A stretch of DNA of 64,000 nt from Streptomyces sp. NBC_01267 (GTDB lineage Bacteria > Actinomycetota > Actinomycetes > Streptomycetales > Streptomycetaceae): assembly GCF_036241575.1 (NCBI RefSeq), contig NZ_CP108455.1:1012501-1076500 (forward strand), given 5' to 3'. Of the stretch, positions 1 to 64,000 are shown in pieces (the first letter of the stretch is position 1; each line of letters begins with the position of its first letter). The notes under the pieces are model-generated. The model did no database searches and had not been told where the DNA came from. It saw only the letters and a program-made list of their open reading frames with translations. Made by a program: the position numbers and the translations under genes.

Positions 1-1
1 C

Positions 2-1180
2 ACCGCATTGCTCGACCCCACGCTGGTGCTCGGCTTCGTGACGGAGGAGGGCGGGCCGACCAGCCACAGCGCGATTCTGGCGCGGGCGCTCGGAGTGCCG
101 GCCGTGGTCGCTCTGCCCGGCGCCGGTGAGCTCGCCGAGGGCACGGTCGTGGCGGTGGACGGCAGCACGGGCGAGGTGTTCGTCGAGCCGGACGCCGGTA
201 AGCGCGCCGAACTGGAGTCCGTTGCCGCCGCGCGCAAGGCGTCCCTGTCCGCTTCGACCGGCCCCGGAGCCACGTCCGACGGGCACAAGGTTCCCCTGCT
301 CGCCAATGTCGGCGGGCCGGGTGATGTGCCTGCCGCGCTGGAGGTCGGCGCCGAGGGCGTCGGGCTCTTCCGTACCGAGTTCCTCTTTCTCGACGACTCG
401 GCCAAGGCGCCGTCGGAGGAGAAGCAGGTCGAGGCGTACCGCAAGGTGCTGGAGGCCTTTCCCGAGAGCCGGGTGGTCGTCCGGGTGCTGGACGCCGGGG
501 CGGACAAGCCGCTGGAATTCCTGACGCCGGCCGACGAACCGAATCCCGCTCTCGGTGTGCGGGGGCTGCGTTCCCTGCTGGACCACCCCGAGGTACTGCG
601 CACCCAGTTGACGGCGCTGGCCAAGGCCGCCGAGGGGCTTCCGGTGTATCTGGAAGTCATGGCGCCGATGGTGGCCGACCGGATCGACGCCAAGGCATTC
701 GCCGACGCCTGCCGTGAGGCAGGTCTGCGGGCGAAGTTCGGCGCGATGGTGGAGATCCCGTCCGCCGCGCTCCGGGCGCGCTCCATCCTGCAGGAGGTCG
801 AGTTCCTGTCACTGGGCACCAATGACCTCGCGCAGTACACCTTTGCCGCCGACCGCCAGGTCGGCGCCGTGTCCCGGCTCCAAGATCCGTGGCACCCCGC
901 GCTGCTCGACCTGGTGGCGTTGTCCGCGGACGCCGCGAAGGCCGAGGGAAAGAGCTGTGGTGTGTGCGGCGAGGCCGCCTCCGATCCGCTGCTCGCGTGT
1001 GTGCTCACCGGTCTGGGTGTGACGAGCCTGTCCATGGGTGCGGCCTCGATTCCGTATGTCCGTACGACGCTCGCGAAGCACACGCTCGCGCAGTGCGAGC
1101 GTGCGGCTGCCGCCGCGCGTGCCGCGGACTCCGCGGGTGAGGCCCGGCTGGCCGCACAGGCGGTGCTGTCCGGCGAATAG
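2..1180 (+). CDS. ptsI: PTS enzyme I (phosphoenolpyruvate-protein phosphotransferase), 5'-truncated by window edge
   Basis: Enzyme I takes phosphate from PEP and passes it to HPr, the first step of sugar uptake by the phosphotransferase system. The open frame runs in from the left edge, so this is only the C-terminal ~392 residues of a protein usually 550-575 long. The phosphohistidine motif GGPTSHSAILAR lies right at the edge (His codon 65-67). The PEP-binding TIM barrel follows, with GLFRTEFLF, RVLDAGADKP, GTNDLAQYT and the C-terminal CGEAASDP motif. The reported ttg at 8 is not a real start. A strong hairpin follows the stop codon. The family assignment is secure. Confidence 0.97.
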   Translation, partial: TALLDPTLVLGFVTEEGGPTSHSAILARALGVPAVVALPGAGELAEGTVVAVDGSTGEVFVEPDAGKRAELESVAAARKASLSASTGPGATSDGHKVPLLANVGGPGDVPAALEVGAEGVGLFRTEFLFLDDSAKAPSEEKQVEAYRKVLEAFPESRVVVRVLDAGADKPLEFLTPADEPNPALGVRGLRSLLDHPEVLRTQLTALAKAAEGLPVYLEVMAPMVADRIDAKAFADACREAGLRAKFGAMVEIPSAALRARSILQEVEFLSLGTNDLAQYTFAADRQVGAVSRLQDPWHPALLDLVALSADAAKAEGKSCGVCGEAASDPLLACVLTGLGVTSLSMGAASIPYVRTTLAKHTLAQCERAAAAARAADSAGEARLAAQAVLSGE

Positions 1181-1224
1181 CGAGCGCACGGGCGAACAAA
1201 GCCGATGCGCTGTCCCGTAGCTCC

Positions 1225-1263
1225 GTGAGGGGCTTCCCGCCACGTCGGCGGGAAGCCCCTCAC
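1225..1263. terminator. Bidirectional hairpin terminator between ptsI and the convergent gene
   Basis: This is a perfect 17-bp inverted repeat (arms 1225-1241 and 1247-1263) with a 5-nt loop. It sits between two convergent genes, so it probably ends transcription from both sides. There is no T-run, as is usual for Streptomyces. Confidence 0.8.
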
Positions 1264-1268
1264 AGCGT

Positions 1269-2153
1269 TCAGTGGTGGGTGTCCTCCTGCGGGAGGGCAT
1301 ATCCCGCGCAGTAGTCGACACCGGATTCGGGTGACACGGGATCGCCGGTCTCGGCGTCCGTGCAGTACGCGGTGAACACTTCGCCTGCCGTGAGCGGCAC
1401 CAGATGTCCGCGCTGGAGCCGCCAGCCGCGGACCTTGTCGTCCTGGCCGGAGGCTGTCGTACGGATGACCACCCCGCCCGGACTCTCCAGCGCGATGCCT
1501 GCCGCGAGGACGGTCACGAAGGCCGCGCCCTCGGTGTGGTCGAGACGGGCGACGGCGCCCTCCTGACTCTCCGCGTGCAGGACGGCGAGAAGTGGCTCGC
1601 CCTCGGCGGGCACGCTGCACACCAGGTGGTGGCTGCCGGATCCCGCGCTGTCGAGCAGGCTCTTCAGCGCCCGGGAGGCCCGGTCGAACGAGGCCCGGCC
1701 GATGTCCTGGCCGCAGTCGGCGCACTCCCCTCTCTCGGCGAGCACCATGGTCGCGTACTCCCACGTGGCCTGGCGGACCGCTTCGTCGATGAGCAGCGGA
1801 ACCAGCCGGTCGATCGGCTGTCCGGCATACGGCAGGGCCGCCCCGGCGGACACGATTCCCGCGGTGAAGCGCGTACGGCTGTCCGCCGAGTCCGGGTCCA
1901 GTCCGGCGGCCTCGCAGAATTCCGCGAACTCTTCCGGGTCGAACAACGCGACCGTCGTGTGCACCCCCTCTTCGGTGAGGGCTCGCAACAGGCCCTCGAT
2001 CTGCTGGAGATAGGTGGTGTGGTCGTCGAAGGTGAAGCTGCGGTACCGCCTCATCGACGCGAAGTCCCGCTCGTCGGCCAGCAGGCCGACGGTGCTCGGT
2101 GCTTCGCGGCGCAACGCCCGCCGCATGGAACTGCTCTGATTGCTCTGCGCCAT
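1269..2153 (-). CDS. Conserved hypothetical protein (294 aa)
   Basis: I do not recognise a functional family. The protein is soluble, rich in acidic residues and Ala, and has a single CADC (CxxC) pair near the middle. The start at 2153 (MAQSNQSSSMRR) is preferred over the upstream ATG at 2186 because an AGGGGGAG ribosome-binding site lies just ahead of it. It begins 22 bp after the MFS transporter stop on the same strand, so the two are probably co-transcribed from the promoter region near 3470. A role linked to that exporter is inference only. Confidence 0.75.
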   Translation of the reverse strand: MAQSNQSSSMRRALRREAPSTVGLLADERDFASMRRYRSFTFDDHTTYLQQIEGLLRALTEEGVHTTVALFDPEEFAEFCEAAGLDPDSADSRTRFTAGIVSAGAALPYAGQPIDRLVPLLIDEAVRQATWEYATMVLAERGECADCGQDIGRASFDRASRALKSLLDSAGSGSHHLVCSVPAEGEPLLAVLHAESQEGAVARLDHTEGAAFVTVLAAGIALESPGGVVIRTTASGQDDKVRGWRLQRGHLVPLTAGEVFTAYCTDAETGDPVSPESGVDYCAGYALPQEDTHH

Positions 2154-2175
2154 GGCTCCCCCTGAGCACGGTGGA

Positions 2176-3450
2176 TCAATGCTCACTCACAGTAACCGGC
2201 GGCACTGACAACGCGGGCCGGGGCAGCCGGGTACGTACGAGCCGGCTCTGTGCCACGCAGGTCGCGACGACACCCGCGCCGAGCACGGGCCAGGCCAGCG
2301 GGCCCGCCGCGATCACCGCGGTGACGAGCAGTGGCCCTCCGCTGCGCTGAGCGGAGGAGGCGAGTCCGTGCACCCCGAGATAGGCGCCCTGCGCGTCATC
2401 GGCGGCGAGCGCGATCGAGAGTTCCCAGGAGGCCGTCGCGTGCAGCATTTCCGCGACGGTCAGTGCCATCGCGGCGAGGACGAGCATGGACACCGCGAGT
2501 GCGGTACCGCCACCGGCCGATGCACTCGTGGCGATGCACCCGACGACGAAGAAGCCCGCGAGCGGCATCAGCAGCCTGCGCGCCGATTCGGGGGTACCGG
2601 CGAAGCGGGAGAGCGGCACCTGGCAGAAGACGACCATCAGGCAGTTGAGAACCATCAGCAACGGAGCGAGCCCGTGCGGGGCGTGGGTGGCGTGGACGAT
2701 CCAGAGGGGCATACCGACCTGGAGCACCGCGTCGTCGAGGAAGAGCATCGTTTCGGTCGCGGTGAACAGGAGGTACGTGCGGTCCTGCCAGGGGTTCGGC
2801 GGCCGGGCCGGCGGGCCCGATTCCTTCGAGCCGGCGACCGTCCGTGAGGGTGCCGGGGGTTCCGCGCAGCGCAGGGTGAGGGCCGACATGACGACGTAGG
2901 ACACGGCGTTGCCGATGAGCAGGCCCTGGTATGCGTGGGTGGTGCCGACGGAGAGGGTGATCGCCGCGGCGAGGCCGCCGATGGCCCAGCCCGCGTTGGA
3001 GACCGTGCGCTGAACGGCCTGGTACCGAATGCGGTCCGCTCCGCTGACCCGGGCCGAGTAGAGCTTGGTGAGGACGTTGGATCCGCGGTCGCCGAGGCTG
3101 CCGACCGCGGAGTAGACCAGCAGGAGTGCGAAGTTGTGGGTGGTCAGCAGGGCGAGCAGGGCGATGGCTTGCTGTATCTGGGCCGCGACGAGGATGCGGG
3201 TGAGGGGAAGCCGGTCGGCGAGGTGGCCGGCGAGTGGTGAGCCCGCGATGCCGGCGGCTCCCGCGATGCCCATGAGGATGCCGACCTCGGCGATCGGCAG
3301 GTGGGCGACCAGGGTGAAGTACAGCGCTGCCGCGCCCATCCAGAGGCCGGTGCCCGTCTTGTTCACGAGGGCGATCCAGAGCATCCGGCGCCCGTCCCGG
3401 CCGCCCGGGATGCGTGCGTACAGTGCGGCTCGGCGGCGGCTGAGAGTCAC
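2176..3450 (-). CDS. MFS transporter, probable drug or metabolite exporter
   Basis: This 424-residue polytopic membrane protein has about twelve hydrophobic segments and the basic GHLADRLPLTR loop typical of the MFS between TM2 and TM3. The GTG start at 3450 is chosen because AAGGGGG precedes it; the ATG at 3507 would read through that ribosome-binding site and through the divergent operator. It is transcribed away from a MocR-type regulator across a short intergenic region holding a perfect palindrome (3471-3486), which suggests the regulator controls it. The substrate cannot be deduced from sequence. Confidence 0.88.
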   Translation of the reverse strand: MTLSRRRAALYARIPGGRDGRRMLWIALVNKTGTGLWMGAAALYFTLVAHLPIAEVGILMGIAGAAGIAGSPLAGHLADRLPLTRILVAAQIQQAIALLALLTTHNFALLLVYSAVGSLGDRGSNVLTKLYSARVSGADRIRYQAVQRTVSNAGWAIGGLAAAITLSVGTTHAYQGLLIGNAVSYVVMSALTLRCAEPPAPSRTVAGSKESGPPARPPNPWQDRTYLLFTATETMLFLDDAVLQVGMPLWIVHATHAPHGLAPLLMVLNCLMVVFCQVPLSRFAGTPESARRLLMPLAGFFVVGCIATSASAGGGTALAVSMLVLAAMALTVAEMLHATASWELSIALAADDAQGAYLGVHGLASSAQRSGGPLLVTAVIAAGPLAWPVLGAGVVATCVAQSRLVRTRLPRPALSVPPVTVSEH

Positions 3451-3470
3451 CGGTCCCCCTTGACTCGATT

Positions 3471-3486
3471 TATGTATCAGTACATA
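3471..3486. promoter_or_regulatory. Candidate MocR operator, TATGTA-N4-TACATA palindrome
   Basis: The sequence TATGTATCAGTACATA is a perfect 6-bp inverted repeat with a 4-bp spacer. It lies between the divergent MFS transporter (start 3450) and MocR regulator (start near 3496). Both position and symmetry suit a binding site for the neighbouring GntR/MocR protein. Binding is inferred. Confidence 0.6.
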
Positions 3487-3495
3487 CTTCGCTAC

Positions 3496-4815
3496 GTGGC
3501 AACACAATATGCGATCAGTGGTACGACGGCCAAGGAGATTTCCGCATCGGTCGAACAGGCCGTGTCCCAGGGCTCCTTGGGGCCAGGAGCGGCGCTGCCT
3601 CCGGTGCGCGGGCTCGCCGGCGACCTCGGGGTCAGTCCCGGCACGGTCGCCGCCGCGTACAAGGAACTGCGGCTGCGGGGCATCGTGATGACACGCGGGC
3701 GGGGCGGAACGGTGGTGGCGCGGACCCCGGCGGTGGGGTCGCGGCGGCCTCCCAGGGTTCCCTCAGGGGTGCGCGACCTGGCGGGCGGATACCCGGACCC
3801 GGCGCTGCTTCCCGTGCTCATTCCCCCCGGGCCGGTGGACCCGGTCGAGGGCTCGCACCGCGGCTCGCCGCGCCTCGCGAACCTGGAGGAGCTGTCCCGT
3901 ACCTGGTTCGCCCGGGACGGGGTGCCGCACGACCGGGTGACCTTCGCGCAGGGTGCGCTCGACTGCATGAGCCGGCTGCTCTCGACCGAGTTGAAGCCGG
4001 GCGACACGGTGGCCGTGGAGGATCCGGGCTTTCATCATCTGCTCGATCTGGTACCGGCGTTGGGGCTTCGGACGGCGCCGGTCGCGGTGGACGACGAAGG
4101 GATCCAGCCGGCCGCGCTGCGTACCGCGTTGCGGGCCGGTGCCCGCGCCGTCGTGTGCAGCCCGCGGGGACAGAGTCCGATGGGCGGCTGCTTCTCGGCG
4201 GAGCGGCGCACCGCGCTGCTGGCGGTCCTGGCTGCGTTCCCCGATGTCCTGGTCGTGGAGGACGATCACAACGCGGATGTGGCGGACGCACCCGCGTTCA
4301 CGCTGGCGGCGGGTGGTCTCCCCCGCTGGGCGCAGGTGCGGAGCGTCTCCAAGCATCTCGGAATCGATCTGCGCTGGGCCGCGGTCGCCGGTGATGCCAC
4401 GACGCTGGCCAGGCACGACGGGCGGATGCTGGTGACGTCCGGGTGGGTCAGTCATCTGCTCCAGGCGACGGTCGCGCGGGCGATGTCCGACCCGGAGGTG
4501 GGGGCGTTGGTGGAGCGGGCCGCGCAGACGTACACGGAGCGGCGGACCGGCCTGATCCAGCGGCTGTCGGAGCACGGGATCGCGGCGCACGGGGCGAGCG
4601 GGTTGAACGTCTGGGTGCCGGTGCGGGACGAGTCGGCGGTGGTCAACGGGGTGCGTTCGCGGGGGTGGTGGCTCGCCGCCGGAGCCCGGTTCCGGATCGC
4701 CGCGCCACCCGCCGTACGGATCACGACGGCCACGTTGGCGGAGGAGGACGCGGCGCGGCTGGCCTCGGACTTCGCCGAGGTGCTGGGCGAGTCCGAGGCC
4801 ATGTACGGGGGTTGA
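3496..4815 (+). CDS. GntR/MocR-family transcriptional regulator with aminotransferase-like domain
   Basis: An N-terminal winged helix-turn-helix (PPVRGLAGDLGVSPGTVAAAYKELRLRG broken here as LPPVRGLAGDLGV and TVAAAYKELR) is fused to a class I aminotransferase-like fold. The PLP lysine is likely K286 in SVSKHLG. The GTG at 3496 is preferred because the in-frame ATG at 3472 lies inside the palindromic operator; neither has a clear ribosome-binding site, so the message may be leaderless. MocR proteins usually sense a PLP-linked ligand and control a neighbouring gene, here most likely the divergent MFS exporter. Confidence 0.88.
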   Translation: MATQYAISGTTAKEISASVEQAVSQGSLGPGAALPPVRGLAGDLGVSPGTVAAAYKELRLRGIVMTRGRGGTVVARTPAVGSRRPPRVPSGVRDLAGGYPDPALLPVLIPPGPVDPVEGSHRGSPRLANLEELSRTWFARDGVPHDRVTFAQGALDCMSRLLSTELKPGDTVAVEDPGFHHLLDLVPALGLRTAPVAVDDEGIQPAALRTALRAGARAVVCSPRGQSPMGGCFSAERRTALLAVLAAFPDVLVVEDDHNADVADAPAFTLAAGGLPRWAQVRSVSKHLGIDLRWAAVAGDATTLARHDGRMLVTSGWVSHLLQATVARAMSDPEVGALVERAAQTYTERRTGLIQRLSEHGIAAHGASGLNVWVPVRDESAVVNGVRSRGWWLAAGARFRIAAPPAVRITTATLAEEDAARLASDFAEVLGESEAMYGG

Positions 4816-4851
4816 CGTCACCGCCTGAGCGGGTGACTGCCGGTGCGGCGG

Positions 4852-6828
4852 TCAGCGGCGGCTGCGGGCGAGTTCCTCGTAGAAGGCGAGCAGTTCGAGA
4901 TTGTCGACCGATCCGGGGTTGACCGCCTTGTCGAGCGCCGTGCCCTGGAGCAGGCGTTTGACGGGCACCTCGATGCGTTTGCCGGTGAGGGTGTGCGGGA
5001 CGCCGGGGACCTCGATGATGTCGTCGGGGACGTGGCGCGGGGAGAGCTGTTCGCGGATGGTCCGTTTGATGCGGTCGCGGAGGCCGTCGTCGAGCGTGGC
5101 GCCCTGGACGAGGTGGACGAAGAGCGGCATCCAGTACCCGCCGTCGGGCTCCTCGATTCCGATGACCAGGGATTCACGGATCTCGGGGAGCCGTTCGACC
5201 GCTTCGTAGATGTCGGCGGAACCCATGCGGACCCCCTGTCTGTTGAGGGTCGAGTCGGAGCGGCCGTGGATGATCACGGAGCCGTGGCCGGTGATCGTGA
5301 TCCAGTCGCCGTGCCGCCAGACTCCGGGGTACGTGTCGAAGTAACTGCTCCGGTAGCGGCTGCCGTCGGGGTCGTTCCAGAAGCGGATCGGCATGGACGG
5401 CATGGGTCGGGTGACGACGAGTTCGCCGACCTCCCCGACGAGCGGTCTGCCCTGTGCGTCCCAGGCCTGGAGGTCGGTGCCGAGGCAGGCCGCCTGGAGT
5501 TCGCCGATGTGCACCGGCAGGGTGGGGACGGCGCCGGCGAAGCAGCTGCAGACGTCCGTGCCGCCGCTGACCGAGGCGATCCAGACGCTCTCCCCGGCCG
5601 CTTCGTGGAGCCAGCGGAACCCGTCGGGCGGGAGCGGGGAGCCCGTCGTCGCGACGCAGGTGACACGGGAGAGGTCGTAATCGCGGGCCGGGTGGAGGTC
5701 CGCCTTGCGGCAGGCCATGACGTAGGCGGCCGAGGTACCGAAGAAGGTGGCCCCGGTGCGCTCGGCGATGCGCCACTGGGCGCCGGTGTCCGGGAAGCCG
5801 GGGCTGCCGTCGTACAGGACGATCGTGGTGCCCGTGAGCAGGCCGGAGACGAGGAAGTTCCACATCATCCAGCCGGTGGAGGTGTACCAGAAGAAGCGGT
5901 CGTCCGGGCCGAGGTCGCAGTGCAGTCCGAGCTGCTTGAAGTGCTCCAGCAGGATGCCGCCCTGGGACTGCACGATCGCCTTCGGGAGCCCGGTCGTACC
6001 GGAGGAGTACAGCACCCACAGCGGGTGGTCGAAGGGAACCTGCTCGAACACCGGCTCCGCGTCGCCGGCCGTGACGGCGGACCAGTCGAGTGCGCCTTCG
6101 GGCGCCGGTGTGCCGAGGAGCGGGATGTGCACCACGGCGCGCAGGGTGGGCAGTTCACCGCGGAGTTCGGCGACGGTGTCGCTGCGGTCGTGCTCCTTGC
6201 CGCCGTAGCGGTAGCCGTCGACGGCGAACAGCACGACCGGTTCGACCTGCTGGAAGCGGTCCAGGACGCTGCGGGCGCCGAAGTCGGGGGCACAGGAGGT
6301 CCAGACCGCTCCGACCGCGGCGGTGGCGAGCAGGGCGGTGACGGCCTGGGGGATGTTCGGGAGGTAGCCGCTGACCCGGTCGCCGGGGCGTACGCCGAGC
6401 GCGCGCAGTTCGGCTGCGAGCGCGCCCACCTGGCGGCGCAGTTCGGACCAGCTCACGGGCCTCGGCTCGTGGCTCTCGTCGACGTGCAGCAGGGCGGGGC
6501 CGTCCGCACGGTCCGGGTCCTCGGCGGTGCGCAGGGCGTGTTCCGCGTAGTTGAGGGTCGCGCCGGGGAACCACTGGGCGCCCGGCATGGAGCGATCGGC
6601 GAGGACGCTCTCGTACGGGGTGGTGAACCGCACGCCGAACCAGTCGGCGACGGCCTTCCAGAAGGTGTCGAGCTCCTCGATCGACCAGCGGTGCAGCGCG
6701 GCGTAGCCGCCCCCGGCGGGTGCGCCGTACTGCTCGGCCGCCCAGGCCTGGAAGCGGGTGATCGTGGCGCCGTCGATGCGTTCCTGGCTGGGCTGCCAGA
6801 GGGGTGGTGCGGCGTTCGCTGAGTTCAT
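4852..6828 (-). CDS. Acetoacetyl-CoA synthetase (acetoacetate--CoA ligase)
   Basis: This 658-residue ANL-superfamily enzyme activates acetoacetate to acetoacetyl-CoA with ATP. It has the N-terminal WQPSQERIDGATITRF segment typical of this family. The adenylate P-loop YSSGTTGLPKAIVQ is near residue 272, GVRMGSADIYEAVE precedes the hinge, and the catalytic lysine of LTGKRIEVPVKRLL is near residue 617. The ATG at 6828 has GGGAG upstream; the in-frame ATG at 6936 would add an Arg/Pro-rich stretch unlike the family. It converges on the MocR gene with a 36-bp gap. It probably serves ketone-body or polyhydroxybutyrate use. Confidence 0.93.
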   Translation of the reverse strand: MNSANAAPPLWQPSQERIDGATITRFQAWAAEQYGAPAGGGYAALHRWSIEELDTFWKAVADWFGVRFTTPYESVLADRSMPGAQWFPGATLNYAEHALRTAEDPDRADGPALLHVDESHEPRPVSWSELRRQVGALAAELRALGVRPGDRVSGYLPNIPQAVTALLATAAVGAVWTSCAPDFGARSVLDRFQQVEPVVLFAVDGYRYGGKEHDRSDTVAELRGELPTLRAVVHIPLLGTPAPEGALDWSAVTAGDAEPVFEQVPFDHPLWVLYSSGTTGLPKAIVQSQGGILLEHFKQLGLHCDLGPDDRFFWYTSTGWMMWNFLVSGLLTGTTIVLYDGSPGFPDTGAQWRIAERTGATFFGTSAAYVMACRKADLHPARDYDLSRVTCVATTGSPLPPDGFRWLHEAAGESVWIASVSGGTDVCSCFAGAVPTLPVHIGELQAACLGTDLQAWDAQGRPLVGEVGELVVTRPMPSMPIRFWNDPDGSRYRSSYFDTYPGVWRHGDWITITGHGSVIIHGRSDSTLNRQGVRMGSADIYEAVERLPEIRESLVIGIEEPDGGYWMPLFVHLVQGATLDDGLRDRIKRTIREQLSPRHVPDDIIEVPGVPHTLTGKRIEVPVKRLLQGTALDKAVNPGSVDNLELLAFYEELARSRR

Positions 6829-7043
6829 GGGGCGGCTCCCGGACTGTACGCGTGGTGTGCGTGTGGGCGCGCACGTGCGAGGGGTGTGCGCGTGACACGG
6901 CTGACACGGACGATGCCATGTGATCGACTTGTGCACCAGAGCGGGAGACCTGTGGTCGCCGGGGTGAACATGTGGTCCTGTCCCGGGTGAACGGCGGCTG
7001 AACGGCCCCTGCGTTCCGGTGCCGGGATGGCAGTCTGAGCGGC

Positions 7044-9395
7044 ATGGACGGTCGTGACCTGGTGCGCTCGGTGCAAGCGGTGGGTACGGCGCAGGGACGG
7101 CGCGCGTTGCGCTCCGCCTGGCGCAGACGGCGTACGGACGGCCGGGAGCTTCCGCCGCGCGGGCCGGAGCGCGCGCGGGTGCCCGGCGTGGTGACGGGTG
7201 TGGAGCCCCGTCCGGGCGGCGGGGTCGTCCGGTTCGCCCGCTCGGAGTTGCTGGTCAGGGTCGCCGTGGGCGGAGCGGTCTTCTGGGGGTGGGACGGCGC
7301 GGAGCCGACGCCTTCGTACGCCCTGGACGAGTGCCCCGGACCCGATCCCCGTGCCGTGCTGGAGCCGGACAAGGACGGCGGCTGGCGGGTGGTCTCGGAG
7401 CGGGTGACCGTCGTGGTGTCCCGGCACGGGGCGGTCGAGATCCTCACCCCGGGCGGTGTCAGGATCCGTAAGGAGCTGCCGCCCCGCTGGTGGGAGCCGG
7501 TCGCCGGAGGGGGTGCCCGCTGGGTGCAGCGGGCCGAGGTACCGGCCGACGCGCGGTTCTTCGGGCTGGGCGGGCGGGCCGCGGGGCCCCGGCTGCGCGA
7601 CGGTTCGTACCGGCTGTGGAACACGGACCCGCGGGGCGGCTTCGGTCCCGGGGACGACCCGTTGTACATCACGATGCCGGTGCAGGTGGTGGTGGCGGAC
7701 GCGGGTACCCATCTGTCCTTCTACGACAACAGCTGGGACGGCCGGGTGGTCATCGCCGAGGGCGAGGAGGGCGCGGGGTCCGGGCACGACCGGCCGGGCT
7801 CCAGCGAGGTGCGGATGAGCGGTGGTCCGCTGCGCTGCTGGGTGGTCGTCGGGACACCGGCTCGGGTGCTCCACGGCTGGACCGCGCTGACCGGCCGGCC
7901 CGCGCTGCCGCCGTCCTGGGCGCTCGGTCCGCAGCACGCGCGGTGGGGCTTCGGGAGTGCGCAGGAGGTCCGCAGGGTCGTGGCCGGCTACCGCGAGCGG
8001 GGGCTGCCGCTGTCGGCACTCCATCTGGACATCGACCATTACGACCGGCATCAGGTCTTCACCGTCGACCGCGAGCGGTTCCCCGATCTCCCCGGGCTCG
8101 CCGAGGAGTTGCGCGAGGACGGGGTGCGGCTGGTGTCGATCGTCGATCCGGCGGTGAAGGCCGAGCCCGGCAACGCGGTGTACGACAGCGGGCTGGCCGC
8201 GGAGGCCTTCGTCGGCGATCCGCGGGGCGGGCCCGTGCGCGGGGTCGTGTGGCCGGGTGAGTGCGTCTATCCCGATTTCACCGCTCCTCGGGCGCGTGCC
8301 TGGTGGGGCGGGCTGTACGAGGAGCGGCTCACGCAGGGTTTCTCCGGTGTGTGGCACGACATGAACGAGCCCGCCTCCTTCGCCCCGTTCGGCGATCCGA
8401 CGCTGCCGCGCTCGGCGCGGCACGATCTGGACGGCCGTGGCGGTGACCACCGGGAGGCGCACAACGTCTACGGCCTGACCATGGCACGGGCCGGGTACGA
8501 GGGGCTGCGCCGGCTGCGCCCCGACGAGCGTCCGTTTCTGTTCTCGCGCTCCGGGTGGGCGGGGATGCAGCGGTACGGCGGGACCTGGTCCGGCGATGTG
8601 AGTACGGGATGGCCGGGGCTGCGGGCCTCGCTGTCCCTGGTGATGGGGCTGGGGCTGTGCGGGGTGCCGTACTCGGGGCCCGATGTGGGTGGTTTCGACG
8701 GCAGCCCGTCGCCCGAGCTGTATCTGCGCTGGCTGCAACTCGCTTCGTACCTGCCGCTGTTGCGGACCCACTCGGCGCTCTGGGCGGGGCGCCGGGAGCC
8801 GTGGGAGTTCGGTCCCGGGACGCTGGAGCACGCGCGGGCCGCGCTGGCCGTGCGGGAGCGGCTGCAGCCGTACTTCGTGACGCTGGCGCAGCTGTCCCGG
8901 CTCACCGGCGCCCCGTACGTACGGCCGGTGTGGTGGGGCTCGCCCGGGGACCGGGCGCTGCGTGACTGCGAGGACGCGTTCCTGCTCGGGGACGCGTTGC
9001 TGGTGGCGCCGGTGCTGGAGCGGGGGGCCGACCGGCGTGCGGTGCGGCTGCCGCGCGGGCGGTGGTACGACACGGCGACCGGCACCGCCCATGAGGGCCC
9101 CGCGCAGGTGCTGCTGGACGCGCCGCTCTCGCGGATCCCGGTTCTGGCGCGCGCCGGTTCGGTGATTCCGGTGCGGGGCGACGACGGTGGCACCGAGCTG
9201 GAGGTGTGGGCGCCCGCCGCCGGGCGTACGGGCGGCGGGGTTGTGGTCCGGGACGCCGGGGACGGGTGGGAGGAACCGGAGGTCGAGCGCTGGACCACCG
9301 CGCTGGACGAGGGGCGGGTGGTGGTCCAGCGGCTGGTGGAGGAGGGGGCCGTGGAGCCCGGGTGCCCGGTGCGGGTGCGGGGTCTTCAGCGGTAG
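7044..9395 (+). CDS. GH31-family alpha-glucosidase-type glycoside hydrolase
   Basis: The 783-residue protein has the GH31 catalytic motif WHDMNEPASF, with predicted nucleophile D439, and the acid/base region GTWSGDVSTGW with D518. YSGPDVGGF and the LRTHSALWAGRREPW segment complete the family signature. An N-terminal beta-sandwich precedes the barrel and a C-terminal beta domain follows it. There is no signal peptide, so it probably acts in the cytoplasm on maltose- or isomaltose-type oligosaccharides. The ATG at 7044 follows a GC-rich leader. Its 3' end overlaps the convergent NUDIX gene by 10 bp. Confidence 0.92.
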   Translation: MDGRDLVRSVQAVGTAQGRRALRSAWRRRRTDGRELPPRGPERARVPGVVTGVEPRPGGGVVRFARSELLVRVAVGGAVFWGWDGAEPTPSYALDECPGPDPRAVLEPDKDGGWRVVSERVTVVVSRHGAVEILTPGGVRIRKELPPRWWEPVAGGGARWVQRAEVPADARFFGLGGRAAGPRLRDGSYRLWNTDPRGGFGPGDDPLYITMPVQVVVADAGTHLSFYDNSWDGRVVIAEGEEGAGSGHDRPGSSEVRMSGGPLRCWVVVGTPARVLHGWTALTGRPALPPSWALGPQHARWGFGSAQEVRRVVAGYRERGLPLSALHLDIDHYDRHQVFTVDRERFPDLPGLAEELREDGVRLVSIVDPAVKAEPGNAVYDSGLAAEAFVGDPRGGPVRGVVWPGECVYPDFTAPRARAWWGGLYEERLTQGFSGVWHDMNEPASFAPFGDPTLPRSARHDLDGRGGDHREAHNVYGLTMARAGYEGLRRLRPDERPFLFSRSGWAGMQRYGGTWSGDVSTGWPGLRASLSLVMGLGLCGVPYSGPDVGGFDGSPSPELYLRWLQLASYLPLLRTHSALWAGRREPWEFGPGTLEHARAALAVRERLQPYFVTLAQLSRLTGAPYVRPVWWGSPGDRALRDCEDAFLLGDALLVAPVLERGADRRAVRLPRGRWYDTATGTAHEGPAQVLLDAPLSRIPVLARAGSVIPVRGDDGGTELEVWAPAAGRTGGGVVVRDAGDGWEEPEVERWTTALDEGRVVVQRLVEEGAVEPGCPVRVRGLQR

Positions 9396-9940
9396 CGGCC
9401 GGTGAACCAGCCGCGTACGGCTTCGGTGTGCAGCGGGAAGGCCAGCTCGGTGGCGGCGCGCAGGATGTGCCAGCCGGCGGTCTCGTCGGTGGGTACGGAG
9501 GCCGGGAGAGTGGCTGCTTCGCGTGCGGGGAGCAGTCCGAAGAGCAGCAGATGGCCGTCGGGGGAGCTGAGCGCGTCGGCCAGCCGTACGTCCTGCTCCC
9601 GCGCCGCGATCCCTGTCTCCTCGCCGAGTTCACGCACGACCGCGTGCCGCCAGTCCTCGGCGGCGTCGATGAAGCCGCCGGGCAGGGCGATTCCGCCGCT
9701 CTGCGGCTCGATGGTCCGGGTGATGACGACGAGTCCGGTGCCCTCGGCGTCCCGTACGGGCAGCAGTGCGACCGCGACGGGCAGCGGATTGCGGTAGGCC
9801 GTGCTGCCGCAGGCCCGGCAGGTGCGGGGCCATCCGGTGGTGGCGAACGCGGCGCCGCAGTCCGGGCAGTGGGAATCCCTGACAGGCTCGACGGGCGGGC
9901 TCGGGGGCGGGCTGGTGGGCGGGTTCGCGGGCGTATCCAT
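9386..9940 (-). CDS. NUDIX hydrolase with N-terminal zinc ribbon
   Basis: The complete Nudix box is present in GGFIDAAEDWRHAVVRE plus LGEETGI, fitting G-x5-E-x7-REU-x-EE-x-G-U. A zinc ribbon with CPDC and CRAC pairs lies near the N-terminus, as in NADH-pyrophosphatase-like and regulatory Nudix proteins. The start at 9940 (MDTPANPP) is chosen; longer in-frame extensions would run through the divergent dipeptidase gene. The 184-residue protein probably cleaves a nucleoside-diphosphate derivative, but the substrate is not predictable. Confidence 0.88.
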   Translation of the reverse strand: MDTPANPPTSPPPSPPVEPVRDSHCPDCGAAFATTGWPRTCRACGSTAYRNPLPVAVALLPVRDAEGTGLVVITRTIEPQSGGIALPGGFIDAAEDWRHAVVRELGEETGIAAREQDVRLADALSSPDGHLLLFGLLPAREAATLPASVPTDETAGWHILRAATELAFPLHTEAVRGWFTGRYR

Positions 9941-9979
9941 GGGCGCGGACTGTATCCGACCGCGCTTTCCTTCCGGGCC

Positions 9980-10021
9980 GTGCACCTGATAGATACCGTG
10001 CACCAGATAGATGGAGTGCAC
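9980..10021 (+). promoter_or_regulatory. Three GTGCAC hexamers at exact 18-bp period before the dipeptidase gene
   Basis: GTGCAC occurs at 9980, 9998 and 10016, each an exact 18 bp from the last. The first two are followed by near-identical tails (CTGATAGAT and CAGATAGAT). The last hexamer touches the ATG of the VanX-like gene. The array looks like a tandem operator or a small local duplication. The regulator is unknown. Confidence 0.5.
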
Positions 10022-10831
10022 ATGACACGACTGAGTTCCGCCGTACGGTCCCTCGCCGTCGCCGCCGCCACCCTGTTCGCCTGCACGGCCGTCTCCCCCA
10101 CCGCTCAGGCGAGGACCGGGCCGGGGGCACCGGGGGATTTCGTCGCCCTGCGCGCCGTGGACCCGACGATCATCCAGGAGATGCGCTATCCGTACCCGCA
10201 CAACTTCATGGGCGAGCCGGTCGACGGCTACGACCAGCCGCTGTGCATCCTCACCCGGCCCGCCGCGCAGGCCCTGCACCGGGCCCAGACGAAGCTGCTG
10301 CGGCAGGGCTACTCGCTGAAGGTCTACGACTGCTACCGGCCGCAGCGCGCCGTCGACCACTTCGTCCGCTGGGCCAAGGACCTGGACGACGAGAAGATGA
10401 AGGCCGAGTTCTATCCGCGGGTCGACAAGTCCCGCCTGTTCGACGACGGTTACATCGCGGAGAAGTCCGGGCACAGCCGTGGCAGCACGATGGATCTCAC
10501 CCTGGTGAAGCTCCCGGCGCTACCGACCCGCCCCTACCGTCCTGGTCAGCCGCTCGCCCCCTGCTACGCCCCGAAGGACCAGCGGTTCCCGGACAACTCG
10601 ATCGACATGGGTACCGGGTTCGACTGCTTCGACACCCTCGCGCACACCGACGACCCCCGCATCAAGGGCGTCCAGCGCGCCCACCGCGACCAGTTGCGCG
10701 ACGCCCTCGGCGCGGTCGGGTTCGTCAACCTGCCCGAGGAGTGGTGGCACTTCACCTATCAGCCGGAAACCTACCCGGACAGCTATTTCGACTTCCCGGT
10801 GGCGTGGCGTTCGGTGGCGGGGCGCCACTGA
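10022..10831 (+). CDS. Secreted D-alanyl-D-alanine dipeptidase (M15, VanX-like)
   Basis: The 269-residue protein starts with a Sec signal peptide (MTRLSSAVRSLAVAAATLFA, probable cleavage after AQA). Zinc ligands are visible in SGHSRGSTMDLTL (SxHxxGxxxD) and in the EEWWHF motif (ExxH), which define the VanX/DdpX M15 peptidases. It would split D-Ala-D-Ala dipeptides outside the membrane, suggesting wall recycling or nutrient scavenging rather than resistance, since no VanA/VanH homologue is nearby. The ATG at 10022 directly follows the GTGCAC array. The gene diverges from the NUDIX gene across 81 bp. Confidence 0.88.
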   Translation: MTRLSSAVRSLAVAAATLFACTAVSPTAQARTGPGAPGDFVALRAVDPTIIQEMRYPYPHNFMGEPVDGYDQPLCILTRPAAQALHRAQTKLLRQGYSLKVYDCYRPQRAVDHFVRWAKDLDDEKMKAEFYPRVDKSRLFDDGYIAEKSGHSRGSTMDLTLVKLPALPTRPYRPGQPLAPCYAPKDQRFPDNSIDMGTGFDCFDTLAHTDDPRIKGVQRAHRDQLRDALGAVGFVNLPEEWWHFTYQPETYPDSYFDFPVAWRSVAGRH

Positions 10832-10856
10832 GGCCCGGGTCCCACGGAGCGGGGAG

Positions 10857-10893
10857 GAACGGCCGGGACCACCCCCGTCGGCTCCGGCCGTTC
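10857..10893 (+). terminator. Hairpin terminator after the dipeptidase gene
   Basis: A 10-bp inverted repeat (10857-10866 and 10884-10893) with a 17-nt loop lies 25 bp past the stop codon and before the next co-directional gene. Confidence 0.5.
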
Positions 10894-10957
10894 TCCCACT
10901 CCTGACGGACGCGGAACAGCCGTATCCGGTTCTCGGATCGGGGACTACCGTTTCCGC

Positions 10958-11305
10958 ATGACGCAGCAGACGTTCGACACGTACGAGGAATTCTGGCCGT
11001 ACTACGTCGCGATGCACTCGCGGGCCGCGACCCGCTGGGTGCATCTGACCGGCACGCTCACCGGGCTCGCGGTGAGCGCGTACGGTCTGGCGCGCGGCCG
11101 TAAGCGGTATGCGCTGGCGCTGCCGCTCATCGGGTACGGGACCGCCTGGCCCGCGCACTTTCTCATCGAGCGGAACAATCCGGCCTCCTTCGGGCATCCG
11201 TCCTGGTCACTGCGCGGGGACGCGCAGATGATCGGGATGATGCTGACGGGCCGCGACCACGAACTGGCGGAGACCGCCGCCAAGTGGCTCGCCGGGAACC
11301 ACTGA
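10958..11305 (+). CDS. DUF962 / Mpo1-like membrane protein
   Basis: This 115-residue protein matches the DUF962 (YGL010w/Mpo1-like) family: an N-terminal EEFWPYYVAMHSRAATRWVH block with conserved His residues, two hydrophobic segments, then FLIERNNPASFGHPSWSLRGD. The yeast homologue Mpo1 is an iron-dependent dioxygenase in alpha-oxidation of 2-hydroxy fatty acids, using conserved histidines. Whether the bacterial protein does the same is unproved. The ATG at 10958 follows its own short intergenic region. Confidence 0.82.
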   Translation: MTQQTFDTYEEFWPYYVAMHSRAATRWVHLTGTLTGLAVSAYGLARGRKRYALALPLIGYGTAWPAHFLIERNNPASFGHPSWSLRGDAQMIGMMLTGRDHELAETAAKWLAGNH

Positions 11306-11318
11306 CCCGTGGCACACT

Positions 11319-11335
11319 TCTGACGTTCCGTCAGA
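11319..11335. promoter_or_regulatory. Perfect TCTGACG-N3-CGTCAGA palindrome, candidate TetR-type operator
   Basis: The 17-bp sequence has perfect 7-bp arms around TTC and ends 21 bp before the start of the DUF35 gene. Such palindromes are typical TetR-family operators ahead of lipid or steroid CoA operons. The binding protein is not identified, and no TetR gene is adjacent. Confidence 0.55.
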
Positions 11336-11356
11336 TTGCTGATGCCGGGAGGGGTC

Positions 11357-11818
11357 TTGACGCGCACCCGCACACCCGTGGTGGCCGGATGGTTCACGGC
11401 CGACACCGCACCGGAGGACTTCCGGCTGCTGGGCACTCGCTGCTCGGCCTGTTCCGCGGTGTTCTTCCCCCGCGAGGACACCTTCTGCCGCAATCCCGGC
11501 TGCGCGGGCGGTGAGCTGGCGGAGGTCCCGCTCTCCCGGCGCGGGCGGATCTGGTCGTTCACCGACGGCCGCTACCGCCCGCCCGCTCCGTACGTCTCCG
11601 ACCCGCAGGTGGCGTGGGAGCCGTACGTGCTGGTCGCGGTCGAACTCGAAGCCGAGGGCATGGTGGTGCTCGGCCAGGCGGCGCCCGGGGTACGGATCGG
11701 CGATCTGGCCGTCGGCATGACGGCCGAGGCCGTCCCCGGTGTCCTCGACGAGGACACCGGCACCACCTGGGCCACCTGGCACTGGCAGCCGGTGCGGACA
11801 CCGCAGGTGCGGTCATGA
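11357..11818 (+). CDS. Zn-ribbon/OB-fold acyl-CoA-associated protein (DUF35, ChsH2-like)
   Basis: The 153-residue protein has an N-terminal rubredoxin-like zinc ribbon with four cysteines (TRCSAC and FCRNPGC), then an OB fold beginning RRGRIWSFTDGRY. DUF35 proteins bind CoA esters and pair with thiolase-like or hydratase partners, as in steroid side-chain degradation. A TTG at 11357 preceded by GGGAGGGG is the best start; an ATG at 11342 lacks a ribosome-binding site. Its stop overlaps the thiolase-like start by 4 bp (ATGA), so the products are probably partners. Confidence 0.85.
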   Translation: MTRTRTPVVAGWFTADTAPEDFRLLGTRCSACSAVFFPREDTFCRNPGCAGGELAEVPLSRRGRIWSFTDGRYRPPAPYVSDPQVAWEPYVLVAVELEAEGMVVLGQAAPGVRIGDLAVGMTAEAVPGVLDEDTGTTWATWHWQPVRTPQVRS

Positions 11819-13005
11819 CGGCCGACATAGCGGTCCTCGGAGCCGGTATGCACCCCTGGGGCAAATGGGGGCGCAGCTTCGTCGAGTACGGGACGGTCGC
11901 GGCCAGGACCGCGCTCGCCGACGCCGGGATCGGCTGGCAGGACGTGCAGTCGGTGGTCGGCGCGGACACCGTGCGCAGCGGCTATCCGGGGTACGTGGCG
12001 GGTGCGACCTTCGCCCGCGCCCTCGGCTGGCAGGGAGCGCGCGTCACCAGTGTGTACGCCGCCTGCGCGTCCGGTGCGCAGGCCATCAACACGGCCAGGT
12101 CCCAGATCCTCGCCGGTATGGCGGACGTGGTGCTGGTGGTCGGCGCCGACTCCGCGCCGAAGGGGTTCTTCGCCCCGGCGGGCGGCGAGCGTCCCGACGA
12201 CCCCGACTGGCTGCGGTTCCGGGTGCTCGGGGCGACCAACCCGGCGTACTTCGCGCTGTACGCGCGCCGTCGGATGGCCCTGTACGGCGATACGCCCGAG
12301 GACTTCGCCCTGGTCAAGGTGAAGAACGCGGCGGCCGGTGCGCTCAACCCCCAGGCCCGCTACCGCAAGCAGGTCACCGCCGAGGACGTGGCGGCCTCAG
12401 CGGTCGTCGCCGACCCGCTGCGGCTGCTCGACATCTGCGCGACCTCGGACGGCGCGGCGGCGCTCGTGCTCAGCAGCATGGACTTCGCGCGGCGCCACGG
12501 GGTCGCCGACCCGGTCCGGATCCGGGCGGTGTCCACGCCCACGCCGGTCTACCCCAGGACCGTTCTCGATCTGCCGGACATCGCCACCGACTCGACCACC
12601 GCCGTACCGCCCTCCCCGGAGTCCTTCCGCGCCTCGATCGCCCGGACCGCCTACGAGGAGGCGGGGATCGGCCCGGAAGATCTCTCCCTGGCCGAGGTCT
12701 ACGACCTGTCGACCGCGCTGGAGCTGGAGTGGTACGAGGACATCGGGCTCTGCGCCGCCGGTGACGGCGCGAAGCTCGTACGCGAGGGCGCCACCGCGCT
12801 GGGCGGGCGCATTCCGGTCAACACCAGCGGCGGGCTGGCCTCCTTCGGGGAGGCGGTGCCGGCCCAGGCCATCGCCCAGGTCTGCGAGGTGACCTGGCAG
12901 CTGCGCGGCCGGGCCGGGGAGCGGCAGGTGCCCGGCGCACGCGCCGCGATCACCGCCAACCAGGGGCTGTTCGGGCACGGTTCGTCGGTGATCGCCGTCC
13001 GCTGA
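11815..13005 (+). CDS. Thiolase-like lipid-transfer protein (SCP-x/Ltp type)
   Basis: The 396-residue protein has the thiolase fold, with a candidate nucleophile C84 in YAACASGAQA and the NTSGGLASFGEA motif. Classical thiolases have GHPxGATG after the SGGL loop and a C-terminal CxG. Here those positions read GEAVPAQAI and GLFGHGSS, so the usual second cysteine and the GHP histidine are missing. Ltp-type retro-aldolases that work with DUF35 partners show comparable losses. The adjacent DUF35 gene supports a two-subunit CoA-ester enzyme, either thiolase or aldolase. The ATG at 11815 is fixed by the ATGA overlap. Confidence 0.85.
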   Translation: MTADIAVLGAGMHPWGKWGRSFVEYGTVAARTALADAGIGWQDVQSVVGADTVRSGYPGYVAGATFARALGWQGARVTSVYAACASGAQAINTARSQILAGMADVVLVVGADSAPKGFFAPAGGERPDDPDWLRFRVLGATNPAYFALYARRRMALYGDTPEDFALVKVKNAAAGALNPQARYRKQVTAEDVAASAVVADPLRLLDICATSDGAAALVLSSMDFARRHGVADPVRIRAVSTPTPVYPRTVLDLPDIATDSTTAVPPSPESFRASIARTAYEEAGIGPEDLSLAEVYDLSTALELEWYEDIGLCAAGDGAKLVREGATALGGRIPVNTSGGLASFGEAVPAQAIAQVCEVTWQLRGRAGERQVPGARAAITANQGLFGHGSSVIAVR

Positions 13006-13011
13006 CCCGGA

Positions 13012-13047
13012 CGTCCGGCACCTGAGGGGTGCCCCAGGTGCCGGACG
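13012..13047. terminator. Convergent hairpin terminator
   Basis: A perfect 13-bp inverted repeat (13012-13024 and 13035-13047) with a 10-nt loop fills the gap between the convergent thiolase-like gene and cvnD. Confidence 0.75.
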
Positions 13048-13050
13048 GTC

Positions 13051-13656
13051 TCAGGTGACGGCGTGCGCGCGGGCCTTCCCGGCGAGGTCCATCGCGTGCT
13101 CGACGACCGCGACGAGCACGTCCTTCACCGTCTCCCGCTCGCGTGCGTCGCACATCATGACGGGCACTTCGGGGTCCAGGTCGAGGGCCGAGCGCACGGT
13201 GTCCCCGGGGTAGCGGTCCGCCCCGTCGAAACAGTTGACGGCGACGGTGAACGGGATGGAGCGCCGCTCGAAGTAGTCGACCGCGGCGAAGCAGTCCTCC
13301 AGACGGCGGGTGTCGGCGAGCACCACGGCGCCCAGCGCGCCCTGCGCCAGTTCGTCCCAGAGGAACCAGAACCGGTCCTGCCCCGGTGTACCGAAGAGGT
13401 AGAGGACCAGGTCCTCGCGGAGGGTGATCCGTCCGAAGTCCATCGCGACCGTGGTGGTGGTCTTCTGCTCCACCCCGTCGGTGGAGTCCACGGGACGGCC
13501 CGCCTCGCTGAGGGTCTCCTCGGTGCGCAGCGGCCGGATCTCGCTGACCGCGCCCACCAGGGTGGTCTTGCCGACGCCGAACCCGCCCGCCACCAGGATC
13601 TTGAGGGTCACCGGCTCGACGAGCTGCTGGTTGCGGCTAGAGCGCCCGAAGGCCAT
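13051..13656 (-). CDS. cvnD: Conservon GTPase CvnD (Ras-like)
   Basis: This 201-residue small GTP-binding protein has the P-loop GGFGVGKTT (K30), TTTTVAMDFG as switch region and LFGTPGQDRFWF as the G3 box. Such proteins end the cvnABCD operons of Streptomyces, where CvnD is thought to act as a membrane-associated switch with CvnA-C, somewhat like eukaryotic G-protein systems. The NKxD box is replaced by VNCFDGAD, as is usual in this family. It overlaps cvnC by 20 bp. Its output is not known. Confidence 0.93.
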   Translation of the reverse strand: MAFGRSSRNQQLVEPVTLKILVAGGFGVGKTTLVGAVSEIRPLRTEETLSEAGRPVDSTDGVEQKTTTTVAMDFGRITLREDLVLYLFGTPGQDRFWFLWDELAQGALGAVVLADTRRLEDCFAAVDYFERRSIPFTVAVNCFDGADRYPGDTVRSALDLDPEVPVMMCDARERETVKDVLVAVVEHAMDLAGKARAHAVT

Positions 13657-14035
13657 TGATTACCTCGCGAAGAATGCTGACGTCCGGCAGCTCGGCCGGC
13701 GGTACGGGCTGGGTCACACGGACAAGGGCGTCGTCGACGAGGTCGCCGACCAGGACACGTACTACTCCTACGGGCAGATCGAAGTCGGCCGCGAGTTCGG
13801 CGATCGACTGCGGTGCGGCGCTGCACCGCTCCACGATGTCCACGTGTTCGGGCGAGAGGGTCTGGTCCCTGCCCAGGTACTCGGCCGCCGGCTCGGGGAC
13901 GACCAGCGCGATCAGATCGAGCCGGTGGCCGCCCTCGGCGCCGGTACGGCCGCGCGTCATGGCGTACGGCCGTACTACGGGTCCTGCGTCGTCGTCGAAC
14001 CAGTGGTGTGCCGGTGGTCGGCCCCCGTCGCTCAT
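13637..14035 (-). CDS. cvnC: Conservon protein CvnC (DUF742)
   Basis: The 132-residue DUF742 protein has VRPYAMTRGRT near the N-terminus and a winged-helix-like core (ELAADFDLPVGVVRVLVGDL). Its C-terminal VSILREVINGLRAL is typical of CvnC. The ATG at 14035 is preceded by GAGGGG; an upstream start at 14095 would overlap cvnB. The gene lies 10 bp after cvnB and overlaps cvnD. The role is presumed to be in assembling the CvnA-D complex. Confidence 0.92.
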   Translation of the reverse strand: MSDGGRPPAHHWFDDDAGPVVRPYAMTRGRTGAEGGHRLDLIALVVPEPAAEYLGRDQTLSPEHVDIVERCSAAPQSIAELAADFDLPVGVVRVLVGDLVDDALVRVTQPVPPAELPDVSILREVINGLRAL

Positions 14036-14045
14036 GGCGTTCCCC

Positions 14046-14483
14046 TCACCCTCCGGCGGTGAGCCCGGTCCGTGGTGCTGTCGCGAGGTGGGCACCGACC
14101 CGCTTCACCATGAGCGTCATCTCGTACGCCACCAGGCCGACGTCGGAGTCGGCGTCGGACAGCACCGCGAGACAACTCCCGTCGCCCGCGGCCGTGATGA
14201 AGAGGAAGGCGTCGTCCAGTTCCACGACGGTCTGGCGGACCCGGCCCGCTTCGAAGTGACGGCCGACCCCCTTGGCCAGGCTGTGGAAGCCGGAAGCCAC
14301 GGCGGCGAGGTGCTCGCCGTCCTCACGTGTCAGATCCTTCGAGGTGCCGGTGGCGAGGCCGTCGCCCGACAGGACCAGTGCCTTGCGGATACTGCCGACC
14401 CGCTCCACCAGCTCGTCGAGGAGCCAGTTGAGCTCGCCGGGTCCCCCTGCGGCGTTGTGTACTACTGCGTTCGGTACGGTCAT
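14046..14483 (-). CDS. cvnB: Conservon protein CvnB (Roadblock/LC7 domain)
   Basis: The 145-residue protein is a single Roadblock/LC7 domain, with the LNWLLDELVERVGSIRKALVLSGDG start and the conserved GDGSCLAVLSD strand. Such domains dimerise and act as partners or regulators of small GTPases, here CvnD. It overlaps the cvnA stop by 4 bp, so it is translationally coupled to the sensor kinase gene. Confidence 0.93.
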   Translation of the reverse strand: MTVPNAVVHNAAGGPGELNWLLDELVERVGSIRKALVLSGDGLATGTSKDLTREDGEHLAAVASGFHSLAKGVGRHFEAGRVRQTVVELDDAFLFITAAGDGSCLAVLSDADSDVGLVAYEMTLMVKRVGAHLATAPRTGLTAGG

Positions 14484-17194
14484 CGACCGGTCCCCTCCGA
14501 TGTGGTTCCTGGTGCTCCGTCGGCCGGTCCGGTGCCGACGGCGGCTGATTCTGCCGATTCCTGTGCCGAGTTGTCGCGGCGGCCCCGCTGCCAGCCACGC
14601 TGGAGCGACGCCATGCGGCTGCGTACCTCGTCGGCGTCCCGTTCCTCGTCCGCCGCGGTGCCGGACGGCTCAGCCGCGGGTGCGGGCGCCCGGCGCAGCT
14701 GCGGGGCGATGTTCGCCTGACGGACCCGCCGGGGCAGCCCGCCGGGACTGCCGGGGGCGGGCACGGCCCTGGGCGGTTCGGGCCTGTCCCCCGTGCGGCC
14801 GGGCCCTTCCGGCACGCGTACCGGCCCGTCCGTCACGCGTACCGGCCCGTCGGTCCTGCGTACCGGCCCTTCCGCCGTACGCCCGGGTCCGTCGACCCGG
14901 CGTCCGTGGTCGGAGACGAGAGTCGGCGGCTTGCGGCGCCGGGGCAGCCCGACGGGCCCGGTGGGACGCGCGGACTCGGACGGTGCCGTGCCCTCGTCCG
15001 GGGTCTGCTGATGTTGGTCACGCGGAGCGGCCGGGGCGCGATTGCGGAAGATGCCGCCCGGTGAGCTGTCCTCGTCGGCCAGGTCCGCCGCCTCGTCGAA
15101 CGCCAACACCTCGACGGGCGGCTCCAGTTCGACCGGCCCGTCCAGTACGGACGCGGGCGGCCGTCCGGCGCCGGGCACCGGCGAGAGCACGGAACGTGAT
15201 CCGGTCCTGTGTGCGCTGCGCCGGTCGGCGCGGAAGCCGGTTCCGTCGGTACCGGGCCGCTCCGTACCGGCTCCGACGGCGTCGGGTCCCTCGCTGTCCG
15301 GCGCGTCGGTGAGCAGCGCCACCGGGATGAAGATGACGGCGGTCGTGCCGCCGTAGGGCGATGTCTGGAGCGAGACCCGGACGTTCTGCCGCTGCGCGAG
15401 CCTGCTGACCACGAAGAGGCCGAGCCGGTCGGTGTCGGACAGCTCGAACTCGGGGGTCTCGGCGAGACGCAGGTTCGCGTCGAGGAGCGCGTCGGGGGTG
15501 ATCCCGAGTCCACGGTCGTGGATCTCCAGGGTGAACCCGTTGGCGACACGCTCGCCGTGCACCTGCACCGCGGTGTGCGGAGGCGAGAACACCGTGGCAT
15601 TCTCCAGGAGTTCGGCGACGAGGTGAGTGAGGTCCGCGACGGCGGGACCGCCGACGCCGATCCTCGGCAGCCGGCGTACCTCGATGCGTTCGTAGTCCTC
15701 GACCTCCGCGACCGCGGCCCGTACGACGTCCATCAGCTGGACCGGCTTGCGCCACTGCCGGGAAGGTGCGGCGCCGGAGAGGATCACCAGGCCCTCGGCG
15801 TGCCGGCGCATACGGGTGGTGAGGTGGTCGAGACGGAAGAGATCCGCGAGCTCTTCGGTGTCCTCGGTGCGGCGCTCCATGCTGTCCAGCAGCGTCAGCT
15901 GCCGGTGCAGCAGTACCTGGTTGCGGCGGGCGAGGTTGACGAAGACCTCGGAGACACCACGGCGCAGGTCGGCCTGGCGCACGGCGGCTTCGACGGCGGC
16001 CCGCTGCACGGTGTTGAGTGCGAGGCCGACCTGGCCGACCTCGTCCTTCTCGTACTCCAGACGGGGCGCCTCGGTCTCGACGTCGACCTGTTCACCGGCG
16101 GCGAGACGGCGCATCACGCTGGGCAGCCGCACCCCGGAGACCTCGTGGGCCTCCTTGCGCAGCCGGCTCAGGTCGCGGATGAGCTCCCGGCCGATGCGTA
16201 CGGACACCATCAGGGACACCAGCAGTCCGCCGATGCCGAGCAGCGCGGCGATCCCGGCCTTGGCGAAGATCCGGAAGGCGGCGGGCCGCACCCGGTCCTG
16301 GAGTTCCTTGCGGGCGTCGGCGCCCATCACGTCGAGGCGGTCGAGCGTCCGTCCGGCGTCCGTGCTCCACCGGGAGGCGGATCCGGTGATGGTGGTGCTT
16401 CCCGGGTTCCTGCTGACCGCTGATTCCTCGGCGGTGCGCACCGGGGTCGTCGCCGGGCCGCTCCAGTAGGCGTTGAACGCGTCACGGTCCTGGCGGGGCA
16501 GTGCGGGAAGGCTGACGGTGTAGTACATCTTGCGAGTGGCGACCAGGTCCGAGATGTCCCGCAGATCCCGCTTGTCCAGTCGGCCCCCGGTGAGGGCCGA
16601 GCCGAGCAGGGCGTCCTCACGGGAGAGCGCCTCACGGGCCCGGCTGACGCCGATCAGGGCACGCGACTGCTCGGCCAGACTGGAGTTCTGCAGCGTGGGC
16701 AGGTCGGCGAGGAGGTCGAGCGCCTGGTCGCAGAGGCGGTTGTACTGGTCGTACGCTTCGCGGCGCGTCACTTCGTTGTCGCCCGCGTTGCGCCGCAGCG
16801 AACCGAGTCCGGCGAACCCGTCCATGAGGCCGCTCAGCCGCCGGCCCGCGTCCTCGTCGAGTGCCGAACGGACGTCGCCGCTTCCGGTGTCGTGCCGCAA
16901 CGTGGCCAGGGAGGCGTCGGTGCTCGCACGTTGCTCGCGCAGCGCGGCAAGGACGTCCGAGGCGCCCGGGTCGACGAGGTAGCGGAGCGTCAACGACCGT
17001 TCCTTCTGCACCTCTTGCAAGGAATCGACCAGCGGGCGACCCACCTTTTTCACGACGGTTCCGGTGCGCATCAGTTGCAGGGCGTCGCGACCGGTGAGGT
17101 AGACGGCGAACGACCAGATCGCTGTCAACGCGACGAGTGGGACCAGCAACAGCGCCACGATCTTCCTGCGGACGGATCTCCCGCGAAAGCGCAT
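14480..17194 (-). CDS. cvnA: Conservon sensor kinase-like protein CvnA (NIT, HAMP, HATPase)
   Basis: The 904-residue membrane protein has TM1 at residues ~12-34, an extracellular nitrate/nitrite-sensing-type (NIT) domain to ~300, TM2 near 308-330 and a HAMP segment. A coiled region and a histidine-kinase-type ATPase domain with ELLENATVFSPP, HDRGLGI and SDTDRLGLFVVS boxes follow. The last ~280 residues are Pro/Arg-rich and include near-heptad GPVRxTDG repeats (coded at about 14800-14900). The ATG follows GGGGGAGG. It heads cvnABCD and is probably the ligand-sensing subunit. Confidence 0.93.
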   Translation of the reverse strand: MRFRGRSVRRKIVALLLVPLVALTAIWSFAVYLTGRDALQLMRTGTVVKKVGRPLVDSLQEVQKERSLTLRYLVDPGASDVLAALREQRASTDASLATLRHDTGSGDVRSALDEDAGRRLSGLMDGFAGLGSLRRNAGDNEVTRREAYDQYNRLCDQALDLLADLPTLQNSSLAEQSRALIGVSRAREALSREDALLGSALTGGRLDKRDLRDISDLVATRKMYYTVSLPALPRQDRDAFNAYWSGPATTPVRTAEESAVSRNPGSTTITGSASRWSTDAGRTLDRLDVMGADARKELQDRVRPAAFRIFAKAGIAALLGIGGLLVSLMVSVRIGRELIRDLSRLRKEAHEVSGVRLPSVMRRLAAGEQVDVETEAPRLEYEKDEVGQVGLALNTVQRAAVEAAVRQADLRRGVSEVFVNLARRNQVLLHRQLTLLDSMERRTEDTEELADLFRLDHLTTRMRRHAEGLVILSGAAPSRQWRKPVQLMDVVRAAVAEVEDYERIEVRRLPRIGVGGPAVADLTHLVAELLENATVFSPPHTAVQVHGERVANGFTLEIHDRGLGITPDALLDANLRLAETPEFELSDTDRLGLFVVSRLAQRQNVRVSLQTSPYGGTTAVIFIPVALLTDAPDSEGPDAVGAGTERPGTDGTGFRADRRSAHRTGSRSVLSPVPGAGRPPASVLDGPVELEPPVEVLAFDEAADLADEDSSPGGIFRNRAPAAPRDQHQQTPDEGTAPSESARPTGPVGLPRRRKPPTLVSDHGRRVDGPGRTAEGPVRRTDGPVRVTDGPVRVPEGPGRTGDRPEPPRAVPAPGSPGGLPRRVRQANIAPQLRRAPAPAAEPSGTAADEERDADEVRSRMASLQRGWQRGRRDNSAQESAESAAVGTGPADGAPGTTSEGTGR

Positions 17195-17582
17195 GGCCTC
17201 CCCCAGCTCAACCCCGCCCGGCGGGGGTGGTGTTCCGGCAATAAACGGCGCGAGCCTACTACTGCCTCACAGGCAACTCGAAGGGACGTCCGGACTATTT
17301 TCGGCCTCCTGTACGGGAGTTGATCACGCCATGTCCTGGTTTCCCAGCAGATCGCCTTCCCCGACCGGGCGGAAGAACTCCGGCAGTACGTCACTTTCCA
17401 CACCCGCGGGGATGGCCGGAATTCTCTGCATGGCGGGAATCTTTACCGGAAGTTGTTCGTCCTTGCGTACGAGGGGCGCAGGAGAGGCAGCGGATGCTTG
17501 AACCGGCTCAAGCCGGGCATCCGTTCTGGAGTCGGACAGCGCCTGGGCCGTGTGCGCGGGTCGAGGGAGAAGGGGAAGAGGG
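17195..17582. other. Divergent intergenic region upstream of cvnA and the 138-aa membrane protein
   Basis: No convincing gene is seen in this 388-bp region. It must hold the cvnA promoter on the minus strand and the promoter of the small membrane protein on the plus strand. GAGAAGGGGAAGAGGG just before 17583 is the ribosome-binding site of the latter. I could not assign promoter hexamers with confidence. Confidence 0.6.
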
Positions 17583-17999
17583 ATGGCCGTCGAAGAGGGC
17601 GAAGTCCCCGTGCGGCCCCTGTGGGTCGAAGAGCCCGCGGTGCGGCCACGGATGCCGGACCCGGTGCGCAGCAGCGCGGTGCGCGCCGTGCTCATCGTTT
17701 CCGTGACGCTGATCCAGGCGGTGACGGCTTTCCTGTCCACCGTGACGGACTCCTGGCTCGCCTTCCCGATGGTGCTCAGCAGTGTGGCCAGTACCGTCGT
17801 CGCGACGTGGGCCGTACTGGATGTCTGGATCACCCGGCAGGTGTGGAACCAGCGCCACGGCGTCACCTCGGTTCCCAGCAGCACGGCGCGCCGGCTGCGC
17901 AGGGAGCGGCGCAGGGAACGCCGCGCGGCACGTCGGCAGGAGCGGGACGCCGAGCGGATACGGGCGAACCGCTCGGCGAGGCTCTCGACCCAGATCTGA
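17583..17999 (+). CDS. Small basic membrane protein, unknown function
   Basis: This 138-residue protein has two hydrophobic segments (about residues 33-52 and 60-84) joined by a short loop. Its C-terminal tail is very basic and Arg-rich, rich in RRLRRERRRER-type sequence, and probably helical. The ATG at 17583 has a strong purine-rich ribosome-binding site; the earlier in-frame start lacks one. It lies between the cvn operon and the SMC-like cassette, converging on the latter. The tail suggests a cytoplasmic nucleic-acid or acidic-protein contact, which is inference only. Confidence 0.65.
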   Translation: MAVEEGEVPVRPLWVEEPAVRPRMPDPVRSSAVRAVLIVSVTLIQAVTAFLSTVTDSWLAFPMVLSSVASTVVATWAVLDVWITRQVWNQRHGVTSVPSSTARRLRRERRRERRAARRQERDAERIRANRSARLSTQI

Positions 18000-18155
18000 T
18001 CCCGGCAGGTCCGAGCCCAAGTCCGAACCCGGTATGTCCGAGCCCGGCAGGTCCTGGTCCGGCAGCTTCGCCCCGCTGTCTTGAGTCCTCGGCCCCTGAG
18101 GCGTACGGATTCTCGGGCGGCGCGGCCCCGGGCCCGCGCCCCAGGGCGCCCGCCG

Positions 18156-21100
18156 CTACTCCCGCACGGGTACGCCCGCCGGGGCCCGGTCGATGGCGTC
18201 CGGGGTCTGCTCGGTGGCCGCCGGGGTCCGCTTGAACATCCGGGTCGCGGTGATCTCGCCGTGCACCTGCTCCCCGCCGGGGTCCTGCTGGGGCAGTCCG
18301 GGCCGCAGATGCTCCTCCACGCTGATGTACTTCAGCCCGGCCCGCAGGTCCGCGTCGTTGCGCAACCTGATCACCAGGGGGAATTCAGCGAGCGCGGTGG
18401 TGTCGAACAGGCCCGTCGTGTAGAGCAGTTGGACGCCGAGGGCGTCGGATACCGCCCGCTGGAGCTCCAGCAGATAGGTGGCATTCGCCCGGCCGATCGG
18501 GTTGTCGAGGAAGAGCGTGCCCGCGTGCCGGTGCTTGTCGCGACCCCGGTCGTTGCTGCGCAGCGCGGCCATCGTGCAGTACAGGGCGATGGCGGCGGTG
18601 AGCAGCTGGCCGCCGGAGAAGACATCGCCCATCTGCCCGACCGGGACGCGCTCCGCGCGCAGCACCGCGTCGGGCTTGAGGATCTCGACAGCCACGCCCT
18701 TGGGTTCGAGCGCCGCGTGGACTCCGCGCAGCAGCAGTGACATCCCGTCCCTGCGCAGGTCGGAGTTCTTCTTCAGCGCTGCCCTGGTCGCCTCGTCGAT
18801 GACCTCGCCCAGCCGTTCCGCGAGAGTGGCCTGGTCGGGCTCGTCGAAGCGGATCCGCAGGAACTCCTGGCCGGACCACTCGCCCAGCCCCTCGGGCAGC
18901 TGGGAGAGCCGCTGTGCCGAGCGGAGGGTGGTGAGTGCGGATTCGACCAGCCCGCGCAGCCGGTCCACGATCGAGTCGCGGTTGCGCTCCAGCTGTTCCA
19001 GCTCGTCGGTGAGCACCCGGAGCCGGGGGGCGAAGGCCGCCGCCCACTTCGCGGCGTGCTCGGGCAGCGCGGAGGCGGGCAGTTCACGGATCTGCTGGCG
19101 CGCCGGGGTGCGGACCTGTTCGTAGCGGGTCGCGTTGGCGTGCCGTACGAGAACGTCGCTCGCCTCACGCACGGCGGACTCGGCGCCGGAGAGGTCACCG
19201 GCGCAGCCGCGCAGTGAGCGGCGGGCCTCGGCCGCCGACCGGCGGGCCTCCTCCAGCGTGCCGGGGAACGGCTCGGGGGTCGCGTTCTCCGTGGCCGCCG
19301 GGCCCGCCGCGCCCTCGTCGTCGCGGTGCGGGTCGCGGAGCAGGTCCCTCAGCAGGGCCGCGGCCTCGTCGAAGCCGCCTGCGGCATCCTCCGACGCCCG
19401 GTGGGCGTGCAGCAGCTCGGCGTGGGCCGCGCGCGAGGCCTCCAACGCATCGGTACCGGCGGCCAGTTCGGCGGTTGCGGTACGCAGCAGGGCCTGTGCG
19501 GCGTCCGCGTCCGCGGGCACCCGCTCAGCGGGCAGCGCCGTGTGGGTCTCGGTACCGTCCGCCGGTGCGAGCCGCTCGGCCTCGCCGCGCAGCCTGCCCA
19601 GCTGCTCGCTGGCGGCCGACGCCCGCGACTCCAGCATCTGGACGAGGGACTCGGCGCGGGCCGCCGCGGCCTGCCGGGAGGGGCCGTCCGCGCCGTCGGT
19701 GGATTCGAGGAGTTGGGCGGCGCGGGTGCGGACCTTGTTGCTGAGCCGGTCGAGTTCGGTGCGGGCCGCGCTCTCGTCACTCTCCGCCCTGGCCTGTTCG
19801 GCGCGCAGGTCCGCTCCGACGCCGACCTTCTCGTACAGCTGGGAGGCGGCGCGGTAGGCCTCGCGCAGGTCGGGCAGTGCGGGGCGCGGGGTGTCCGGGT
19901 CCGGTTCGGGGAGGTCCTCGGGCACCCCGGCGATCTCGGCCCGCTCGGCGCGCAGCGCGCGGGCGGTGCGGTGCGCGTCGTCGGCGGCGCGCTGCGCCGC
20001 CCTGCGGTCCTCGTCGGCGGCCCTGGCCCGCTCCAGGCAGGTCGCTGCCCGGGTCTCCGACTCGGCTGCCTCGTCGGCCAGTTCGCGCAGGGTGACCTGC
20101 CAGCCCGCCCGTTCACGGAGCCGGAAGGCGAGTCCGGCGAGGGCGTCGGCCACCCGGCGGGCGCGCTGTGCGACGTCCTGCCGTTCGTCCCGCTCCCGCG
20201 CCGCGTCGGCTGCCGCCTCGTCGGCCTCCGCGCGGGCCGTACGCGCCTCTTCGAGTTCCGTCCCCGCGGTCCCGGCCGCCTCCTCGGCAGCGCTCGCCGC
20301 GGCGGCCAGTTCCGCGAGCGTTCCCGGCGGGCAGTCCGCACGCCAGGATCCGAGCCGGGCGGCCAGCGTGCGGTCGCCGCCGAGCCGGGCGGCCAGTCGG
20401 CGGATCTCCTCGTCGCGGTCGCCCGCGCGGGTACGCAGTGCCTGGCGTTCCTCGTCGGCGGCGTGCTCGTCGTGCATGGCCGGGTTCGGCGGCACGAGGA
20501 AGATGTCGCTCCCGGTCCCCGACGGTCCCGGTCCCGGAACGGGCGCCAGCAGGGCGGCAGCGGTACCGACCGCGACGGCGGAGCGCGGCAGCAGGGCCGC
20601 TCCGGTGAGTGCTTCGCGGGCCCTGGTGTGGGCGGCCGGGTCGGTGATGACCACGCCGTCGACCAGCTCGGGCCTGGTGGCCAGCACCGCTGCGTGGTCG
20701 GCGGGGTCCACCGCCTGGGCGAGATAGCGCCAGCCGGGCAGTGCGGGGATGCCGTGCTCGCCGAGGAATTCGACGGTGGCCAGCACATCGGGTCCCGGGG
20801 GCAGCAGCCCGCCGTCGCCGAGTGCGCCGAGGATGCGGGCGTCGTCGGCGGCGGCGGTGCGCAGCTCGAAGAGCTGCCGCTCGGCCGAGGTGACACCGCG
20901 GTCGAGCAGCGCCTGGAGCTCTTCCGCGTTGCGGTCCAGTTCCTCGGCGGTGAGCGAACCCCGGGTGAGCGTACGGGCGGAGCTTTCGGTCCTGTCGTCG
21001 GCAGCGCCCTGGGCCGCGCCGCCGGCGGCACGTGCGGGCGGGTCCTCGGCCGTGCCCGCGCGGTCCTGCTGCGGGGTCCCGGCGCCGCTGCGGGGGCCCG

Positions 21101-22964
21101 GCAGGCCCACGGTCGCCGTGCCGGGGAGACTCAGCAGTTCGGCGAGGCGGTACTCCGAGGCGATGGACCCGGCCTCGCGCAGTTCCGCCGCGTAGGCACG
21201 CTCGGTGGCCTGCGCGGCGTCCGCCGCTCGGGCTGCGGCGAGCTCGGCGCGGGCTTCGTCGGCGGCGGCCTCCTTGGCCTGCTGGGCCGTGGTGCGGGCC
21301 TGTTCGCGGGCGCTGTCCCACGCGGCGACCGCGGACTTCTCCGCGTCGCTGGCGGCCAGTGCGGCGCGCGCCGGGTCGGCGTCGGGTGCGGTGTCGTCGA
21401 GCCAGCCCGCGCGGACGGCTTCGGCGGTCTCCTGGCCGACCTCGGTGAGGCGCTGGCGCAGATGTCCGGCCTCGCTGCGGGCACGCTGTGCTTCGGTGGC
21501 CGCTGCCGTGGCGTCGCGGTGCGCGGCCTCGCCCGCCTCCTGGAGTGCGGCGGCGCGCTCCTCCTCCTCGTTCGCGCGCCGCTCGCCGGCCTCGGCGGCC
21601 GTGCGCAGCGCCCGGACGAGGTCGGCCGCGGCCGTGCCCCGGGCGGCCAGTGCGGGCGCCGCGTCCCGTTCGGCCTCACGGATGGCTACGGCGACGCGCG
21701 CGGAACGGTCGGCCGCCGCACGGTGACGCAGTACGGCCTCGGCTGCCTGCCAGGCCGAGTGGAACGTCCGCGCGTCGGCCAGTTCCCTGCGCTGCGCCGC
21801 CGCGGACTTCTCGGCGACGGCGAGTGCCAGGGAGGCGTGCCGGTAGGCGAGTTCGGCGGCGATCAGCGCGCTGCGTCCCCTGACCTCCTCGGCCTCGGTG
21901 ACGGTGTGGGCGGCGGAGGTGACCTGCTGGGCCAGGTCGGCGGCCCGGCCGCGCTCCTGGGCGGAGCGCGCGGAGAGCCTGCGGGCGAGCGTGCGGGTAC
22001 GGCGCTCGGCGCCCGCGTGGATGTCCCGGGACCGCGACCTGGCTTCGGCGGCTTCGACGATCCGGCCGAGCAGATCGGCGGAGCCCGCGGTGAAGTCCCG
22101 TTCGGCGGTGAGCTCCGCGCGGCGGCCGAGTTTGTTGCCGAAGCCGGCGACGAGGTCGGCCAGGCCGTCCGTGTCACGGGTGTCGGTGACGGCCCGCAGC
22201 AGCAGGTCCGTGAAGTCGGAGTCCTTCTTCACCGCGAAGAGACCGGCCGCCTCCCCCTCGTCGGCGTTCATCTCACGCTGGTAGCGGAAGAGTTCGGGGT
22301 CGAGGCCCAGGTCACCGAGGTGTTCGTTCCAGCGGTCGTGGATCTCTTCCCACTGCACGTCCAGATGCGGATACGCCTTGCCCGCTTCGGTGATCGCGTC
22401 GCGGAAGCCCTTCATGGTCCGGCGGCGGCCCCGGGCCCCCGACACACCTTCCACCGGCGGACGTACGGCGGTGGATTCGGCGACCGGGAGGGAGTCGAGA
22501 CTCAGGCCGGGCCCCGGCCTGAACGAGTACCAGGCCTCGGCGAACTTGCGCGGGTCGTTGGAGACCTGCCGCCCCCGCCACTCGCTGGCCTTGCCGACGA
22601 CGACGAGCTCGCCGGTGAGGGTGTGCTGCCACTCCAGGGCGACATGGCCGCAGTCGTCGGCGAGGAGGAATTTACGCAGCACACCGGAGCTGGCCCCGCC
22701 CAGTGTGTTGCGGTGGCCGGGCAGCATCACCGAGAAGATCAGCTTCAGCAGGACGGACTTGCCACCGCCGTTCTCCAGGAAGAGGACCCCGGCCGGAGCC
22801 GGCCGGCGCGGCGGACCGACCGGCTCCGCCTCGAAGAACTCCGCCTGCATCGGGGCCGGGCTGGGCACGGGAGAGCCCACTCCCCGCAGGTCGAGCACGG
22901 TGTCGGCGTAGCGCGCACCGGCAGGTCCGATGGAGTAGAGGCGGACCCGGGACAGCTCGTACAT
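18156..22964 (-). CDS. SMC/MukB-like coiled-coil ATPase (1602 aa)
   Basis: This very long protein has an N-terminal ATP-binding half with Walker A ENGGGKSVLLKL (K69). A central Ala/Glu/Arg-rich coiled-coil region of about 1000 residues follows, interrupted near 650-800 by a more globular, hinge-like part. The C-terminal half carries the ABC signature FSGGQLLTA (near 1447) and a Walker B-like LFLDNPIGRAN, with D1487 followed by Asn rather than Glu. This layout is that of SMC/MukB/JetC-type DNA-organising ATPases. Two smaller upstream genes on the same strand complete a kleisin-KITE-SMC-like set. No nuclease gene is present. Exact family and function are unproved. Confidence 0.8.
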   Translation of the reverse strand: MYELSRVRLYSIGPAGARYADTVLDLRGVGSPVPSPAPMQAEFFEAEPVGPPRRPAPAGVLFLENGGGKSVLLKLIFSVMLPGHRNTLGGASSGVLRKFLLADDCGHVALEWQHTLTGELVVVGKASEWRGRQVSNDPRKFAEAWYSFRPGPGLSLDSLPVAESTAVRPPVEGVSGARGRRRTMKGFRDAITEAGKAYPHLDVQWEEIHDRWNEHLGDLGLDPELFRYQREMNADEGEAAGLFAVKKDSDFTDLLLRAVTDTRDTDGLADLVAGFGNKLGRRAELTAERDFTAGSADLLGRIVEAAEARSRSRDIHAGAERRTRTLARRLSARSAQERGRAADLAQQVTSAAHTVTEAEEVRGRSALIAAELAYRHASLALAVAEKSAAAQRRELADARTFHSAWQAAEAVLRHRAAADRSARVAVAIREAERDAAPALAARGTAAADLVRALRTAAEAGERRANEEEERAAALQEAGEAAHRDATAAATEAQRARSEAGHLRQRLTEVGQETAEAVRAGWLDDTAPDADPARAALAASDAEKSAVAAWDSAREQARTTAQQAKEAAADEARAELAAARAADAAQATERAYAAELREAGSIASEYRLAELLSLPGTATVGLPGPRSGAGTPQQDRAGTAEDPPARAAGGAAQGAADDRTESSARTLTRGSLTAEELDRNAEELQALLDRGVTSAERQLFELRTAAADDARILGALGDGGLLPPGPDVLATVEFLGEHGIPALPGWRYLAQAVDPADHAAVLATRPELVDGVVITDPAAHTRAREALTGAALLPRSAVAVGTAAALLAPVPGPGPSGTGSDIFLVPPNPAMHDEHAADEERQALRTRAGDRDEEIRRLAARLGGDRTLAARLGSWRADCPPGTLAELAAAASAAEEAAGTAGTELEEARTARAEADEAAADAARERDERQDVAQRARRVADALAGLAFRLRERAGWQVTLRELADEAAESETRAATCLERARAADEDRRAAQRAADDAHRTARALRAERAEIAGVPEDLPEPDPDTPRPALPDLREAYRAASQLYEKVGVGADLRAEQARAESDESAARTELDRLSNKVRTRAAQLLESTDGADGPSRQAAAARAESLVQMLESRASAASEQLGRLRGEAERLAPADGTETHTALPAERVPADADAAQALLRTATAELAAGTDALEASRAAHAELLHAHRASEDAAGGFDEAAALLRDLLRDPHRDDEGAAGPAATENATPEPFPGTLEEARRSAAEARRSLRGCAGDLSGAESAVREASDVLVRHANATRYEQVRTPARQQIRELPASALPEHAAKWAAAFAPRLRVLTDELEQLERNRDSIVDRLRGLVESALTTLRSAQRLSQLPEGLGEWSGQEFLRIRFDEPDQATLAERLGEVIDEATRAALKKNSDLRRDGMSLLLRGVHAALEPKGVAVEILKPDAVLRAERVPVGQMGDVFSGGQLLTAAIALYCTMAALRSNDRGRDKHRHAGTLFLDNPIGRANATYLLELQRAVSDALGVQLLYTTGLFDTTALAEFPLVIRLRNDADLRAGLKYISVEEHLRPGLPQQDPGGEQVHGEITATRMFKRTPAATEQTPDAIDRAPAGVPVRE

Positions 22965-23084
22965 GGCGGCGGACTCTCGTCGTTGTCAGGGAGAAGGGAG
23001 ATCAGGCGGTATCGGTCAGGAACAGTCAGGCAGCAGTGCAAGTGGGGCAGTTGGCGTTCGGGGCGGTTTCGGGTCGGTGAGCGG

Positions 23085-23993
23085 TCAGGTGTGGAAGGGC
23101 AGGCCGGCGTCGGCGGCCAGTTCGAGGTCGTCCGCCTCGGACGGCGGCACGAGTGTCGCCGTGCCGTCGCCCACCGGTACGACCCCCAGCTCCAACAGCT
23201 CGGCCATGGCGGCACTGCCCGCCATGTCGCGTACCTGGAGCTGATAGCGGGCAGTGGTGCGGTACGCGCCTCCGGCGTCGTCACCGGTGCGCTGGAGGAA
23301 TCCCGATTCCGTGAGGAAGACGACGGCCTTGGCCACGATTCCGGTGGTGGAACCCGCCAGTCGTCTGGCGTCCTTGGTGGCGCCGGTGGAGCTGCGCCGG
23401 GCATAGATGCGCCAGGCCGCTTCGAGGCCAGGTGCCTCGGTGGCCGGGTCGCTGTTCTCGCCCTGCTCCTCGGCGCGCTCTTCCAGACGGCGGCAGGCCT
23501 GACGGACGAACGCGTCGACGCCGTTGACCGTGATGCGGCCGATGTAGCCGTCGTCGGCGAGGTCTTCCGGACGCGGGAACGACATGGCGGCGACGGCCAG
23601 ATGAGCCAGTCCGTGCAGAAAGCGGTCGGCCGAGTCGGCAGCCGCCCGGCGGGCGTAGTCACCCATCCGTACGGCGAAGACCGAGTCCTCGCCCGCGGCG
23701 ACGGCCATTCCGGCGCGGGTCGAGACCTCCAGGACGACCAGCCCGAGTCCGGTGGCGATCGCGTCGGCGAGACGGGCGAAGGCCGGGGCTTCGCGGTAGC
23801 GGCGCAGCAGCTCCGCGTATTCGGCGTCGCGGGCGGGCAGCAGCTTGGGCTGCAGGCCGAAGGCGACCAGCCGCGCCGCGTCGGCGGCATCGGCCGGGGT
23901 CACCGCGGAACCGGCCGCGGCGGCGGACGGTGTGGCGCTGTCGGCCTGGTCCGGCTCGCTCCACGCGGTGTACTCGGCGTGGGTCTCGCTCAC
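23085..23993 (-). CDS. Putative KITE-like (MukE/JetB-type) subunit of the SMC-like cassette
   Basis: The 302-residue acidic protein has two regions that look like winged helices: residues near 45-200 (LLRRYREAPAFARLADAIA, then SVFAVRMGDYA) and a second with GIVAKAVVFLTESGFLQR. Its size and position between the ~508-aa protein and the SMC-like gene match the MukE/MksE/JetB slot. The GTG at 23993 is chosen for AGGAG upstream; the longer reading from 24113 encodes low-complexity His/Arg repeats. The gap to the SMC-like start is 120 bp. The assignment rests on architecture and weak sequence features. Confidence 0.6.
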   Translation of the reverse strand: MSETHAEYTAWSEPDQADSATPSAAAAGSAVTPADAADAARLVAFGLQPKLLPARDAEYAELLRRYREAPAFARLADAIATGLGLVVLEVSTRAGMAVAAGEDSVFAVRMGDYARRAAADSADRFLHGLAHLAVAAMSFPRPEDLADDGYIGRITVNGVDAFVRQACRRLEERAEEQGENSDPATEAPGLEAAWRIYARRSSTGATKDARRLAGSTTGIVAKAVVFLTESGFLQRTGDDAGGAYRTTARYQLQVRDMAGSAAMAELLELGVVPVGDGTATLVPPSEADDLELAADAGLPFHT

Positions 23994-24035
23994 GGCTGCG
24001 GCTCCTGGGTCGGTACGCGCGAGGGTGTCCCGCAC

Positions 24036-24062
24036 GCGGTGGATGCGGTGGATGCGGTGGAT
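24036..24062 (+). repeat. Tandem 9-bp repeat GCGGTGGAT, three copies
   Basis: Three exact head-to-tail copies of GCGGTGGAT lie in the 229-bp gap between the first two genes of the SMC-like cassette, followed by a partial copy. This looks like slippage in non-coding spacer DNA. Confidence 0.85.
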
Positions 24063-24158
24063 GCGGATGCGGTCGGTGCATACGAAGTCGGTACGTACGG
24101 GGTGGCTGCGCACGGGACGGGTCCGTACGCGGTCGGTACGCAGCCGGTCGGTGTCCGG

Positions 24159-24188
24159 GCCGGTGCCGGTGCCGGTGCCGGTGCCGGT
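24159..24188 (+). repeat. Tandem 6-bp repeat GCCGGT, five copies
   Basis: Five exact copies of GCCGGT lie in the same gap as the 9-bp repeat, about 100 bp away and 34 bp from the end of the upstream gene. Copy number is likely to vary between strains. Confidence 0.85.
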
Positions 24189-24222
24189 GTCGTCCGGCCG
24201 GGCACCGGTCGTGGCTCGGCCC

Positions 24223-25749
24223 TCATCCCGCCTCCGTACGGCCCGCGGCCATTCCGACCGTGTCGAGCAGCGCCGTACCGACGATCAGGTCGGCGCCGCC
24301 GAACTCCGGGTCGTCCAGCTCGGTCCCGTCGTCCACGGCGAAGAGCAGCCGCTGCTCTCCCTGCCGATAGGCCGTGCCGACCGGCGGGCTCGCCGCGTGG
24401 ATGGCCAGCAGGGCGACCAGGTACGGCAGTTCTGGATCACGGCGCCGGGCGTCGGCCAGCAGCCCGGAGAGCCGTCGGGGGGCGTCGTGCTCCAGGTCGA
24501 GCAGCTCCGTCGCACCGGCCAGCTGCTCCTCGCTGAACCGGCTGTCGTCCGGGGTCGCGATGAGATCGGGCTCGGGCATCTCCACGCCGAGGTGCTCCCG
24601 TTCCGCCGGCGGGGTCAGCAGGATGTCGACCAGGTCCCCGACCCGTACCGATACGGGTGTACGCAGTCCGGTGCCGCGCGCGAAGAAGGCGTCCGTGACC
24701 CGGATGGCCTGCTCCAGCGGCAACGGCAGCACGGGGGCCACCAGCTGTCCGTACAGATCCAGTCCCGCGCTCGCCGTCGGGGCGGCGAAGGCCTGCCGGT
24801 CCTGCTCCGCGCGGAAGAGCGGTCCCGCCTCCAGGAGCCGGGACTGGAGCTGGGTGTGGCGGCGGATGCAGTCCTTGACTATGTCCACGAGCTCGGCGGC
24901 GCGCCGTTTGTTCTCCGGCTCCTCCGCCTCGTCCCTGGCCTTGCGGATGTTGGTGAGGATCGCGTTCTCGTGGCGGTAGCGGTCGGCGACGTGGTCGAGC
25001 GCCTCGTCGATCATGTCCGGGACGGCCTTGAGCCAGTCGACCGCGCGGACGTTGCGCCGGGTCGCCTCCAGGGTCCTGCGCAGCGTCTCCGCGTACTGCA
25101 CGGTCCGGTACCTGGCCTGCTCGGCGGCGAGCTGCGCGTCCGCGAGCCTGCCCCGGCTGATGAGCACTTCGAGCTTCACCTCGGCGGCGATCTGCGCGCT
25201 GGTCACATCGGTGTCGAGGGCGCCCACCAGGACATTGACCGCCTCGTCGGTGGTGCGCAGGTAGACCGTCCCGCCGTGTCCGGGGACCTCCTCGACAAGT
25301 TTGAAGTCGTAGTCCCGCCGGACATAGGCGCCGTCGGGGCCGAAAGTGCCGTAGACCGCGCGGAACCCCCGGTCCACGCTGCCGACGTTGATCAGGTTCT
25401 CCAGCACCCAGCGGGCCACCCGCTCGTGTTCCTCCGCCGGGCGGTGCGGTGCCTGGGCCGCGACGCGCGGGAGCAGCCTGGCCACTATCTGGTCGTGGTC
25501 GGCCCCGGTGTCGAAGTCCATGTTGAGCGTGACCAGATCGATGGCGGCCAGCGCGACTTCCGCCATCGCGTAGACCGTGAACTCACCGGCCAGATTGGCC
25601 TTGCGCACGTCGAGATCGTGCAGCGGCGCGGTGCACGCGAGCGCGCGCAGCCGCCGCGCGAGCCCTTCGTCGGCGGCCGGGCCCGGTGCGGGCCGCGGCC
25701 CCGCGCTGAGCTGGGGCGGAACGAATTCCGTCGAGGCAGGCGAAGTCAC
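24223..25749 (-). CDS. Putative kleisin-like (MukF/JetA-type) subunit of the SMC-like cassette
   Basis: The 508-residue, mostly helical protein starts with a wing-like region (residues ~25-180, including the RRDYDFKLVEE strand and YLRTTDEAVNVLVGAL). A long helical stretch follows (AQIAAEVKLEVLISRGRLAD, then TLEATRRNVRAVDW), which resembles JetA/MksF proteins. The GTG at 25749 is the start most consistent with the divergent pxpA promoter region. It is the first gene of the three-gene minus-strand set. The kleisin role is inferred from order, size and helical pattern. No enzymatic motif is visible. Confidence 0.6.
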   Translation of the reverse strand: MTSPASTEFVPPQLSAGPRPAPGPAADEGLARRLRALACTAPLHDLDVRKANLAGEFTVYAMAEVALAAIDLVTLNMDFDTGADHDQIVARLLPRVAAQAPHRPAEEHERVARWVLENLINVGSVDRGFRAVYGTFGPDGAYVRRDYDFKLVEEVPGHGGTVYLRTTDEAVNVLVGALDTDVTSAQIAAEVKLEVLISRGRLADAQLAAEQARYRTVQYAETLRRTLEATRRNVRAVDWLKAVPDMIDEALDHVADRYRHENAILTNIRKARDEAEEPENKRRAAELVDIVKDCIRRHTQLQSRLLEAGPLFRAEQDRQAFAAPTASAGLDLYGQLVAPVLPLPLEQAIRVTDAFFARGTGLRTPVSVRVGDLVDILLTPPAEREHLGVEMPEPDLIATPDDSRFSEEQLAGATELLDLEHDAPRRLSGLLADARRRDPELPYLVALLAIHAASPPVGTAYRQGEQRLLFAVDDGTELDDPEFGGADLIVGTALLDTVGMAAGRTEAG

Positions 25750-25865
25750 GCTGCACAGATTAGGTCCTCGCACCGACAACGGTCGAAACGGCGCGGATGG
25801 GACGGCTGCTCCAGGGGGCCCGCACGGCCGGCGACAGCTAGGCTGCTGCCCCCGGAGGGAGCCGT

Positions 25866-26639
25866 ATGACCGCGACCGCCATGACCACGATCGACCTGAA
25901 CGCCGACCTCGGCGAGGGGTTCGGCCGCTGGACACTCACCGACGACGAGGCGCTGCTCTCCGTCGTCACCAGTGCCAATGTCGCCTGTGGCTTCCACGCC
26001 GGTGACCCCTCGACGATGCGCCGCGTCTGCGAGCTTGCCGCCGCACGCGGAGTACGGATCGGGGCCCAGGTCTCGTACCGGGACCTGGCCGGCTTCGGGC
26101 GGCGCGCGATGGACGTACCGTCGCGTGAACTCGCCGACGAAGTGGCCTACCAGATCGGTGCGTTGGAGGTGTTCGCGCGGGCCGCCGGAGCCTGGGTGGC
26201 CTACGTCAAGCCGCACGGCGCGCTCTACAACCGCACCGTCCACGACGAGGAGCAGGCCGCTGCGGTCGTCGAGGGCGTACGGCTCGCCGGGGGCGGCCTG
26301 CCGGTGCTCGGACTGCCCGGGTCACGGCTGCTGGAGGCCGCCGGTGACGCGGGGCTCGTGCCGGTTCAGGAGGCGTTCGCCGATCGCGCGTACACCGCGC
26401 AGGCCACGCTCGTTCCGCGCACCCGGCCCGACGCCGTGGTGCACGACCCGGAGGCGGTGGTCGCCCGTGCCCTCTCCATGGCGCGCGACCACTCGGTGTC
26501 CGCGGTCACCGGCGAGCGGCTCGTCGTCGACGCCCGTTCGCTCTGTCTGCACGGCGACACCCCCGGGGCCGCGGAACTGGCACTACGGGTCCGCCGTGAA
26601 CTGCTCGCCGGGGGCGTGGTCCTGGAGCCCTTCGCGTGA
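25866..26639 (+). CDS. pxpA: 5-oxoprolinase subunit PxpA (LamB/YcsF family)
   Basis: The 257-residue protein has the family signature TIDLNADLGEGFGRW and the VKPHGALYNR motif. PxpA with PxpB and PxpC hydrolyses 5-oxoproline (pyroglutamate) to glutamate using ATP in the cytoplasm. The ATG at 25866 follows GGAGGGAG. It overlaps pxpB by 4 bp. Confidence 0.95.
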   Translation: MTATAMTTIDLNADLGEGFGRWTLTDDEALLSVVTSANVACGFHAGDPSTMRRVCELAAARGVRIGAQVSYRDLAGFGRRAMDVPSRELADEVAYQIGALEVFARAAGAWVAYVKPHGALYNRTVHDEEQAAAVVEGVRLAGGGLPVLGLPGSRLLEAAGDAGLVPVQEAFADRAYTAQATLVPRTRPDAVVHDPEAVVARALSMARDHSVSAVTGERLVVDARSLCLHGDTPGAAELALRVRRELLAGGVVLEPFA

Positions 26640-27256
26640 GGACGCTCCCGGTGGGAGAGCGCGCCCTGCTGATCGAGCTGGACTCGGCGCAGGAGACGGA
26701 GGCGTTCCACGCGGAGTTGCTGCGCCGTCGCGCGGCGGGCGAACTGCCCGGGGTACGGGAGATCGTGCCTGCCGCCCGGACCGTACTGCTGGACGGTCTG
26801 GAGCGGCCGGCAGCGCTCGCCGCGCGGCTCGTCACCTGGACCGTGCCTCCCCTGGCACCGTCACCGGAGGCCGGGGTCGACATTCCGGTGCGCTACGACG
26901 GCCCGGACCTGGCGGAGGTCGCGCGCCGTTGGGACGTGGAGCCCGCCGAGGTGCCGCGTATCGTCGGCGGGCTCGAATTCCGGGTCGCCTTCTGCGGGTT
27001 CGTCCCCGGCTTCGGCTATCTGACCGGGCTGCCCGACCGGCTGCGGCTGCCGCGCCGCGCCACACCGCGCACCAGTGTTCCGGCCGGATCGGTCGCCCTC
27101 GCCGACACGTACGCGGGTGTCTACCCGCGCTCCTCCCCCGGCGGCTGGCAGCTGATCGGATCCACCGACGCGGTCCTGTGGGACCCGGCCCGCGAGCCTG
27201 CGGCCCTGCTGGTCCCCGGCACGCGGGTGCGGTTCACCGGGGAGGACCTCGCATGA
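26636..27256 (+). CDS. pxpB: 5-oxoprolinase subunit PxpB (AHS1/KipI-like)
   Basis: The 206-residue protein has the AHS1-domain motifs VRYDGPDLAEVA, FCGFVPGFGYLTGL, RTSVPAGSVALADTYAGVYP and SSPGGWQLIG. It is the partner of PxpC in the ATP-dependent 5-oxoprolinase. The GTG start lies inside the pxpA stop (GTGA), and its own stop overlaps the pxpC start in the same way, so the three subunits are translationally coupled. Confidence 0.95.
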   Translation: MRTLPVGERALLIELDSAQETEAFHAELLRRRAAGELPGVREIVPAARTVLLDGLERPAALAARLVTWTVPPLAPSPEAGVDIPVRYDGPDLAEVARRWDVEPAEVPRIVGGLEFRVAFCGFVPGFGYLTGLPDRLRLPRRATPRTSVPAGSVALADTYAGVYPRSSPGGWQLIGSTDAVLWDPAREPAALLVPGTRVRFTGEDLA

Positions 27257-28137
27257 GCCTGGAGGTCGTACGCCCGGGAGCGCTCACGACCGTTCAGGAC
27301 CTCGGGCGTCCGGGTTACGCGCATCTCGGCGTACCGCACTCGGGCGCGCTCGACAGGGCCGCGCACCGGCTGGCGAATCTGCTCACCGGCAACGCGCCGG
27401 AGGCTGCCACCCTGGAGACCACGCTCGACGGGACCGCGGTACGGGCCACCGCCGACGTCACCGCGGCCGTGACCGGGGCTCCTTGTCCGGTACGGATCGA
27501 CGGCCGTCCTGCTGCCTGGGGCGCGCCCGTGCTGGTGCCGTCCGGCGCGGTCCTCGATGTGGGCCGCGCGGTCGGCGGGGTACGCAGCTATGTGGCGTTC
27601 GGCGGCGGAATCGCCGTGGAGCCGGTGCTCGGCAGCCGTTCGACCGACCTGCTCTCCGGGCTCGGGCCCGCGCCGCTGGAAACCGGCCGGAGACTGCCGC
27701 TGGGGCGGGCGGGCGCGCTGCCCGGCGGGGTGGATGCCCTGCCGCTCCCGGCTCCCCCGGCCGAACTGGTGCTGCCCCTCATCCTCGGCCCGCGCGCCGA
27801 CCGGGTCACCGAGGCCGCGCTCCGGGGCCTGCCGGGGGCCGTCTACCGGGTGTCGGTGGCGAGCAACCGCATCGGGCTGCGCACCGAGGGGCCGCCGCTG
27901 GAGCGCTCCGGCGATGCCGAACTGCCCAGCGAGGGCATGGTCCTGGGGGCTGTGCAGGTGCCGCCGGACGGGCTGCCGGTGATCTTCCTCGCGGACCATC
28001 CGGTCACCGGCGGCTACCCGGTGATCGGAGTGGTGCCGGAGGACCGGCTCGGGGCCGCGGCGCAGGCCGTGCCCGGAACTCCGCTGATCCTCCTGCCGGT
28101 TGCGGGGCGGTCCGCCGGCGCTCCGTACGAGCCGTGA
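27253..28137 (+). CDS. pxpC: 5-oxoprolinase subunit PxpC (AHS2/KipA-like)
   Basis: The 294-residue AHS2-domain protein has LTTVQDLGRPGYAHLGVPHSGALD near the N-terminus (the family's most conserved block), SNRIGLRTEGPPL, and the C-terminal HPVTGGYPVIG motif. The ATG at 27253 is set by the ATGA overlap with pxpB. It ends 49 bp before the convergent HEAT-repeat gene. Confidence 0.95.
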   Translation: MSLEVVRPGALTTVQDLGRPGYAHLGVPHSGALDRAAHRLANLLTGNAPEAATLETTLDGTAVRATADVTAAVTGAPCPVRIDGRPAAWGAPVLVPSGAVLDVGRAVGGVRSYVAFGGGIAVEPVLGSRSTDLLSGLGPAPLETGRRLPLGRAGALPGGVDALPLPAPPAELVLPLILGPRADRVTEAALRGLPGAVYRVSVASNRIGLRTEGPPLERSGDAELPSEGMVLGAVQVPPDGLPVIFLADHPVTGGYPVIGVVPEDRLGAAAQAVPGTPLILLPVAGRSAGAPYEP

Positions 28138-28186
28138 GCGCGCGGCGCGTACCGGCCGCGGTGGCGGAAGCCGCCGCACCCGCCCG

Positions 28187-29605
28187 TCAGTGAGCGGTCC
28201 CTTCGGTGCCGATCCTGCTGCGTACAGCGGTCTGCACCTCGGCCTCCTCGGCGGGGTCGGCCGCCAGCCGCCGGAGACGGTCGACGACCCGGATGTCACC
28301 GGTCTCGGCGTGCAGGGCGGCCACTTCCCGGGTCGTCTCCTCGCAGTCCCAGAGACATTCGACGGCGAAGCCCGCGCCGAAGGACGGATCGGTCGCGGCC
28401 AGTGCGCGGGCCGCGCTGCCGCGCAGATGCGACGAGGTGGTCTCGCGGTACACATGGCGCAGTACGGGCGCGGCGCAGGCGATGCCGAGCCGGCCGGCCC
28501 CGTCGACGAGCTTCCAGAGCGGCGGCGCGTCGGGCCCGTCGGCCCGGACGGTCTCCCGGAGAGCGCCGAGGACCAGCTGGGTGTCCCGTACCCCGCCGCG
28601 GCAGGCGAGCACCCCCGAGGCGGCGGAGCCCAGTGCGTCGGGCCGCTGCACCCAGCTGCGTGCCCGGTCGACCGCTTCCTCGCCGCACATCCGCTCGAAG
28701 GCGGCGACGGCCGCTTCACCGACGGTACGGGAGGGGCTGTCCACGGCGGCCTCGATGAGGTCCAGCACAGCCGGGTCCCGTGCTTCGGCGAGATAGTGCA
28801 GCGCGGCGCAGCGCGCACCGTCCGTACCGCTCCGTGCGGCCTCGACGATCGTGGCCCGGTCCCCGGGGCCGGCCACGGCGGTCAGGCAGCGGGCGGCCGG
28901 CAGGTGCAGTTCGGTGCCGCGGTCGAGGCCCTGCTGGGCCCATTCGAAGACGGCGTGCACGCTCCAGCCGGGCCGGGGACCGGTGGGGCGCATCTGCCGT
29001 TGCCAGCGGTCGAACGACCCCTGTTCCCCGGCGGTCCGGACGCGGGCGCCGACCGTCTCGCGCGGGTCGTCGGCCCACAGCCGCCAGGGCCGGGGTTCGT
29101 AGGCGTCGCGTACCGCCGCCGCCAGTTCGGCCTCGCCCTGCGGGGTGGCGGGGAACCGGCCGAGTACCGGCTCGGCCAGGGTGCGCAGTCCCGCGTCGTC
29201 GTCACGCAGCGCGAGTTCGTCGAGCGCCCAGGCCCAGTTGGCCCCGGTCGCCGCGTACCGCCGCAGGAGCGCGAGGGCGTCCGCCCTGTCGTACGAGGCG
29301 AGGTGGCCCAGGACGGCGAGCGCGAGCCCGGTCCTGGTGTCCTCGGTGACGATGTGGTCGTCGGCCAGGAAGAGGTGCTGCTCGATCTCGTCGAGCCCGC
29401 CGTCGAGATCGAGATAGAGACGTGCGTAGTAGAGCGAGCGGTTCTCGACCTGCCAGTCGTGGCGGGGGTCGCTCAGTACGCAGTGGTCCAGGGCAGCGAG
29501 TGCTTCCTTGCGCGGTGCGGCGAGCGCGTGCAGCGTGCCGTCACCACGGCCCCTCTGGAGGAGACCGAGCAAGGTGCCGCTCGGCGCTATGACTGGATCG
29601 ATCAT
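28187..29605 (-). CDS. HEAT-repeat protein, unknown function
   Basis: The 472-residue protein is built of helical repeats with recurrent Ala-rich pairs such as AARCLTAVAGPGDRATIVEAA, DPAVLDLIEAAVDS and SSHLRGSAARALAATDPSFG, typical of HEAT/PBS-lyase-type repeats. It has no signal peptide or transmembrane segment. Such proteins usually serve as protein-binding scaffolds. The ATG at 29605 has GAGG about 9 nt upstream. The function and partner are not evident from the neighbours. Confidence 0.8.
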   Translation of the reverse strand: MIDPVIAPSGTLLGLLQRGRGDGTLHALAAPRKEALAALDHCVLSDPRHDWQVENRSLYYARLYLDLDGGLDEIEQHLFLADDHIVTEDTRTGLALAVLGHLASYDRADALALLRRYAATGANWAWALDELALRDDDAGLRTLAEPVLGRFPATPQGEAELAAAVRDAYEPRPWRLWADDPRETVGARVRTAGEQGSFDRWQRQMRPTGPRPGWSVHAVFEWAQQGLDRGTELHLPAARCLTAVAGPGDRATIVEAARSGTDGARCAALHYLAEARDPAVLDLIEAAVDSPSRTVGEAAVAAFERMCGEEAVDRARSWVQRPDALGSAASGVLACRGGVRDTQLVLGALRETVRADGPDAPPLWKLVDGAGRLGIACAAPVLRHVYRETTSSHLRGSAARALAATDPSFGAGFAVECLWDCEETTREVAALHAETGDIRVVDRLRRLAADPAEEAEVQTAVRSRIGTEGTAH

Positions 29606-29804
29606 GGAAGAAGCCTCACATCAAGCTGTAGACGCGACCGGGAACGTGGATTACCTGGCCGCGCAACAACATGTCCGGCCGCCCGTTGTCTTCTGCTCGG
29701 TGCAGTCCATCTTCCTCTGCCTCTCGTCGGTGGCCCGATATGGACCCGCGACGTCATGATGACCCAGTCATTTCGCCACCGCGACCACATTTACGACAGC
29801 CCGT

Positions 29805-30197
29805 TCAGCGGGTGCCGAACAGCTCCACCAGCTCTGTCTTCCCAAACATCCGCGCGGTATCCATCGCTGACGGGGTGCCTGCGGCCGGGTCGGCGCCACC
29901 GGCGAGCAGGGCGCGGATCACCGCGTCCTCACCCTTGAAGACCGCCCCGGCCAGTGGGGTCTGGCCACGGTCGTTGGCGCGATCGGCGTCGGCGCCCCGT
30001 GCGATGAGGGCCTCCACCACCGGGGCGTGGCCGTGGTAGGCGGCAAGCATGACGAGCGTGTCCCCGCGGTCGTTGGTGAGATTCGCCGGCACGCCCGCGT
30101 CGACGTACGCGGCCAGCGCTTCGACCTCTCCCTGCCGGGCCAGGTCGAAGACCTTCGTCGCCAGTTCGACCACCTCGGGGTCCGGAGCCTCGCTCAT
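29805..30197 (-). CDS. Ankyrin-repeat protein
   Basis: This 130-residue protein has at least three ankyrin repeats, seen as GDTLVMLAAYHGHAPVVEALIARGAD, GQTPLAGAVFKGEDAVIRALLAGGAD and the capping TPSAMDTARMFGKTELVELF (segments given separately). It is probably a small cytoplasmic protein-interaction module. The start at 30197 (MSEAPDPEVVE) is chosen; longer readings extend over the smeA promoter region. A GTG immediately upstream is an equal alternative. Confidence 0.85.
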   Translation of the reverse strand: MSEAPDPEVVELATKVFDLARQGEVEALAAYVDAGVPANLTNDRGDTLVMLAAYHGHAPVVEALIARGADADRANDRGQTPLAGAVFKGEDAVIRALLAGGADPAAGTPSAMDTARMFGKTELVELFGTR

Positions 30198-30422
30198 CAC
30201 GCGTACCGCCTTCCACACCGTTGACCTCGGGGTACGGCATGACAGCCGTACGAGTGAACCGACAGGGTACTGCCCGGCGGTTCCAGCTCGACGCGCAAGT
30301 CGATGTACGCCAGTCCAGTGAAAATGAGGATAATTCACCCATTTGCACCTTTTATCGCATAGATACTTTCTGTGAATCTGGAAGAACTCATGGTGACTGT
30401 CCCCCCAACCAGGAGAACACTC

Positions 30423-30617
30423 ATGATCCTTTCCATGTCCGGCGTGGTACTGCTCGGAATCATCGTCTTCCTCTTCTTCCGGAAGGACGGACTCAAGGCG
30501 TCCCACGGACTCGTCTGTGCCCTCTTCGGCTTCTATCTCGCCGGGACGGCCATCGCCCCGAGCATCACGGCAGGCGGCGCAAGCCTCGCCAGCATGCTGG
30601 GCGGAATCAAGTTCTGA
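30423..30617 (+). CDS. smeA: SmeA, small sporulation membrane protein
   Basis: The 64-residue protein has two hydrophobic segments separated by RKDGLKAS. Directly downstream is an SpoIIIE/FtsK-like gene, the arrangement described for S. coelicolor smeA-sffA. There SmeA goes to sporulation septa, recruits SffA and affects spore chromosome segregation and maturation. The ATG at 30423 follows AGGAG. The 225-bp upstream region is unusually AT-rich and contains a GTGAA-N11-TTCAC dyad at 30318-30338. Identification is by size, topology and gene partner. Confidence 0.87.
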   Translation: MILSMSGVVLLGIIVFLFFRKDGLKASHGLVCALFGFYLAGTAIAPSITAGGASLASMLGGIKF

Positions 30618-30654
30618 CCCTCAGTAACCGCTCTCATCGACCCAGGAGACAGAT

Positions 30655-32262
30655 GTGGCCCGGCGACCGCTCCCCCGCATTCTGAGCAGCAGCAGCGCAT
30701 CGATCACCCGCAGCCGCGAGATCGCGCGGACGGCCGCCGACAGTGCCACCGATGTCCTCCATCCGCTGATCACCATCGGGCGCGGCCTGCGCAGGCTGGC
30801 CTCGACGGGGCGCCGACGGTGGGCCGCGACGCCCAAGGACCGGCGCGGTCCCGTGCTGTTCCTGGTGGCGGCCTGCGTCCTGGTGGTCGCGCTCATCCCG
30901 TACGGGCCGCTGCTCGCCCTGATCACGGTGATGGCCGCGGCTGCCTGGAAGGGGCACGAGCGGGCAGCGGTGAAGACCGGGCCCGACGAGGCGGAGACCG
31001 CCAGGCTCCAGGCGCTGTACGAGGCCCTGGTGCCGTACTTCTCGGTACCGGACGACCCGGCTCCGCTCTTCGCCCACGGGGGCGAGTGGGACGCCGTGTT
31101 CAGTGACTACGCGTTCGACGACGACGGGCGGCTCACCGCGCTGCACGTCAGGTACCCGGCGCACTTCACCGACGGGGAAGCCGCGTCCCGCACCCGGATC
31201 GAGCAGTTGCTGCACGCCAAGTCCGGTCGCGGACGCGAGTACCACTTCGACTGGGACGAGGAGGGCAACCGGCTCGCGATGAGCGTGCTGCCCGCCCTGT
31301 CCACCTCGATCGCGGCGCAGCCCTTCGTCACCTCCCCCGGCGAGACGGTGCTGGGTTTCACGGACGCGGGCTCGGTGCAGCGCACCGTGCCGGTCCGGTC
31401 GGGCGAGGAGAGAAGTGACGCGCCGCCGGTCGTCTGGCGGACCGGAGGCCGTTCGACGGAGCCCCATCTGCTGGTCGTGGGCGAGCCGGGCAGCGGAACC
31501 ACCACCCTGCTGCGCTCCATCGCACTCCAGACCCTCCGGTACGGCGACGTGGTCGTCATCGAGGGCAGCGGCACGGGCGAGTACGCCTGCCTCACCGGAC
31601 GTACGGGAGTTCTCGCCGTCGAATGCGGGCTGGCGGGCGCCCTGGCCACCCTGGAGTGGGCGGCGCACGAGACCGAGCGCCGACTGATCGCCGCGAACCG
31701 CGCGAGGCAGTCCGGGCATCCCGCGCCCGCCGACACCCGGCGCCCGCTGTGGATCCTGTTCGACCGGCCCGGCGTCCTCGGGCATCTGGCCGCGGCCGAC
31801 GGCCGGACCGACCCCCAGGAACTGCTGCAGGTCCCCCTGCGGCACGGCCGGGCGGCCGGGGTCACGGTCGTCGTGGCCGAGCAGTTCGACACCCTGGACG
31901 CACTCACCGAGACCGTCCACCGGCACACCCGTGCCCGTGTGGTGCTCGGCTCCGCGACCCACACGCAGATCGAGGCCGTGCTCGGGGCCCCGCCGCACAC
32001 CACACCGGCCCCCGGAACCCCGCCGGGCCGGGGCTACGCACGGCTGGGCTCCGGGTCCGTACTGCGGCTCCAGGTGCCGGCCACCCCCGACCCGTACGAC
32101 GACGCGACCAGCGAGGCGCACCGCAAGGCCGTACTGGACCTGCTGCCCGGCCGCCAAGGCGTGGCCGGGGCGACGCCCGCTCCGGTGGACGCGGTCCCCG
32201 GTCCGGTGGAGGCCGAGCCCCGGCCGATGGAGGCGGCGGATCCGGTGGCGGCCGAGAACTGA
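30655..32262 (+). CDS. sffA: SffA, SpoIIIE/FtsK-like septal protein with degenerate Walker A
   Basis: The 535-residue protein has two membrane segments near residues 63-105, then a cytoplasmic FtsK/SpoIIIE-like domain. The nucleotide-binding loop reads GEPGSGTTTLL, with Thr (T282) where the Walker A lysine should be, and the Walker B region reads LWILFDRPG. In S. coelicolor SffA is brought to septa by SmeA. The missing lysine argues against normal ATP-driven DNA pumping here. The GTG at 30655 has AGGAGA upstream, 37 bp after smeA. It converges on the next gene with only 7 bp between stops. Confidence 0.87.
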   Translation: MARRPLPRILSSSSASITRSREIARTAADSATDVLHPLITIGRGLRRLASTGRRRWAATPKDRRGPVLFLVAACVLVVALIPYGPLLALITVMAAAAWKGHERAAVKTGPDEAETARLQALYEALVPYFSVPDDPAPLFAHGGEWDAVFSDYAFDDDGRLTALHVRYPAHFTDGEAASRTRIEQLLHAKSGRGREYHFDWDEEGNRLAMSVLPALSTSIAAQPFVTSPGETVLGFTDAGSVQRTVPVRSGEERSDAPPVVWRTGGRSTEPHLLVVGEPGSGTTTLLRSIALQTLRYGDVVVIEGSGTGEYACLTGRTGVLAVECGLAGALATLEWAAHETERRLIAANRARQSGHPAPADTRRPLWILFDRPGVLGHLAAADGRTDPQELLQVPLRHGRAAGVTVVVAEQFDTLDALTETVHRHTRARVVLGSATHTQIEAVLGAPPHTTPAPGTPPGRGYARLGSGSVLRLQVPATPDPYDDATSEAHRKAVLDLLPGRQGVAGATPAPVDAVPGPVEAEPRPMEAADPVAAEN

Positions 32263-32269
32263 CCGGGGG

Positions 32270-33769
32270 TCAGGCCACGAAGGTCCGCGGGGTGTCGGCG
32301 CCGGTGCCCGCGCCCGTCTCGACCAGCCGCGCGGCAGCCGCCAGCCGCTGCGCCGCCTCCTCGGCCACCGGACCGCCGACCGTGAACGGCAGCCGGACGT
32401 ACCCCTCGAAGGCCCCGTCCACCCCGAAACGGGGCCCCGAGGGAACCCGGACGCCCACCCGCTCGCCGACCTCGGCGAGCCGCGAGCCCGACAGCCCGCC
32501 CGTCCGCACCCAGAGCGTCAGCCCGCCGTGCGGGACCTCGAACTCCCAGCCGGGCAGTTCCCTGCGCACCGCGGCGACCAGCGCGTCGCGGTTCTCCCTG
32601 GCCTGAGTGCGGCGGATCCCGACGGCTTCCTCCCATCCCCCGGTGCTCATCAGCCAGTTGATGGCGAGTTGCTCCAGCACCGGGGTGCCCAGGTCGGCGT
32701 AGGCGCGCGCCGACACCAGGCTGCGGATCACGTCCGGCGCGGCCCGCACCCAGCCGATGCGCATGCCCGCCCAGAACGCCTTGCTCGCCGATCCCACGGT
32801 CAGCACCGTGCTGCCCGCCGGGTCGAAGGCGCAGACCGGGCGCGGCATCTCGGTGTCCTCGTCCAGGCGCAGTTCGGTCATGGTCTCGTCGACGACCAGG
32901 ACGGTCCCCGCCGAGCGTGCGGCGTCCACCAGCCCGCGCCGCTGGTCCTCGTCGGCGAGCGCGCCGGTGGGGTTGTGGAAGTCCGCCACGACGTAGGCGA
33001 GCCGGGGAGCGGCGTCGCGCAGCACCTGCCGCCACCGGGGCAGGTCCCAGCCGCTCAGCCCTTCCGCCATCGCGACGGGGACCAGCCGCGCACCGGCCTC
33101 GCGCATGAGCTGGAGGATGTTGGCGTACGACGGCGATTCGACGGCGATGCGTTCACCGCGCCCGGCGAAGAGGTGGCAGATGGCGTCCATGGCCCCCATC
33201 GCGCCGGTGGTCACCATGATCTGCTCGGGCATCGTCGGGATGCCGCACCCGGTGTAGCGGTCGGCGAGCTTCTGCCGCAGCGCGGGCAGGCCTGCCGGGT
33301 AGTCGCCGTGGGTGTGCGCGTACGGCGCCAGCTCACCCAGCGCGCCCTGGACCGCGCGGGTGAGCCAGGGCTCGGGGGCCGGGAGCGCGGCGGTGCCCAG
33401 GTCGATCATCGAGCCGAGGGCCTCGGGCGGCAGTGGTTCGAGGCCCCGGGCGGGCAGCGGGTTGCCGGCCGGAACCGCGGTCCAGCTGCCCGCGCCCCTG
33501 CGGGATTCCAGGAAGCCCTCGGTGCGCAGCGCCTCGTACGCCGCGGCCACGGTCGTACGGCTGACCGCCAGGGCCACCGCCAGCTCCCGCTCCGCGGGCA
33601 GCCGCGCGGCCACCGGGACCCGGCCTTCGAGGACCAGCAGCCGGACGCCGTCGGCGAGTGCCCGGTAGGCGGGGGGCCTGCGGGTGCCCGGCCCGGCGGG
33701 CCGGGACTGCTGGGTGCTGAGCTGACGGGCGAGCTGAGCCGCACCCACCGCCGAAGTCCACTGCGCCAT
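32270..33769 (-). CDS. MocR-family regulator (GntR HTH + aminotransferase domain)
   Basis: The 499-residue protein has an N-terminal GntR winged helix (LPAERELAVALAVSRTTVAAA) and a PLP-dependent aminotransferase domain with K330 in VGSASKAFWAG as the probable PLP lysine. The ATG at 33769 has GGAAGGTGG upstream. It is divergent from a YczE-type membrane protein gene, a pairing seen repeatedly for MocR regulators and YczE/YitT-type proteins. A dyad at 33790-33818 between them is the likely binding site. Vitamin B6 or amino-acid related control is possible but unproved. Confidence 0.9.
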   Translation of the reverse strand: MAQWTSAVGAAQLARQLSTQQSRPAGPGTRRPPAYRALADGVRLLVLEGRVPVAARLPAERELAVALAVSRTTVAAAYEALRTEGFLESRRGAGSWTAVPAGNPLPARGLEPLPPEALGSMIDLGTAALPAPEPWLTRAVQGALGELAPYAHTHGDYPAGLPALRQKLADRYTGCGIPTMPEQIMVTTGAMGAMDAICHLFAGRGERIAVESPSYANILQLMREAGARLVPVAMAEGLSGWDLPRWRQVLRDAAPRLAYVVADFHNPTGALADEDQRRGLVDAARSAGTVLVVDETMTELRLDEDTEMPRPVCAFDPAGSTVLTVGSASKAFWAGMRIGWVRAAPDVIRSLVSARAYADLGTPVLEQLAINWLMSTGGWEEAVGIRRTQARENRDALVAAVRRELPGWEFEVPHGGLTLWVRTGGLSGSRLAEVGERVGVRVPSGPRFGVDGAFEGYVRLPFTVGGPVAEEAAQRLAAAARLVETGAGTGADTPRTFVA

Positions 33770-33789
33770 GGAATCCAGTCCACCTTCCT

Positions 33790-33818
33790 GGAATTGGCCA
33801 TGGTTGGCTCTCAATTCC
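33790..33818. promoter_or_regulatory. Candidate MocR operator, GGAATTG-N15-CAATTCC
   Basis: Perfect 7-bp inverted repeats flank a 15-bp spacer that itself contains TTGGC-type repeats. The element sits 21 bp upstream of the MocR start and 54 bp before the divergent YczE-type gene, so it could control both. Confidence 0.5.
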
Positions 33819-33871
33819 ACGCCACAGAGTGTCATGCATCAGTCCACTACCACCACCACTCGGGGGAAATT

Positions 33872-34519
33872 TTGTCCAGGAATCTGATATTTCGACTGGT
33901 TCAGCTGTACGTCGGCCTGGCGTTGTACGGCGCGAGTTCGGCCCTGCTGGTCCGGGCGGGCCTCGGTCTGGAGCCCTGGGGCGTGCTGCACCAGGGCCTG
34001 GCGGAGCTGACCGGCCTGTCGATCGGCACCGTCTCCATCGCCGTCGGCGCGGTCGTCCTGCTGGTGTGGATCCCGCTCAGGCAGCGGCCGGGGCTCGGCA
34101 CCGTCTCCAATGTCTTCGTCGTCGGCATCGCCATGGACGGTGTACTGGCCCTGGTCCCGGACGTGCACGGCCTCTTCGGCCGGGTCCCGCTGATGGCGGC
34201 CGGGATCCTGCTCAACGGCGCGGCCACTGGTCTCTACATCTCCGCCCGCTTCGGCCCCGGCCCGCGGGACGGCCTGATGACCGGGCTGCACCGGCTCACC
34301 GGGCGCTCGATCCGGATCGTGCGCACGGCCCTTGAGATCGCGGTCGTCGCCACCGGCTTCGCGCTGGGCGGGACGGTCGGCGTGGGCACGGTCGCGTACG
34401 CCCTGGCGATCGGACCGCTCGCCCAGGTCTTCCTGCGGATGTTCACCGCCCCGCCCCCCGGCGACGACACCGGTCCGGCAGCGGCGCGCGTCCCGGAGCG
34501 GGTGATACTGCCGGAGTGA
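33872..34519 (+). CDS. YczE/YyaS/YitT-type integral membrane protein
   Basis: The 215-residue protein has five hydrophobic segments and the family motifs GLEPWGVLHQGLA and GPGPRDGLMTGLHRLTG. These proteins often sit beside MocR regulators and are suspected transporters, but no substrate is established. A TTG at 33872 with GGGGGA upstream is the likeliest start; no suitable ATG is present in frame. Its stop overlaps the next gene by 4 bp (GTGA). Confidence 0.83.
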   Translation: MSRNLIFRLVQLYVGLALYGASSALLVRAGLGLEPWGVLHQGLAELTGLSIGTVSIAVGAVVLLVWIPLRQRPGLGTVSNVFVVGIAMDGVLALVPDVHGLFGRVPLMAAGILLNGAATGLYISARFGPGPRDGLMTGLHRLTGRSIRIVRTALEIAVVATGFALGGTVGVGTVAYALAIGPLAQVFLRMFTAPPPGDDTGPAAARVPERVILPE

Positions 34520-35280
34520 CTCGCACCCGACACCCCTATCTGGACCACGAGGGCCCGATCCCGTTCGCCCACCGCGGCGGCTCGGCGGACGGCCTGGAGA
34601 ACACCGCCGCCGCCTTCGGGCGGGCGGCCCGCACCGGCTACCGCTACTTCGAGACCGACGTGCACACCACCTCGGACGGCCGGCTGGTCGCCTTCCACGA
34701 CGCGACGCTGGACCGGGTCACGGACGCACGGGGCCGGATCGCCGAACTCCCCTGGAGCGAGGTGCGCCGGGCACGGGTGGCGGGCAGCGAACCCCTGCCG
34801 CTGTTCGCGGACCTGCTGGAGGAGTTCCCGGAAGCCCGCTGGAACGTCGACGTCAAGGCCGAGCGGGCGCTGGCCCCGCTGATCGAGCTGATCCGCCGGG
34901 CCGACGCCTGGGACCGGGTGTGCGTGGGCTCCTTCTCCGAGCGCCGGGTGACCCGGGCACGCCGTCTCGCGGGCCCCCGCCTCGCCACCTCGTACGGGGT
35001 GAGCGGCGTCCTGGCGCTGCGACTGCGCTCGTACGGGATCCCGGCCGCCCCGCGCGCGAGCGCCGTGTGCGCCCAGGTCCCCGAGTACCAGGGCCGGATC
35101 CGGGTGGTCGACCGCCGCTTCGTACGGGCCGCCCACGCCCGCGGCCTCCAGGTGCACGTCTGGACGGTCAACGATCCGGCGCGGATGGCGGCCCTCCTCG
35201 ACCTCGGCGTGGATGGCATCATGACCGATCATCTCGAGTCACTGCGCACGGTTCTGACCGAGCGGGGGGCGTGGAACTGA
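34516..35280 (+). CDS. Glycerophosphodiester phosphodiesterase
   Basis: The 254-residue GDPD-family protein has FAHRGGSADGLENT, ETDVHTTSDGRLV and FHDATLDRVT, supplying the general-acid/base histidines and the metal-binding Glu/Asp residues. NVDVKAERAL and the C-terminal TVNDPARMAALLDLGVDGIM complete the TIM barrel. It has no signal peptide, so it probably hydrolyses glycerophosphodiesters in the cytoplasm. The GTG start overlaps the YczE-type gene, and the next MFS gene begins close to its stop, which suggests an operon. Confidence 0.93.
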   Translation: MTRTRHPYLDHEGPIPFAHRGGSADGLENTAAAFGRAARTGYRYFETDVHTTSDGRLVAFHDATLDRVTDARGRIAELPWSEVRRARVAGSEPLPLFADLLEEFPEARWNVDVKAERALAPLIELIRRADAWDRVCVGSFSERRVTRARRLAGPRLATSYGVSGVLALRLRSYGIPAAPRASAVCAQVPEYQGRIRVVDRRFVRAAHARGLQVHVWTVNDPARMAALLDLGVDGIMTDHLESLRTVLTERGAWN

Positions 35281-35297
35281 CGATCAGGGGGCGCGGG

Positions 35298-36647
35298 TTG
35301 AGCGCTGATACCGCGGTACGCACGGCTGGAGCGGCCGACCGCAGACGCGAGCAGCACGGCTGGTACTTCTACGACTTCGCGTGTTCGGTCTACTCGACGA
35401 GTGTGCTCACCGTCTTCCTCGGCCCGTACCTGACGTCGGTCGCCAAGGCGGCTGCGGACGCCGACGGATACGTCCATCCGCTGGGCGTCCCCCTGCGGGC
35501 CGGTTCGGTCTTCCCCTACACGGTTTCGGTGTCCGTCGTCGTCGCCGTGGTGCTGATGCCGCTGGCGGGCGCCGTCGCGGACCGTACCGGGCGCAAGAAG
35601 CCGCTGCTCGCGACGGCCGCGTACATCGGCGCCACCGCCACGGCCGGAATGTTCTTCCTGGACGGCCACCGCTATTTGCTGGGCGCGCTGCTGCTGATCG
35701 TGGCCAACTCCTCGCTGGCCGTGTCGATGGTGCTCTACAACGCCTTCCTCCCGCAGATAGCCGAACCGGACGAGCGCGACGCGGTCTCCTCGCGGGGCTG
35801 GGCCTTCGGATACACCTCCGGCGCCTTCGTCCTCGTCCTGGACCTGGTGCTGTATTCGGGTCACGCCCACTTCGGGATCCCGGAGTCCACCGCCGTACGG
35901 ATCTGTCTGGCATCGGCCGGGGTCTGGTGGGGCGCGTTCACCCTCGTGCCGCTGCGCCGGCTGCGTGACCGGACGGCGACCACGGGCGGCGGGCGCGCCA
36001 CGGTCGGCGCCGGGTGGCGGCAGCTGACGGCGACGCTCCGGGACATGCGCAGATATCCGCTGACGCTGTCGTTCCTGCTCGCGTACCTGGTCTACAACGA
36101 CGGCATCCAGACGGTGATCTCGCAGGCCTCCGTGTACGGATCCGAGGAGCTGGGCCTCAGCCAGACCACGCTGATCACGGCCATCCTGCTGGTGCAGGTG
36201 CTGGCCGTGGCGGGCGCCCTGGGCATGGGCCGGCTGGCCAGGACGTACGGCGCCAAGCACACCGTCCTGGGCTCGCTCGCCGTCTGGACGCTGATCCTCG
36301 GGGCGGGGTACTTCCTGCCCCGAGGCGCACCGGTCTGGTTCTTCCTGCTGGCCGCGGCGATCGGGACGGTGCTCGGCGGGAGCCAGGCGCTGTCCCGCTC
36401 GCTGTTCTCGCACCTGGTGCCGCCGGGCAAGGAGGCCGAGTACTTCTCGGCGTACGAGATGAGCGACCGCGGACTGAGCTGGCTGGGACCTCTGGTGTTC
36501 GGGCTCGCGTACCAGCTGACCGGCAGTTACCGGGTGGCGATCATCTCATTGCTGATCTTCTTCGTACTGGGTTTCTTCCTGCTGGCGCGGGTACCTGTGA
36601 GGGAGGCCGTGACAGCGGCGGGAAACGCGGTACCGGACCGGGTTTAG
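35298..36647 (+). CDS. MFS transporter of the UMF1/Atg22-like group
   Basis: The 449-residue polytopic protein begins with GWYFYDFACSVYSTSVLTVF, the marker of the Atg22/UMF1 MFS branch. VADRTGRKKP is the MFS loop motif, and GSQALSRSLFSHLVPPGKEAEYF is strongly conserved in this group. About twelve transmembrane segments are visible. A TTG at 35298 with GGGGG six bases upstream is preferred; a GTG at 35271 overlapping the previous gene is the alternative. Amino-acid export is known for the yeast member, but the bacterial substrate is unknown. Confidence 0.88.
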   Translation: MSADTAVRTAGAADRRREQHGWYFYDFACSVYSTSVLTVFLGPYLTSVAKAAADADGYVHPLGVPLRAGSVFPYTVSVSVVVAVVLMPLAGAVADRTGRKKPLLATAAYIGATATAGMFFLDGHRYLLGALLLIVANSSLAVSMVLYNAFLPQIAEPDERDAVSSRGWAFGYTSGAFVLVLDLVLYSGHAHFGIPESTAVRICLASAGVWWGAFTLVPLRRLRDRTATTGGGRATVGAGWRQLTATLRDMRRYPLTLSFLLAYLVYNDGIQTVISQASVYGSEELGLSQTTLITAILLVQVLAVAGALGMGRLARTYGAKHTVLGSLAVWTLILGAGYFLPRGAPVWFFLLAAAIGTVLGGSQALSRSLFSHLVPPGKEAEYFSAYEMSDRGLSWLGPLVFGLAYQLTGSYRVAIISLLIFFVLGFFLLARVPVREAVTAAGNAVPDRV

Positions 36648-36653
36648 GCATTG

Positions 36654-36686
36654 AAGTCAAAGGCCGGTAGTGTACGCCTTTGACTT
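36654..36686. terminator. 11-bp hairpin after the MFS gene, terminator or operator
   Basis: A perfect inverted repeat (AAGTCAAAGGC at 36654-36664, its complement at 36676-36686) encloses an 11-nt loop, starting 7 bp after the MFS stop. Its modest GC content and lack of a T-run leave open that it is a protein-binding site in the rbpA upstream region. Confidence 0.5.
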
Positions 36687-36815
36687 ACCAGGCGGACCGT
36701 TACTGCGTGATCATCAATCGAAAACGCAGGGTGACGTCTTTGACCAGATGTGACAAACAGGGCACTGGTGGGTACAACAAGGGGCGGCACGACGGGCGAC
36801 GCATGACCCGCAACG

Positions 36816-36841
36816 GGAATCTTTACCGCCGACCGGACGTT
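36816..36841 (+). promoter_or_regulatory. SigR-type promoter for rbpA, GGAAT-N18-GTT
   Basis: GGAAT at 36816-36820 and GTT at 36839-36841 are separated by exactly 18 bp, matching the Streptomyces SigR (thiol-stress sigma factor) consensus. It lies about 60 bp upstream of rbpA, a known SigR target in S. coelicolor. Confidence 0.8.
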
Positions 36842-36902
36842 GACCGGATGACGACGACAGCGACACCTGTCCTGTGGGCGACAAGCCCGGGAGGCACGAT
36901 TC

Positions 36903-37277
36903 ATGAGTGAGCGAGCTCTTCGCGGTACGCGCCTCGTGGTGACCAGCTACGAGACCGACCGCGGCATCGACCTGGCCCCGCGCCAGGCGGTGGAGTACGC
37001 ATGCGAGAACGGACATCGCTTTGAGATGCCGTTCTCTGTAGAGGCGGACATTCCGCCGGAGTGGGAGTGCAAGGCGTGCGGCGCCCAAGCACTCCTGGTA
37101 GACGGGGACGGCCCTGAGGAGAAGAAGGGCAAGCCTGCGCGCACACACTGGGACATGCTCATGGAGCGGCGCACCCGCGAGGAGTTGGAGGAGGTGCTGG
37201 CCGAGAGGCTGGCCGTTCTCCGCTCCGGCGCCATGAACATTGCTGTGCATCCGCGGGACAGCCGCAAGTCCGCGTAA
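36903..37277 (+). CDS. rbpA: RNA polymerase-binding protein RbpA
   Basis: The 124-residue actinobacterial RbpA binds RNA polymerase and the principal sigma factor and stabilises the open promoter complex. The sequence shows the N-terminal tail ending GTRLVVTSYETDRG, the core domain with YACENGHRFEMPF and WECKACG (zinc-type cysteines), a basic linker (KKGKPARTHWDMLMERR) and the sigma-interaction helix REELEEVLAERLAVLR. It matches SCO1421 in features and setting. The ATG at 36903 follows GGGAGG, and a SigR-type promoter precedes it. A very strong hairpin follows the stop. Confidence 0.97.
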   Translation: MSERALRGTRLVVTSYETDRGIDLAPRQAVEYACENGHRFEMPFSVEADIPPEWECKACGAQALLVDGDGPEEKKGKPARTHWDMLMERRTREELEEVLAERLAVLRSGAMNIAVHPRDSRKSA

Positions 37278-37314
37278 CGCCCAGGCGTTTCGCGTACTGC
37301 TACAGCACGGACAA

Positions 37315-37362
37315 GAGCCACGGGCTCCGGCACACTTCAGGGTGTGCCGGAGCCCGTGGCTC
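37315..37362 (+). terminator. rbpA hairpin terminator
   Basis: A perfect 21-bp inverted repeat (37315-37335 and 37342-37362) with a 6-nt loop lies 37 bp after the rbpA stop. Confidence 0.85.
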
Positions 37363-37378
37363 TCCGTGTTGTACGCGT

Positions 37379-37409
37379 GGCCCGCCCCGCCGGTACGGCG
37401 GGGCGGGCC
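37379..37409 (-). terminator. fxsA-side hairpin terminator
   Basis: A perfect 13-bp G+C inverted repeat (37379-37391 and 37397-37409) with a 5-nt loop lies 27 bp beyond the fxsA stop on the minus strand, back-to-back with the rbpA terminator. Confidence 0.75.
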
Positions 37410-37436
37410 ACGGTTTTCGTCGCTACGACGGGCAGG

Positions 37437-38006
37437 TCACGGGGTGAGCGGCGGGCGCGGACCGTCGTCCTTGCGGGGCTCCGGCTCGTGGTCGTGGATG
37501 ACTTCGCCCTGGACGACCTTGCCGTCCGGACGGTGCATCCGGGCCTGCTGGAAGGCGCCCCCGAGGGTGCCGGGCGCCGCCTTGTTCATCCGGCGCTCCA
37601 GGGAGCGCTCCGCGTACCGGCTCAGCAGTGAACGCACCGGCGGTACGAGCAGCACCAGCCCCACCACGTCGGTGATGGGTCCGGGCAGCATGATCAGCAG
37701 GCCGGCGAGCATCAGGAAGCCGTTCCCGTCGCTTCCCCGGTCCTTGGCGGGCTCCGCCCCCGACTGCTGCTGCTGAAGCGTCTCGGTCAGATTGCGGAAG
37801 GCCCGGCGCCCCGCCCGCTTGATGACGGCGGCGCCGAGCACGACGCCGCCGACCAGCAGGAAGAGCACCGTGAGTCCGCCCGCCGCGCCGGCCACCAGGA
37901 TCAGCAGCCAGATTTCGAGTACCAGCCAGGCAGCGATGCCCAGCGGTACGTAGGTGCGTGCGCGGGAGCGCCTGGAAGCAGTCGGGGGCTGTGTGCCGGT
38001 CGTCAT
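37437..38006 (-). CDS. fxsA: FxsA-family membrane protein
   Basis: The 189-residue protein has the FxsA pattern of an N-terminal transmembrane helix (VPLGIAAWLVLEIWLLI), then GGLTVLFLLVGGVVLGAAVIKRAG, and LMLAGLLIMLPGPITDVVGLVLLVPPVR, followed by a charged cytoplasmic tail. E. coli FxsA, when overproduced, relieves F-exclusion of phage T7; its normal role is unknown. It lies just upstream of ppm1's stop in the same direction as ppm1 and converges with rbpA, an arrangement conserved in Streptomyces. Confidence 0.9.
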   Translation of the reverse strand: MTTGTQPPTASRRSRARTYVPLGIAAWLVLEIWLLILVAGAAGGLTVLFLLVGGVVLGAAVIKRAGRRAFRNLTETLQQQQSGAEPAKDRGSDGNGFLMLAGLLIMLPGPITDVVGLVLLVPPVRSLLSRYAERSLERRMNKAAPGTLGGAFQQARMHRPDGKVVQGEVIHDHEPEPRKDDGPRPPLTP

Positions 38007-38052
38007 GCTCCCAGTGTGCCTGGCGGCACGCGCGGGCGGCGGACGGAGGGGT

Positions 38053-38820
38053 TCAGGAAGGCTGCCGTCCCAGCAGACGGCCGGCCCGGGAGCCGACGCC
38101 CCAGGCCGTCACCCGCCACAGCGCCTCGACGACGATGTCACGGCTCATCTTGGAGTCGCCGATCTCTCGCTCGACGAAAGTGATCGGAACTTCCACCACG
38201 TGGCAGCCCGCCTCGACGGCGCGGCGGGCGAGGTCCACCTGGAAGCAGTACCCCTGGGAGGACACCTCATCGAGTCCCAGCTCTTCGAGGGTCTCCTTGC
38301 GGAAGGCGCGGAAACCGCCGGTGACGTCGCGGATCGGTACGCCCAGAAGCAGCCGCGAGTACGTGCTGCCGCCGCGGGAGAGCATCTCGCGGGACTTGGG
38401 CCAGTTGACGACACGTCCGCCGGGCATCCACCGGGAGCCGAGCACCAGGTCGGCGCCCTTCAACGCGGTGAGCAGCCGGGGCAGTTCCTCGGGCTGGTGC
38501 GAACCGTCCGCGTCCATCTCCACCAGAACGCCGTACTCGTGCTCGATGCCCCAGCGGAAGCCTGCGAGATACGCGGCGCCGAGACCTTCCTTGCCCTGCC
38601 GGTGCAGCACGTGGACCTGGTGGTCCTCCGTGGCGATCTCGTCCACGATCTTTCCGGTGCCGTCCGGGCTGTTGTCGTCGGCGACCAGAATGTCCGCCTC
38701 CGGCACCGCGGCGCGCACCCGGGCAACGATCGGCTTGATGTTCTCGGCCTCGTTGTAGGTCGGAATGATGACCAAGGCCTTGCCGAGCGGACCGAAACGC
38801 CGCTCACCGCCGTCGTTCAC
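38053..38820 (-). CDS. ppm1: Polyprenol monophosphomannose synthase Ppm1
   Basis: The 255-residue GT2-fold enzyme moves mannose from GDP-mannose to polyprenyl phosphate, making the donor for protein O-mannosylation. Motifs are IPTYNEAENI, LVADDNSPDGTG, the DxD-type EMDADGSHQ, and GSRWMPGG with the C-terminal RREIGDSKMS-like VEREIGDSKMS. It corresponds to SCO1423, in which mutations make S. coelicolor resistant to phage phiC31. The actinobacterial acyltransferase half found in mycobacterial Ppm1 is absent. The GTG at 38820 has AGGGGC upstream. Confidence 0.95.
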   Translation of the reverse strand: MNDGGERRFGPLGKALVIIPTYNEAENIKPIVARVRAAVPEADILVADDNSPDGTGKIVDEIATEDHQVHVLHRQGKEGLGAAYLAGFRWGIEHEYGVLVEMDADGSHQPEELPRLLTALKGADLVLGSRWMPGGRVVNWPKSREMLSRGGSTYSRLLLGVPIRDVTGGFRAFRKETLEELGLDEVSSQGYCFQVDLARRAVEAGCHVVEVPITFVEREIGDSKMSRDIVVEALWRVTAWGVGSRAGRLLGRQPS

Positions 38821-39328
38821 TACTGCCCCTCACTGTGTCCCAACGCAGAGACATCACCCTATCGACCGCGCGGGCAGCGAATTGCAGCCGACTCGGTCGA
38901 TCGGACTGCCGCAGGAGGGAAGGAACTTCGGATCGGGGCCCGGTGTCCTTCGGGCCGACCTGGGGCCCGCTGGCTGCGGGTCGACCGAGAGCCGTTGTCT
39001 ACTGAACGTCCGGGCCCCACCCGGGTCACACCTTCCGGCCGGGCGGAATCTCCCTCGCCCCCGAGGCGCGGGCGCTGAACCTGGCTCCCGGTGGCGGCGC
39101 ACCTGCCGGCGCGCCGCCCCATGACCCAGCGGCGTTCGACGACTGCGTGGAGGTTTCCCGGTCGGACGTCCTGTGGTGGACTCGGCCGAACCTACCCGCC
39201 GGTGGCCGCTTTCTGTCAACAGTCGTCCGACCTGCGGTGTTCTGACGAATCAGCAGGTCAGTGCCGAAGATCCGCAGGTGACGGGAGAGCCCTCGGCGCA
39301 TCGATCGGCGGCAAGAAATGCCCGGATG
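38821..39328. other. 508-bp non-coding region between ppm1 and the amidohydrolase gene
   Basis: No convincing gene is found. On the minus strand a promoter-like pair (TTGACA at 39219-39214 and TAGGTT at 39194-39189, spacing 19) could drive ppm1 with a long leader. Short inverted repeats such as GGGCC/GGCCC around 38937-38970 are present. Readings in both directions show Arg/Pro-rich low-complexity protein typical of non-coding GC-rich DNA. Confidence 0.5.
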
Positions 39329-40969
39329 TCATTCGTTCGGCCTCACGTAGACCGTTCGTCCGAGGACCACCGTCCGCAGACAGACCGGGAGTTCGGCTCC
39401 GGGGGTGAGGTCCGGCAGTCCGGGGGTACCGGAGCGCGGGTCGGTCGACCAGCGGGCCACCCGGTCGTCGGGGGCCTGCACCACCAGGTCCGCGGTACGC
39501 CAGACCGCGTAGTCGGCGGGGGCGCCGGGCGCCAGAACGCCCGCGTCGTCCCGGCCGATGGACCGCCAGCCGCCCCGGGTGTGGGCGGTGAACGCGGCCC
39601 GTACGGAGATCCGGTGGTCCGGGGTCCGGTGGAAGGCCGCGGCGCGCACCGTACCCCAGGGGTCGAGCGGGGTGACGGGGCTGTCGGAGCCGAAGGCCAG
39701 GGGGACCCCGGCGCGCAGCATGGCCGCGAACGGGTTGAGGGTGCCGGCCCGTTCGGCGCCCAGGCGCTGTGCGTACATCCCGTCCGGGCCGCCCCAGGCC
39801 GCGTCGAAGGCCGGCTGCACGGAGGCGGTCAGCCCCAGCTCGGCGAAGGCGGCGATCGTTTCGGGGGTGAGCATCTCGGCGTGCTCGACACGGTGCCGGG
39901 CGGCGCGCACCCGGGCCGTACCGAGCTTTTCAGCGGCGGCCCGGACCCCGTCGACGACCGCGGACACCGCGGCGTCACCGATGGCGTGGAAGCCCGCCTG
40001 GAGCCCTTCCTCGGTGCAGGCGGTGACATGCGCGGCGATGTCGGTGGCGTCCAGGTGGGCGGTGCCGGTGTGGGCGGCGTCCGCGTAGGGTTCGTGCAGG
40101 CAGGCGGTGTGCGAGCCCAGGGAGCCGTCGACGAAGAGGTCGCCCGCCGCACCGATCGCGCCGAGTTCCCTGATGCGCCGGGCGTCCTTGGCGTCGGCGA
40201 CCCGGTCGGCCCAGTAGCCGAAGACCCGGGGCCCCTGCTCCTGTTCGGCGAGCCGGAGCAGGCCGGTGAAGTCCTCCTCGTCGGAGATGTCGGGACCACC
40301 GCACTCGTGGAGCGCGCCGATGCCGAGGGAGGCCGCCCTCCGGCGGGCGGCGCGCTGCGCCTCCGTGCGCTGCTGCGGGGTGATCTCCGCGTAGGCGGCG
40401 GCGCGGACGGCGTGGTGCGCGGCGCCGGTGAGCGGGGCGTCCGGGTGGTATCCGGCCATCGAGGTGATCCGGGGCACCAGATCGAGCATGGCGGTGGAGG
40501 CCACGGCCGAGTGGACGTCGACGCGCGGCAGATAGACCGGCCGGCCGCCTGTCGCCTCGTCGAGTTCCGCGCGCGACAGCGGCTGCTCGCCGGGCCACCG
40601 CGCCGCGTCCCAGCCGTGGCCGAGCAGCACCCGGTCGCCGGGGCGGTCCGCCGCGTGGGCGCGTACGAGCGCGAGCGCCTCGCCCGGTGTGCGGGCGGCC
40701 GACAGGTCGAGGCCGGTGAGGGCGAGACCGGTGGCCGTGGTGTGCACATGCGCATCGGTGAACGCCGGGGTGACCAGGGCGCCTTCGAGGTCGACGACCT
40801 CGTCGACCCCCTTCGCGAAGGCGTCCGCCGCCCCTTCGGAGCCCACCCAGGCGATGTGCCCGCGTTCCACGACCATTGCGGTGGCGAAGGGGTCGGCGGG
40901 GCTGTGGATGTCTCCACCGCGCAGCAGTACGGTGCGGTGTTCGGCCTGGGGGGCGGTGCTCTCACTCAT
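39329..40969 (-). CDS. Amidohydrolase family 3 protein (YtcJ-like)
   Basis: The 546-residue protein begins with the beta-sandwich strand TVLLRGGDIHSP and has the metal-binding TDAHVHTTATG motif (HxH), RVEHAEML and the C-terminal FGSDSPVTPLDPWGTVRAA block. These mark the YtcJ-like branch of the amidohydrolases, metal-dependent deacetylases or hydrolases of exocyclic bonds. There is no signal peptide. The ATG at 40969 has GGGAG upstream. It is followed by the ppm1 upstream region. The substrate is not predictable. Confidence 0.92.
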   Translation of the reverse strand: MSESTAPQAEHRTVLLRGGDIHSPADPFATAMVVERGHIAWVGSEGAADAFAKGVDEVVDLEGALVTPAFTDAHVHTTATGLALTGLDLSAARTPGEALALVRAHAADRPGDRVLLGHGWDAARWPGEQPLSRAELDEATGGRPVYLPRVDVHSAVASTAMLDLVPRITSMAGYHPDAPLTGAAHHAVRAAAYAEITPQQRTEAQRAARRRAASLGIGALHECGGPDISDEEDFTGLLRLAEQEQGPRVFGYWADRVADAKDARRIRELGAIGAAGDLFVDGSLGSHTACLHEPYADAAHTGTAHLDATDIAAHVTACTEEGLQAGFHAIGDAAVSAVVDGVRAAAEKLGTARVRAARHRVEHAEMLTPETIAAFAELGLTASVQPAFDAAWGGPDGMYAQRLGAERAGTLNPFAAMLRAGVPLAFGSDSPVTPLDPWGTVRAAAFHRTPDHRISVRAAFTAHTRGGWRSIGRDDAGVLAPGAPADYAVWRTADLVVQAPDDRVARWSTDPRSGTPGLPDLTPGAELPVCLRTVVLGRTVYVRPNE

Positions 40970-41058
40970 GGGAACAGTCTCCCGCCTGCGGGCCGGTGCC
41001 CGGCGCAGGGGGGGCCGGTACGGCGTGGATCAGGGACCGGGAGCAGGCGGGGAACGCG

Positions 41059-41499
41059 TCAGATCTGCGGTGGCCGGGCTTCGTACGGGGTGGACAGGAC
41101 GACGGTCGTACGGGTCGAGACTCCGGCCAGTGACCGGATCCTGGTCAGGAGGTTCTCCAACGCCAGCGGGGTGGGGACACGCACCTTGAGGATGTAGTTC
41201 TCGTCACCCGCGACGCTGTGGCACGCCTCGATCTCCGGGACCCCGGCGAGCCGTTCGGCGATGTCGTCGGGGGCGCTGGGGTCGAAGGGCTTCACCGAGA
41301 TGAACGCGGTGAGCGGCAGCCCCACCGCCTCGGGGTCGACGACCGCGGCGTACCCGCGGATGACACCGCGCTGCTCCAGCCTGCGTACGCGCTGGTGCAC
41401 CGCCGATGTGGACAGGCCCGTGGCCTTGCCCAGGTCGGTGTAACTCATCCGCCCGTCCTTGACGAGCAACTCCACGATCCGGCGATCCAGCTCCTCCAT
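41059..41499 (-). CDS. Lrp/AsnC-family transcriptional regulator
   Basis: The 146-residue protein has an AsnC helix-turn-helix (DRRIVELLVKDGRMSYTDLG, then LSTSAVHQRVRRLEQRGVI) and a C-terminal RAM ligand-binding domain with EIEACHSVAGDENYILKV. The ATG at 41499 is used; TAGGTT seven bases upstream looks like a -10 element, so the mRNA may be leaderless. It is divergent from a small Cys-containing protein gene, with an 18-bp palindrome between them, and lies 89 bp upstream of the amidohydrolase gene. Amino-acid-responsive control is typical of the family. Confidence 0.93.
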   Translation of the reverse strand: MEELDRRIVELLVKDGRMSYTDLGKATGLSTSAVHQRVRRLEQRGVIRGYAAVVDPEAVGLPLTAFISVKPFDPSAPDDIAERLAGVPEIEACHSVAGDENYILKVRVPTPLALENLLTRIRSLAGVSTRTTVVLSTPYEARPPQI

Positions 41500-41650
41500 A
41501 CGGATCAACCTATGGCCCCAGGTCACTCCAGGCACAGCCGGAGCGGCCGGTAAGGGGGAACTGCGGCAGCCATGTGACGAAGACCACAGGCCTGGAGCCG
41601 TGTCCGCGGGGAACGCGCGATTACCGCGCGGACGGGGCGGGAAGTGCTTG

Positions 41651-41668
41651 CTGTGGTCGAGACCACAG
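41651..41668. promoter_or_regulatory. Perfect 18-bp palindrome CTGTGGTC-GA-GACCACAG
   Basis: Perfect 8-bp arms surround GA, and the site lies 34 bp before the 133-aa protein start. A half-site GACCACAG recurs at about 41582. The neighbouring divergent Lrp gene makes it a candidate Lrp operator, but other factors are possible. Confidence 0.55.
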
Positions 41669-41702
41669 TTTCTGGTCGGCCCACCCGAGGGGGAGATTCT
41701 CC

Positions 41703-42104
41703 ATGCAGAAGCTTAAAAGCGTTGATTCCATCGAGCCCGCCGAGCTCGCCGCCATCGAGGACGGTGTCGGCTCCGACGCCTACGACACCTGTGAGATGTA
41801 CCGGGTGATCTGCCCTGACTGTGCCCAGCCGATCGCACTGCTCGCGGACGAGGACGTCCTGCCGGAGCACGCGCTGTGCGCCAGCCCCTGGAATCCGTTC
41901 GGACTCACCGTGTGCGCGGGAACCGGCCGCGCGGCCTCGGAGGCCGTGCCCGCCGACGACTCCCTGGATGCCCAGGAGCAGGACACCGCACTGCTGTTGA
42001 CGCTCCCCCAGGGCCTCGACTGGCGCAAGCAGCCCTTCTCGCACGTCGGCGGTCCCGGCTCACGCCCCGTCAGGGTCCCGCGGCTGGGCCGCGAAGCCGC
42101 CTGA
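41703..42104 (+). CDS. Small acidic Cys-containing protein, unknown function
   Basis: The 133-residue protein has an acidic N-terminal half with four cysteines (DTCEMYRVICPDC, then LCASPWNPF and VCAGTGR). ICPDC gives one CxxC pair that could bind metal. The ATG at 41703 is set by the GGGGGAG ribosome-binding site; the longer in-frame reading from 41574 crosses the palindrome. It is divergent from the Lrp gene, suggesting control by it. Its last 45 bp overlap the 3' end of the convergent phosphotransferase gene. No family is recognised. Confidence 0.7.
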   Translation: MQKLKSVDSIEPAELAAIEDGVGSDAYDTCEMYRVICPDCAQPIALLADEDVLPEHALCASPWNPFGLTVCAGTGRAASEAVPADDSLDAQEQDTALLLTLPQGLDWRKQPFSHVGGPGSRPVRVPRLGREAA

Positions 42105-43196
42105 CCAGTCGTACGTTCCCCGCACCAGGGCGTCCAGAGAGGCGCGGTGCAGGATCAGCCCATCCGGGTCCTCCGGGACCCGGACCTCACCGAAGTACAC
42201 CTGGCGGTAGGCGATCCGCAGCATCACGATCGCGTGCCGCAGGGCCGCGTAGAGCAGATGGAACTCCATGTCGCGCGGTGTGTGGCCGGTGAGTTCGGCA
42301 TAGCGCCGCTCGATGTTCTCCCGGCACAGGAAGTCCGGCAGTCCGCGCTGTCCCGTCCCCTCGGTCAGGTCCTGGAAGAAGCGGTGCAGATAGACGGTCC
42401 AGCCGAGGTCCAGCTCGCACGGGCCGTATGCCGCCATTTCCCAGTCGAGCACGGCGGCGGGCGCGAAGCCGTCGTACATGATGTTGCCGATCCGGGCGTC
42501 TCCCCAGCAGAGCACCGCCGGGCCCTCGTCCAGCGGCCACAGCGACTCCAGGCGGTCGAAGGCGCTCTCGATCAGCGGTGAGCGGGGCAGCCCGTCCACC
42601 ACCCAGGCGTAGTAGGCCCGTTGCTCCTGTACGTGCCGGCGCAGCGGGCTGCCGGTGCCGTCCGGGAGCAGGAACTCCGCCTCCGCCGCGGGGAACTGCC
42701 CGTGCAGCCCGGACAGGACGCCCAGCATCGCCTCCTCCAGGGCTGCCCGGTCGGCGTCCGTGGCGGAGTGCAGCCAGTTCCCCTCGTACGTGTAGGGCAT
42801 GACGTCGGGAGGGACCCGGCCCTGTGCCTGCTCCATCACGAAGAACGGCGCACCCAGCGGGCCCGGATCCGTTTCGAGCCAGAGCGCCCGCGGCACCGGG
42901 ACGCCGGTGTGCTCGGCGACCAGGCGCATCACCCGGTACTGACGCTCCATGTCGTAGGCGGGGAAGACCGTGTACGCGGCCGGGTCGGCGGCCAGGCGCA
43001 GCGCGCAGGCGCGGACCGGCGCCGCCGGGTGGTCGACGGTGAAGAGCAGCGTCTCGCTCGACATGCCGTTGGAAGCGGGCGTGGAGAGGTCCGTGACCCG
43101 GACGCCCGGCAGCCGGGCGTCGAGCCACCGGGTGATCCTGCGGCCCAGGTCCTGCGGATCGCGGGTGGTGGTGCGGGGGCGTGGTGCCGTGGTCAT
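42060..43196 (-). CDS. Aminoglycoside-phosphotransferase-fold kinase (ACAD10-like)
   Basis: The 378-residue APH-fold protein has AYDMERQYRVMR, FFVMEQAQGRVP, the catalytic-loop CWGDARIGNIMYDG (Asp and Asn ligands) and VLDWEMAAYGPCELDLGW. This is the phosphotransferase branch seen next to acyl-CoA metabolism genes and in ACAD10, which acts on hydroxyacyl-CoA-type substrates in animals. Antibiotic resistance is unlikely. An AttH-like gene lies 40 bp upstream on the same strand and an acyl-CoA dehydrogenase is nearby, supporting a lipid or acyl-CoA role. Confidence 0.88.
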   Translation of the reverse strand: MTTAPRPRTTTRDPQDLGRRITRWLDARLPGVRVTDLSTPASNGMSSETLLFTVDHPAAPVRACALRLAADPAAYTVFPAYDMERQYRVMRLVAEHTGVPVPRALWLETDPGPLGAPFFVMEQAQGRVPPDVMPYTYEGNWLHSATDADRAALEEAMLGVLSGLHGQFPAAEAEFLLPDGTGSPLRRHVQEQRAYYAWVVDGLPRSPLIESAFDRLESLWPLDEGPAVLCWGDARIGNIMYDGFAPAAVLDWEMAAYGPCELDLGWTVYLHRFFQDLTEGTGQRGLPDFLCRENIERRYAELTGHTPRDMEFHLLYAALRHAIVMLRIAYRQVYFGEVRVPEDPDGLILHRASLDALVRGTYDWSGGFAAQPRDPDGA

Positions 43197-43236
43197 GGCG
43201 GTGCTCCTCGCTCGGGGACGGGTGCCGCGGCTCCGC

Positions 43237-44361
43237 TCAGGGCGCGACCGATTCGTATCCGGTGAATCCGCTGGGGTCGTGGCGGCCGAAGCTGCCGTGC
43301 TCGAAGATGCCGTGGCCCACCTGCCCGTCGAGGGTGAAACGCGCGGCGTGATCGGTGACGCCGAAGGCCGCCGCCGGGTGGGCCGACGGGTCGCTCAGGT
43401 CGTAGGCGCGCCGGTCGGTCCAGCCGCGCCCCTGCCAGGTGCCGTGCTGCCAGTCGGTGGCCGGCGGGTAGCCCGCACCGAGCGCCAGCGGCGAGGAGCA
43501 GAGGATCTCGACGCCCAGTTCCAGTGGTTCGCGGCCGGGGCCGGTGAGATGGATGACAGCGCGTTCGGGGTGGCGGGTGCCCGGCCGGTAGCCGATGTCG
43601 GCCTGTGGCCAGCCGAGTTGGACGTCGCGCCGGCCGTTCCGTACGAGCAGTGCCTCGCTCAGGGTGCGGTAGCCGTCGGCGTCCTCCTGGGCGATGACCA
43701 TCATGAATCTGTCCTCGAACCGGACCGGGGCCCAGATCCAGTGGAAGCCTTCGGGGCGCTGCTCGGCGGCGGCACGCCCGCCCTCCTCGCCGGGGATGGG
43801 CCGCACGCCCCAGCTCCGGTCGCGGGTGCCCGTCCACTCCCCCGCCGCGAGCCGGATCTCCGTACCACCGGCCCGTACGGTCCCGGTACAGCTGCCCGCC
43901 TGGACGAAGCGGCGGCCTTCGAGCATCAGCCGCTCGCCGCGCCGCTGGACGTGGTGCGGCTCCCAGACGGCGGGGAAGTCGGCGGTCCACTCGATGTCGA
44001 ACGAGAGCGAGTCCGGGTCGGCGGGATCGGCGTCGCAGTGCAGGGACAGCCGGCGCAGCGGGGTGTCGACCGTGATGCGCAGCGGGCCCACGGCGAGGTT
44101 CGTCCGGTCGTCGGTGAGGGCGTCCGACGCGCGCACCGCGAGGAGCCGGTCGCCGCTGCGCAGCGTGGCATAGGCGTCGATCACACCCGTGTTGGGGTAG
44201 ACGCCGAGGCCCACGATCAGGAGCGCCGTGCCGTGATGGTCGAAGACGTGGAAGATGCACCGGTCGTAGGCGTTGCGGTCGCCCGTCGCGACATGCTTCA
44301 TCGACAACGGCACCTGGTGGACGGGGTATTCGTCGAGCGCTACCGGACGGTCGTCGGTCAC
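43237..44361 (-). CDS. AttH/CrtC-like lipocalin-fold protein, tentative
   Basis: The 374-residue protein is beta-rich and has RDRSWGVRPIPGEEG and FHWIWAPVRFEDRF, which resemble the double lipocalin-fold AttH/CrtC and DUF7064/7065-type proteins, some of which hydrate or isomerise lipids and terpenoids. The GTG at 44361 is clear because AGGAGG precedes it by five bases. It is the first gene of a pair with the phosphotransferase (40-bp gap). I am unsure of the precise family, and the activity is unknown. Confidence 0.7.
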   Translation of the reverse strand: MTDDRPVALDEYPVHQVPLSMKHVATGDRNAYDRCIFHVFDHHGTALLIVGLGVYPNTGVIDAYATLRSGDRLLAVRASDALTDDRTNLAVGPLRITVDTPLRRLSLHCDADPADPDSLSFDIEWTADFPAVWEPHHVQRRGERLMLEGRRFVQAGSCTGTVRAGGTEIRLAAGEWTGTRDRSWGVRPIPGEEGGRAAAEQRPEGFHWIWAPVRFEDRFMMVIAQEDADGYRTLSEALLVRNGRRDVQLGWPQADIGYRPGTRHPERAVIHLTGPGREPLELGVEILCSSPLALGAGYPPATDWQHGTWQGRGWTDRRAYDLSDPSAHPAAAFGVTDHAARFTLDGQVGHGIFEHGSFGRHDPSGFTGYESVAP

Positions 44362-44570
44362 GGCATCCTCCTGGCGGCAGGGGAGATGACGGTACGTCAG
44401 AAAGCGTGCGGGCGGCCATACCCGGACCGCCACCGGAATCACCGGCGCGGGCGTGGGCGCCGGATCGCGCGAGGGCGGACGGGTCGCTCCGTCGCGCACC
44501 CTCACCGCGCGAACAGACGCCCGACGCGGGCGGGCGGTGACCCGGCGCCGCCGTCCCCCGTTGACCCGGC

Positions 44571-44810
44571 ATGACTCTTCTGCACTACGGGGCCGGGGCA
44601 GGACGGCGCCGGCTCGTCGCAGCCGCGCCTGAAGAATCGCTTCCGCAGGTCGTGGACGCGCCCATCTACCAGGCGCTGGTCAGCCAGTGGGTGCGCGCGG
44701 GCAGGACCCTGCCGGGCCGCCGGGACCAGGAATGGGCACGCCTGACCGCGGCCGGTGTGCGGCCGGGGCAGTTCAGTGCGACTCCGGACCCGCGAGATGG
44801 CGGGCGATGA
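44571..44810 (+). CDS. Small hypothetical protein (79 aa)
   Basis: This soluble protein has a helical core (VDAPIYQALVSQWVRAGRTL, then PGRRDQEWARLT) of the type common in small Streptomyces proteins. No family is assigned. It diverges from the AttH-like gene and overlaps the 3' end of the acyl-CoA dehydrogenase gene by 38 bp. No good ribosome-binding site is seen, which lowers confidence. Confidence 0.5.
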   Translation: MTLLHYGAGAGRRRLVAAAPEESLPQVVDAPIYQALVSQWVRAGRTLPGRRDQEWARLTAAGVRPGQFSATPDPRDGGR

Positions 44811-45945
44811 CCATCCGCTGGATCTGATTGGTGCCCTCGACGATCTGCAGCACCTTGGCTTCCCGCATGAACCGCTCGACCGGGAAGTCCGCCGTGTACC
44901 CGTAGCCGCCGAGCACCTGAACGGCGTCGGTGGTGACCCGCATCGCCGCGTCCGTACAGAAGAGTTTGGCCATGGCGGCCTGCCGGGAGAAGGGACGCCC
45001 GGCGTCCCTCAGCCGGGCCGCGGCGAGGTAGAGCGCGCGGCCCGCCTCGATCTGCGTGGCCATGTCGGCGAGCATGAAGCGCAGGCCCTGGAAGTCCGCG
45101 ATGGGGCGGCCGAACTGCCGTCTCCCGGTCGCGTACTCGACCGCCTCGTCCAGTGCCGCCTGGGCGACGCCGATGGCGCAGGCGGCGATGCCGAGCCGCC
45201 CGGAGTCGAGCGCGGACAGCGCGATGGCGAAGCCCTGGCCCTCCTCGCCGATCCGCCGCGCATCGGACACCCGGACCCCGTCGAAGTGCAGTTGGGCGGT
45301 GGGCGAGCCCTTCATCCCCATCTTCTTCTCGGGAACCGCGGCGTCCAGTCCGTCGGCATCACCCGGCACCAGGAAGGCCGAGATGCCCCGGGCCCCGTCT
45401 CCGCCGGTACGCGCCAGGACCGTGTAGAAGTCCGCGATTCCGCCGTGGGTGATCCACGCCTTGGTCCCGGTGATGATCCATTCGTCGCCCTCGCGCACGG
45501 CCTTCGTCCGCAGCGAGGCGGCGTCGGAACCGGATGCGGGCTCGGAGAGGCAGTACGCACCGAGGAGCCCGCCGCCGAGCATCGCGGGCAGCTGGGCGGC
45601 CTGCTGCTCCTTGGTGCCGTACCCGGCAAGCGCGTGGCAGGCGAGGGAGTGGACGCTGACACCCAGACCGATCGTCAGCCGCGCCGAAGCCAGCTCTTCG
45701 AGGACCTGGAGGTAGACCTCGTACGGCTGGTCACCACCGCCGTGGGCGGAGTCGTAAGGGAGGCCGAGCAGCCCGGCTTCGGAGAGCAGCGTGAAGATCT
45801 CACGCGGGAACCGGCCGGCTTCCTCCTCGGCCGCCGCACCGGGCGCGATCTCCCGCTGGACGATGTCGCGCACCAGCGCGATCAGGTCTCGGGACTCCTC
45901 GGTGGGCAACTGCCGGTCCACCAACTGCGGGGCGCGGTCGGACAT
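44773..45945 (-). CDS. Acyl-CoA dehydrogenase
   Basis: The 390-residue flavoprotein has the ACAD signatures AYCLSEPASGSDAAS and MGMKGSPTAQLHFDGVRV, the FAD-binding QVLGGYGYTADFPVERFMRE, and VEGTNQIQR with catalytic base E370. It would catalyse alpha,beta-dehydrogenation of an acyl-CoA and pass electrons to ETF. The ATG at 45945 has GGAGGAG upstream; an in-frame start nine codons earlier is less likely. The chain length preferred is unknown. It is divergent from the chitinase gene across 304 bp. Confidence 0.95.
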   Translation of the reverse strand: MSDRAPQLVDRQLPTEESRDLIALVRDIVQREIAPGAAAEEEAGRFPREIFTLLSEAGLLGLPYDSAHGGGDQPYEVYLQVLEELASARLTIGLGVSVHSLACHALAGYGTKEQQAAQLPAMLGGGLLGAYCLSEPASGSDAASLRTKAVREGDEWIITGTKAWITHGGIADFYTVLARTGGDGARGISAFLVPGDADGLDAAVPEKKMGMKGSPTAQLHFDGVRVSDARRIGEEGQGFAIALSALDSGRLGIAACAIGVAQAALDEAVEYATGRRQFGRPIADFQGLRFMLADMATQIEAGRALYLAAARLRDAGRPFSRQAAMAKLFCTDAAMRVTTDAVQVLGGYGYTADFPVERFMREAKVLQIVEGTNQIQRMVIARHLAGPESH

Positions 45946-46117
45946 GGCGACGCTCTCCTCCCTGTCGGGCACTGCGGCGTACGCGCGGCCAGGGTGTGGC
46001 GACGCCGCCGGGTCTCACCTTCGGCCGATGCTGCCCTCCCGGATCGCGGAAGGGGCTGACCAGAGGCTGTGGCGGCTTGAGTATGCCCGATCGGCGGACT
46101 TCCGTCACGGGGGCCAG

Positions 46118-46155
46118 ATTGGTCCGAACCATTGACCTCACTGGTCTAGTCCTTC
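46118..46155 (+). promoter_or_regulatory. Two DasR-like (dre) repeats in the chitinase promoter
   Basis: ATTGGTCCGAACCATT (46118-46133) and ACTGGTCTAGTCCTTC (46140-46155) both resemble the dre consensus ACTGGTCTAGACCAGT. Paired 12-bp TGGTC-type repeats are classic in Streptomyces chitinase promoters. DasR would repress until glucosamine phosphates rise. The site lies 95-132 bp before the chitinase start and may also affect the divergent acyl-CoA dehydrogenase. Confidence 0.7.
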
Positions 46156-46249
46156 TACCTTCCCCCTAGCGGCTTTTCGCGTTCATGCCAAAACGGCGCT
46201 ACCGCTCAGTTCCCCCACCTTCCGTTCCCCTCCCCCACGAGGAGACAGC

Positions 46250-47515
<1,266 letters not shown>

Positions 47516-47534
47516 CACCGCTCACGCAGAACGA

Positions 47535-47566
47535 GGGGGTGGGGAGCCCGACGGCTCCCCACCCCC
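47535..47566. terminator. Chitinase/TetR convergent hairpin terminator
   Basis: A perfect 14-bp inverted repeat (47535-47548 and 47553-47566) with a CGAC loop lies 19 bp after the chitinase stop and 26 bp from the convergent TetR stop. Confidence 0.85.
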
Positions 47567-47592
47567 CTTCCGCTCACGCCGTGCGCGGCCCG

Positions 47593-48234
47593 TCACTCCG
47601 CGGGTGGCGGCGAGGGGCACTCGGGGACGAACTCGCCAATGGTGTCGAGGGTGTTGCGCAACATCCTGACCAACAGTTCACGGACCGTCTCCCGGACCAT
47701 GTCCGGCTGCCCCAGCCAGTCGAGCGCGACCCCCTCCACCGCGTTGAGCCAGCCCAGCAGCGCCAGCCTGGCCAGCGGCGGGATGTTCCGGTGCCCGTAC
47801 GCACCCTCCGCGATGGTGGCGATCAGCTCCTCGCGCACCGCGCCGCGCAGCGCCTGCACCTGGGTGTCGAAGCCGACTCCCCCGGTCACGATGGTGCGGA
47901 AGGCCGCCTTGTTGTGCTGGGCGTAGAGCAGATAGCCCTCGATGGTGCGGTGCACGCGGTCGGCGCGGGGAAGGTCGGTGCCGCCGGCCGCGCGGGCCAC
48001 CAGATCGGCCACCGAATCCTCGACGATGGCGAAGTAGTAGCCGCGTTTGCTCTTGAAGTAGTAGTAGATGAGCCCTTTCGCGACTCCCGCGTGCTGGGCG
48101 ATGTCATCCATCGACAGCACGTCGTAAGCCGTGTCGGCGAACAGTCTCCGGCCGATGACGATGAGCTCCTTGCGGCGGAGCTGGGACCGCTCGGTCGGTA
48201 CGCGCTGTTGAAGGGGGAGTCCACTCTGCTTCAC
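47593..48234 (-). CDS. TetR-family transcriptional regulator
   Basis: The 213-residue protein has a TetR helix-turn-helix (IGRRLFADTAYDVLSMDDIA, then AGVAKGLIYYYFKSKRGYYF) and a helical ligand domain. The GTG at 48234 (VKQSGLPLQQ) is chosen; the reading from 48363 would add Cys/Gly-rich residues atypical of the family. No operon partner is on the same strand, so its target is unknown. The large upstream gap before the GH35 gene could hold its operator. Confidence 0.9.
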   Translation of the reverse strand: MKQSGLPLQQRVPTERSQLRRKELIVIGRRLFADTAYDVLSMDDIAQHAGVAKGLIYYYFKSKRGYYFAIVEDSVADLVARAAGGTDLPRADRVHRTIEGYLLYAQHNKAAFRTIVTGGVGFDTQVQALRGAVREELIATIAEGAYGHRNIPPLARLALLGWLNAVEGVALDWLGQPDMVRETVRELLVRMLRNTLDTIGEFVPECPSPPPAE

Positions 48235-48784
48235 CTTCGGCCCCAGTCTGCCGCCGTCTCGGAATCCCGAAGTATGGCAGACCTCACCTCTGGCCAAACA
48301 TGCACGTCCGCAGGGCTGTTGGCCGGGATCCCCGGGCGTTCCGACGAGCGAGCAGCACCTCACATCCGAAGAGGCGGCAACGGGAAGGCATACCCCGCCC
48401 GTGAGCGAATCTGTTGGAAAGTATTGAGATCAGTGCGGATCTGCGCTTCAATTTGCGCGCGACGAGTCCATCTCATGTGCCGCGGACCACTCATCCCCTG
48501 AGGGTGTAGGGCCGCAGGCCCGCGGCGACGACGGGAGCGTGCACATGCGGATGATCCACGGATCGACGCGGCCGGGTGCGTCGATCAACGCATCCTCGCC
48601 GTAACTGCTCACGGAACGAGGCGCGTTGTTCGCCACCGGCGTCTCGCCGGCGTACGCCTCAGCGTTCGGCTCTCTTTCGTCGCCTTTCCCACGTACCGCG
48701 TCGACGAACTCTGATCGCTCCTGATTCCGCGGCACCCAAGCAGGGGCGCTTCACCGTGTTGTGACCCATCTAGTGGAGGTTCCC
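48235..48784. other. 550-bp intergenic region between TetR and the GH35 gene, with a 9-bp hairpin
   Basis: GATCGACGC and its complement (48561-48569, 48578-48586) form a perfect hairpin with an 8-nt loop. The region is less GC-rich than its surroundings and contains GATC-rich segments near 48427-48450. One weak minus-strand reading (48448-48735) was considered and not accepted. It probably carries promoters for both divergent genes. Confidence 0.5.
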
Positions 48785-51700
48785 ATGAGCTCGAGAGGTA
48801 TAAGACGCCGGCTCCTGCACCGCTGTCTGGCAACCGGTACGGCCGTCGCCCTGCTCGGCGGCCTGAGCGTGGCCGCGGGTACGACTGCGGCGTCGCAGCC
48901 CACGGCGGCCCCGACCGGCCGGTCCGCGAGCCCTGCGGGTGCGGCGCATTCGGTGACGTACGACGGTTACTCGTATCTGATCGACGGCAAGCGGACCTAT
49001 CTGTGGGCCGGTGAGTTCCACTACTTCCGGCTGCCCAGCCAGGGCGAGTGGTTCGACGTGCTGCAGAAGATGAAGGCGGCCGGCTTCAACGCGGTGTCGC
49101 TGTACTTCGACTGGGGCTACCACTCGTCCGCGCCCGGGGTCTACGACTTCACCGGCGTGCGTGACGTGGACAAGCTGCTGGACATGGCGGACCAGCTCGG
49201 CATCTACGTGATCGCCCGTCCCGGCCCGTACATCAACGCCGAGGTGGACGGCGGCGGATTCCCCGCCTGGCTGCACAACAAGGTCGACGAGACCCGTACC
49301 ACCGACCCGAAGTGGCTGAAGTACTCCGACGAGTGGATGACGAAGATCGACCGCATCATCGCCCGCCACCAACTCACCAACGGCACCGGCACGGTGATCC
49401 AGTACCAGGTCGAGAACGAGTTCTACGACAGCGGACCCGGCGACCGCGCGTACATGAAGCACCTGGAGGACAAGGCCAGGGCGGACGGCATCAGCGTGCC
49501 CCTGGTCGGCAACAACGACGGTACGTTCAATTCCGGCACGGGCGCCCTGGACGTGGACGCGGTCGATTCCTACCCGCTGGGCTTCGACTGCTCCAACCCG
49601 TCGCACTGGGAGGGCGTGCCGGACATCAGTTACGACCACCCGGCCGGAAAGCCGCTGGTGACCGCGGAGTTCCAGGGCGGCGCGTTCGACTGGTGGGGCG
49701 GCCCCGGCTACGACAAGTGCGCGCAGCTGGTCAACGACAAGTTCGCCGACGTGTTCTACAAGCAGAACCTCGCGGTCGGCGCGACCATGCAGAACCTCTA
49801 CATGACCTACGGCGGCACCAACTGGGGCTGGCTGGGCATGATGAGCCACTACACGTCGTACGACTACGGCGCCGCGATCCGCGAGACGCGCCAGCTCGAC
49901 CCGAAGTACGACCAGGACAAGCTGATCGGCTACTTCACCCAGGCCGTCGCCCCGCTCACCAAGACCGACGCGCTGCCCGCGGTCCCGACCGACAATCCCA
50001 AGGTGCTGGACACCGCTCGGGCCAATCCGGACACCGGTACGCAGTTCCACGTGCTGCGGCACACCGACTCCACCGCGACGAGCACCGACAGCGCGCATCT
50101 GAAGCTCGACCTCGGTGCGCACACGTACACCGTCCCGCAGCAGTCCGGCACGTCCCTGACCCTGAACGGCCGTGAGTCCTCGATCGTCGTCGCGAACTAC
50201 GACCTCGGCAGCAACAACCTGATGCGCTACTCCACCTCCCAGATCATGACGAACGCCACCATCGGCGGGCGCGAGGTCGCGGTCCTCTACGGCGACCACG
50301 ACTCGGACGGCGAGACGGTCCTGCACTACGACACGAAGCCCACCGTCACCTCCACCGGCGGCAGCGTCACCTCCACCTGGGACGCGGACACCGGCGATCT
50401 GCGGCTCGACTACCGGCACACCGGCCTGACCCGGGTCCAGATCAGCGGCGGCGGCCGCCCGCTCCAGCTGCTGCTCGCCGACACCGCGACCGCCAAGACC
50501 TTCTGGCGGCAGGACACCGCGGCCGGCCCGGTCCTGGTCCGCGGTACCCACCTGCTGCGCGGCGCCTCGCGCGAGGCAGGAACCCTCGCCCTCAACGGCG
50601 ACATCGGCAGCGACGGCTCCGTCGAGGTCTGGTCCACGGCCAACTCCCTCACCTGGAACGGCCGGAAGGTCCACACCGGCGTCGGGAAGGACGGCAGCCT
50701 CACCGCCACGCTCCCCACCGCCGCCGATGTCTCCGTGCCCGCGCTCACCGGCTGGAAGCACACCCAGGAGTCGCCGGAATCGCAGCCCGGCTTCAACGAC
50801 TCGTCCTGGCAGGTGGCCGACAGAACCACGTCGAAGATCACCACTCCGGCCACCCTTCCGGTGCTGTCCGCCGACGACTACGGCTTCCACACGGGATCCA
50901 CCTGGTACCGCGGCCGGTTCACCGGAGACGACGGGACGACCGGCGTCACCCTGTCCACCCGGAGCAGCGGCGCGGCGGCGGCCTCCTCCGTGTGGCTCAA
51001 CGGCACCTTCCTCGGCAGCTCCACCGCCGACGGCCCGAAGACCTACACCTTCCCGCCGGGCACCCTCAAGAACGGGGGCGACAACGTTATCTCCGTCCTC
51101 ACCGTGAACATGGGACATGACGAGAACTGGGGACGGTCCGACCCCAGCACCGTCCGCGGGCTGACCGGCGCCACTCTGGTCGGGGACGCACCGAGCACCA
51201 TCACCTGGCGGCTGCAGGGCGTACGCGGCGGGGAGACCCCGGTCGACACCGTGCGCGGCCCGCTGGCCACCGGCGGTCTGTACGGCGAGCGCGCCGGCTG
51301 GATGCTGCCCGGCTACCCGACCGACCAGTGGAAGCCGACCACCCTGCCCGCCACCGACACCGCCCCCGGCGTCTCCTGGTACACCACCGACGCGAACCTG
51401 CACCTGCCCAAGGGCCAGGACACCTCGCTCGGCCTCACCCTCACCGACGATCCGTCCCGCAAGTACCGCGCCGAGATCTACGTCAACGGCTGGCACATGG
51501 GCAACTACGTCAACTACCTGGGCCCGCAGCACAGTTTCCCGATTCCGAACGGGGTGCTCGACCCGAACGGGAACAACCGGATCGCCATCGCCGTGTGGAA
51601 CCTCGACGAGAGCACCGGCGGCCTGGGCAAGGTCGAGCTCACCAAGTACGGCAGCTACGCCTCCTCACTGGCCGTCGCGCAGAACGACAGCCCCCGCTAC

Positions 51701-52483
51701 GACAAGACGCGGTACGCCATGCCCTCCGCGCACCAGCCCTCGGTCGCCCTCCAGGTGCCCGGATCGGTGGCGGGCGGCCAGTCCTTCACCGCGACCGCGA
51801 CCGTCAGCATGCCTGCCGGCGCACCCCCGGCCACCAAGGTGACCGCCGCGCTCGCGGCGCCCGACGGCTGGACCGTCGGCCCGCCCAGCGCGGTCGCCGG
51901 CCCCGTACGGATACCCGGCGGGAGATCGGCCACGTACACCTGGCACGTCACCGCCTCTGCCTCCCCCGGTCAGGTGAACCCGCTCATCGCCACCGTGCGC
52001 TTCGTCCGGGGCGGCCGGTCGCAGACCGCCACCGACGAGCGGATCATCGGGCCGTTCCGGCTCCCGCAGTCGAAGATGTCGGTGGTCCACGCGGACAGTC
52101 AGGAGACCTCCGGCGAGCACGCCCCGGCCACCAACGTCCTCGACGGCGACCCGGGCACCTACTGGCACACCCAGTGGTCCGGCACGGTCGCACCGATGCC
52201 GCACGAGATCCAGCTCGACCTCGGCGGCGACAACACCGTGTCCTGCCTGTACTACCTGCCACGCCAGGACGGCGCCAACGGCCGCATCGCCACGTACGAG
52301 GTGTACACCAGCAAGGACGGCGCCACCTGGGGCAACCCGGTCGCCACCGGAACCTGGACCAACACCTCCGCGGAACAGAAGGCCTGCTTCACCCCGGTCG
52401 GCGCGCACTACGTCCGGCTTCGCGCGCTCAGCGAGGTAAACGGCAATCCGTACACCTCGGCGGCCGAGATCAACGTCGGCTGA
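48785..52483 (+). CDS. Secreted GH35 beta-galactosidase with C-terminal F5/8C (CBM32-like) domain
   Basis: The 1232-residue enzyme has a basic signal peptide (residues ~1-40) and a GH35 barrel (GEFHYFRLP, ARPGPYINAEVDGGGFP). Acid/base E212 lies in QVENEF and the predicted nucleophile E295 in VTAEFQGGAFDWWGG. Several beta-sandwich domains follow, including jelly-roll units. The last ~140 residues form a discoidin-type domain (NVLDGDPGTYWHTQW, PHEIQLDLGG) that probably binds galactose-containing glycans. It would release terminal beta-galactose from plant or host polysaccharides outside the cell. The ATG at 48785 has GGAGG upstream. Confidence 0.93.
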   Translation: MSSRGIRRRLLHRCLATGTAVALLGGLSVAAGTTAASQPTAAPTGRSASPAGAAHSVTYDGYSYLIDGKRTYLWAGEFHYFRLPSQGEWFDVLQKMKAAGFNAVSLYFDWGYHSSAPGVYDFTGVRDVDKLLDMADQLGIYVIARPGPYINAEVDGGGFPAWLHNKVDETRTTDPKWLKYSDEWMTKIDRIIARHQLTNGTGTVIQYQVENEFYDSGPGDRAYMKHLEDKARADGISVPLVGNNDGTFNSGTGALDVDAVDSYPLGFDCSNPSHWEGVPDISYDHPAGKPLVTAEFQGGAFDWWGGPGYDKCAQLVNDKFADVFYKQNLAVGATMQNLYMTYGGTNWGWLGMMSHYTSYDYGAAIRETRQLDPKYDQDKLIGYFTQAVAPLTKTDALPAVPTDNPKVLDTARANPDTGTQFHVLRHTDSTATSTDSAHLKLDLGAHTYTVPQQSGTSLTLNGRESSIVVANYDLGSNNLMRYSTSQIMTNATIGGREVAVLYGDHDSDGETVLHYDTKPTVTSTGGSVTSTWDADTGDLRLDYRHTGLTRVQISGGGRPLQLLLADTATAKTFWRQDTAAGPVLVRGTHLLRGASREAGTLALNGDIGSDGSVEVWSTANSLTWNGRKVHTGVGKDGSLTATLPTAADVSVPALTGWKHTQESPESQPGFNDSSWQVADRTTSKITTPATLPVLSADDYGFHTGSTWYRGRFTGDDGTTGVTLSTRSSGAAAASSVWLNGTFLGSSTADGPKTYTFPPGTLKNGGDNVISVLTVNMGHDENWGRSDPSTVRGLTGATLVGDAPSTITWRLQGVRGGETPVDTVRGPLATGGLYGERAGWMLPGYPTDQWKPTTLPATDTAPGVSWYTTDANLHLPKGQDTSLGLTLTDDPSRKYRAEIYVNGWHMGNYVNYLGPQHSFPIPNGVLDPNGNNRIAIAVWNLDESTGGLGKVELTKYGSYASSLAVAQNDSPRYDKTRYAMPSAHQPSVALQVPGSVAGGQSFTATATVSMPAGAPPATKVTAALAAPDGWTVGPPSAVAGPVRIPGGRSATYTWHVTASASPGQVNPLIATVRFVRGGRSQTATDERIIGPFRLPQSKMSVVHADSQETSGEHAPATNVLDGDPGTYWHTQWSGTVAPMPHEIQLDLGGDNTVSCLYYLPRQDGANGRIATYEVYTSKDGATWGNPVATGTWTNTSAEQKACFTPVGAHYVRLRALSEVNGNPYTSAAEINVG

Positions 52484-52514
52484 GCGGGTACTCCTGGTAG
52501 ATCCAGGGGCTGCA

Positions 52515-52561
52515 CGACGACGGCCTGTACGACCCCGCTCGGGTCGTACAGGCCGTCGTCG
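52515..52561. terminator. Strong convergent hairpin between GH35 and GH2 genes
   Basis: A perfect 21-bp inverted repeat (52515-52535 and 52541-52561) with a 5-nt loop lies 31 bp after the GH35 stop and 80 bp from the convergent GH2 stop. Confidence 0.85.
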
Positions 52562-52641
52562 TCCGTGGTGGGTTCCGTGTCGTCAGGGCCGGTGACGGCC
52601 GGCCCGGACAGACACCGGTCCAGACACCGGCCGAGACCGGA

Positions 52642-55600
52642 TCAGCTCGGCGAGCCGTACAGGGTCACCTCGGCGATGCCCGCGACCGACTGCGCGCCGC
52701 CGCCGACGACGTCGGTGATGTTGATGCGGACGTACCGTGCGCCTGGTGCGGTGAAGGTCTCCGGCAGCGTGTACTGGCCGCCGCGGGTCAGCCCGGGAAG
52801 CACCGTTGTCCATGCATTCCCGTCCCCGGAGACCTGCAGGTCGTACGTGTACCAACTGCTGTCCTTGCCCCAGTGGATGAGAGCTCCGACCAGGTCGTGG
52901 GCGGCCGGCAGCTGCGCGGTCAGCGTCTGCGGCAGCGCTGCCGACTCGGCGACCCATCCCGTACCGAAGGTGATGTCGTCGTCGAACGCCTTGGCGGGTT
53001 CGAAGCCGCTCGCGTGACTGGAGGCGCTCACCTCACCGATCTGGCCGCGGGGAACCTTCGGCCCGGGGTCGGCCGGCTGACCCCCGCCCGTGCCACCCGG
53101 CGGAACGACACGGAACTCGCGCATGCTCGGCCACCACCCGCCGCCCGACAGCACGTTCACCCGCACGTACCGCGCCTTCACGGACACGCGGTGGTCGGCG
53201 GTGCCGCCCGTGGTGGTGTTCGACTCCTCGTCGACCACCTTGGTCCAGTTCGTCGCGTCGTCCGATGTGAGGACGGCGTACCGGTAGGTCGCCTGGTCGG
53301 ACTCCCAGACGATCTGGAACTCCGAGATGTCCGACGGCTGACCGAGATCGACCTGCCACCAGGCAGGAATGTCGCCGCTCGCGACCCACTTGGAATCCGA
53401 GTCGTCGTCGACAGCGTTGCCGGGGATGTTGCCCTCCTGGAAACTGGAGGCGGTGGCCGGCATGTTCAGAGCGATGTTCTGCGCACCCTGGGACTCCAGC
53501 GTCGAGATGTCCTTCCACTCCGGATGACGCCCGTCGGGCATGTACCTGCCGGAATAGCGACTTGTCGCCACCGTCCAACTGCCGGACTCCAGCCCGTCGG
53601 CCGTCGCGGTGAGCGTGATGTCGCCCGGCTCCGTGTCCACCGCGAGCAGGGCGTAGCCGATGCCGGCCCTGGCCTTCTGGGTCTGTACCGCGAGACGGGG
53701 GATGTCGTGGCCGACGAGGCTGCCCTTCCCGGTCACCGCGAGCTCGATTTCCGCGGTCGACGTCGGAATGACGGTGCCGTCCACGTCAACGACCTTGATG
53801 TATACGGGGATCAGGTCCGAGCCGTCGGCCACCGGTTGGATCCGCGTGCGCGCACGCGCGTAACGGCGGAGCGTATCGGCCGCCACTGCGGGCAGCGGAC
53901 TGCCACGCTTCGCGCTCAGCTTCCCGATCAACGATTCGACCGTACCGGGCTGCACTTCGTCGGCCAGCGCAGCAGCGGCCTTCACCGCAACCGGTGACAC
54001 GTTCCCCAGGTAGTACGCGAGCAGGTCTCGCAGTGCCGACCGGACACCCGCGTCGTCGATCTCGATCTGGATGTGGTGCGGGGCTCCGGGGGTTTTCACG
54101 ATCTGAGTGGCGGCCGGCTTTCCGTCGATGCAGCCCTCCGCCCTCAGCTCGCCCGCGACGAACGAATCCAGCGAGAAGGAGTAAGAGGGACTGCCGCCTT
54201 TCGCGGCGATGTTCTTGGCGGTGCCGGCGTTCTGGCTCCGGCTCTTCTCACCGACCAGGGTGCCGTTCTGGTACAGCTTCACGTGATCGGTGTTGCTGAA
54301 GACCGTTACCTCCCGGCTGGATTCCGCCGAGTAGCTGCTGGCGATGAACACCATCGGGCCGCCGTGGTTGGGGTTCTCCGGCGACTGCATCCCCTTGAGC
54401 CAGTAGTAGCAGTACTTCGGGTACCGGTCGATGTCCACGGCCCCGGACTTCTGATAGGGCGAGTTCGTTCCGTAGTCCTCGAAGACCCAGAGAAAATAGC
54501 CACCGATCCGGGGGTTGGCGTCCAGCCCGCCCCAGTCCCAGTACCCGGAACCGTTGAGGTAGCGCTGCCGGGTCTCCACCTGCCGGACGAGTGCACCCTC
54601 GCCGCTCTCGCGGCCCACCCGGCCGGGGTCCTCCCAGTCGCCCCATTCCCGTGTGAAGAAGGGCTTTTCCGGATCGGGGTCCGAACCGTCCGAGTTGACG
54701 ACCTTGTAGTTCACGTCGTAGTACTGCTCACCCCACAACCCGTAGTCGGCCGCGGTGAACATCTGGTCGTTGGGAATCTCCGCGTGGGCCAGCGCGGTGA
54801 CTTTCTTCGACCACCACTCCGGGTACTGCGTCTCGTTCAGCGCGGTTTCCCAGAGAATCATCGACGGACGGTTGCGGTCCCTGCGGATCATCTGCACGGC
54901 GTCCGCGTAGGTGCGATTCACGAACGTCTCGTCATCGCTCCAGAATTGCCAGCCCGGTGCGCATGCGACGACGAGCAGTCCGAGCTCGTCGGCGGCGTCG
55001 AGAAATGCCGGATCGTGCGGATAGTGCGCGGCACGTACCGCGTTGAACCCGCCCAGCTTCAGCCTGAGTGCCTCGCGCCATTTCATCGAGGCCGGTGCGG
55101 CGTCGCCGACGTAGGCATAGTTCTGGTGGATGTTCGCCCCGCGCAGGAAGAGGCGCTCACCGTTGATGTAGAGACCGTCCGCCCGATATTCGATGCGGCG
55201 GATCCCGATGCGCGTGGTGAGTGAATCCAGCACCTGGTCACGGTGGAAGACCTCGCTGACGAGCTCGTACAGGTGCGGTCTGTCCGGGTGCCACAGGTCC
55301 GGACGGATCACCTCCAGACTCTGCTCGAAGTCGTGAGGGGCGCCGCTCGCGATCGTCGCGGTCCGGCTCTCCCGGGCGACGATCTCTCCCCGAGGATCGC
55401 GGATCGTCGTCTGCAGCCGGATGACGGCAGACGCATCGGAGCTGTTCACCACGTTGGTCCTGGCCTGGACGACAGCCCGCCCGGTGTCGGCATGCGGGTA
55501 GGTGACGAACACCCCGCCACCGGCTACGCGGTCGGCCTCCAGCGGATCCGTGATGTGGATGCGCCCGGTCGTCTCCACCGTGACGTTGCGGTAGATGCCG

Positions 55601-56169
55601 CCGTACGTGAGGAACCCGAGCTGGTTTCGGGGTTTACCGGGGGGCGTCTGCGGATCATCGAGATTCGAGACCCGCACGGCGAGAAGATTGTCGCTGTCCC
55701 GGTGGAGCTTGTCGGTGACGTCCACGGAGAAGCCGAGATAGCCACCATGGTGTTCGGCGAGCTTCTCACCGTTGAGGTACACCTGGCAGTTCGTCTGCAC
55801 GCCATCGAAGCGGATCACCACCCGGCGGTCCCTGTCCCCGGGATCCGGGCGGAAGTACCGCCGGTACCAGCCGATACCGGCGAAGACGTCGTAGACGACC
55901 GGCTCCTTGCGCTCCAGCCGCATGGTGTGCGGAATCGACACACCCGCCCAGGCGGAGTCGTCGAAGGACAGCTCCTGCGCGCCCTGGACATCGTCGCGCC
56001 AGAACGCCCAGTCCGTGTCGAGGTTGAGGGTGCGCCGCCCTGGTGCCCTGTTCGCACTTCCCCGCGATGCGGCACTCGCCAACCCACCGGGTACCAGCGT
56101 CATGCCGGCGCCGGCGAGGCCCGCTATCAGTACATTGCGGCGTCCGGGGTCGCCCGTGTTCCCGCCCAT
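52642..56169 (-). CDS. Exported GH2 beta-galactosidase-type enzyme with two F5/8C domains
   Basis: The 1175-residue protein starts with a twin-arginine-like signal (GRRNVLIAGLAGAGMTLV). GH2 sugar-binding, Ig-like and TIM-barrel domains follow, with LNLDTDWAFWRDD, acid/base E446 in ALNETQYPE and nucleophile E508 in FFTREWGDW. Additional beta-sandwich domains come next, then two discoidin/F5/8C domains (near residues 900-1040 and 1060-1175). The ATG at 56169 is preferred over 56400, which would precede the signal peptide by 77 odd residues. Substrate may be a beta-galactoside or related glycan. It converges on the GH35 gene, suggesting joint use of a galactan. Confidence 0.92.
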   Translation of the reverse strand: MGGNTGDPGRRNVLIAGLAGAGMTLVPGGLASAASRGSANRAPGRRTLNLDTDWAFWRDDVQGAQELSFDDSAWAGVSIPHTMRLERKEPVVYDVFAGIGWYRRYFRPDPGDRDRRVVIRFDGVQTNCQVYLNGEKLAEHHGGYLGFSVDVTDKLHRDSDNLLAVRVSNLDDPQTPPGKPRNQLGFLTYGGIYRNVTVETTGRIHITDPLEADRVAGGGVFVTYPHADTGRAVVQARTNVVNSSDASAVIRLQTTIRDPRGEIVARESRTATIASGAPHDFEQSLEVIRPDLWHPDRPHLYELVSEVFHRDQVLDSLTTRIGIRRIEYRADGLYINGERLFLRGANIHQNYAYVGDAAPASMKWREALRLKLGGFNAVRAAHYPHDPAFLDAADELGLLVVACAPGWQFWSDDETFVNRTYADAVQMIRRDRNRPSMILWETALNETQYPEWWSKKVTALAHAEIPNDQMFTAADYGLWGEQYYDVNYKVVNSDGSDPDPEKPFFTREWGDWEDPGRVGRESGEGALVRQVETRQRYLNGSGYWDWGGLDANPRIGGYFLWVFEDYGTNSPYQKSGAVDIDRYPKYCYYWLKGMQSPENPNHGGPMVFIASSYSAESSREVTVFSNTDHVKLYQNGTLVGEKSRSQNAGTAKNIAAKGGSPSYSFSLDSFVAGELRAEGCIDGKPAATQIVKTPGAPHHIQIEIDDAGVRSALRDLLAYYLGNVSPVAVKAAAALADEVQPGTVESLIGKLSAKRGSPLPAVAADTLRRYARARTRIQPVADGSDLIPVYIKVVDVDGTVIPTSTAEIELAVTGKGSLVGHDIPRLAVQTQKARAGIGYALLAVDTEPGDITLTATADGLESGSWTVATSRYSGRYMPDGRHPEWKDISTLESQGAQNIALNMPATASSFQEGNIPGNAVDDDSDSKWVASGDIPAWWQVDLGQPSDISEFQIVWESDQATYRYAVLTSDDATNWTKVVDEESNTTTGGTADHRVSVKARYVRVNVLSGGGWWPSMREFRVVPPGGTGGGQPADPGPKVPRGQIGEVSASSHASGFEPAKAFDDDITFGTGWVAESAALPQTLTAQLPAAHDLVGALIHWGKDSSWYTYDLQVSGDGNAWTTVLPGLTRGGQYTLPETFTAPGARYVRINITDVVGGGAQSVAGIAEVTLYGSPS

Positions 56170-56704
56170 CTGCAGTGACCTCTTCCGTCTCGTGAGGCGC
56201 GTCCTCCGCGACCTCATCTGGTATTCGATCCAGTTGCAGCGGTTGTTCTGACGGCTGTCCGGTTCGGAGCAGTTCGACTCGAACGTCACTGTGCTGCCGA
56301 CGGCACTACCCGAGCCCCTGAAGAAGCTGACATCGTTGTCCGTCGTCGTCCCGGCACCCAACGGGCCGGAGCGGGCCCGAGGCAGGGCGAGGGACCACAT
56401 CAGTCAGCAGAAATGAGGGCGAACTGCTCGCCGCCTGGCGAGAGCCCGGAATCAGGTGGCGCAATCGGAACAGCGAAAGAAACGGAAACTCCCAGAAACC
56501 GACATCCATTTGCAACGTAGGTCAACAGGTGTCACGAGTCAACATCCCGTCAGCTACTCGGTATCCGCCGGATCCATCGGCCTTCCGACCGCATGGAAGT
56601 CAGAAGGGAGAAGTCCAGAACCTCCAGAGGTCCCGAGCTTCCGAGCGGGCCTGCAACTGCGGGCGCTGTCCCCTCCGGCGTCCGCACAACGGCCCTGGAC
56701 GGAG
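56170..56704. other. 535-bp non-coding region upstream of the GH2 gene
   Basis: The region lies between the GH2 start and the end of the glycosyltransferase operon. A minus-strand promoter-like pair is present: TTGACT (56542-56537) and TACGTT (56519-56514) with a 17-bp spacer, which would give a leader of about 340 nt. GC content is clearly lower at 56400-56560 than in flanking genes. No gene is supported. Confidence 0.45.
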
Positions 56705-58213
56705 TCAGGACCGGTCGTACGTGGCGAGGCCCCCGCCGAAGGACGTAGCCCTCGTCTGACGGCGCCATGCCCAGCCGGTGAGTACGGCGGCGGCAGCGAC
56801 CGCGTAGGCGGTGGTACTCACCGTCGCCCCGTCGTCGAAAGCGTGGCTGGTGACGTACGTGACGGCTCCCGCCGCCGCTACGGCCAGCCACTCCCAGCGG
56901 CCGTCCAGGGCGACCAGGGCGACGAGCAGCAGTGCGTACCAGGAGTAGGCGGGGGTGAGCAGCAGGAACGCGGTACCGGTGACGAGGAGAGCACCGCTCC
57001 AAGGACGTTCGGGGTCGCCCCGCCACAGTACGTACCCGGTCACGAGCAGCATGATCACCACCAGGGCCGGGACGGTCCACGCCTCGGGCAGGAGCAGGCG
57101 GAGCACCGCGTAGCGGTTGCGGGCGGTGGCGTCCTCGTAGCCTTCTTCCTGGACGTAGCCGCCGAGGTAGCCGAAGACAGAGGCGTGGGAGGCCAGGACG
57201 TACGGGACGTAGGCGAGGACCGTGACGGCGGTGACGGGCACGAGCACGGCGGCTGCGTCTCGCACCCTCCGCACGCCGGACAGCGCCCCGGGCAGGACCA
57301 CGGCGGGCATCAGTTTGGTCGCCACGGCGGCGCCCAGGAAGGCACTGCCGGAGAGTCGGCGTCCGGCGGCCAGGAGTCCCAGCCCCACGACCGTGAACAG
57401 CACCCCCAGTACGTCCACGTGTGCGTTGTTCACCGCCTCGACCGGCACGGCCGGGCACCAGGCCCAGTAGGCGGCAGTGAGCGGACCGACGCGCCGCAGC
57501 CGGGTCGAGATCAGGACGAGGGCAGCGGTGACCGCGACGGAGAGCAGCGCTCCGGCGATCTGGAAGAGCTTCAACCGGGCACCGGACGGGGGGAGTTGCT
57601 CGACTCCGTAGAAGTACGCCTCGGCGACCGGCGGGTAGACGGTGTGCACGGCCGGGCGGTTGAGACGGGTGCAGTGGGGTGTGTCACCGGGCGACGGGAC
57701 AGGTGCGCGGTCGGGGCCCGCACACGCTGGACCGGTGGGGAAGAGCCAGCTGTCCCGGAGCCGGGCGAGAGCCGGGTCCGCCGGGGCGTGGTCGTACGGC
57801 GAGATGCCCGCCGCCTGGACCCGGCCGTCCCACGCGTAGCGGAAGGCGTCGGTACTGGTACGTGGCGGCGCGACGAGTCCAGTGGCTGCCACCATCGCCG
57901 ATCCCGCGAGGACGAGAGCGGCGGCCTGGCGTCCGGGGACCTTGCGCAGCGACCCGACGGCGGCGGCGAAGAGCAGCCAGGACGCCGCGTACCACCAGGA
58001 CAGTCCCGCCGGGTCGGCGTGGTACCCGTCATAGCCGATGGTGAACACCAGGGCCGCGGTGAGGGCTGCCAGCAGGAGTCCCGCGCGTACGGTGCGGGGG
58101 CAGAGGCTGCGAAGTCCGGCGGTACGGGGGGTGATCACGCTGCTCAGCCTCTCAGCGTCCCCGGCCATCAGCGGTGCGACGCCCCGACGTCCGCGTACCG
58201 CAGGAATCCGCAT
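56705..58213 (-). CDS. Polytopic glycosyltransferase (GT87/mannosyltransferase-like)
   Basis: The 502-residue membrane protein has about ten to twelve hydrophobic segments and the extracellular-loop acidic motif STDAFRYAWDGRVQAAGISP. This resembles the catalytic aspartate region of GT-C enzymes that use polyprenyl-phosphate sugars. It is the last gene of a six-gene minus-strand run. The start is uncertain: ATG 58213 is reported, ATG 58168 or a downstream GTG with GAGAGG upstream are alternatives. The acceptor is unknown. Confidence 0.82.
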   Translation of the reverse strand: MRIPAVRGRRGVAPLMAGDAERLSSVITPRTAGLRSLCPRTVRAGLLLAALTAALVFTIGYDGYHADPAGLSWWYAASWLLFAAAVGSLRKVPGRQAAALVLAGSAMVAATGLVAPPRTSTDAFRYAWDGRVQAAGISPYDHAPADPALARLRDSWLFPTGPACAGPDRAPVPSPGDTPHCTRLNRPAVHTVYPPVAEAYFYGVEQLPPSGARLKLFQIAGALLSVAVTAALVLISTRLRRVGPLTAAYWAWCPAVPVEAVNNAHVDVLGVLFTVVGLGLLAAGRRLSGSAFLGAAVATKLMPAVVLPGALSGVRRVRDAAAVLVPVTAVTVLAYVPYVLASHASVFGYLGGYVQEEGYEDATARNRYAVLRLLLPEAWTVPALVVIMLLVTGYVLWRGDPERPWSGALLVTGTAFLLLTPAYSWYALLLVALVALDGRWEWLAVAAAGAVTYVTSHAFDDGATVSTTAYAVAAAAVLTGWAWRRQTRATSFGGGLATYDRS

Positions 58214-58261
58214 GCCCTGGCGGTACTCCCTGAGACCCGGCTCACGAGGGCCGCCGGCGCT

Positions 58262-58906
58262 TCAGCGGGGCCTCAGTTGAAGGAAGGTGCGGCCTGCCGC
58301 CCGCCACTGGTCCTCGGCGATCCAGCCGGTGGCCTCGGCGTAACCGAGCAGCGCCGGGGTGCCGACCCTCGCCCAGGGGAAGGCCGTCGTGCCCCGGGTG
58401 ACGCGGCCGTCGCAGAAGCGGACCTCGACGCGTTCATCGATGTCCTGCGCCACTGTCTCGACGATCAACGTGCCGTTCGGGTCGATGAGTTCACAGACCC
58501 GGCCGAGCAGGGCCTCGGGGGCGCCTCCGATACCGATGTTGCCGTCCATCAGCAATACGGTCCCCCAGCGTCCCTCGTCCGGCAGCGGATCGAAGACGGA
58601 ACGGCACAGTGCGGCCCCGCCCTCCCGCACGGTGCGGTCGACTGCCTCCTGGTTCACATCCATGCCGAGTGCGGTGGTGCCCAGCGCGGCGAGTGCCGCG
58701 ACCAGACGTCCGGGACCGCAACCGATGTCGAGCACCGGGCCCCGGCAGCGTGCCAGCACGGTGACGTCGGCGCTGTCCGGCGCGGCGCACCAGCGCTCCA
58801 CCTCCAGAGGCAGCAGCCAGCCGTCGTCCCGTCGAAGGAAGAGCGGCCCCTGCCCGGTCAGCAGCGCCTCACGGTACGGATCGGCCCGCCAGGCCCGCAC
58901 GCTCAC
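58262..58906 (-). CDS. Class I SAM-dependent methyltransferase
   Basis: The 214-residue protein has the SAM-binding VLDIGCGPGRLVAAL and the following acidic strand TALGMDVNQEAVD. The segment WGTVLLMDGNIGIGG holds the motif-III-like region. It overlaps the DUF2064 gene by 4 bp and is followed by the GT87-like gene after 48 bp. The substrate is likely a lipid- or glycan-linked intermediate, by context only. Confidence 0.88.
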   Translation of the reverse strand: MSVRAWRADPYREALLTGQGPLFLRRDDGWLLPLEVERWCAAPDSADVTVLARCRGPVLDIGCGPGRLVAALAALGTTALGMDVNQEAVDRTVREGGAALCRSVFDPLPDEGRWGTVLLMDGNIGIGGAPEALLGRVCELIDPNGTLIVETVAQDIDERVEVRFCDGRVTRGTTAFPWARVGTPALLGYAEATGWIAEDQWRAAGRTFLQLRPR

Positions 58907-59547
58907 CGGACCCCGGCTCCCGCCCGGTCCGTGGTGAACACGGCGTGCAGGGCGCCGAATCGGCTGCCCGGGATCACGGAGGCCACAGCGGCGGCATCGG
59001 CAGCGGTGTCCACGTCCCGGAGCACCGGCAGATCGCGGACGGCGAGACCCGCCGCGGTCAGCCGCCTCCGCTGGACGGCTCCCGTGTGCGCCGTCGACAT
59101 GGGCACGCCGCGCAGGAGCTCCGGGTCGGGGGCCGCGAGACCGAGCGCCCAGAAGCCACCGTCCTCCGCAGGCCCGAACCAGGCGTCCGACCCGCTGAAC
59201 TCCAGCCCCTGCGCCAGGAGTCCGGGTGTCACCTGCGGGGTGTCCATGCCGATCAGCAACGCGGGCCCGGTGCAGATCGCGAAGGCCCCGGCCAGTCGGC
59301 TGTCGAGGCCGCCCGCGCCTTGTTCGGCCACCTCGAAGCCGGGTGGCAACCAGGGCCCAGGAGCCCCTGCGAGCACCAGAACCCGACGATCGGCCGGCGT
59401 GGCCAGCACGGCCTCCAGGGTGTCGGCGAGGGCGGCCTCGGCCAGCCGGGCCGACTCCTCCGGCGTGAACGGCGGGGTGAGCCGGGTCTTCACCCGACCG
59501 GGCAGGGGCTCCTTGGCGATGACGAGGATCGTGGTCGCGCGGGTCAC
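58903..59547 (-). CDS. DUF2064 glycosyltransferase/nucleotidyltransferase-like protein
   Basis: The 214-residue protein has VIAKEPLPGRVKTRLTPPFT at the N-terminus and LIGMDTPQVTPGLL, the hallmark of DUF2064 (TIGR04282) proteins with a nucleotide-sugar-type fold. These commonly sit next to GT2 proteins of the TIGR04283 type. It overlaps both neighbours by 4 bp, so the three genes are coupled. Enzymatic activity is unknown. Confidence 0.88.
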   Translation of the reverse strand: MTRATTILVIAKEPLPGRVKTRLTPPFTPEESARLAEAALADTLEAVLATPADRRVLVLAGAPGPWLPPGFEVAEQGAGGLDSRLAGAFAICTGPALLIGMDTPQVTPGLLAQGLEFSGSDAWFGPAEDGGFWALGLAAPDPELLRGVPMSTAHTGAVQRRRLTAAGLAVRDLPVLRDVDTAADAAAVASVIPGSRFGALHAVFTTDRAGAGVR

Positions 59548-60251
59548 CCCACGGCCGCCCGGGGTGCCTCGGCGAGAACCTTGCGCATGTCCCTCACGGC
59601 CTGCCAGGTGCCCCGCCAGGTGCCGGTGACCTTGGACTTCCCGGTGCGCGGCAGATACGGCACGTCCCTCTCCCGCACCCGCCAGCCCGCGTCGGCCGCC
59701 CGGACCACCATCTGGAGCGGATAGCCGCTGCGCCGGTCCGTGAGGCCGAGGCCCAGCAGCGCCTCGCGCCGGGCGACCCGCATCGGCCCCAGGTCGTGCA
59801 GCCGCAATCCGGTCCTGCGCCGCAGCATTCCGGCCAGCGCCAGGTTTCCCGCACGGGCATGCGCAGGCCAGGCACCGCTGCCCTGCGGGCGGCGCCGCCC
59901 GAGCACCAGGTCGGCGTCCCCCGAGGCGACTTGAGTCACGAAGGGGACGAGCAGCCCGGGGTCGAGCGAGGCGTCGCAGTCGCAGAAGCAGAGGAGCTCC
60001 GCGTCCGACGCGAGCAGCCCCGCATGGCAGGCCGCACCGAAGCCCCGCCGGGTCTCGGTCACCACGGTGGCACCGAGCGAACGGGCGAGGTCCGCCGACC
60101 CGTCGGTGGAACCGTTGTCGACCACGATCGCGCGCCAGCCGGCCGGGACGCGCTCCAGTACCCAGGGCAGGGCCGCCGCCTCGTCCAGACAGGGCAGGAC
60201 GACATCCACGGAGGCCGGCCGCGGTACCACTGAGAAGTTCAGATCGGTCAC
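59544..60251 (-). CDS. Family 2 glycosyltransferase (dolichyl-phosphate sugar synthase-like)
   Basis: The 235-residue GT2 protein has VVLPCLDEAAALPWVL, IVVDNGSTDGSADLA, CDCDASLDP as the DxD-like motif and RTGLRLHDLGPMRVARR. It lacks membrane anchors, so it is probably a soluble or peripheral transferase. The GTG at 60251 is preferred; TATGGT six bases upstream looks like a -10 element, which suggests an internal leaderless promoter. The reading from 60422 would overlap a Pro/Arg-rich spacer. It is 204 bp downstream of the small membrane protein gene. Confidence 0.87.
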   Translation of the reverse strand: MTDLNFSVVPRPASVDVVLPCLDEAAALPWVLERVPAGWRAIVVDNGSTDGSADLARSLGATVVTETRRGFGAACHAGLLASDAELLCFCDCDASLDPGLLVPFVTQVASGDADLVLGRRRPQGSGAWPAHARAGNLALAGMLRRRTGLRLHDLGPMRVARREALLGLGLTDRRSGYPLQMVVRAADAGWRVRERDVPYLPRTGKSKVTGTWRGTWQAVRDMRKVLAEAPRAAVG

Positions 60252-60455
60252 AGCTTCACCATACGAATCAAAAGGCGACAAAGGGGTACAGGTGCCTTGC
60301 GAAACGCGGACGCCGCCCCACGGGTGCGCTCCGGCGTCAGCCCGGCGGGCGTACGGGACACGGCCGGGTGCGGCGGGCCGAAGGCGTGCACAGCCGTCGG
60401 ACGGCTGCCCTTTCGAGCTCACCTTCCCGGCAGGTGCGGGAGCACGCCCGGCCCG

Positions 60456-60935
60456 TCACATCCCCCGGACGTGTGGCCGGGTACGACGGCGCCGGCGGAC
60501 CGTGTTGATGAGCGCGGCAAGAGCCGAGGCAGCGAACAGGCCTGCCGTGATCAGTAGCCATCGGCCCAGATAGACGTGGTCCGAGAGCCCCGTGTCCCCG
60601 TGGTACGGGGCCGACTTGCGCAGGATCAGCGGAAACCAGACCAGGAGCAGCAGCGCGGACAGCGCGACGGGCGCACGCAGATAGTTGATCCAGCCCGTGC
60701 CCGGCGCACGCCCGCTGCGGAGCGGCATGGCTGCCTGGGCCGTGCGGTCGGCACCGCTGTAGAGGGGCAGCAGAACCAGGTCGTGCAGGAGCGCGGCGCC
60801 GATGAACCACACGGCGACAGCGACGGTACGGCCGTTGAGGAGCTGGACCGCTGCGTAACCGGCGACCAGGAAACAGCAGGCCATGGCGAGCAGGTGGAAG
60901 GGGTGGGCGCCGTAGCGGCGGGAAAAGAGGCTCAT
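60456..60935 (-). CDS. Small polytopic membrane protein of the glycosyltransferase/molybdoenzyme operon
   Basis: The 159-residue protein has about four transmembrane segments (FHLLAMACCFLVAGYAAV, VAVWFIGAALLHDLVLLPLY, ALSALLLLVWFPLIL, GRWLLITAGLFAASALAALI). The ATG at 60935 falls 2 bp after the stop of the oxidoreductase gene, so the two are coupled. No family was recognised. The C-terminal tail is Arg-rich. Confidence 0.75.
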   Translation of the reverse strand: MSLFSRRYGAHPFHLLAMACCFLVAGYAAVQLLNGRTVAVAVWFIGAALLHDLVLLPLYSGADRTAQAAMPLRSGRAPGTGWINYLRAPVALSALLLLVWFPLILRKSAPYHGDTGLSDHVYLGRWLLITAGLFAASALAALINTVRRRRRTRPHVRGM

Positions 60936-60937
60936 GG

Positions 60938-62338
60938 TCACGTCCGGAAGGTGAGGCGGCGGACCCATTTGGTGTTGTTCACGCCTGGGTTGGCGGGAAC
61001 GATGACGCGCGCGGGATAGCCATGGTCGACGGAGAGTGGTGCCCCGTTGACGTGCAGGGCGAGCAGGGAGAGCGGGTTACGGATCTGGTTGCCGGCCAGG
61101 AGCACCTGGCGGAAGGAACCCTGCCGCTGCACCGACTCCACCAACACGCCGGCGGCACGGGGCACTCCGGCGAGCGCCGCGAGGTCGGACAGCCGAAGGC
61201 CGGACCAGCCCTGATCGTCGGTGGACCAGCCTTCCACACAGGCGATCGGCAGTTCCGCCGTGTGCTGAGCCATGGCGAGCAGCTGATCGCGGGTGAAGGA
61301 GAGTTTCCGTGCCCCCCGAAGTTCCAGGCGCCAGTCGGGACCGATGTCGGTCGCCGTGATGCCGACGGCCGTGGCGCTCTTGTTGATCTGGAAGCCGTTC
61401 GGGCCGGAGCCGGGGTTGCGGTTGTGCGGGGCGAGCAACGCGGTACGGCGCAGGGAGCCACCGATGCTCTGCCCTGCGGTGACGACCAGCAGGGCCAGCG
61501 ACCCGGCACCGACCAGACCCAGCGCACCACGTCGGCTCACCGTCGCCCGGGCCGGGGCGGCGGCGACGAGACCGTACGGATCGCGAGGTTCCGGCTCGGT
61601 GTGGGCGGTATCGGTGGCCAGCACCGAGCGAAGGCTGCGCGAGCGCACCGCCCGCCACATCCGGCCCAGGCGCAGCGCCACATGGGCGGCGAAGGCGGCG
61701 ATGAACACCCAGGCGCCGTAGAAGTGCAGGGTGTAGAAGGAACCGGGAAAAATGTAGTCGAGCTGGATGTTGAGCACACCGGTCGCGAACTCGAACAGGA
61801 CGCCCCCGACCAGCAGGATCAGCGACAGCCGCTCCAGGGCGTGTGCGGGGCTGCGTGCCGGCGGCCACTCGAAGAGCTTGGGGACCACCGACCACAGCTT
61901 CGCGAGCAGGACGGGGATGAGGACGATCCCGAGGGTCACATGCACGCCCTGGGTCAGGCGGTAGAGCCAGTACGGGTGGGTGGGCCAGGTGAACAGGTAG
62001 AAGCCCAGCAGGCCCTTGTCGGGGGTCTTGTCGTTGAGTACGCCCAGGTTCGGGTTGTACGCGGCGTACGACAACAGCCCGGTGACGAACAGGATCGTGA
62101 TGCCGAACAGAAGGATCAGACCGAGGACCGCGGTCAGCCACGCTCCGCGGATCGGACTGCGCCAGAACCCGGGCCGGAACGGGCCGGGCGGCGCGACGGC
62201 GGCCAGGGACCTCGCCCGCCCGCGCAGTCCGACCACGCCGTCCGTACGCGGGTCAGGTGTCTTCCGCCAAGGGGTGGCACCCGTTGCCGGGGCGGACTCC
62301 CGCGCATCGCCGTCACTGGTTCCTGCCACCGTGGCCAC
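60938..62338 (-). CDS. Membrane cytochrome b561-like/sulfite-oxidase-type molybdopterin protein
   Basis: An N-terminal half with about four transmembrane helices has histidines placed as in cytochrome b561-like proteins (VHVTLGIVLIPVLLA, FYGAWVFIAAFAAHVAL). A further hydrophobic segment (RRGALGLVGAGSLALLVVTA) leads into a soluble sulfite-oxidase-type Moco domain with ELPIACVEGWSTDDQGW, where Cys is the molybdenum ligand. This is an electron-transfer or YedY-like redox enzyme. The start is uncertain: GTG 62338 is given, GTG 62329 is equal. It heads the six-gene run. Confidence 0.83.
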   Translation of the reverse strand: MATVAGTSDGDARESAPATGATPWRKTPDPRTDGVVGLRGRARSLAAVAPPGPFRPGFWRSPIRGAWLTAVLGLILLFGITILFVTGLLSYAAYNPNLGVLNDKTPDKGLLGFYLFTWPTHPYWLYRLTQGVHVTLGIVLIPVLLAKLWSVVPKLFEWPPARSPAHALERLSLILLVGGVLFEFATGVLNIQLDYIFPGSFYTLHFYGAWVFIAAFAAHVALRLGRMWRAVRSRSLRSVLATDTAHTEPEPRDPYGLVAAAPARATVSRRGALGLVGAGSLALLVVTAGQSIGGSLRRTALLAPHNRNPGSGPNGFQINKSATAVGITATDIGPDWRLELRGARKLSFTRDQLLAMAQHTAELPIACVEGWSTDDQGWSGLRLSDLAALAGVPRAAGVLVESVQRQGSFRQVLLAGNQIRNPLSLLALHVNGAPLSVDHGYPARVIVPANPGVNNTKWVRRLTFRT

Positions 62339-62479
62339 CCGTTTGTCTCGCTGCCGAAGAGGTTCTGATCCTCGCTTCCGTCTGCCGCATCGGTCCGGTG
62401 CACGCGGTCGGCTGAGGCATACATCAGTCGCACGGCCCACAAGCGGCAGGTGAGGAGGTCCCGCACGACAGCGGTCGCA

Positions 62480-62847
62480 CCCGCCGGTACCCCGTTTCCG
62501 AGAACTCGCGGCACGACGACGGGCGGTCCTCCGTGTCCAGGTCTGCACCGAAAGTCATGGGCGCGCGTCATCGAGCGACTTGGACTCCTTGAACGCGATC
62601 CGCACGACCTGCGTCACAGATGGCCCCCCGTTGGTCCACCGTGACCTCGACGAGCGGAGTGTCCAGCCACGAAGTGTCCCGATGGCTCGGACATCGCCCG
62701 GTCGAGGTCACGGTGGACGGGTACGGCCACCCCGCACAGGACGGTCAGGAACGCTGCCGTCAGGTCGTCGAGGCAGCCTTCGCGCCGCACATGCTCACAG
62801 CAGGCCGAACGACTTCAGAACCCGGTGCTGACTTGGTGCTGGGTTAG
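62480..62847 (+). pseudogene. Remnant of a tyrosine-recombinase (phage-type integrase) C-terminus
   Basis: Two frames together recreate the catalytic end of an integrase. One frame carries RLGLLERDPHDLRH (His 62603-62605, Arg 62612-62614). After a frameshift near 62620-62650 a second carries EVSRWLGHRPVEVTVDGYGH (Tyr at 62722-62724). No full N-terminal or core domain is present. I saw no neighbouring tRNA or attachment site. It is a decayed trace of an integrative element, overlapping the 3' end of the peptidase gene. Confidence 0.75.
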
Positions 62848-64000
62848 CAGGCCAGTAGAGGTAGCAGACACCACCCGTACCGCTTGTGACCTGGCCTTTT
62901 GCGTCGTAACGCTTCGTCCGGAGCCAGATGTTCTCCCACTCCGACCGCTTGTAGACGTGCCGTACGGCGTCGTCGTCCGGTGAAGCGGGGTCGTTGGCGA
63001 TCACATCGCCTTCGGGCGTGAACCCGATCACGGTCATCAGATGGCCGGAGGTCCCGTACCCGGCGCCGGTCAGTTCCTCCTTGAGGAAGGACTGCGAGGT
63101 GATCGCCGGGATGCCCGCCCCGATCAGCGTCTCCAGGTCGTCGAGCGAGGCCAGCCGGGTGACCACCGCGCTCATGTCCTGGTACGTCGCGGCGTAGGCG
63201 GCGTTGAAGGGCCAGTTCCCGCAGCCCTCGTACTGGTAGTCGTAGGTGTAGCGGGCCGCCTGGCAGACCTCGGGGTCGGCGTACGACGGATCGATCCAGG
63301 CGAGGTCCTGGGCACTGGGCCCGCGCCCCCAGTACTTGATGATCATCGAGGACGAGGTGGGGCTGCACCATGCCTCTCCGCCGTTGTCGTACTCGGGGTA
63401 CTGACCGGCGTGCACGTTCTGCGAGAAGCGGGGGACCGTCAGCTCGCGGGCGAGCCGGGGCACCGAGGCCGGGACGGTGAAGCGGTCCGGGATGTCGGAG
63501 GCCATCGCGCCGAGCCGCCAGACCGTGGGGGTGAGCCGGGTGCCCGGCTTGCGGTAGAGGGTCAGCCGGAGCCGGTACGAGACCACGCGCAGCCCGCTCG
63601 CGGCGTCGTCGATGGAGAACGTGTCGGTCCAGACGGAGCTCTTGCCGTCGCTCTGGCCGTCGACGGAGGTACGCCGGATGTCCCCGTCGCCGGACGCCCA
63701 GCGGCCCATCACGTACCAGGGGGTCCGCCCGCCGCCGGCGTAGTCGCCGCACAGTTCGACCTGGAGCCAGGTCCCCTCCGGGGTGTGCGCGTTCCAGGAG
63801 GCGATGACCTCGGTGGCCGGGACGCGGGAGCGGTGGACCGGCGAGGTCCAGGTCGCGTACTCCCAAGTGGCCGTCTGCTGGGTGTGCGGGTCGGTGTAGT
63901 CGGTACGGCCGGCCGGTGCGCCGATGGTGAGCCCGGGACGACGTCCCGCGACGGCCCTGGTCCCGGCGGCGTCGCCGGAGCGCCAGTCGGTGTAGGAGGT
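62795..64000 (-). CDS. Peptidase C39-like family protein, 5'-truncated by window edge
   Basis: The frame is open to the right edge, giving the C-terminal 401 residues. A beta-rich region (WEYATWTSPVHRS, ELCGDYAGGG, FSIDDAASGLRVVSYRL) precedes a papain-like C39 domain. Its candidate Cys is in GGEAWCSPTSSSM, the His in GTSGHLMTVIGF, and the Asn/Asp in DVIANDPAS. Such proteins are usually secreted in Streptomyces, but the signal peptide region is outside the window. The stop at 62795 sits inside the integrase remnant. Confidence 0.88.
   Translation of the reverse strand, partial: TSYTDWRSGDAAGTRAVAGRRPGLTIGAPAGRTDYTDPHTQQTATWEYATWTSPVHRSRVPATEVIASWNAHTPEGTWLQVELCGDYAGGGRTPWYVMGRWASGDGDIRRTSVDGQSDGKSSVWTDTFSIDDAASGLRVVSYRLRLTLYRKPGTRLTPTVWRLGAMASDIPDRFTVPASVPRLARELTVPRFSQNVHAGQYPEYDNGGEAWCSPTSSSMIIKYWGRGPSAQDLAWIDPSYADPEVCQAARYTYDYQYEGCGNWPFNAAYAATYQDMSAVVTRLASLDDLETLIGAGIPAITSQSFLKEELTGAGYGTSGHLMTVIGFTPEGDVIANDPASPDDDAVRHVYKRSEWENIWLRTKRYDAKGQVTSGTGGVCYLYWPANPAPSQHRVLKSFGLL

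Follow-up and report, generated by a model that had tools for sequence, protein, structure and literature searches.

What might a Wadjet-type SMC motor do for its host when the nuclease that belongs to it is missing? The question is raised by a three-gene cassette (18156-25749, minus strand, order jetA-jetB-jetC) in the window, the 64,000-nt stretch of Streptomyces DNA analyzed here. The three minus-strand genes proposed in the initial annotation were all found as open reading frames of the expected size and place (Table 1), and third-position GC in each frame is of the coding type. A pxp gene as flanking neighbor was likewise borne out for pxpA, a match to whose frame is present in the fetched DNA at 60 of 79 loci. 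The 138-aa basic membrane protein proposed as a flank was not recovered in that form; open frames do lie at 17324-17884 and 17508-18020, but without any Pfam match.

Table 1. Features of the jetABC locus, in window positions
Feature	Position	Strand	Description
jetC	18156..22964	-	Coiled-coil ATPase of SMC type (JetC3 family), 1602 aa
jetB	23085..23993	-	Probable KITE (MukE-like), 302 aa
AGLPFH tail of JetB	23091..23108	-	Family-specific short motif
jetA	24223..25749	-	MukF-like kleisin of the JetA3 family, 508 aa, starting with GTG
RecA-NDp/PafBC-type promoter	25757..25779	-	TTGTCGGTG-N8-TAATCT, 7 nt upstream of the jetA GTG
-10 element TAATCT	25757..25762	-	Within the jetA promoter; region conserved in 70 aligned loci
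pxpA (5-oxoprolinase subunit A)	25866..26639	+	PF03746; divergent neighbor, outside the system

The gene order is that of type III Wadjet (JetABCD), and two of the three proteins match type III profiles. In PADLOC, JetC3 (PDLC00588) matches the 1602-aa protein with 1385 bits, in keeping with its assignment to an SMC group, and JetA3 (PDLC00567) matches the 508-aa protein with 628 bits; the latter's structure model finds its best PDB rows among MukBEF/MukF entries, as anticipated for a kleisin-like subunit. The KITE assignment of the 302-aa protein stands in part. The six best Foldseek rows for its model (pLDDT 63) agree with it, being five MukE-MukF chains and one E. coli Wadjet JetABC, but these matches are weak (E 8e-3 to 0.12, TM about 0.2), and PADLOC lists no JetB3 row for the protein even at E 10. 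Despite the absent JetB3 row, it is homologous to JetB of JetD-bearing copies and 50% identical to that of one such Streptomyces copy, L196. The models also point to a likeness with MksBEF/MukBEF, which combine kleisin, KITE and SMC without a nuclease: JetA is predicted to fold like MukF and JetB probably like MukE, a KITE call that is weak by fold alone. No Pfam or NCBIfam Muk or Mks family matches the window's proteins at E <= 1.

Judged by its motifs, the JetC ATPase is intact. All three motifs initially noted are present, namely Walker A with K69 (string ENGGGKS), SGGQ (at 1450) and LDNPIGRAN (beginning at 1486); SGGQ and LDNPIGRAN are kept in JetC of all 74 complete loci, and the strict Walker A string in 72 of them. 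That Walker B reads LDNP rather than DE could have meant an inactive ATPase, but this idea was rejected: every aligned JetC row, JetD-bearing copies included, has LDNP, so it offers no functional clue. Nor does a long JetC linker mark JetD loss. The variable segment (around 601-700) measures 46-270 residues in nine Streptomyces rows and 42-52 in nine JetD-bearing rows, but it is 42 residues in six nuclease-free Pseudonocardiaceae rows.

The cassette departs from type III Wadjet in the nuclease, which the latter carries in its operon. JetD was reported missing in the initial annotation, and none was found in the window, whether whole or as a remnant, nor in the 8.07-Mb genome around it, either with PF09983 or with our own type III JetD alignment, A1, for which the best 20 of 93 first-look candidates were scored. 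It is on this point that an ordinary Wadjet with an overlooked JetD, whether divergent, split or distant, has to be weighed. PF09983 does overlook some type III JetDs, giving 11.9 bits for L196 and no match for L198; it was rejected as the sole test, and A1 was used because PF09983 is not sensitive enough for type III. Both A1 and tblastn with 16 JetDs came back empty in this genome and in the nuclease-free loci, and we regard such an oversight as very improbable. Of 80 named loci, 74 hold a complete cassette, and none of these has JetD beside it, nor do 15 loci from 15 other genera. Across the genus, 84 of 101 genomes have no match to PF09983 or to A1 (best 20 candidates per genome scored with the latter); among JetA-positive genomes the figure is 81 of 98. 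Divergent second copies of the system with readable downstream DNA adjoin JetD in 15 of 15 cases (12 + 3), a count that leaves out the second JetA copies of, for example, G397, G672, G687, G697 and G718. The overall reading as a kleisin/KITE/SMC set without JetD was contradicted by none of these results.

The cassette is more than a local oddity. A JetA match turned up in 120 of the 121 Streptomycetaceae genomes searched and in 98 of 101 Streptomyces genomes, and the latter count rules out a chance origin; the single genome searched from one genus of the family (g190) gave only a weak partial match (E 1.7e-14). Type III Wadjets with JetD are patchy, accessory sets, whereas the nuclease-free set is near-universal, usually present as a single core copy in a syntenic position on the chromosome, and carries a conserved JetB tail. 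It is core to the whole Streptomycetaceae and of type III lineage. All three proteins are under strong purifying selection, with dN/dS over seven pairs of 0.07-0.21 for JetA, 0.11-0.37 for JetB and 0.14-0.34 for JetC. A decaying remnant, left behind when a Wadjet lost JetD, would account for the missing nuclease and for occasional damage: jetC does not form a single open frame in L182 and L183 of Frankiaceae, and jetABC is dispensable in one Streptomyces genome (G012), since jetA at its locus L204 is truncated and neither jetB nor jetC is matched there. Decay is nonetheless scarcely credible for a set with dN/dS well below 1, intact motifs, a conserved promoter and a presence in all but one of the 121 family genomes searched.

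In the JetA tree, rooted on a chosen JetD-bearing outgroup and with several long branches, the nuclease-free lineage is nested among JetD-bearing type III Wadjets, and the clade of Streptomyces and Frankiaceae has support of 90/87 in one tree and 98/97 in another. JetD state changes at least five times on the tree, four of these forced by well-supported branches (L194, where a contig end leaves the state unread, is excluded). The class-wide JetA scans scored the best 3-5 candidates per genome, such that distant copies outside three families may escape, and their sole Pseudonocardiaceae genome came to light only once an alignment served as query and the sample was enlarged. The nuclease-free set would most simply be derived by JetD loss. 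Such a loss likely also gave rise to P. aeruginosa MksBEF from JetABCD, a complex that contributes to chromosome organization, according to the available text of PMC10586767. Because the sequence lineage here is Wadjet III, the loss in Streptomycetaceae was probably independent of that in MksBEF. Corynebacterium MksBEFG, a type I Wadjet, provides another actinobacterial SMC-kleisin-KITE set, but one that retains its nuclease, MksG (JetD), and that the accessible part of PMC10123090 describes as a plasmid defense.

JetB of the Streptomycetaceae ends in a tail of its own, AGLPFH-like and unseen in the Frankia copies examined. LPFH lies among the final 12 residues in 74 of 74 complete loci and in 14 of 15 loci from other genera, the remaining one having LPYH. 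Among the JetB homologues in two lists of at most 120 rows, LPF[HFY] occurs within the final 14 residues of none of the 23 that stand closest to the Frankia query and of 205 of the 211 others; an AGLPFH-like tail is likewise found in none of the aligned JetD-bearing copies. The acidic stretch of JetB and AGLPFH may resemble SSB-tail or sliding-clamp motifs. At the other end of the protein, where PMC10586767, in its available text, describes a JetD-contact motif for type I Wadjet, a counterpart was looked for, but the aligned N-termini do not clearly set JetD-bearing copies apart from JetD-free ones. A tail conserved in the listed homologues and absent from the aligned JetD-bearing copies might be expected if a partner effector encoded elsewhere were recruited, for instance through it, leaving JetABC still able to attack DNA. 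We consider this quite unlikely: a replacement effector next door was sought and rejected, as no gene adjoining the window's cassette is shared with the nuclease-free loci of Frankiaceae or Pseudonocardiaceae, and most genus genomes are empty in every JetD search, as above.

The promoter provides a further lead. The jetA site is an exact match to TTGTCRGTG-N8-TANNNT, which we take to be the RecA-NDp/PafBC consensus; the window holds two matches against 0.00 expected. In the whole genome there are 24 promoter sites against none in a reversed control, among which are sites ahead of recA and uvrB, of dnaX and PolIII alpha, of a UvrD-type helicase and of a Cas3 gene. Motif and short distance to the frame are as in regulon genes (recA, uvrB; SCO6735), and the jetA mRNA is probably leaderless. 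A plain sigma-70 promoter was rejected, the TTGTCG-TAATCT spacing being only 11 nt. Across 77 loci the jetA promoter is exact in 11, within one mismatch in 22 and within three in all 77; the 55 with two or three mismatches typically read TTGTCAGAC. Among other genera, 8 of 15 loci lie within one mismatch, and the nuclease-free loci of Frankiaceae and Pseudonocardiaceae have no match that close. By its letters, the motif is conserved, with variation, in Streptomycetaceae. In the accessible parts of the open PMC literature, the exact consensus letters were not found alongside the RecA-NDp name, and an initial search reported in the available text of PMC9380542 found the M. smegmatis PafBC motif apparently not conserved in S. 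venezuelae.

Several JetD-bearing accessory copies share this promoter type, exactly in L190 and L193 and with one mismatch in L191, L192, L198 and L315. Because it precedes these copies and Cas3 as well, damage control cannot separate repair from defense. It is here that non-cleaving restriction enters, in which JetABC would measure small circular DNA by loop extrusion and then silence or trap it, with plasmids and integrative elements as targets, much as Smc5/6 is reported to do with viral DNA. Descent from an anti-plasmid system and the shared promoter type would fit, as would the role of Smc5/6 in antiviral immunity discussed in the available text of PMC10586767. A near-universal set, usually in one syntenic core copy, is unlike the patchy accessory Wadjets, however, and strong purifying selection also speaks against restriction; we judge both the activity and these targets rather unlikely.

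We hold instead, with moderate confidence, that a type III Wadjet motor has become a resident SMC complex that serves genome maintenance and is probably inducible by damage. JetD would have been lost in an ancestor of the Streptomycetaceae, if not of a larger group, and JetABC kept as part of the chromosomal core. One JetA kleisin, JetB KITE and two JetC ATPases would form a MukBEF/Wadjet-like motor that, by homology, hydrolyzes ATP and extrudes DNA loops; lacking JetD, a completed loop could not end in cleavage. Since the operon begins at a RecA-NDp/PafBC-type promoter, jetABC would most likely be raised when single-stranded DNA accumulates. The complex could then act on the damaged or replicating chromosome, compacting it and keeping sisters or ends together, and serve beside Smc-ScpAB as a damage-responsive second condensin. 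A more specific proposal, which we offer tentatively, is that this second condensin is a bacterial counterpart of Smc5/6 that lost JetD, kept the damage promoter and gained at the C-terminus of JetB a conserved docking peptide (acidic stretch and AGLPFH), by which, in hyphae with many genomes, the extruder is linked to forks of replication or repair.

New here are the RecA-NDp/PafBC-type promoter before jetA and the family-specific JetB tail. The open PMC literature, in its accessible parts, yielded no description of the JetD-free Streptomyces set, and the literature examined, as available, names no SMC-type complex as a RecA-NDp/PafBC regulon member. Streptomyces also has SMC, and a recent condensin paper, in its available text, treats SMC alone in that genus (PMC13121528). 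A second SMC complex is nonetheless present in nearly every Streptomycetaceae genome examined, missed by Pfam and NCBIfam searches, and its JetD-bearing relatives in sister genomes make motor and cutter directly comparable. A genome with Wadjet parts does not necessarily cleave plasmids, which bears on defense-gene surveys and strain engineering alike. With its cutting part lost and its switch resembling that of DNA-repair genes, the set suggests that a weapon, a plasmid-cutting defense, has been turned into a tool for the care of the chromosome.

The JetABC set of Streptomyces sp. NBC_01267 is a type III Wadjet motor that lacks its nuclease and is kept by selection. The initial annotation had described a cassette devoid of the JetD nuclease subunit, and this was borne out: neither the Pfam family JetD_C (PF09983) nor our own alignment of ten type III JetDs (A1) finds a match in the strain's genome (8.07 Mb, 99.3% complete). 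The JetDs used in A1 are genuine, because PADLOC called both scanned members JetD3 and because E208, D259 and D261 are invariant across the aligned set. Since the defining nuclease was tested for and not found, JetABC falls outside Wadjet sensu stricto. Across 101 Streptomyces genomes, PF09983 matches 13 and A1 matches 10, one weakly (genome G012); 17 are matched by either and 84 by neither, including three without a JetA match. PF09983 is insensitive to some type III JetDs (locus L196 scored under the cut-off, L198 gave no match), so JetD surveys relying on it alone undercount.

JetA itself is matched in 98 of the 101 Streptomyces genomes, two of the three misses being less than 90% complete. 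Across the family it is matched in 120/121 Streptomycetaceae genomes from 17/17 genera, a count that takes in fragments in a few genomes and a weak partial match, the sole one for genus g190. From 533 loci found, 80 were kept (79 labeled Streptomyces, one Kitasatospora), comprising 74 complete cassettes, five cut at contig ends and one rearranged (L084); none has JetD. The same JetD-free arrangement occurs in 15/15 other Streptomycetaceae genera, sampled at one locus each. A tblastn search of 16 JetDs against 116 loci recovered the four JetD-carrying loci, and from the others a single row (L267, E 0.048). Of 23 genomes picked for long contigs, 21 place this core locus 0.5–2.4 Mb from a contig end (exceptions, G007 and G012), and fetched DNA of 60/79 loci contains a match to the divergent pxpA frame, some loci being too short to reach it. 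The gene row downstream of jetC in the window resembles a Streptomyces conservon. In G012, the locus (L204) retains a C-terminally truncated jetA with no jetB or jetC match, a natural loss of the set; JetD-like matches lie elsewhere in that genome, away from L204.

JetD adjoins 12 of 13 divergent second, or accessory, copies fetched, the thirteenth (L194) leaving its contig within jetC, and 3/3 further such copies in other genera. Genome G090 has an accessory JetABCD copy (L198) near both chromosome ends (C1:8876 and C1:9228840), with JetD matches at both, one partial; these are probably terminal repeats. A DefenseFinder survey of Actinobacteria, whose main text does not mention "JetD", describes Wadjet as enriched near Streptomyces chromosome ends (PMC10482375).

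Beyond Streptomycetaceae, JetA occurs in 19/35 Frankiaceae and 47/150 Pseudonocardiaceae genomes, family names being assigned via protein records. Ten of 11 core-like Frankiaceae loci fetched are without JetD, two of them (L179, L184) with <1.5 kb of DNA past jetC, and one (L273) carries it; in L182 and L183, jetC does not form a single open frame. Among 19 Pseudonocardiaceae loci, 14 are without JetD and five have it. In JetA trees, Streptomyces forms a single clade (support 100/100) and groups with the Frankiaceae set (90/87 with 54 rows, 98/97 with 45) among JetD-bearing lines. The 54-row tree implies at least five changes of JetD state, four forced by well-supported branches. This pattern is most simply read as repeated JetD loss, with between-family exchange or JetD regain as possible alternatives. 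In Pseudonocardiaceae genus g141, only one of two sister JetA copies (L270/L271, 100/100) has JetD beside it, which probably reflects a recent loss.

The JetABC set is maintained by selection, with dN/dS (NG86, seven pairs) of 0.07–0.21 for JetA, 0.11–0.37 for JetB and 0.14–0.34 for JetC. All 74 complete cassettes encode SGGQ and LDNPIGRAN in JetC, and 72 also have the Walker A string in its strict form. Every aligned JetD-bearing JetC has the same Walker B Asn. The linker around JetC 601–700 is longer and more variable in the Streptomyces lineage than in JetD-bearing rows, a lengthening not seen in nuclease-free Pseudonocardiaceae rows. JetB ends in LPFH in 74/74 complete loci and in 14/15 from other genera (LPYH in the remaining one). 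Among the matches listed, LPF[HFY] falls within the last 14 JetB residues of 0/23 rows closest to the Frankia query and of 205/211 of the remaining homologues.

Across 70 aligned loci, DNA upstream of jetA is variable to ~45 nt before the start, then near-invariant into the coding sequence. The window's site agrees with the RecA-NDp consensus, TTGTCRGTG-N8-TANNNT. The exact pattern occurs at 24 sites in the strain's genome versus none when read backwards as an internal control. For the 23 others, the first ORF was script-chosen by nearest start and domain-scanned: nine have DNA-transaction domains (RecA, UvrB, PolIII alpha, DnaX, UvrD, MgsA, RecD2-HHH, Cas3-HD, DEAD), 10 other domains and four none. 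As at jetA, a GTG 7 nt past the site opens the recA frame, but recA usually starts at the ATG 12 codons downstream. In actinobacteria, RecA-NDp acts as a damage promoter independent of RecA; mycobacterial PafBC binds it (PMC6789036, PMC8223512), and in S. coelicolor it lies ahead of SCO6735, a UV-inducible gene (PMC5087735). A 305-aa frame a few nt downstream of the window's second site has no Pfam match. The Cas3-HD gene downstream of an exact site at L283 (C1:2226715) suggests damage-linked control of a CRISPR effector.

Promoter sites and downstream genes in the window
Feature	Position	Strand	Detail
jetA promoter			TTGTCGGTG-N8-TAATCT-N7-GTG
Second exact RecA-NDp-type site	2189-2211	-	TTGTCAGTG-N8-TACTGT
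NIT-domain histidine kinase-like, Roadblock/LC7 and DUF742 proteins in a row	13637-17194	-	downstream of jetC

The best promoter match at 77 of 79 loci (two are without upstream DNA) has 0/1/2/3 mismatches in 11/11/38/17, invariably 6–7 nt ahead of the start; 30/1540 random windows reach 0–3. In a wider set (84 loci given; 62 counted, including the window's own, after removal of duplicates and five without an anchor), the figures are 19/10/26/7, and in 15 other genera four are exact, four have one mismatch, one two, four three and two four or five. For the genus Streptomyces, these sequence counts speak against the view that the M. smegmatis PafBC motif is apparently not conserved in S. venezuelae (PMC9380542).

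Most Streptomyces loci have a TTGTCAGAC-like form, and no Frankiaceae or Pseudonocardiaceae locus comes within one mismatch of the pattern. The promoter is exact at JetD-bearing L190 and L193 and one mismatch away at L191, L192, L198 and L315; L188, L189, L195–L197, L199, L200, L313 and L314, also JetD-bearing accessory copies, have none nearby at 0–1 mismatch. Anti-plasmid defense may thus be damage-inducible in some accessory Wadjet copies. The sites at the six JetD-bearing loci, the variant form in most Streptomyces loci and the lack of a close match in the two other families argue against a repair-only reading. Non-cleaving restriction by JetABC is the chief rival to a role in genome maintenance. 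For that role, MksBEF offers a precedent of JetD loss followed by a chromosome function (PMC10586767), and a motor action similar to that of Wadjet and MukBEF is expected from descent and fold. Judging by its promoter, JetABC is probably raised by DNA damage, and its likeliest job is genome maintenance alongside Smc-ScpAB.
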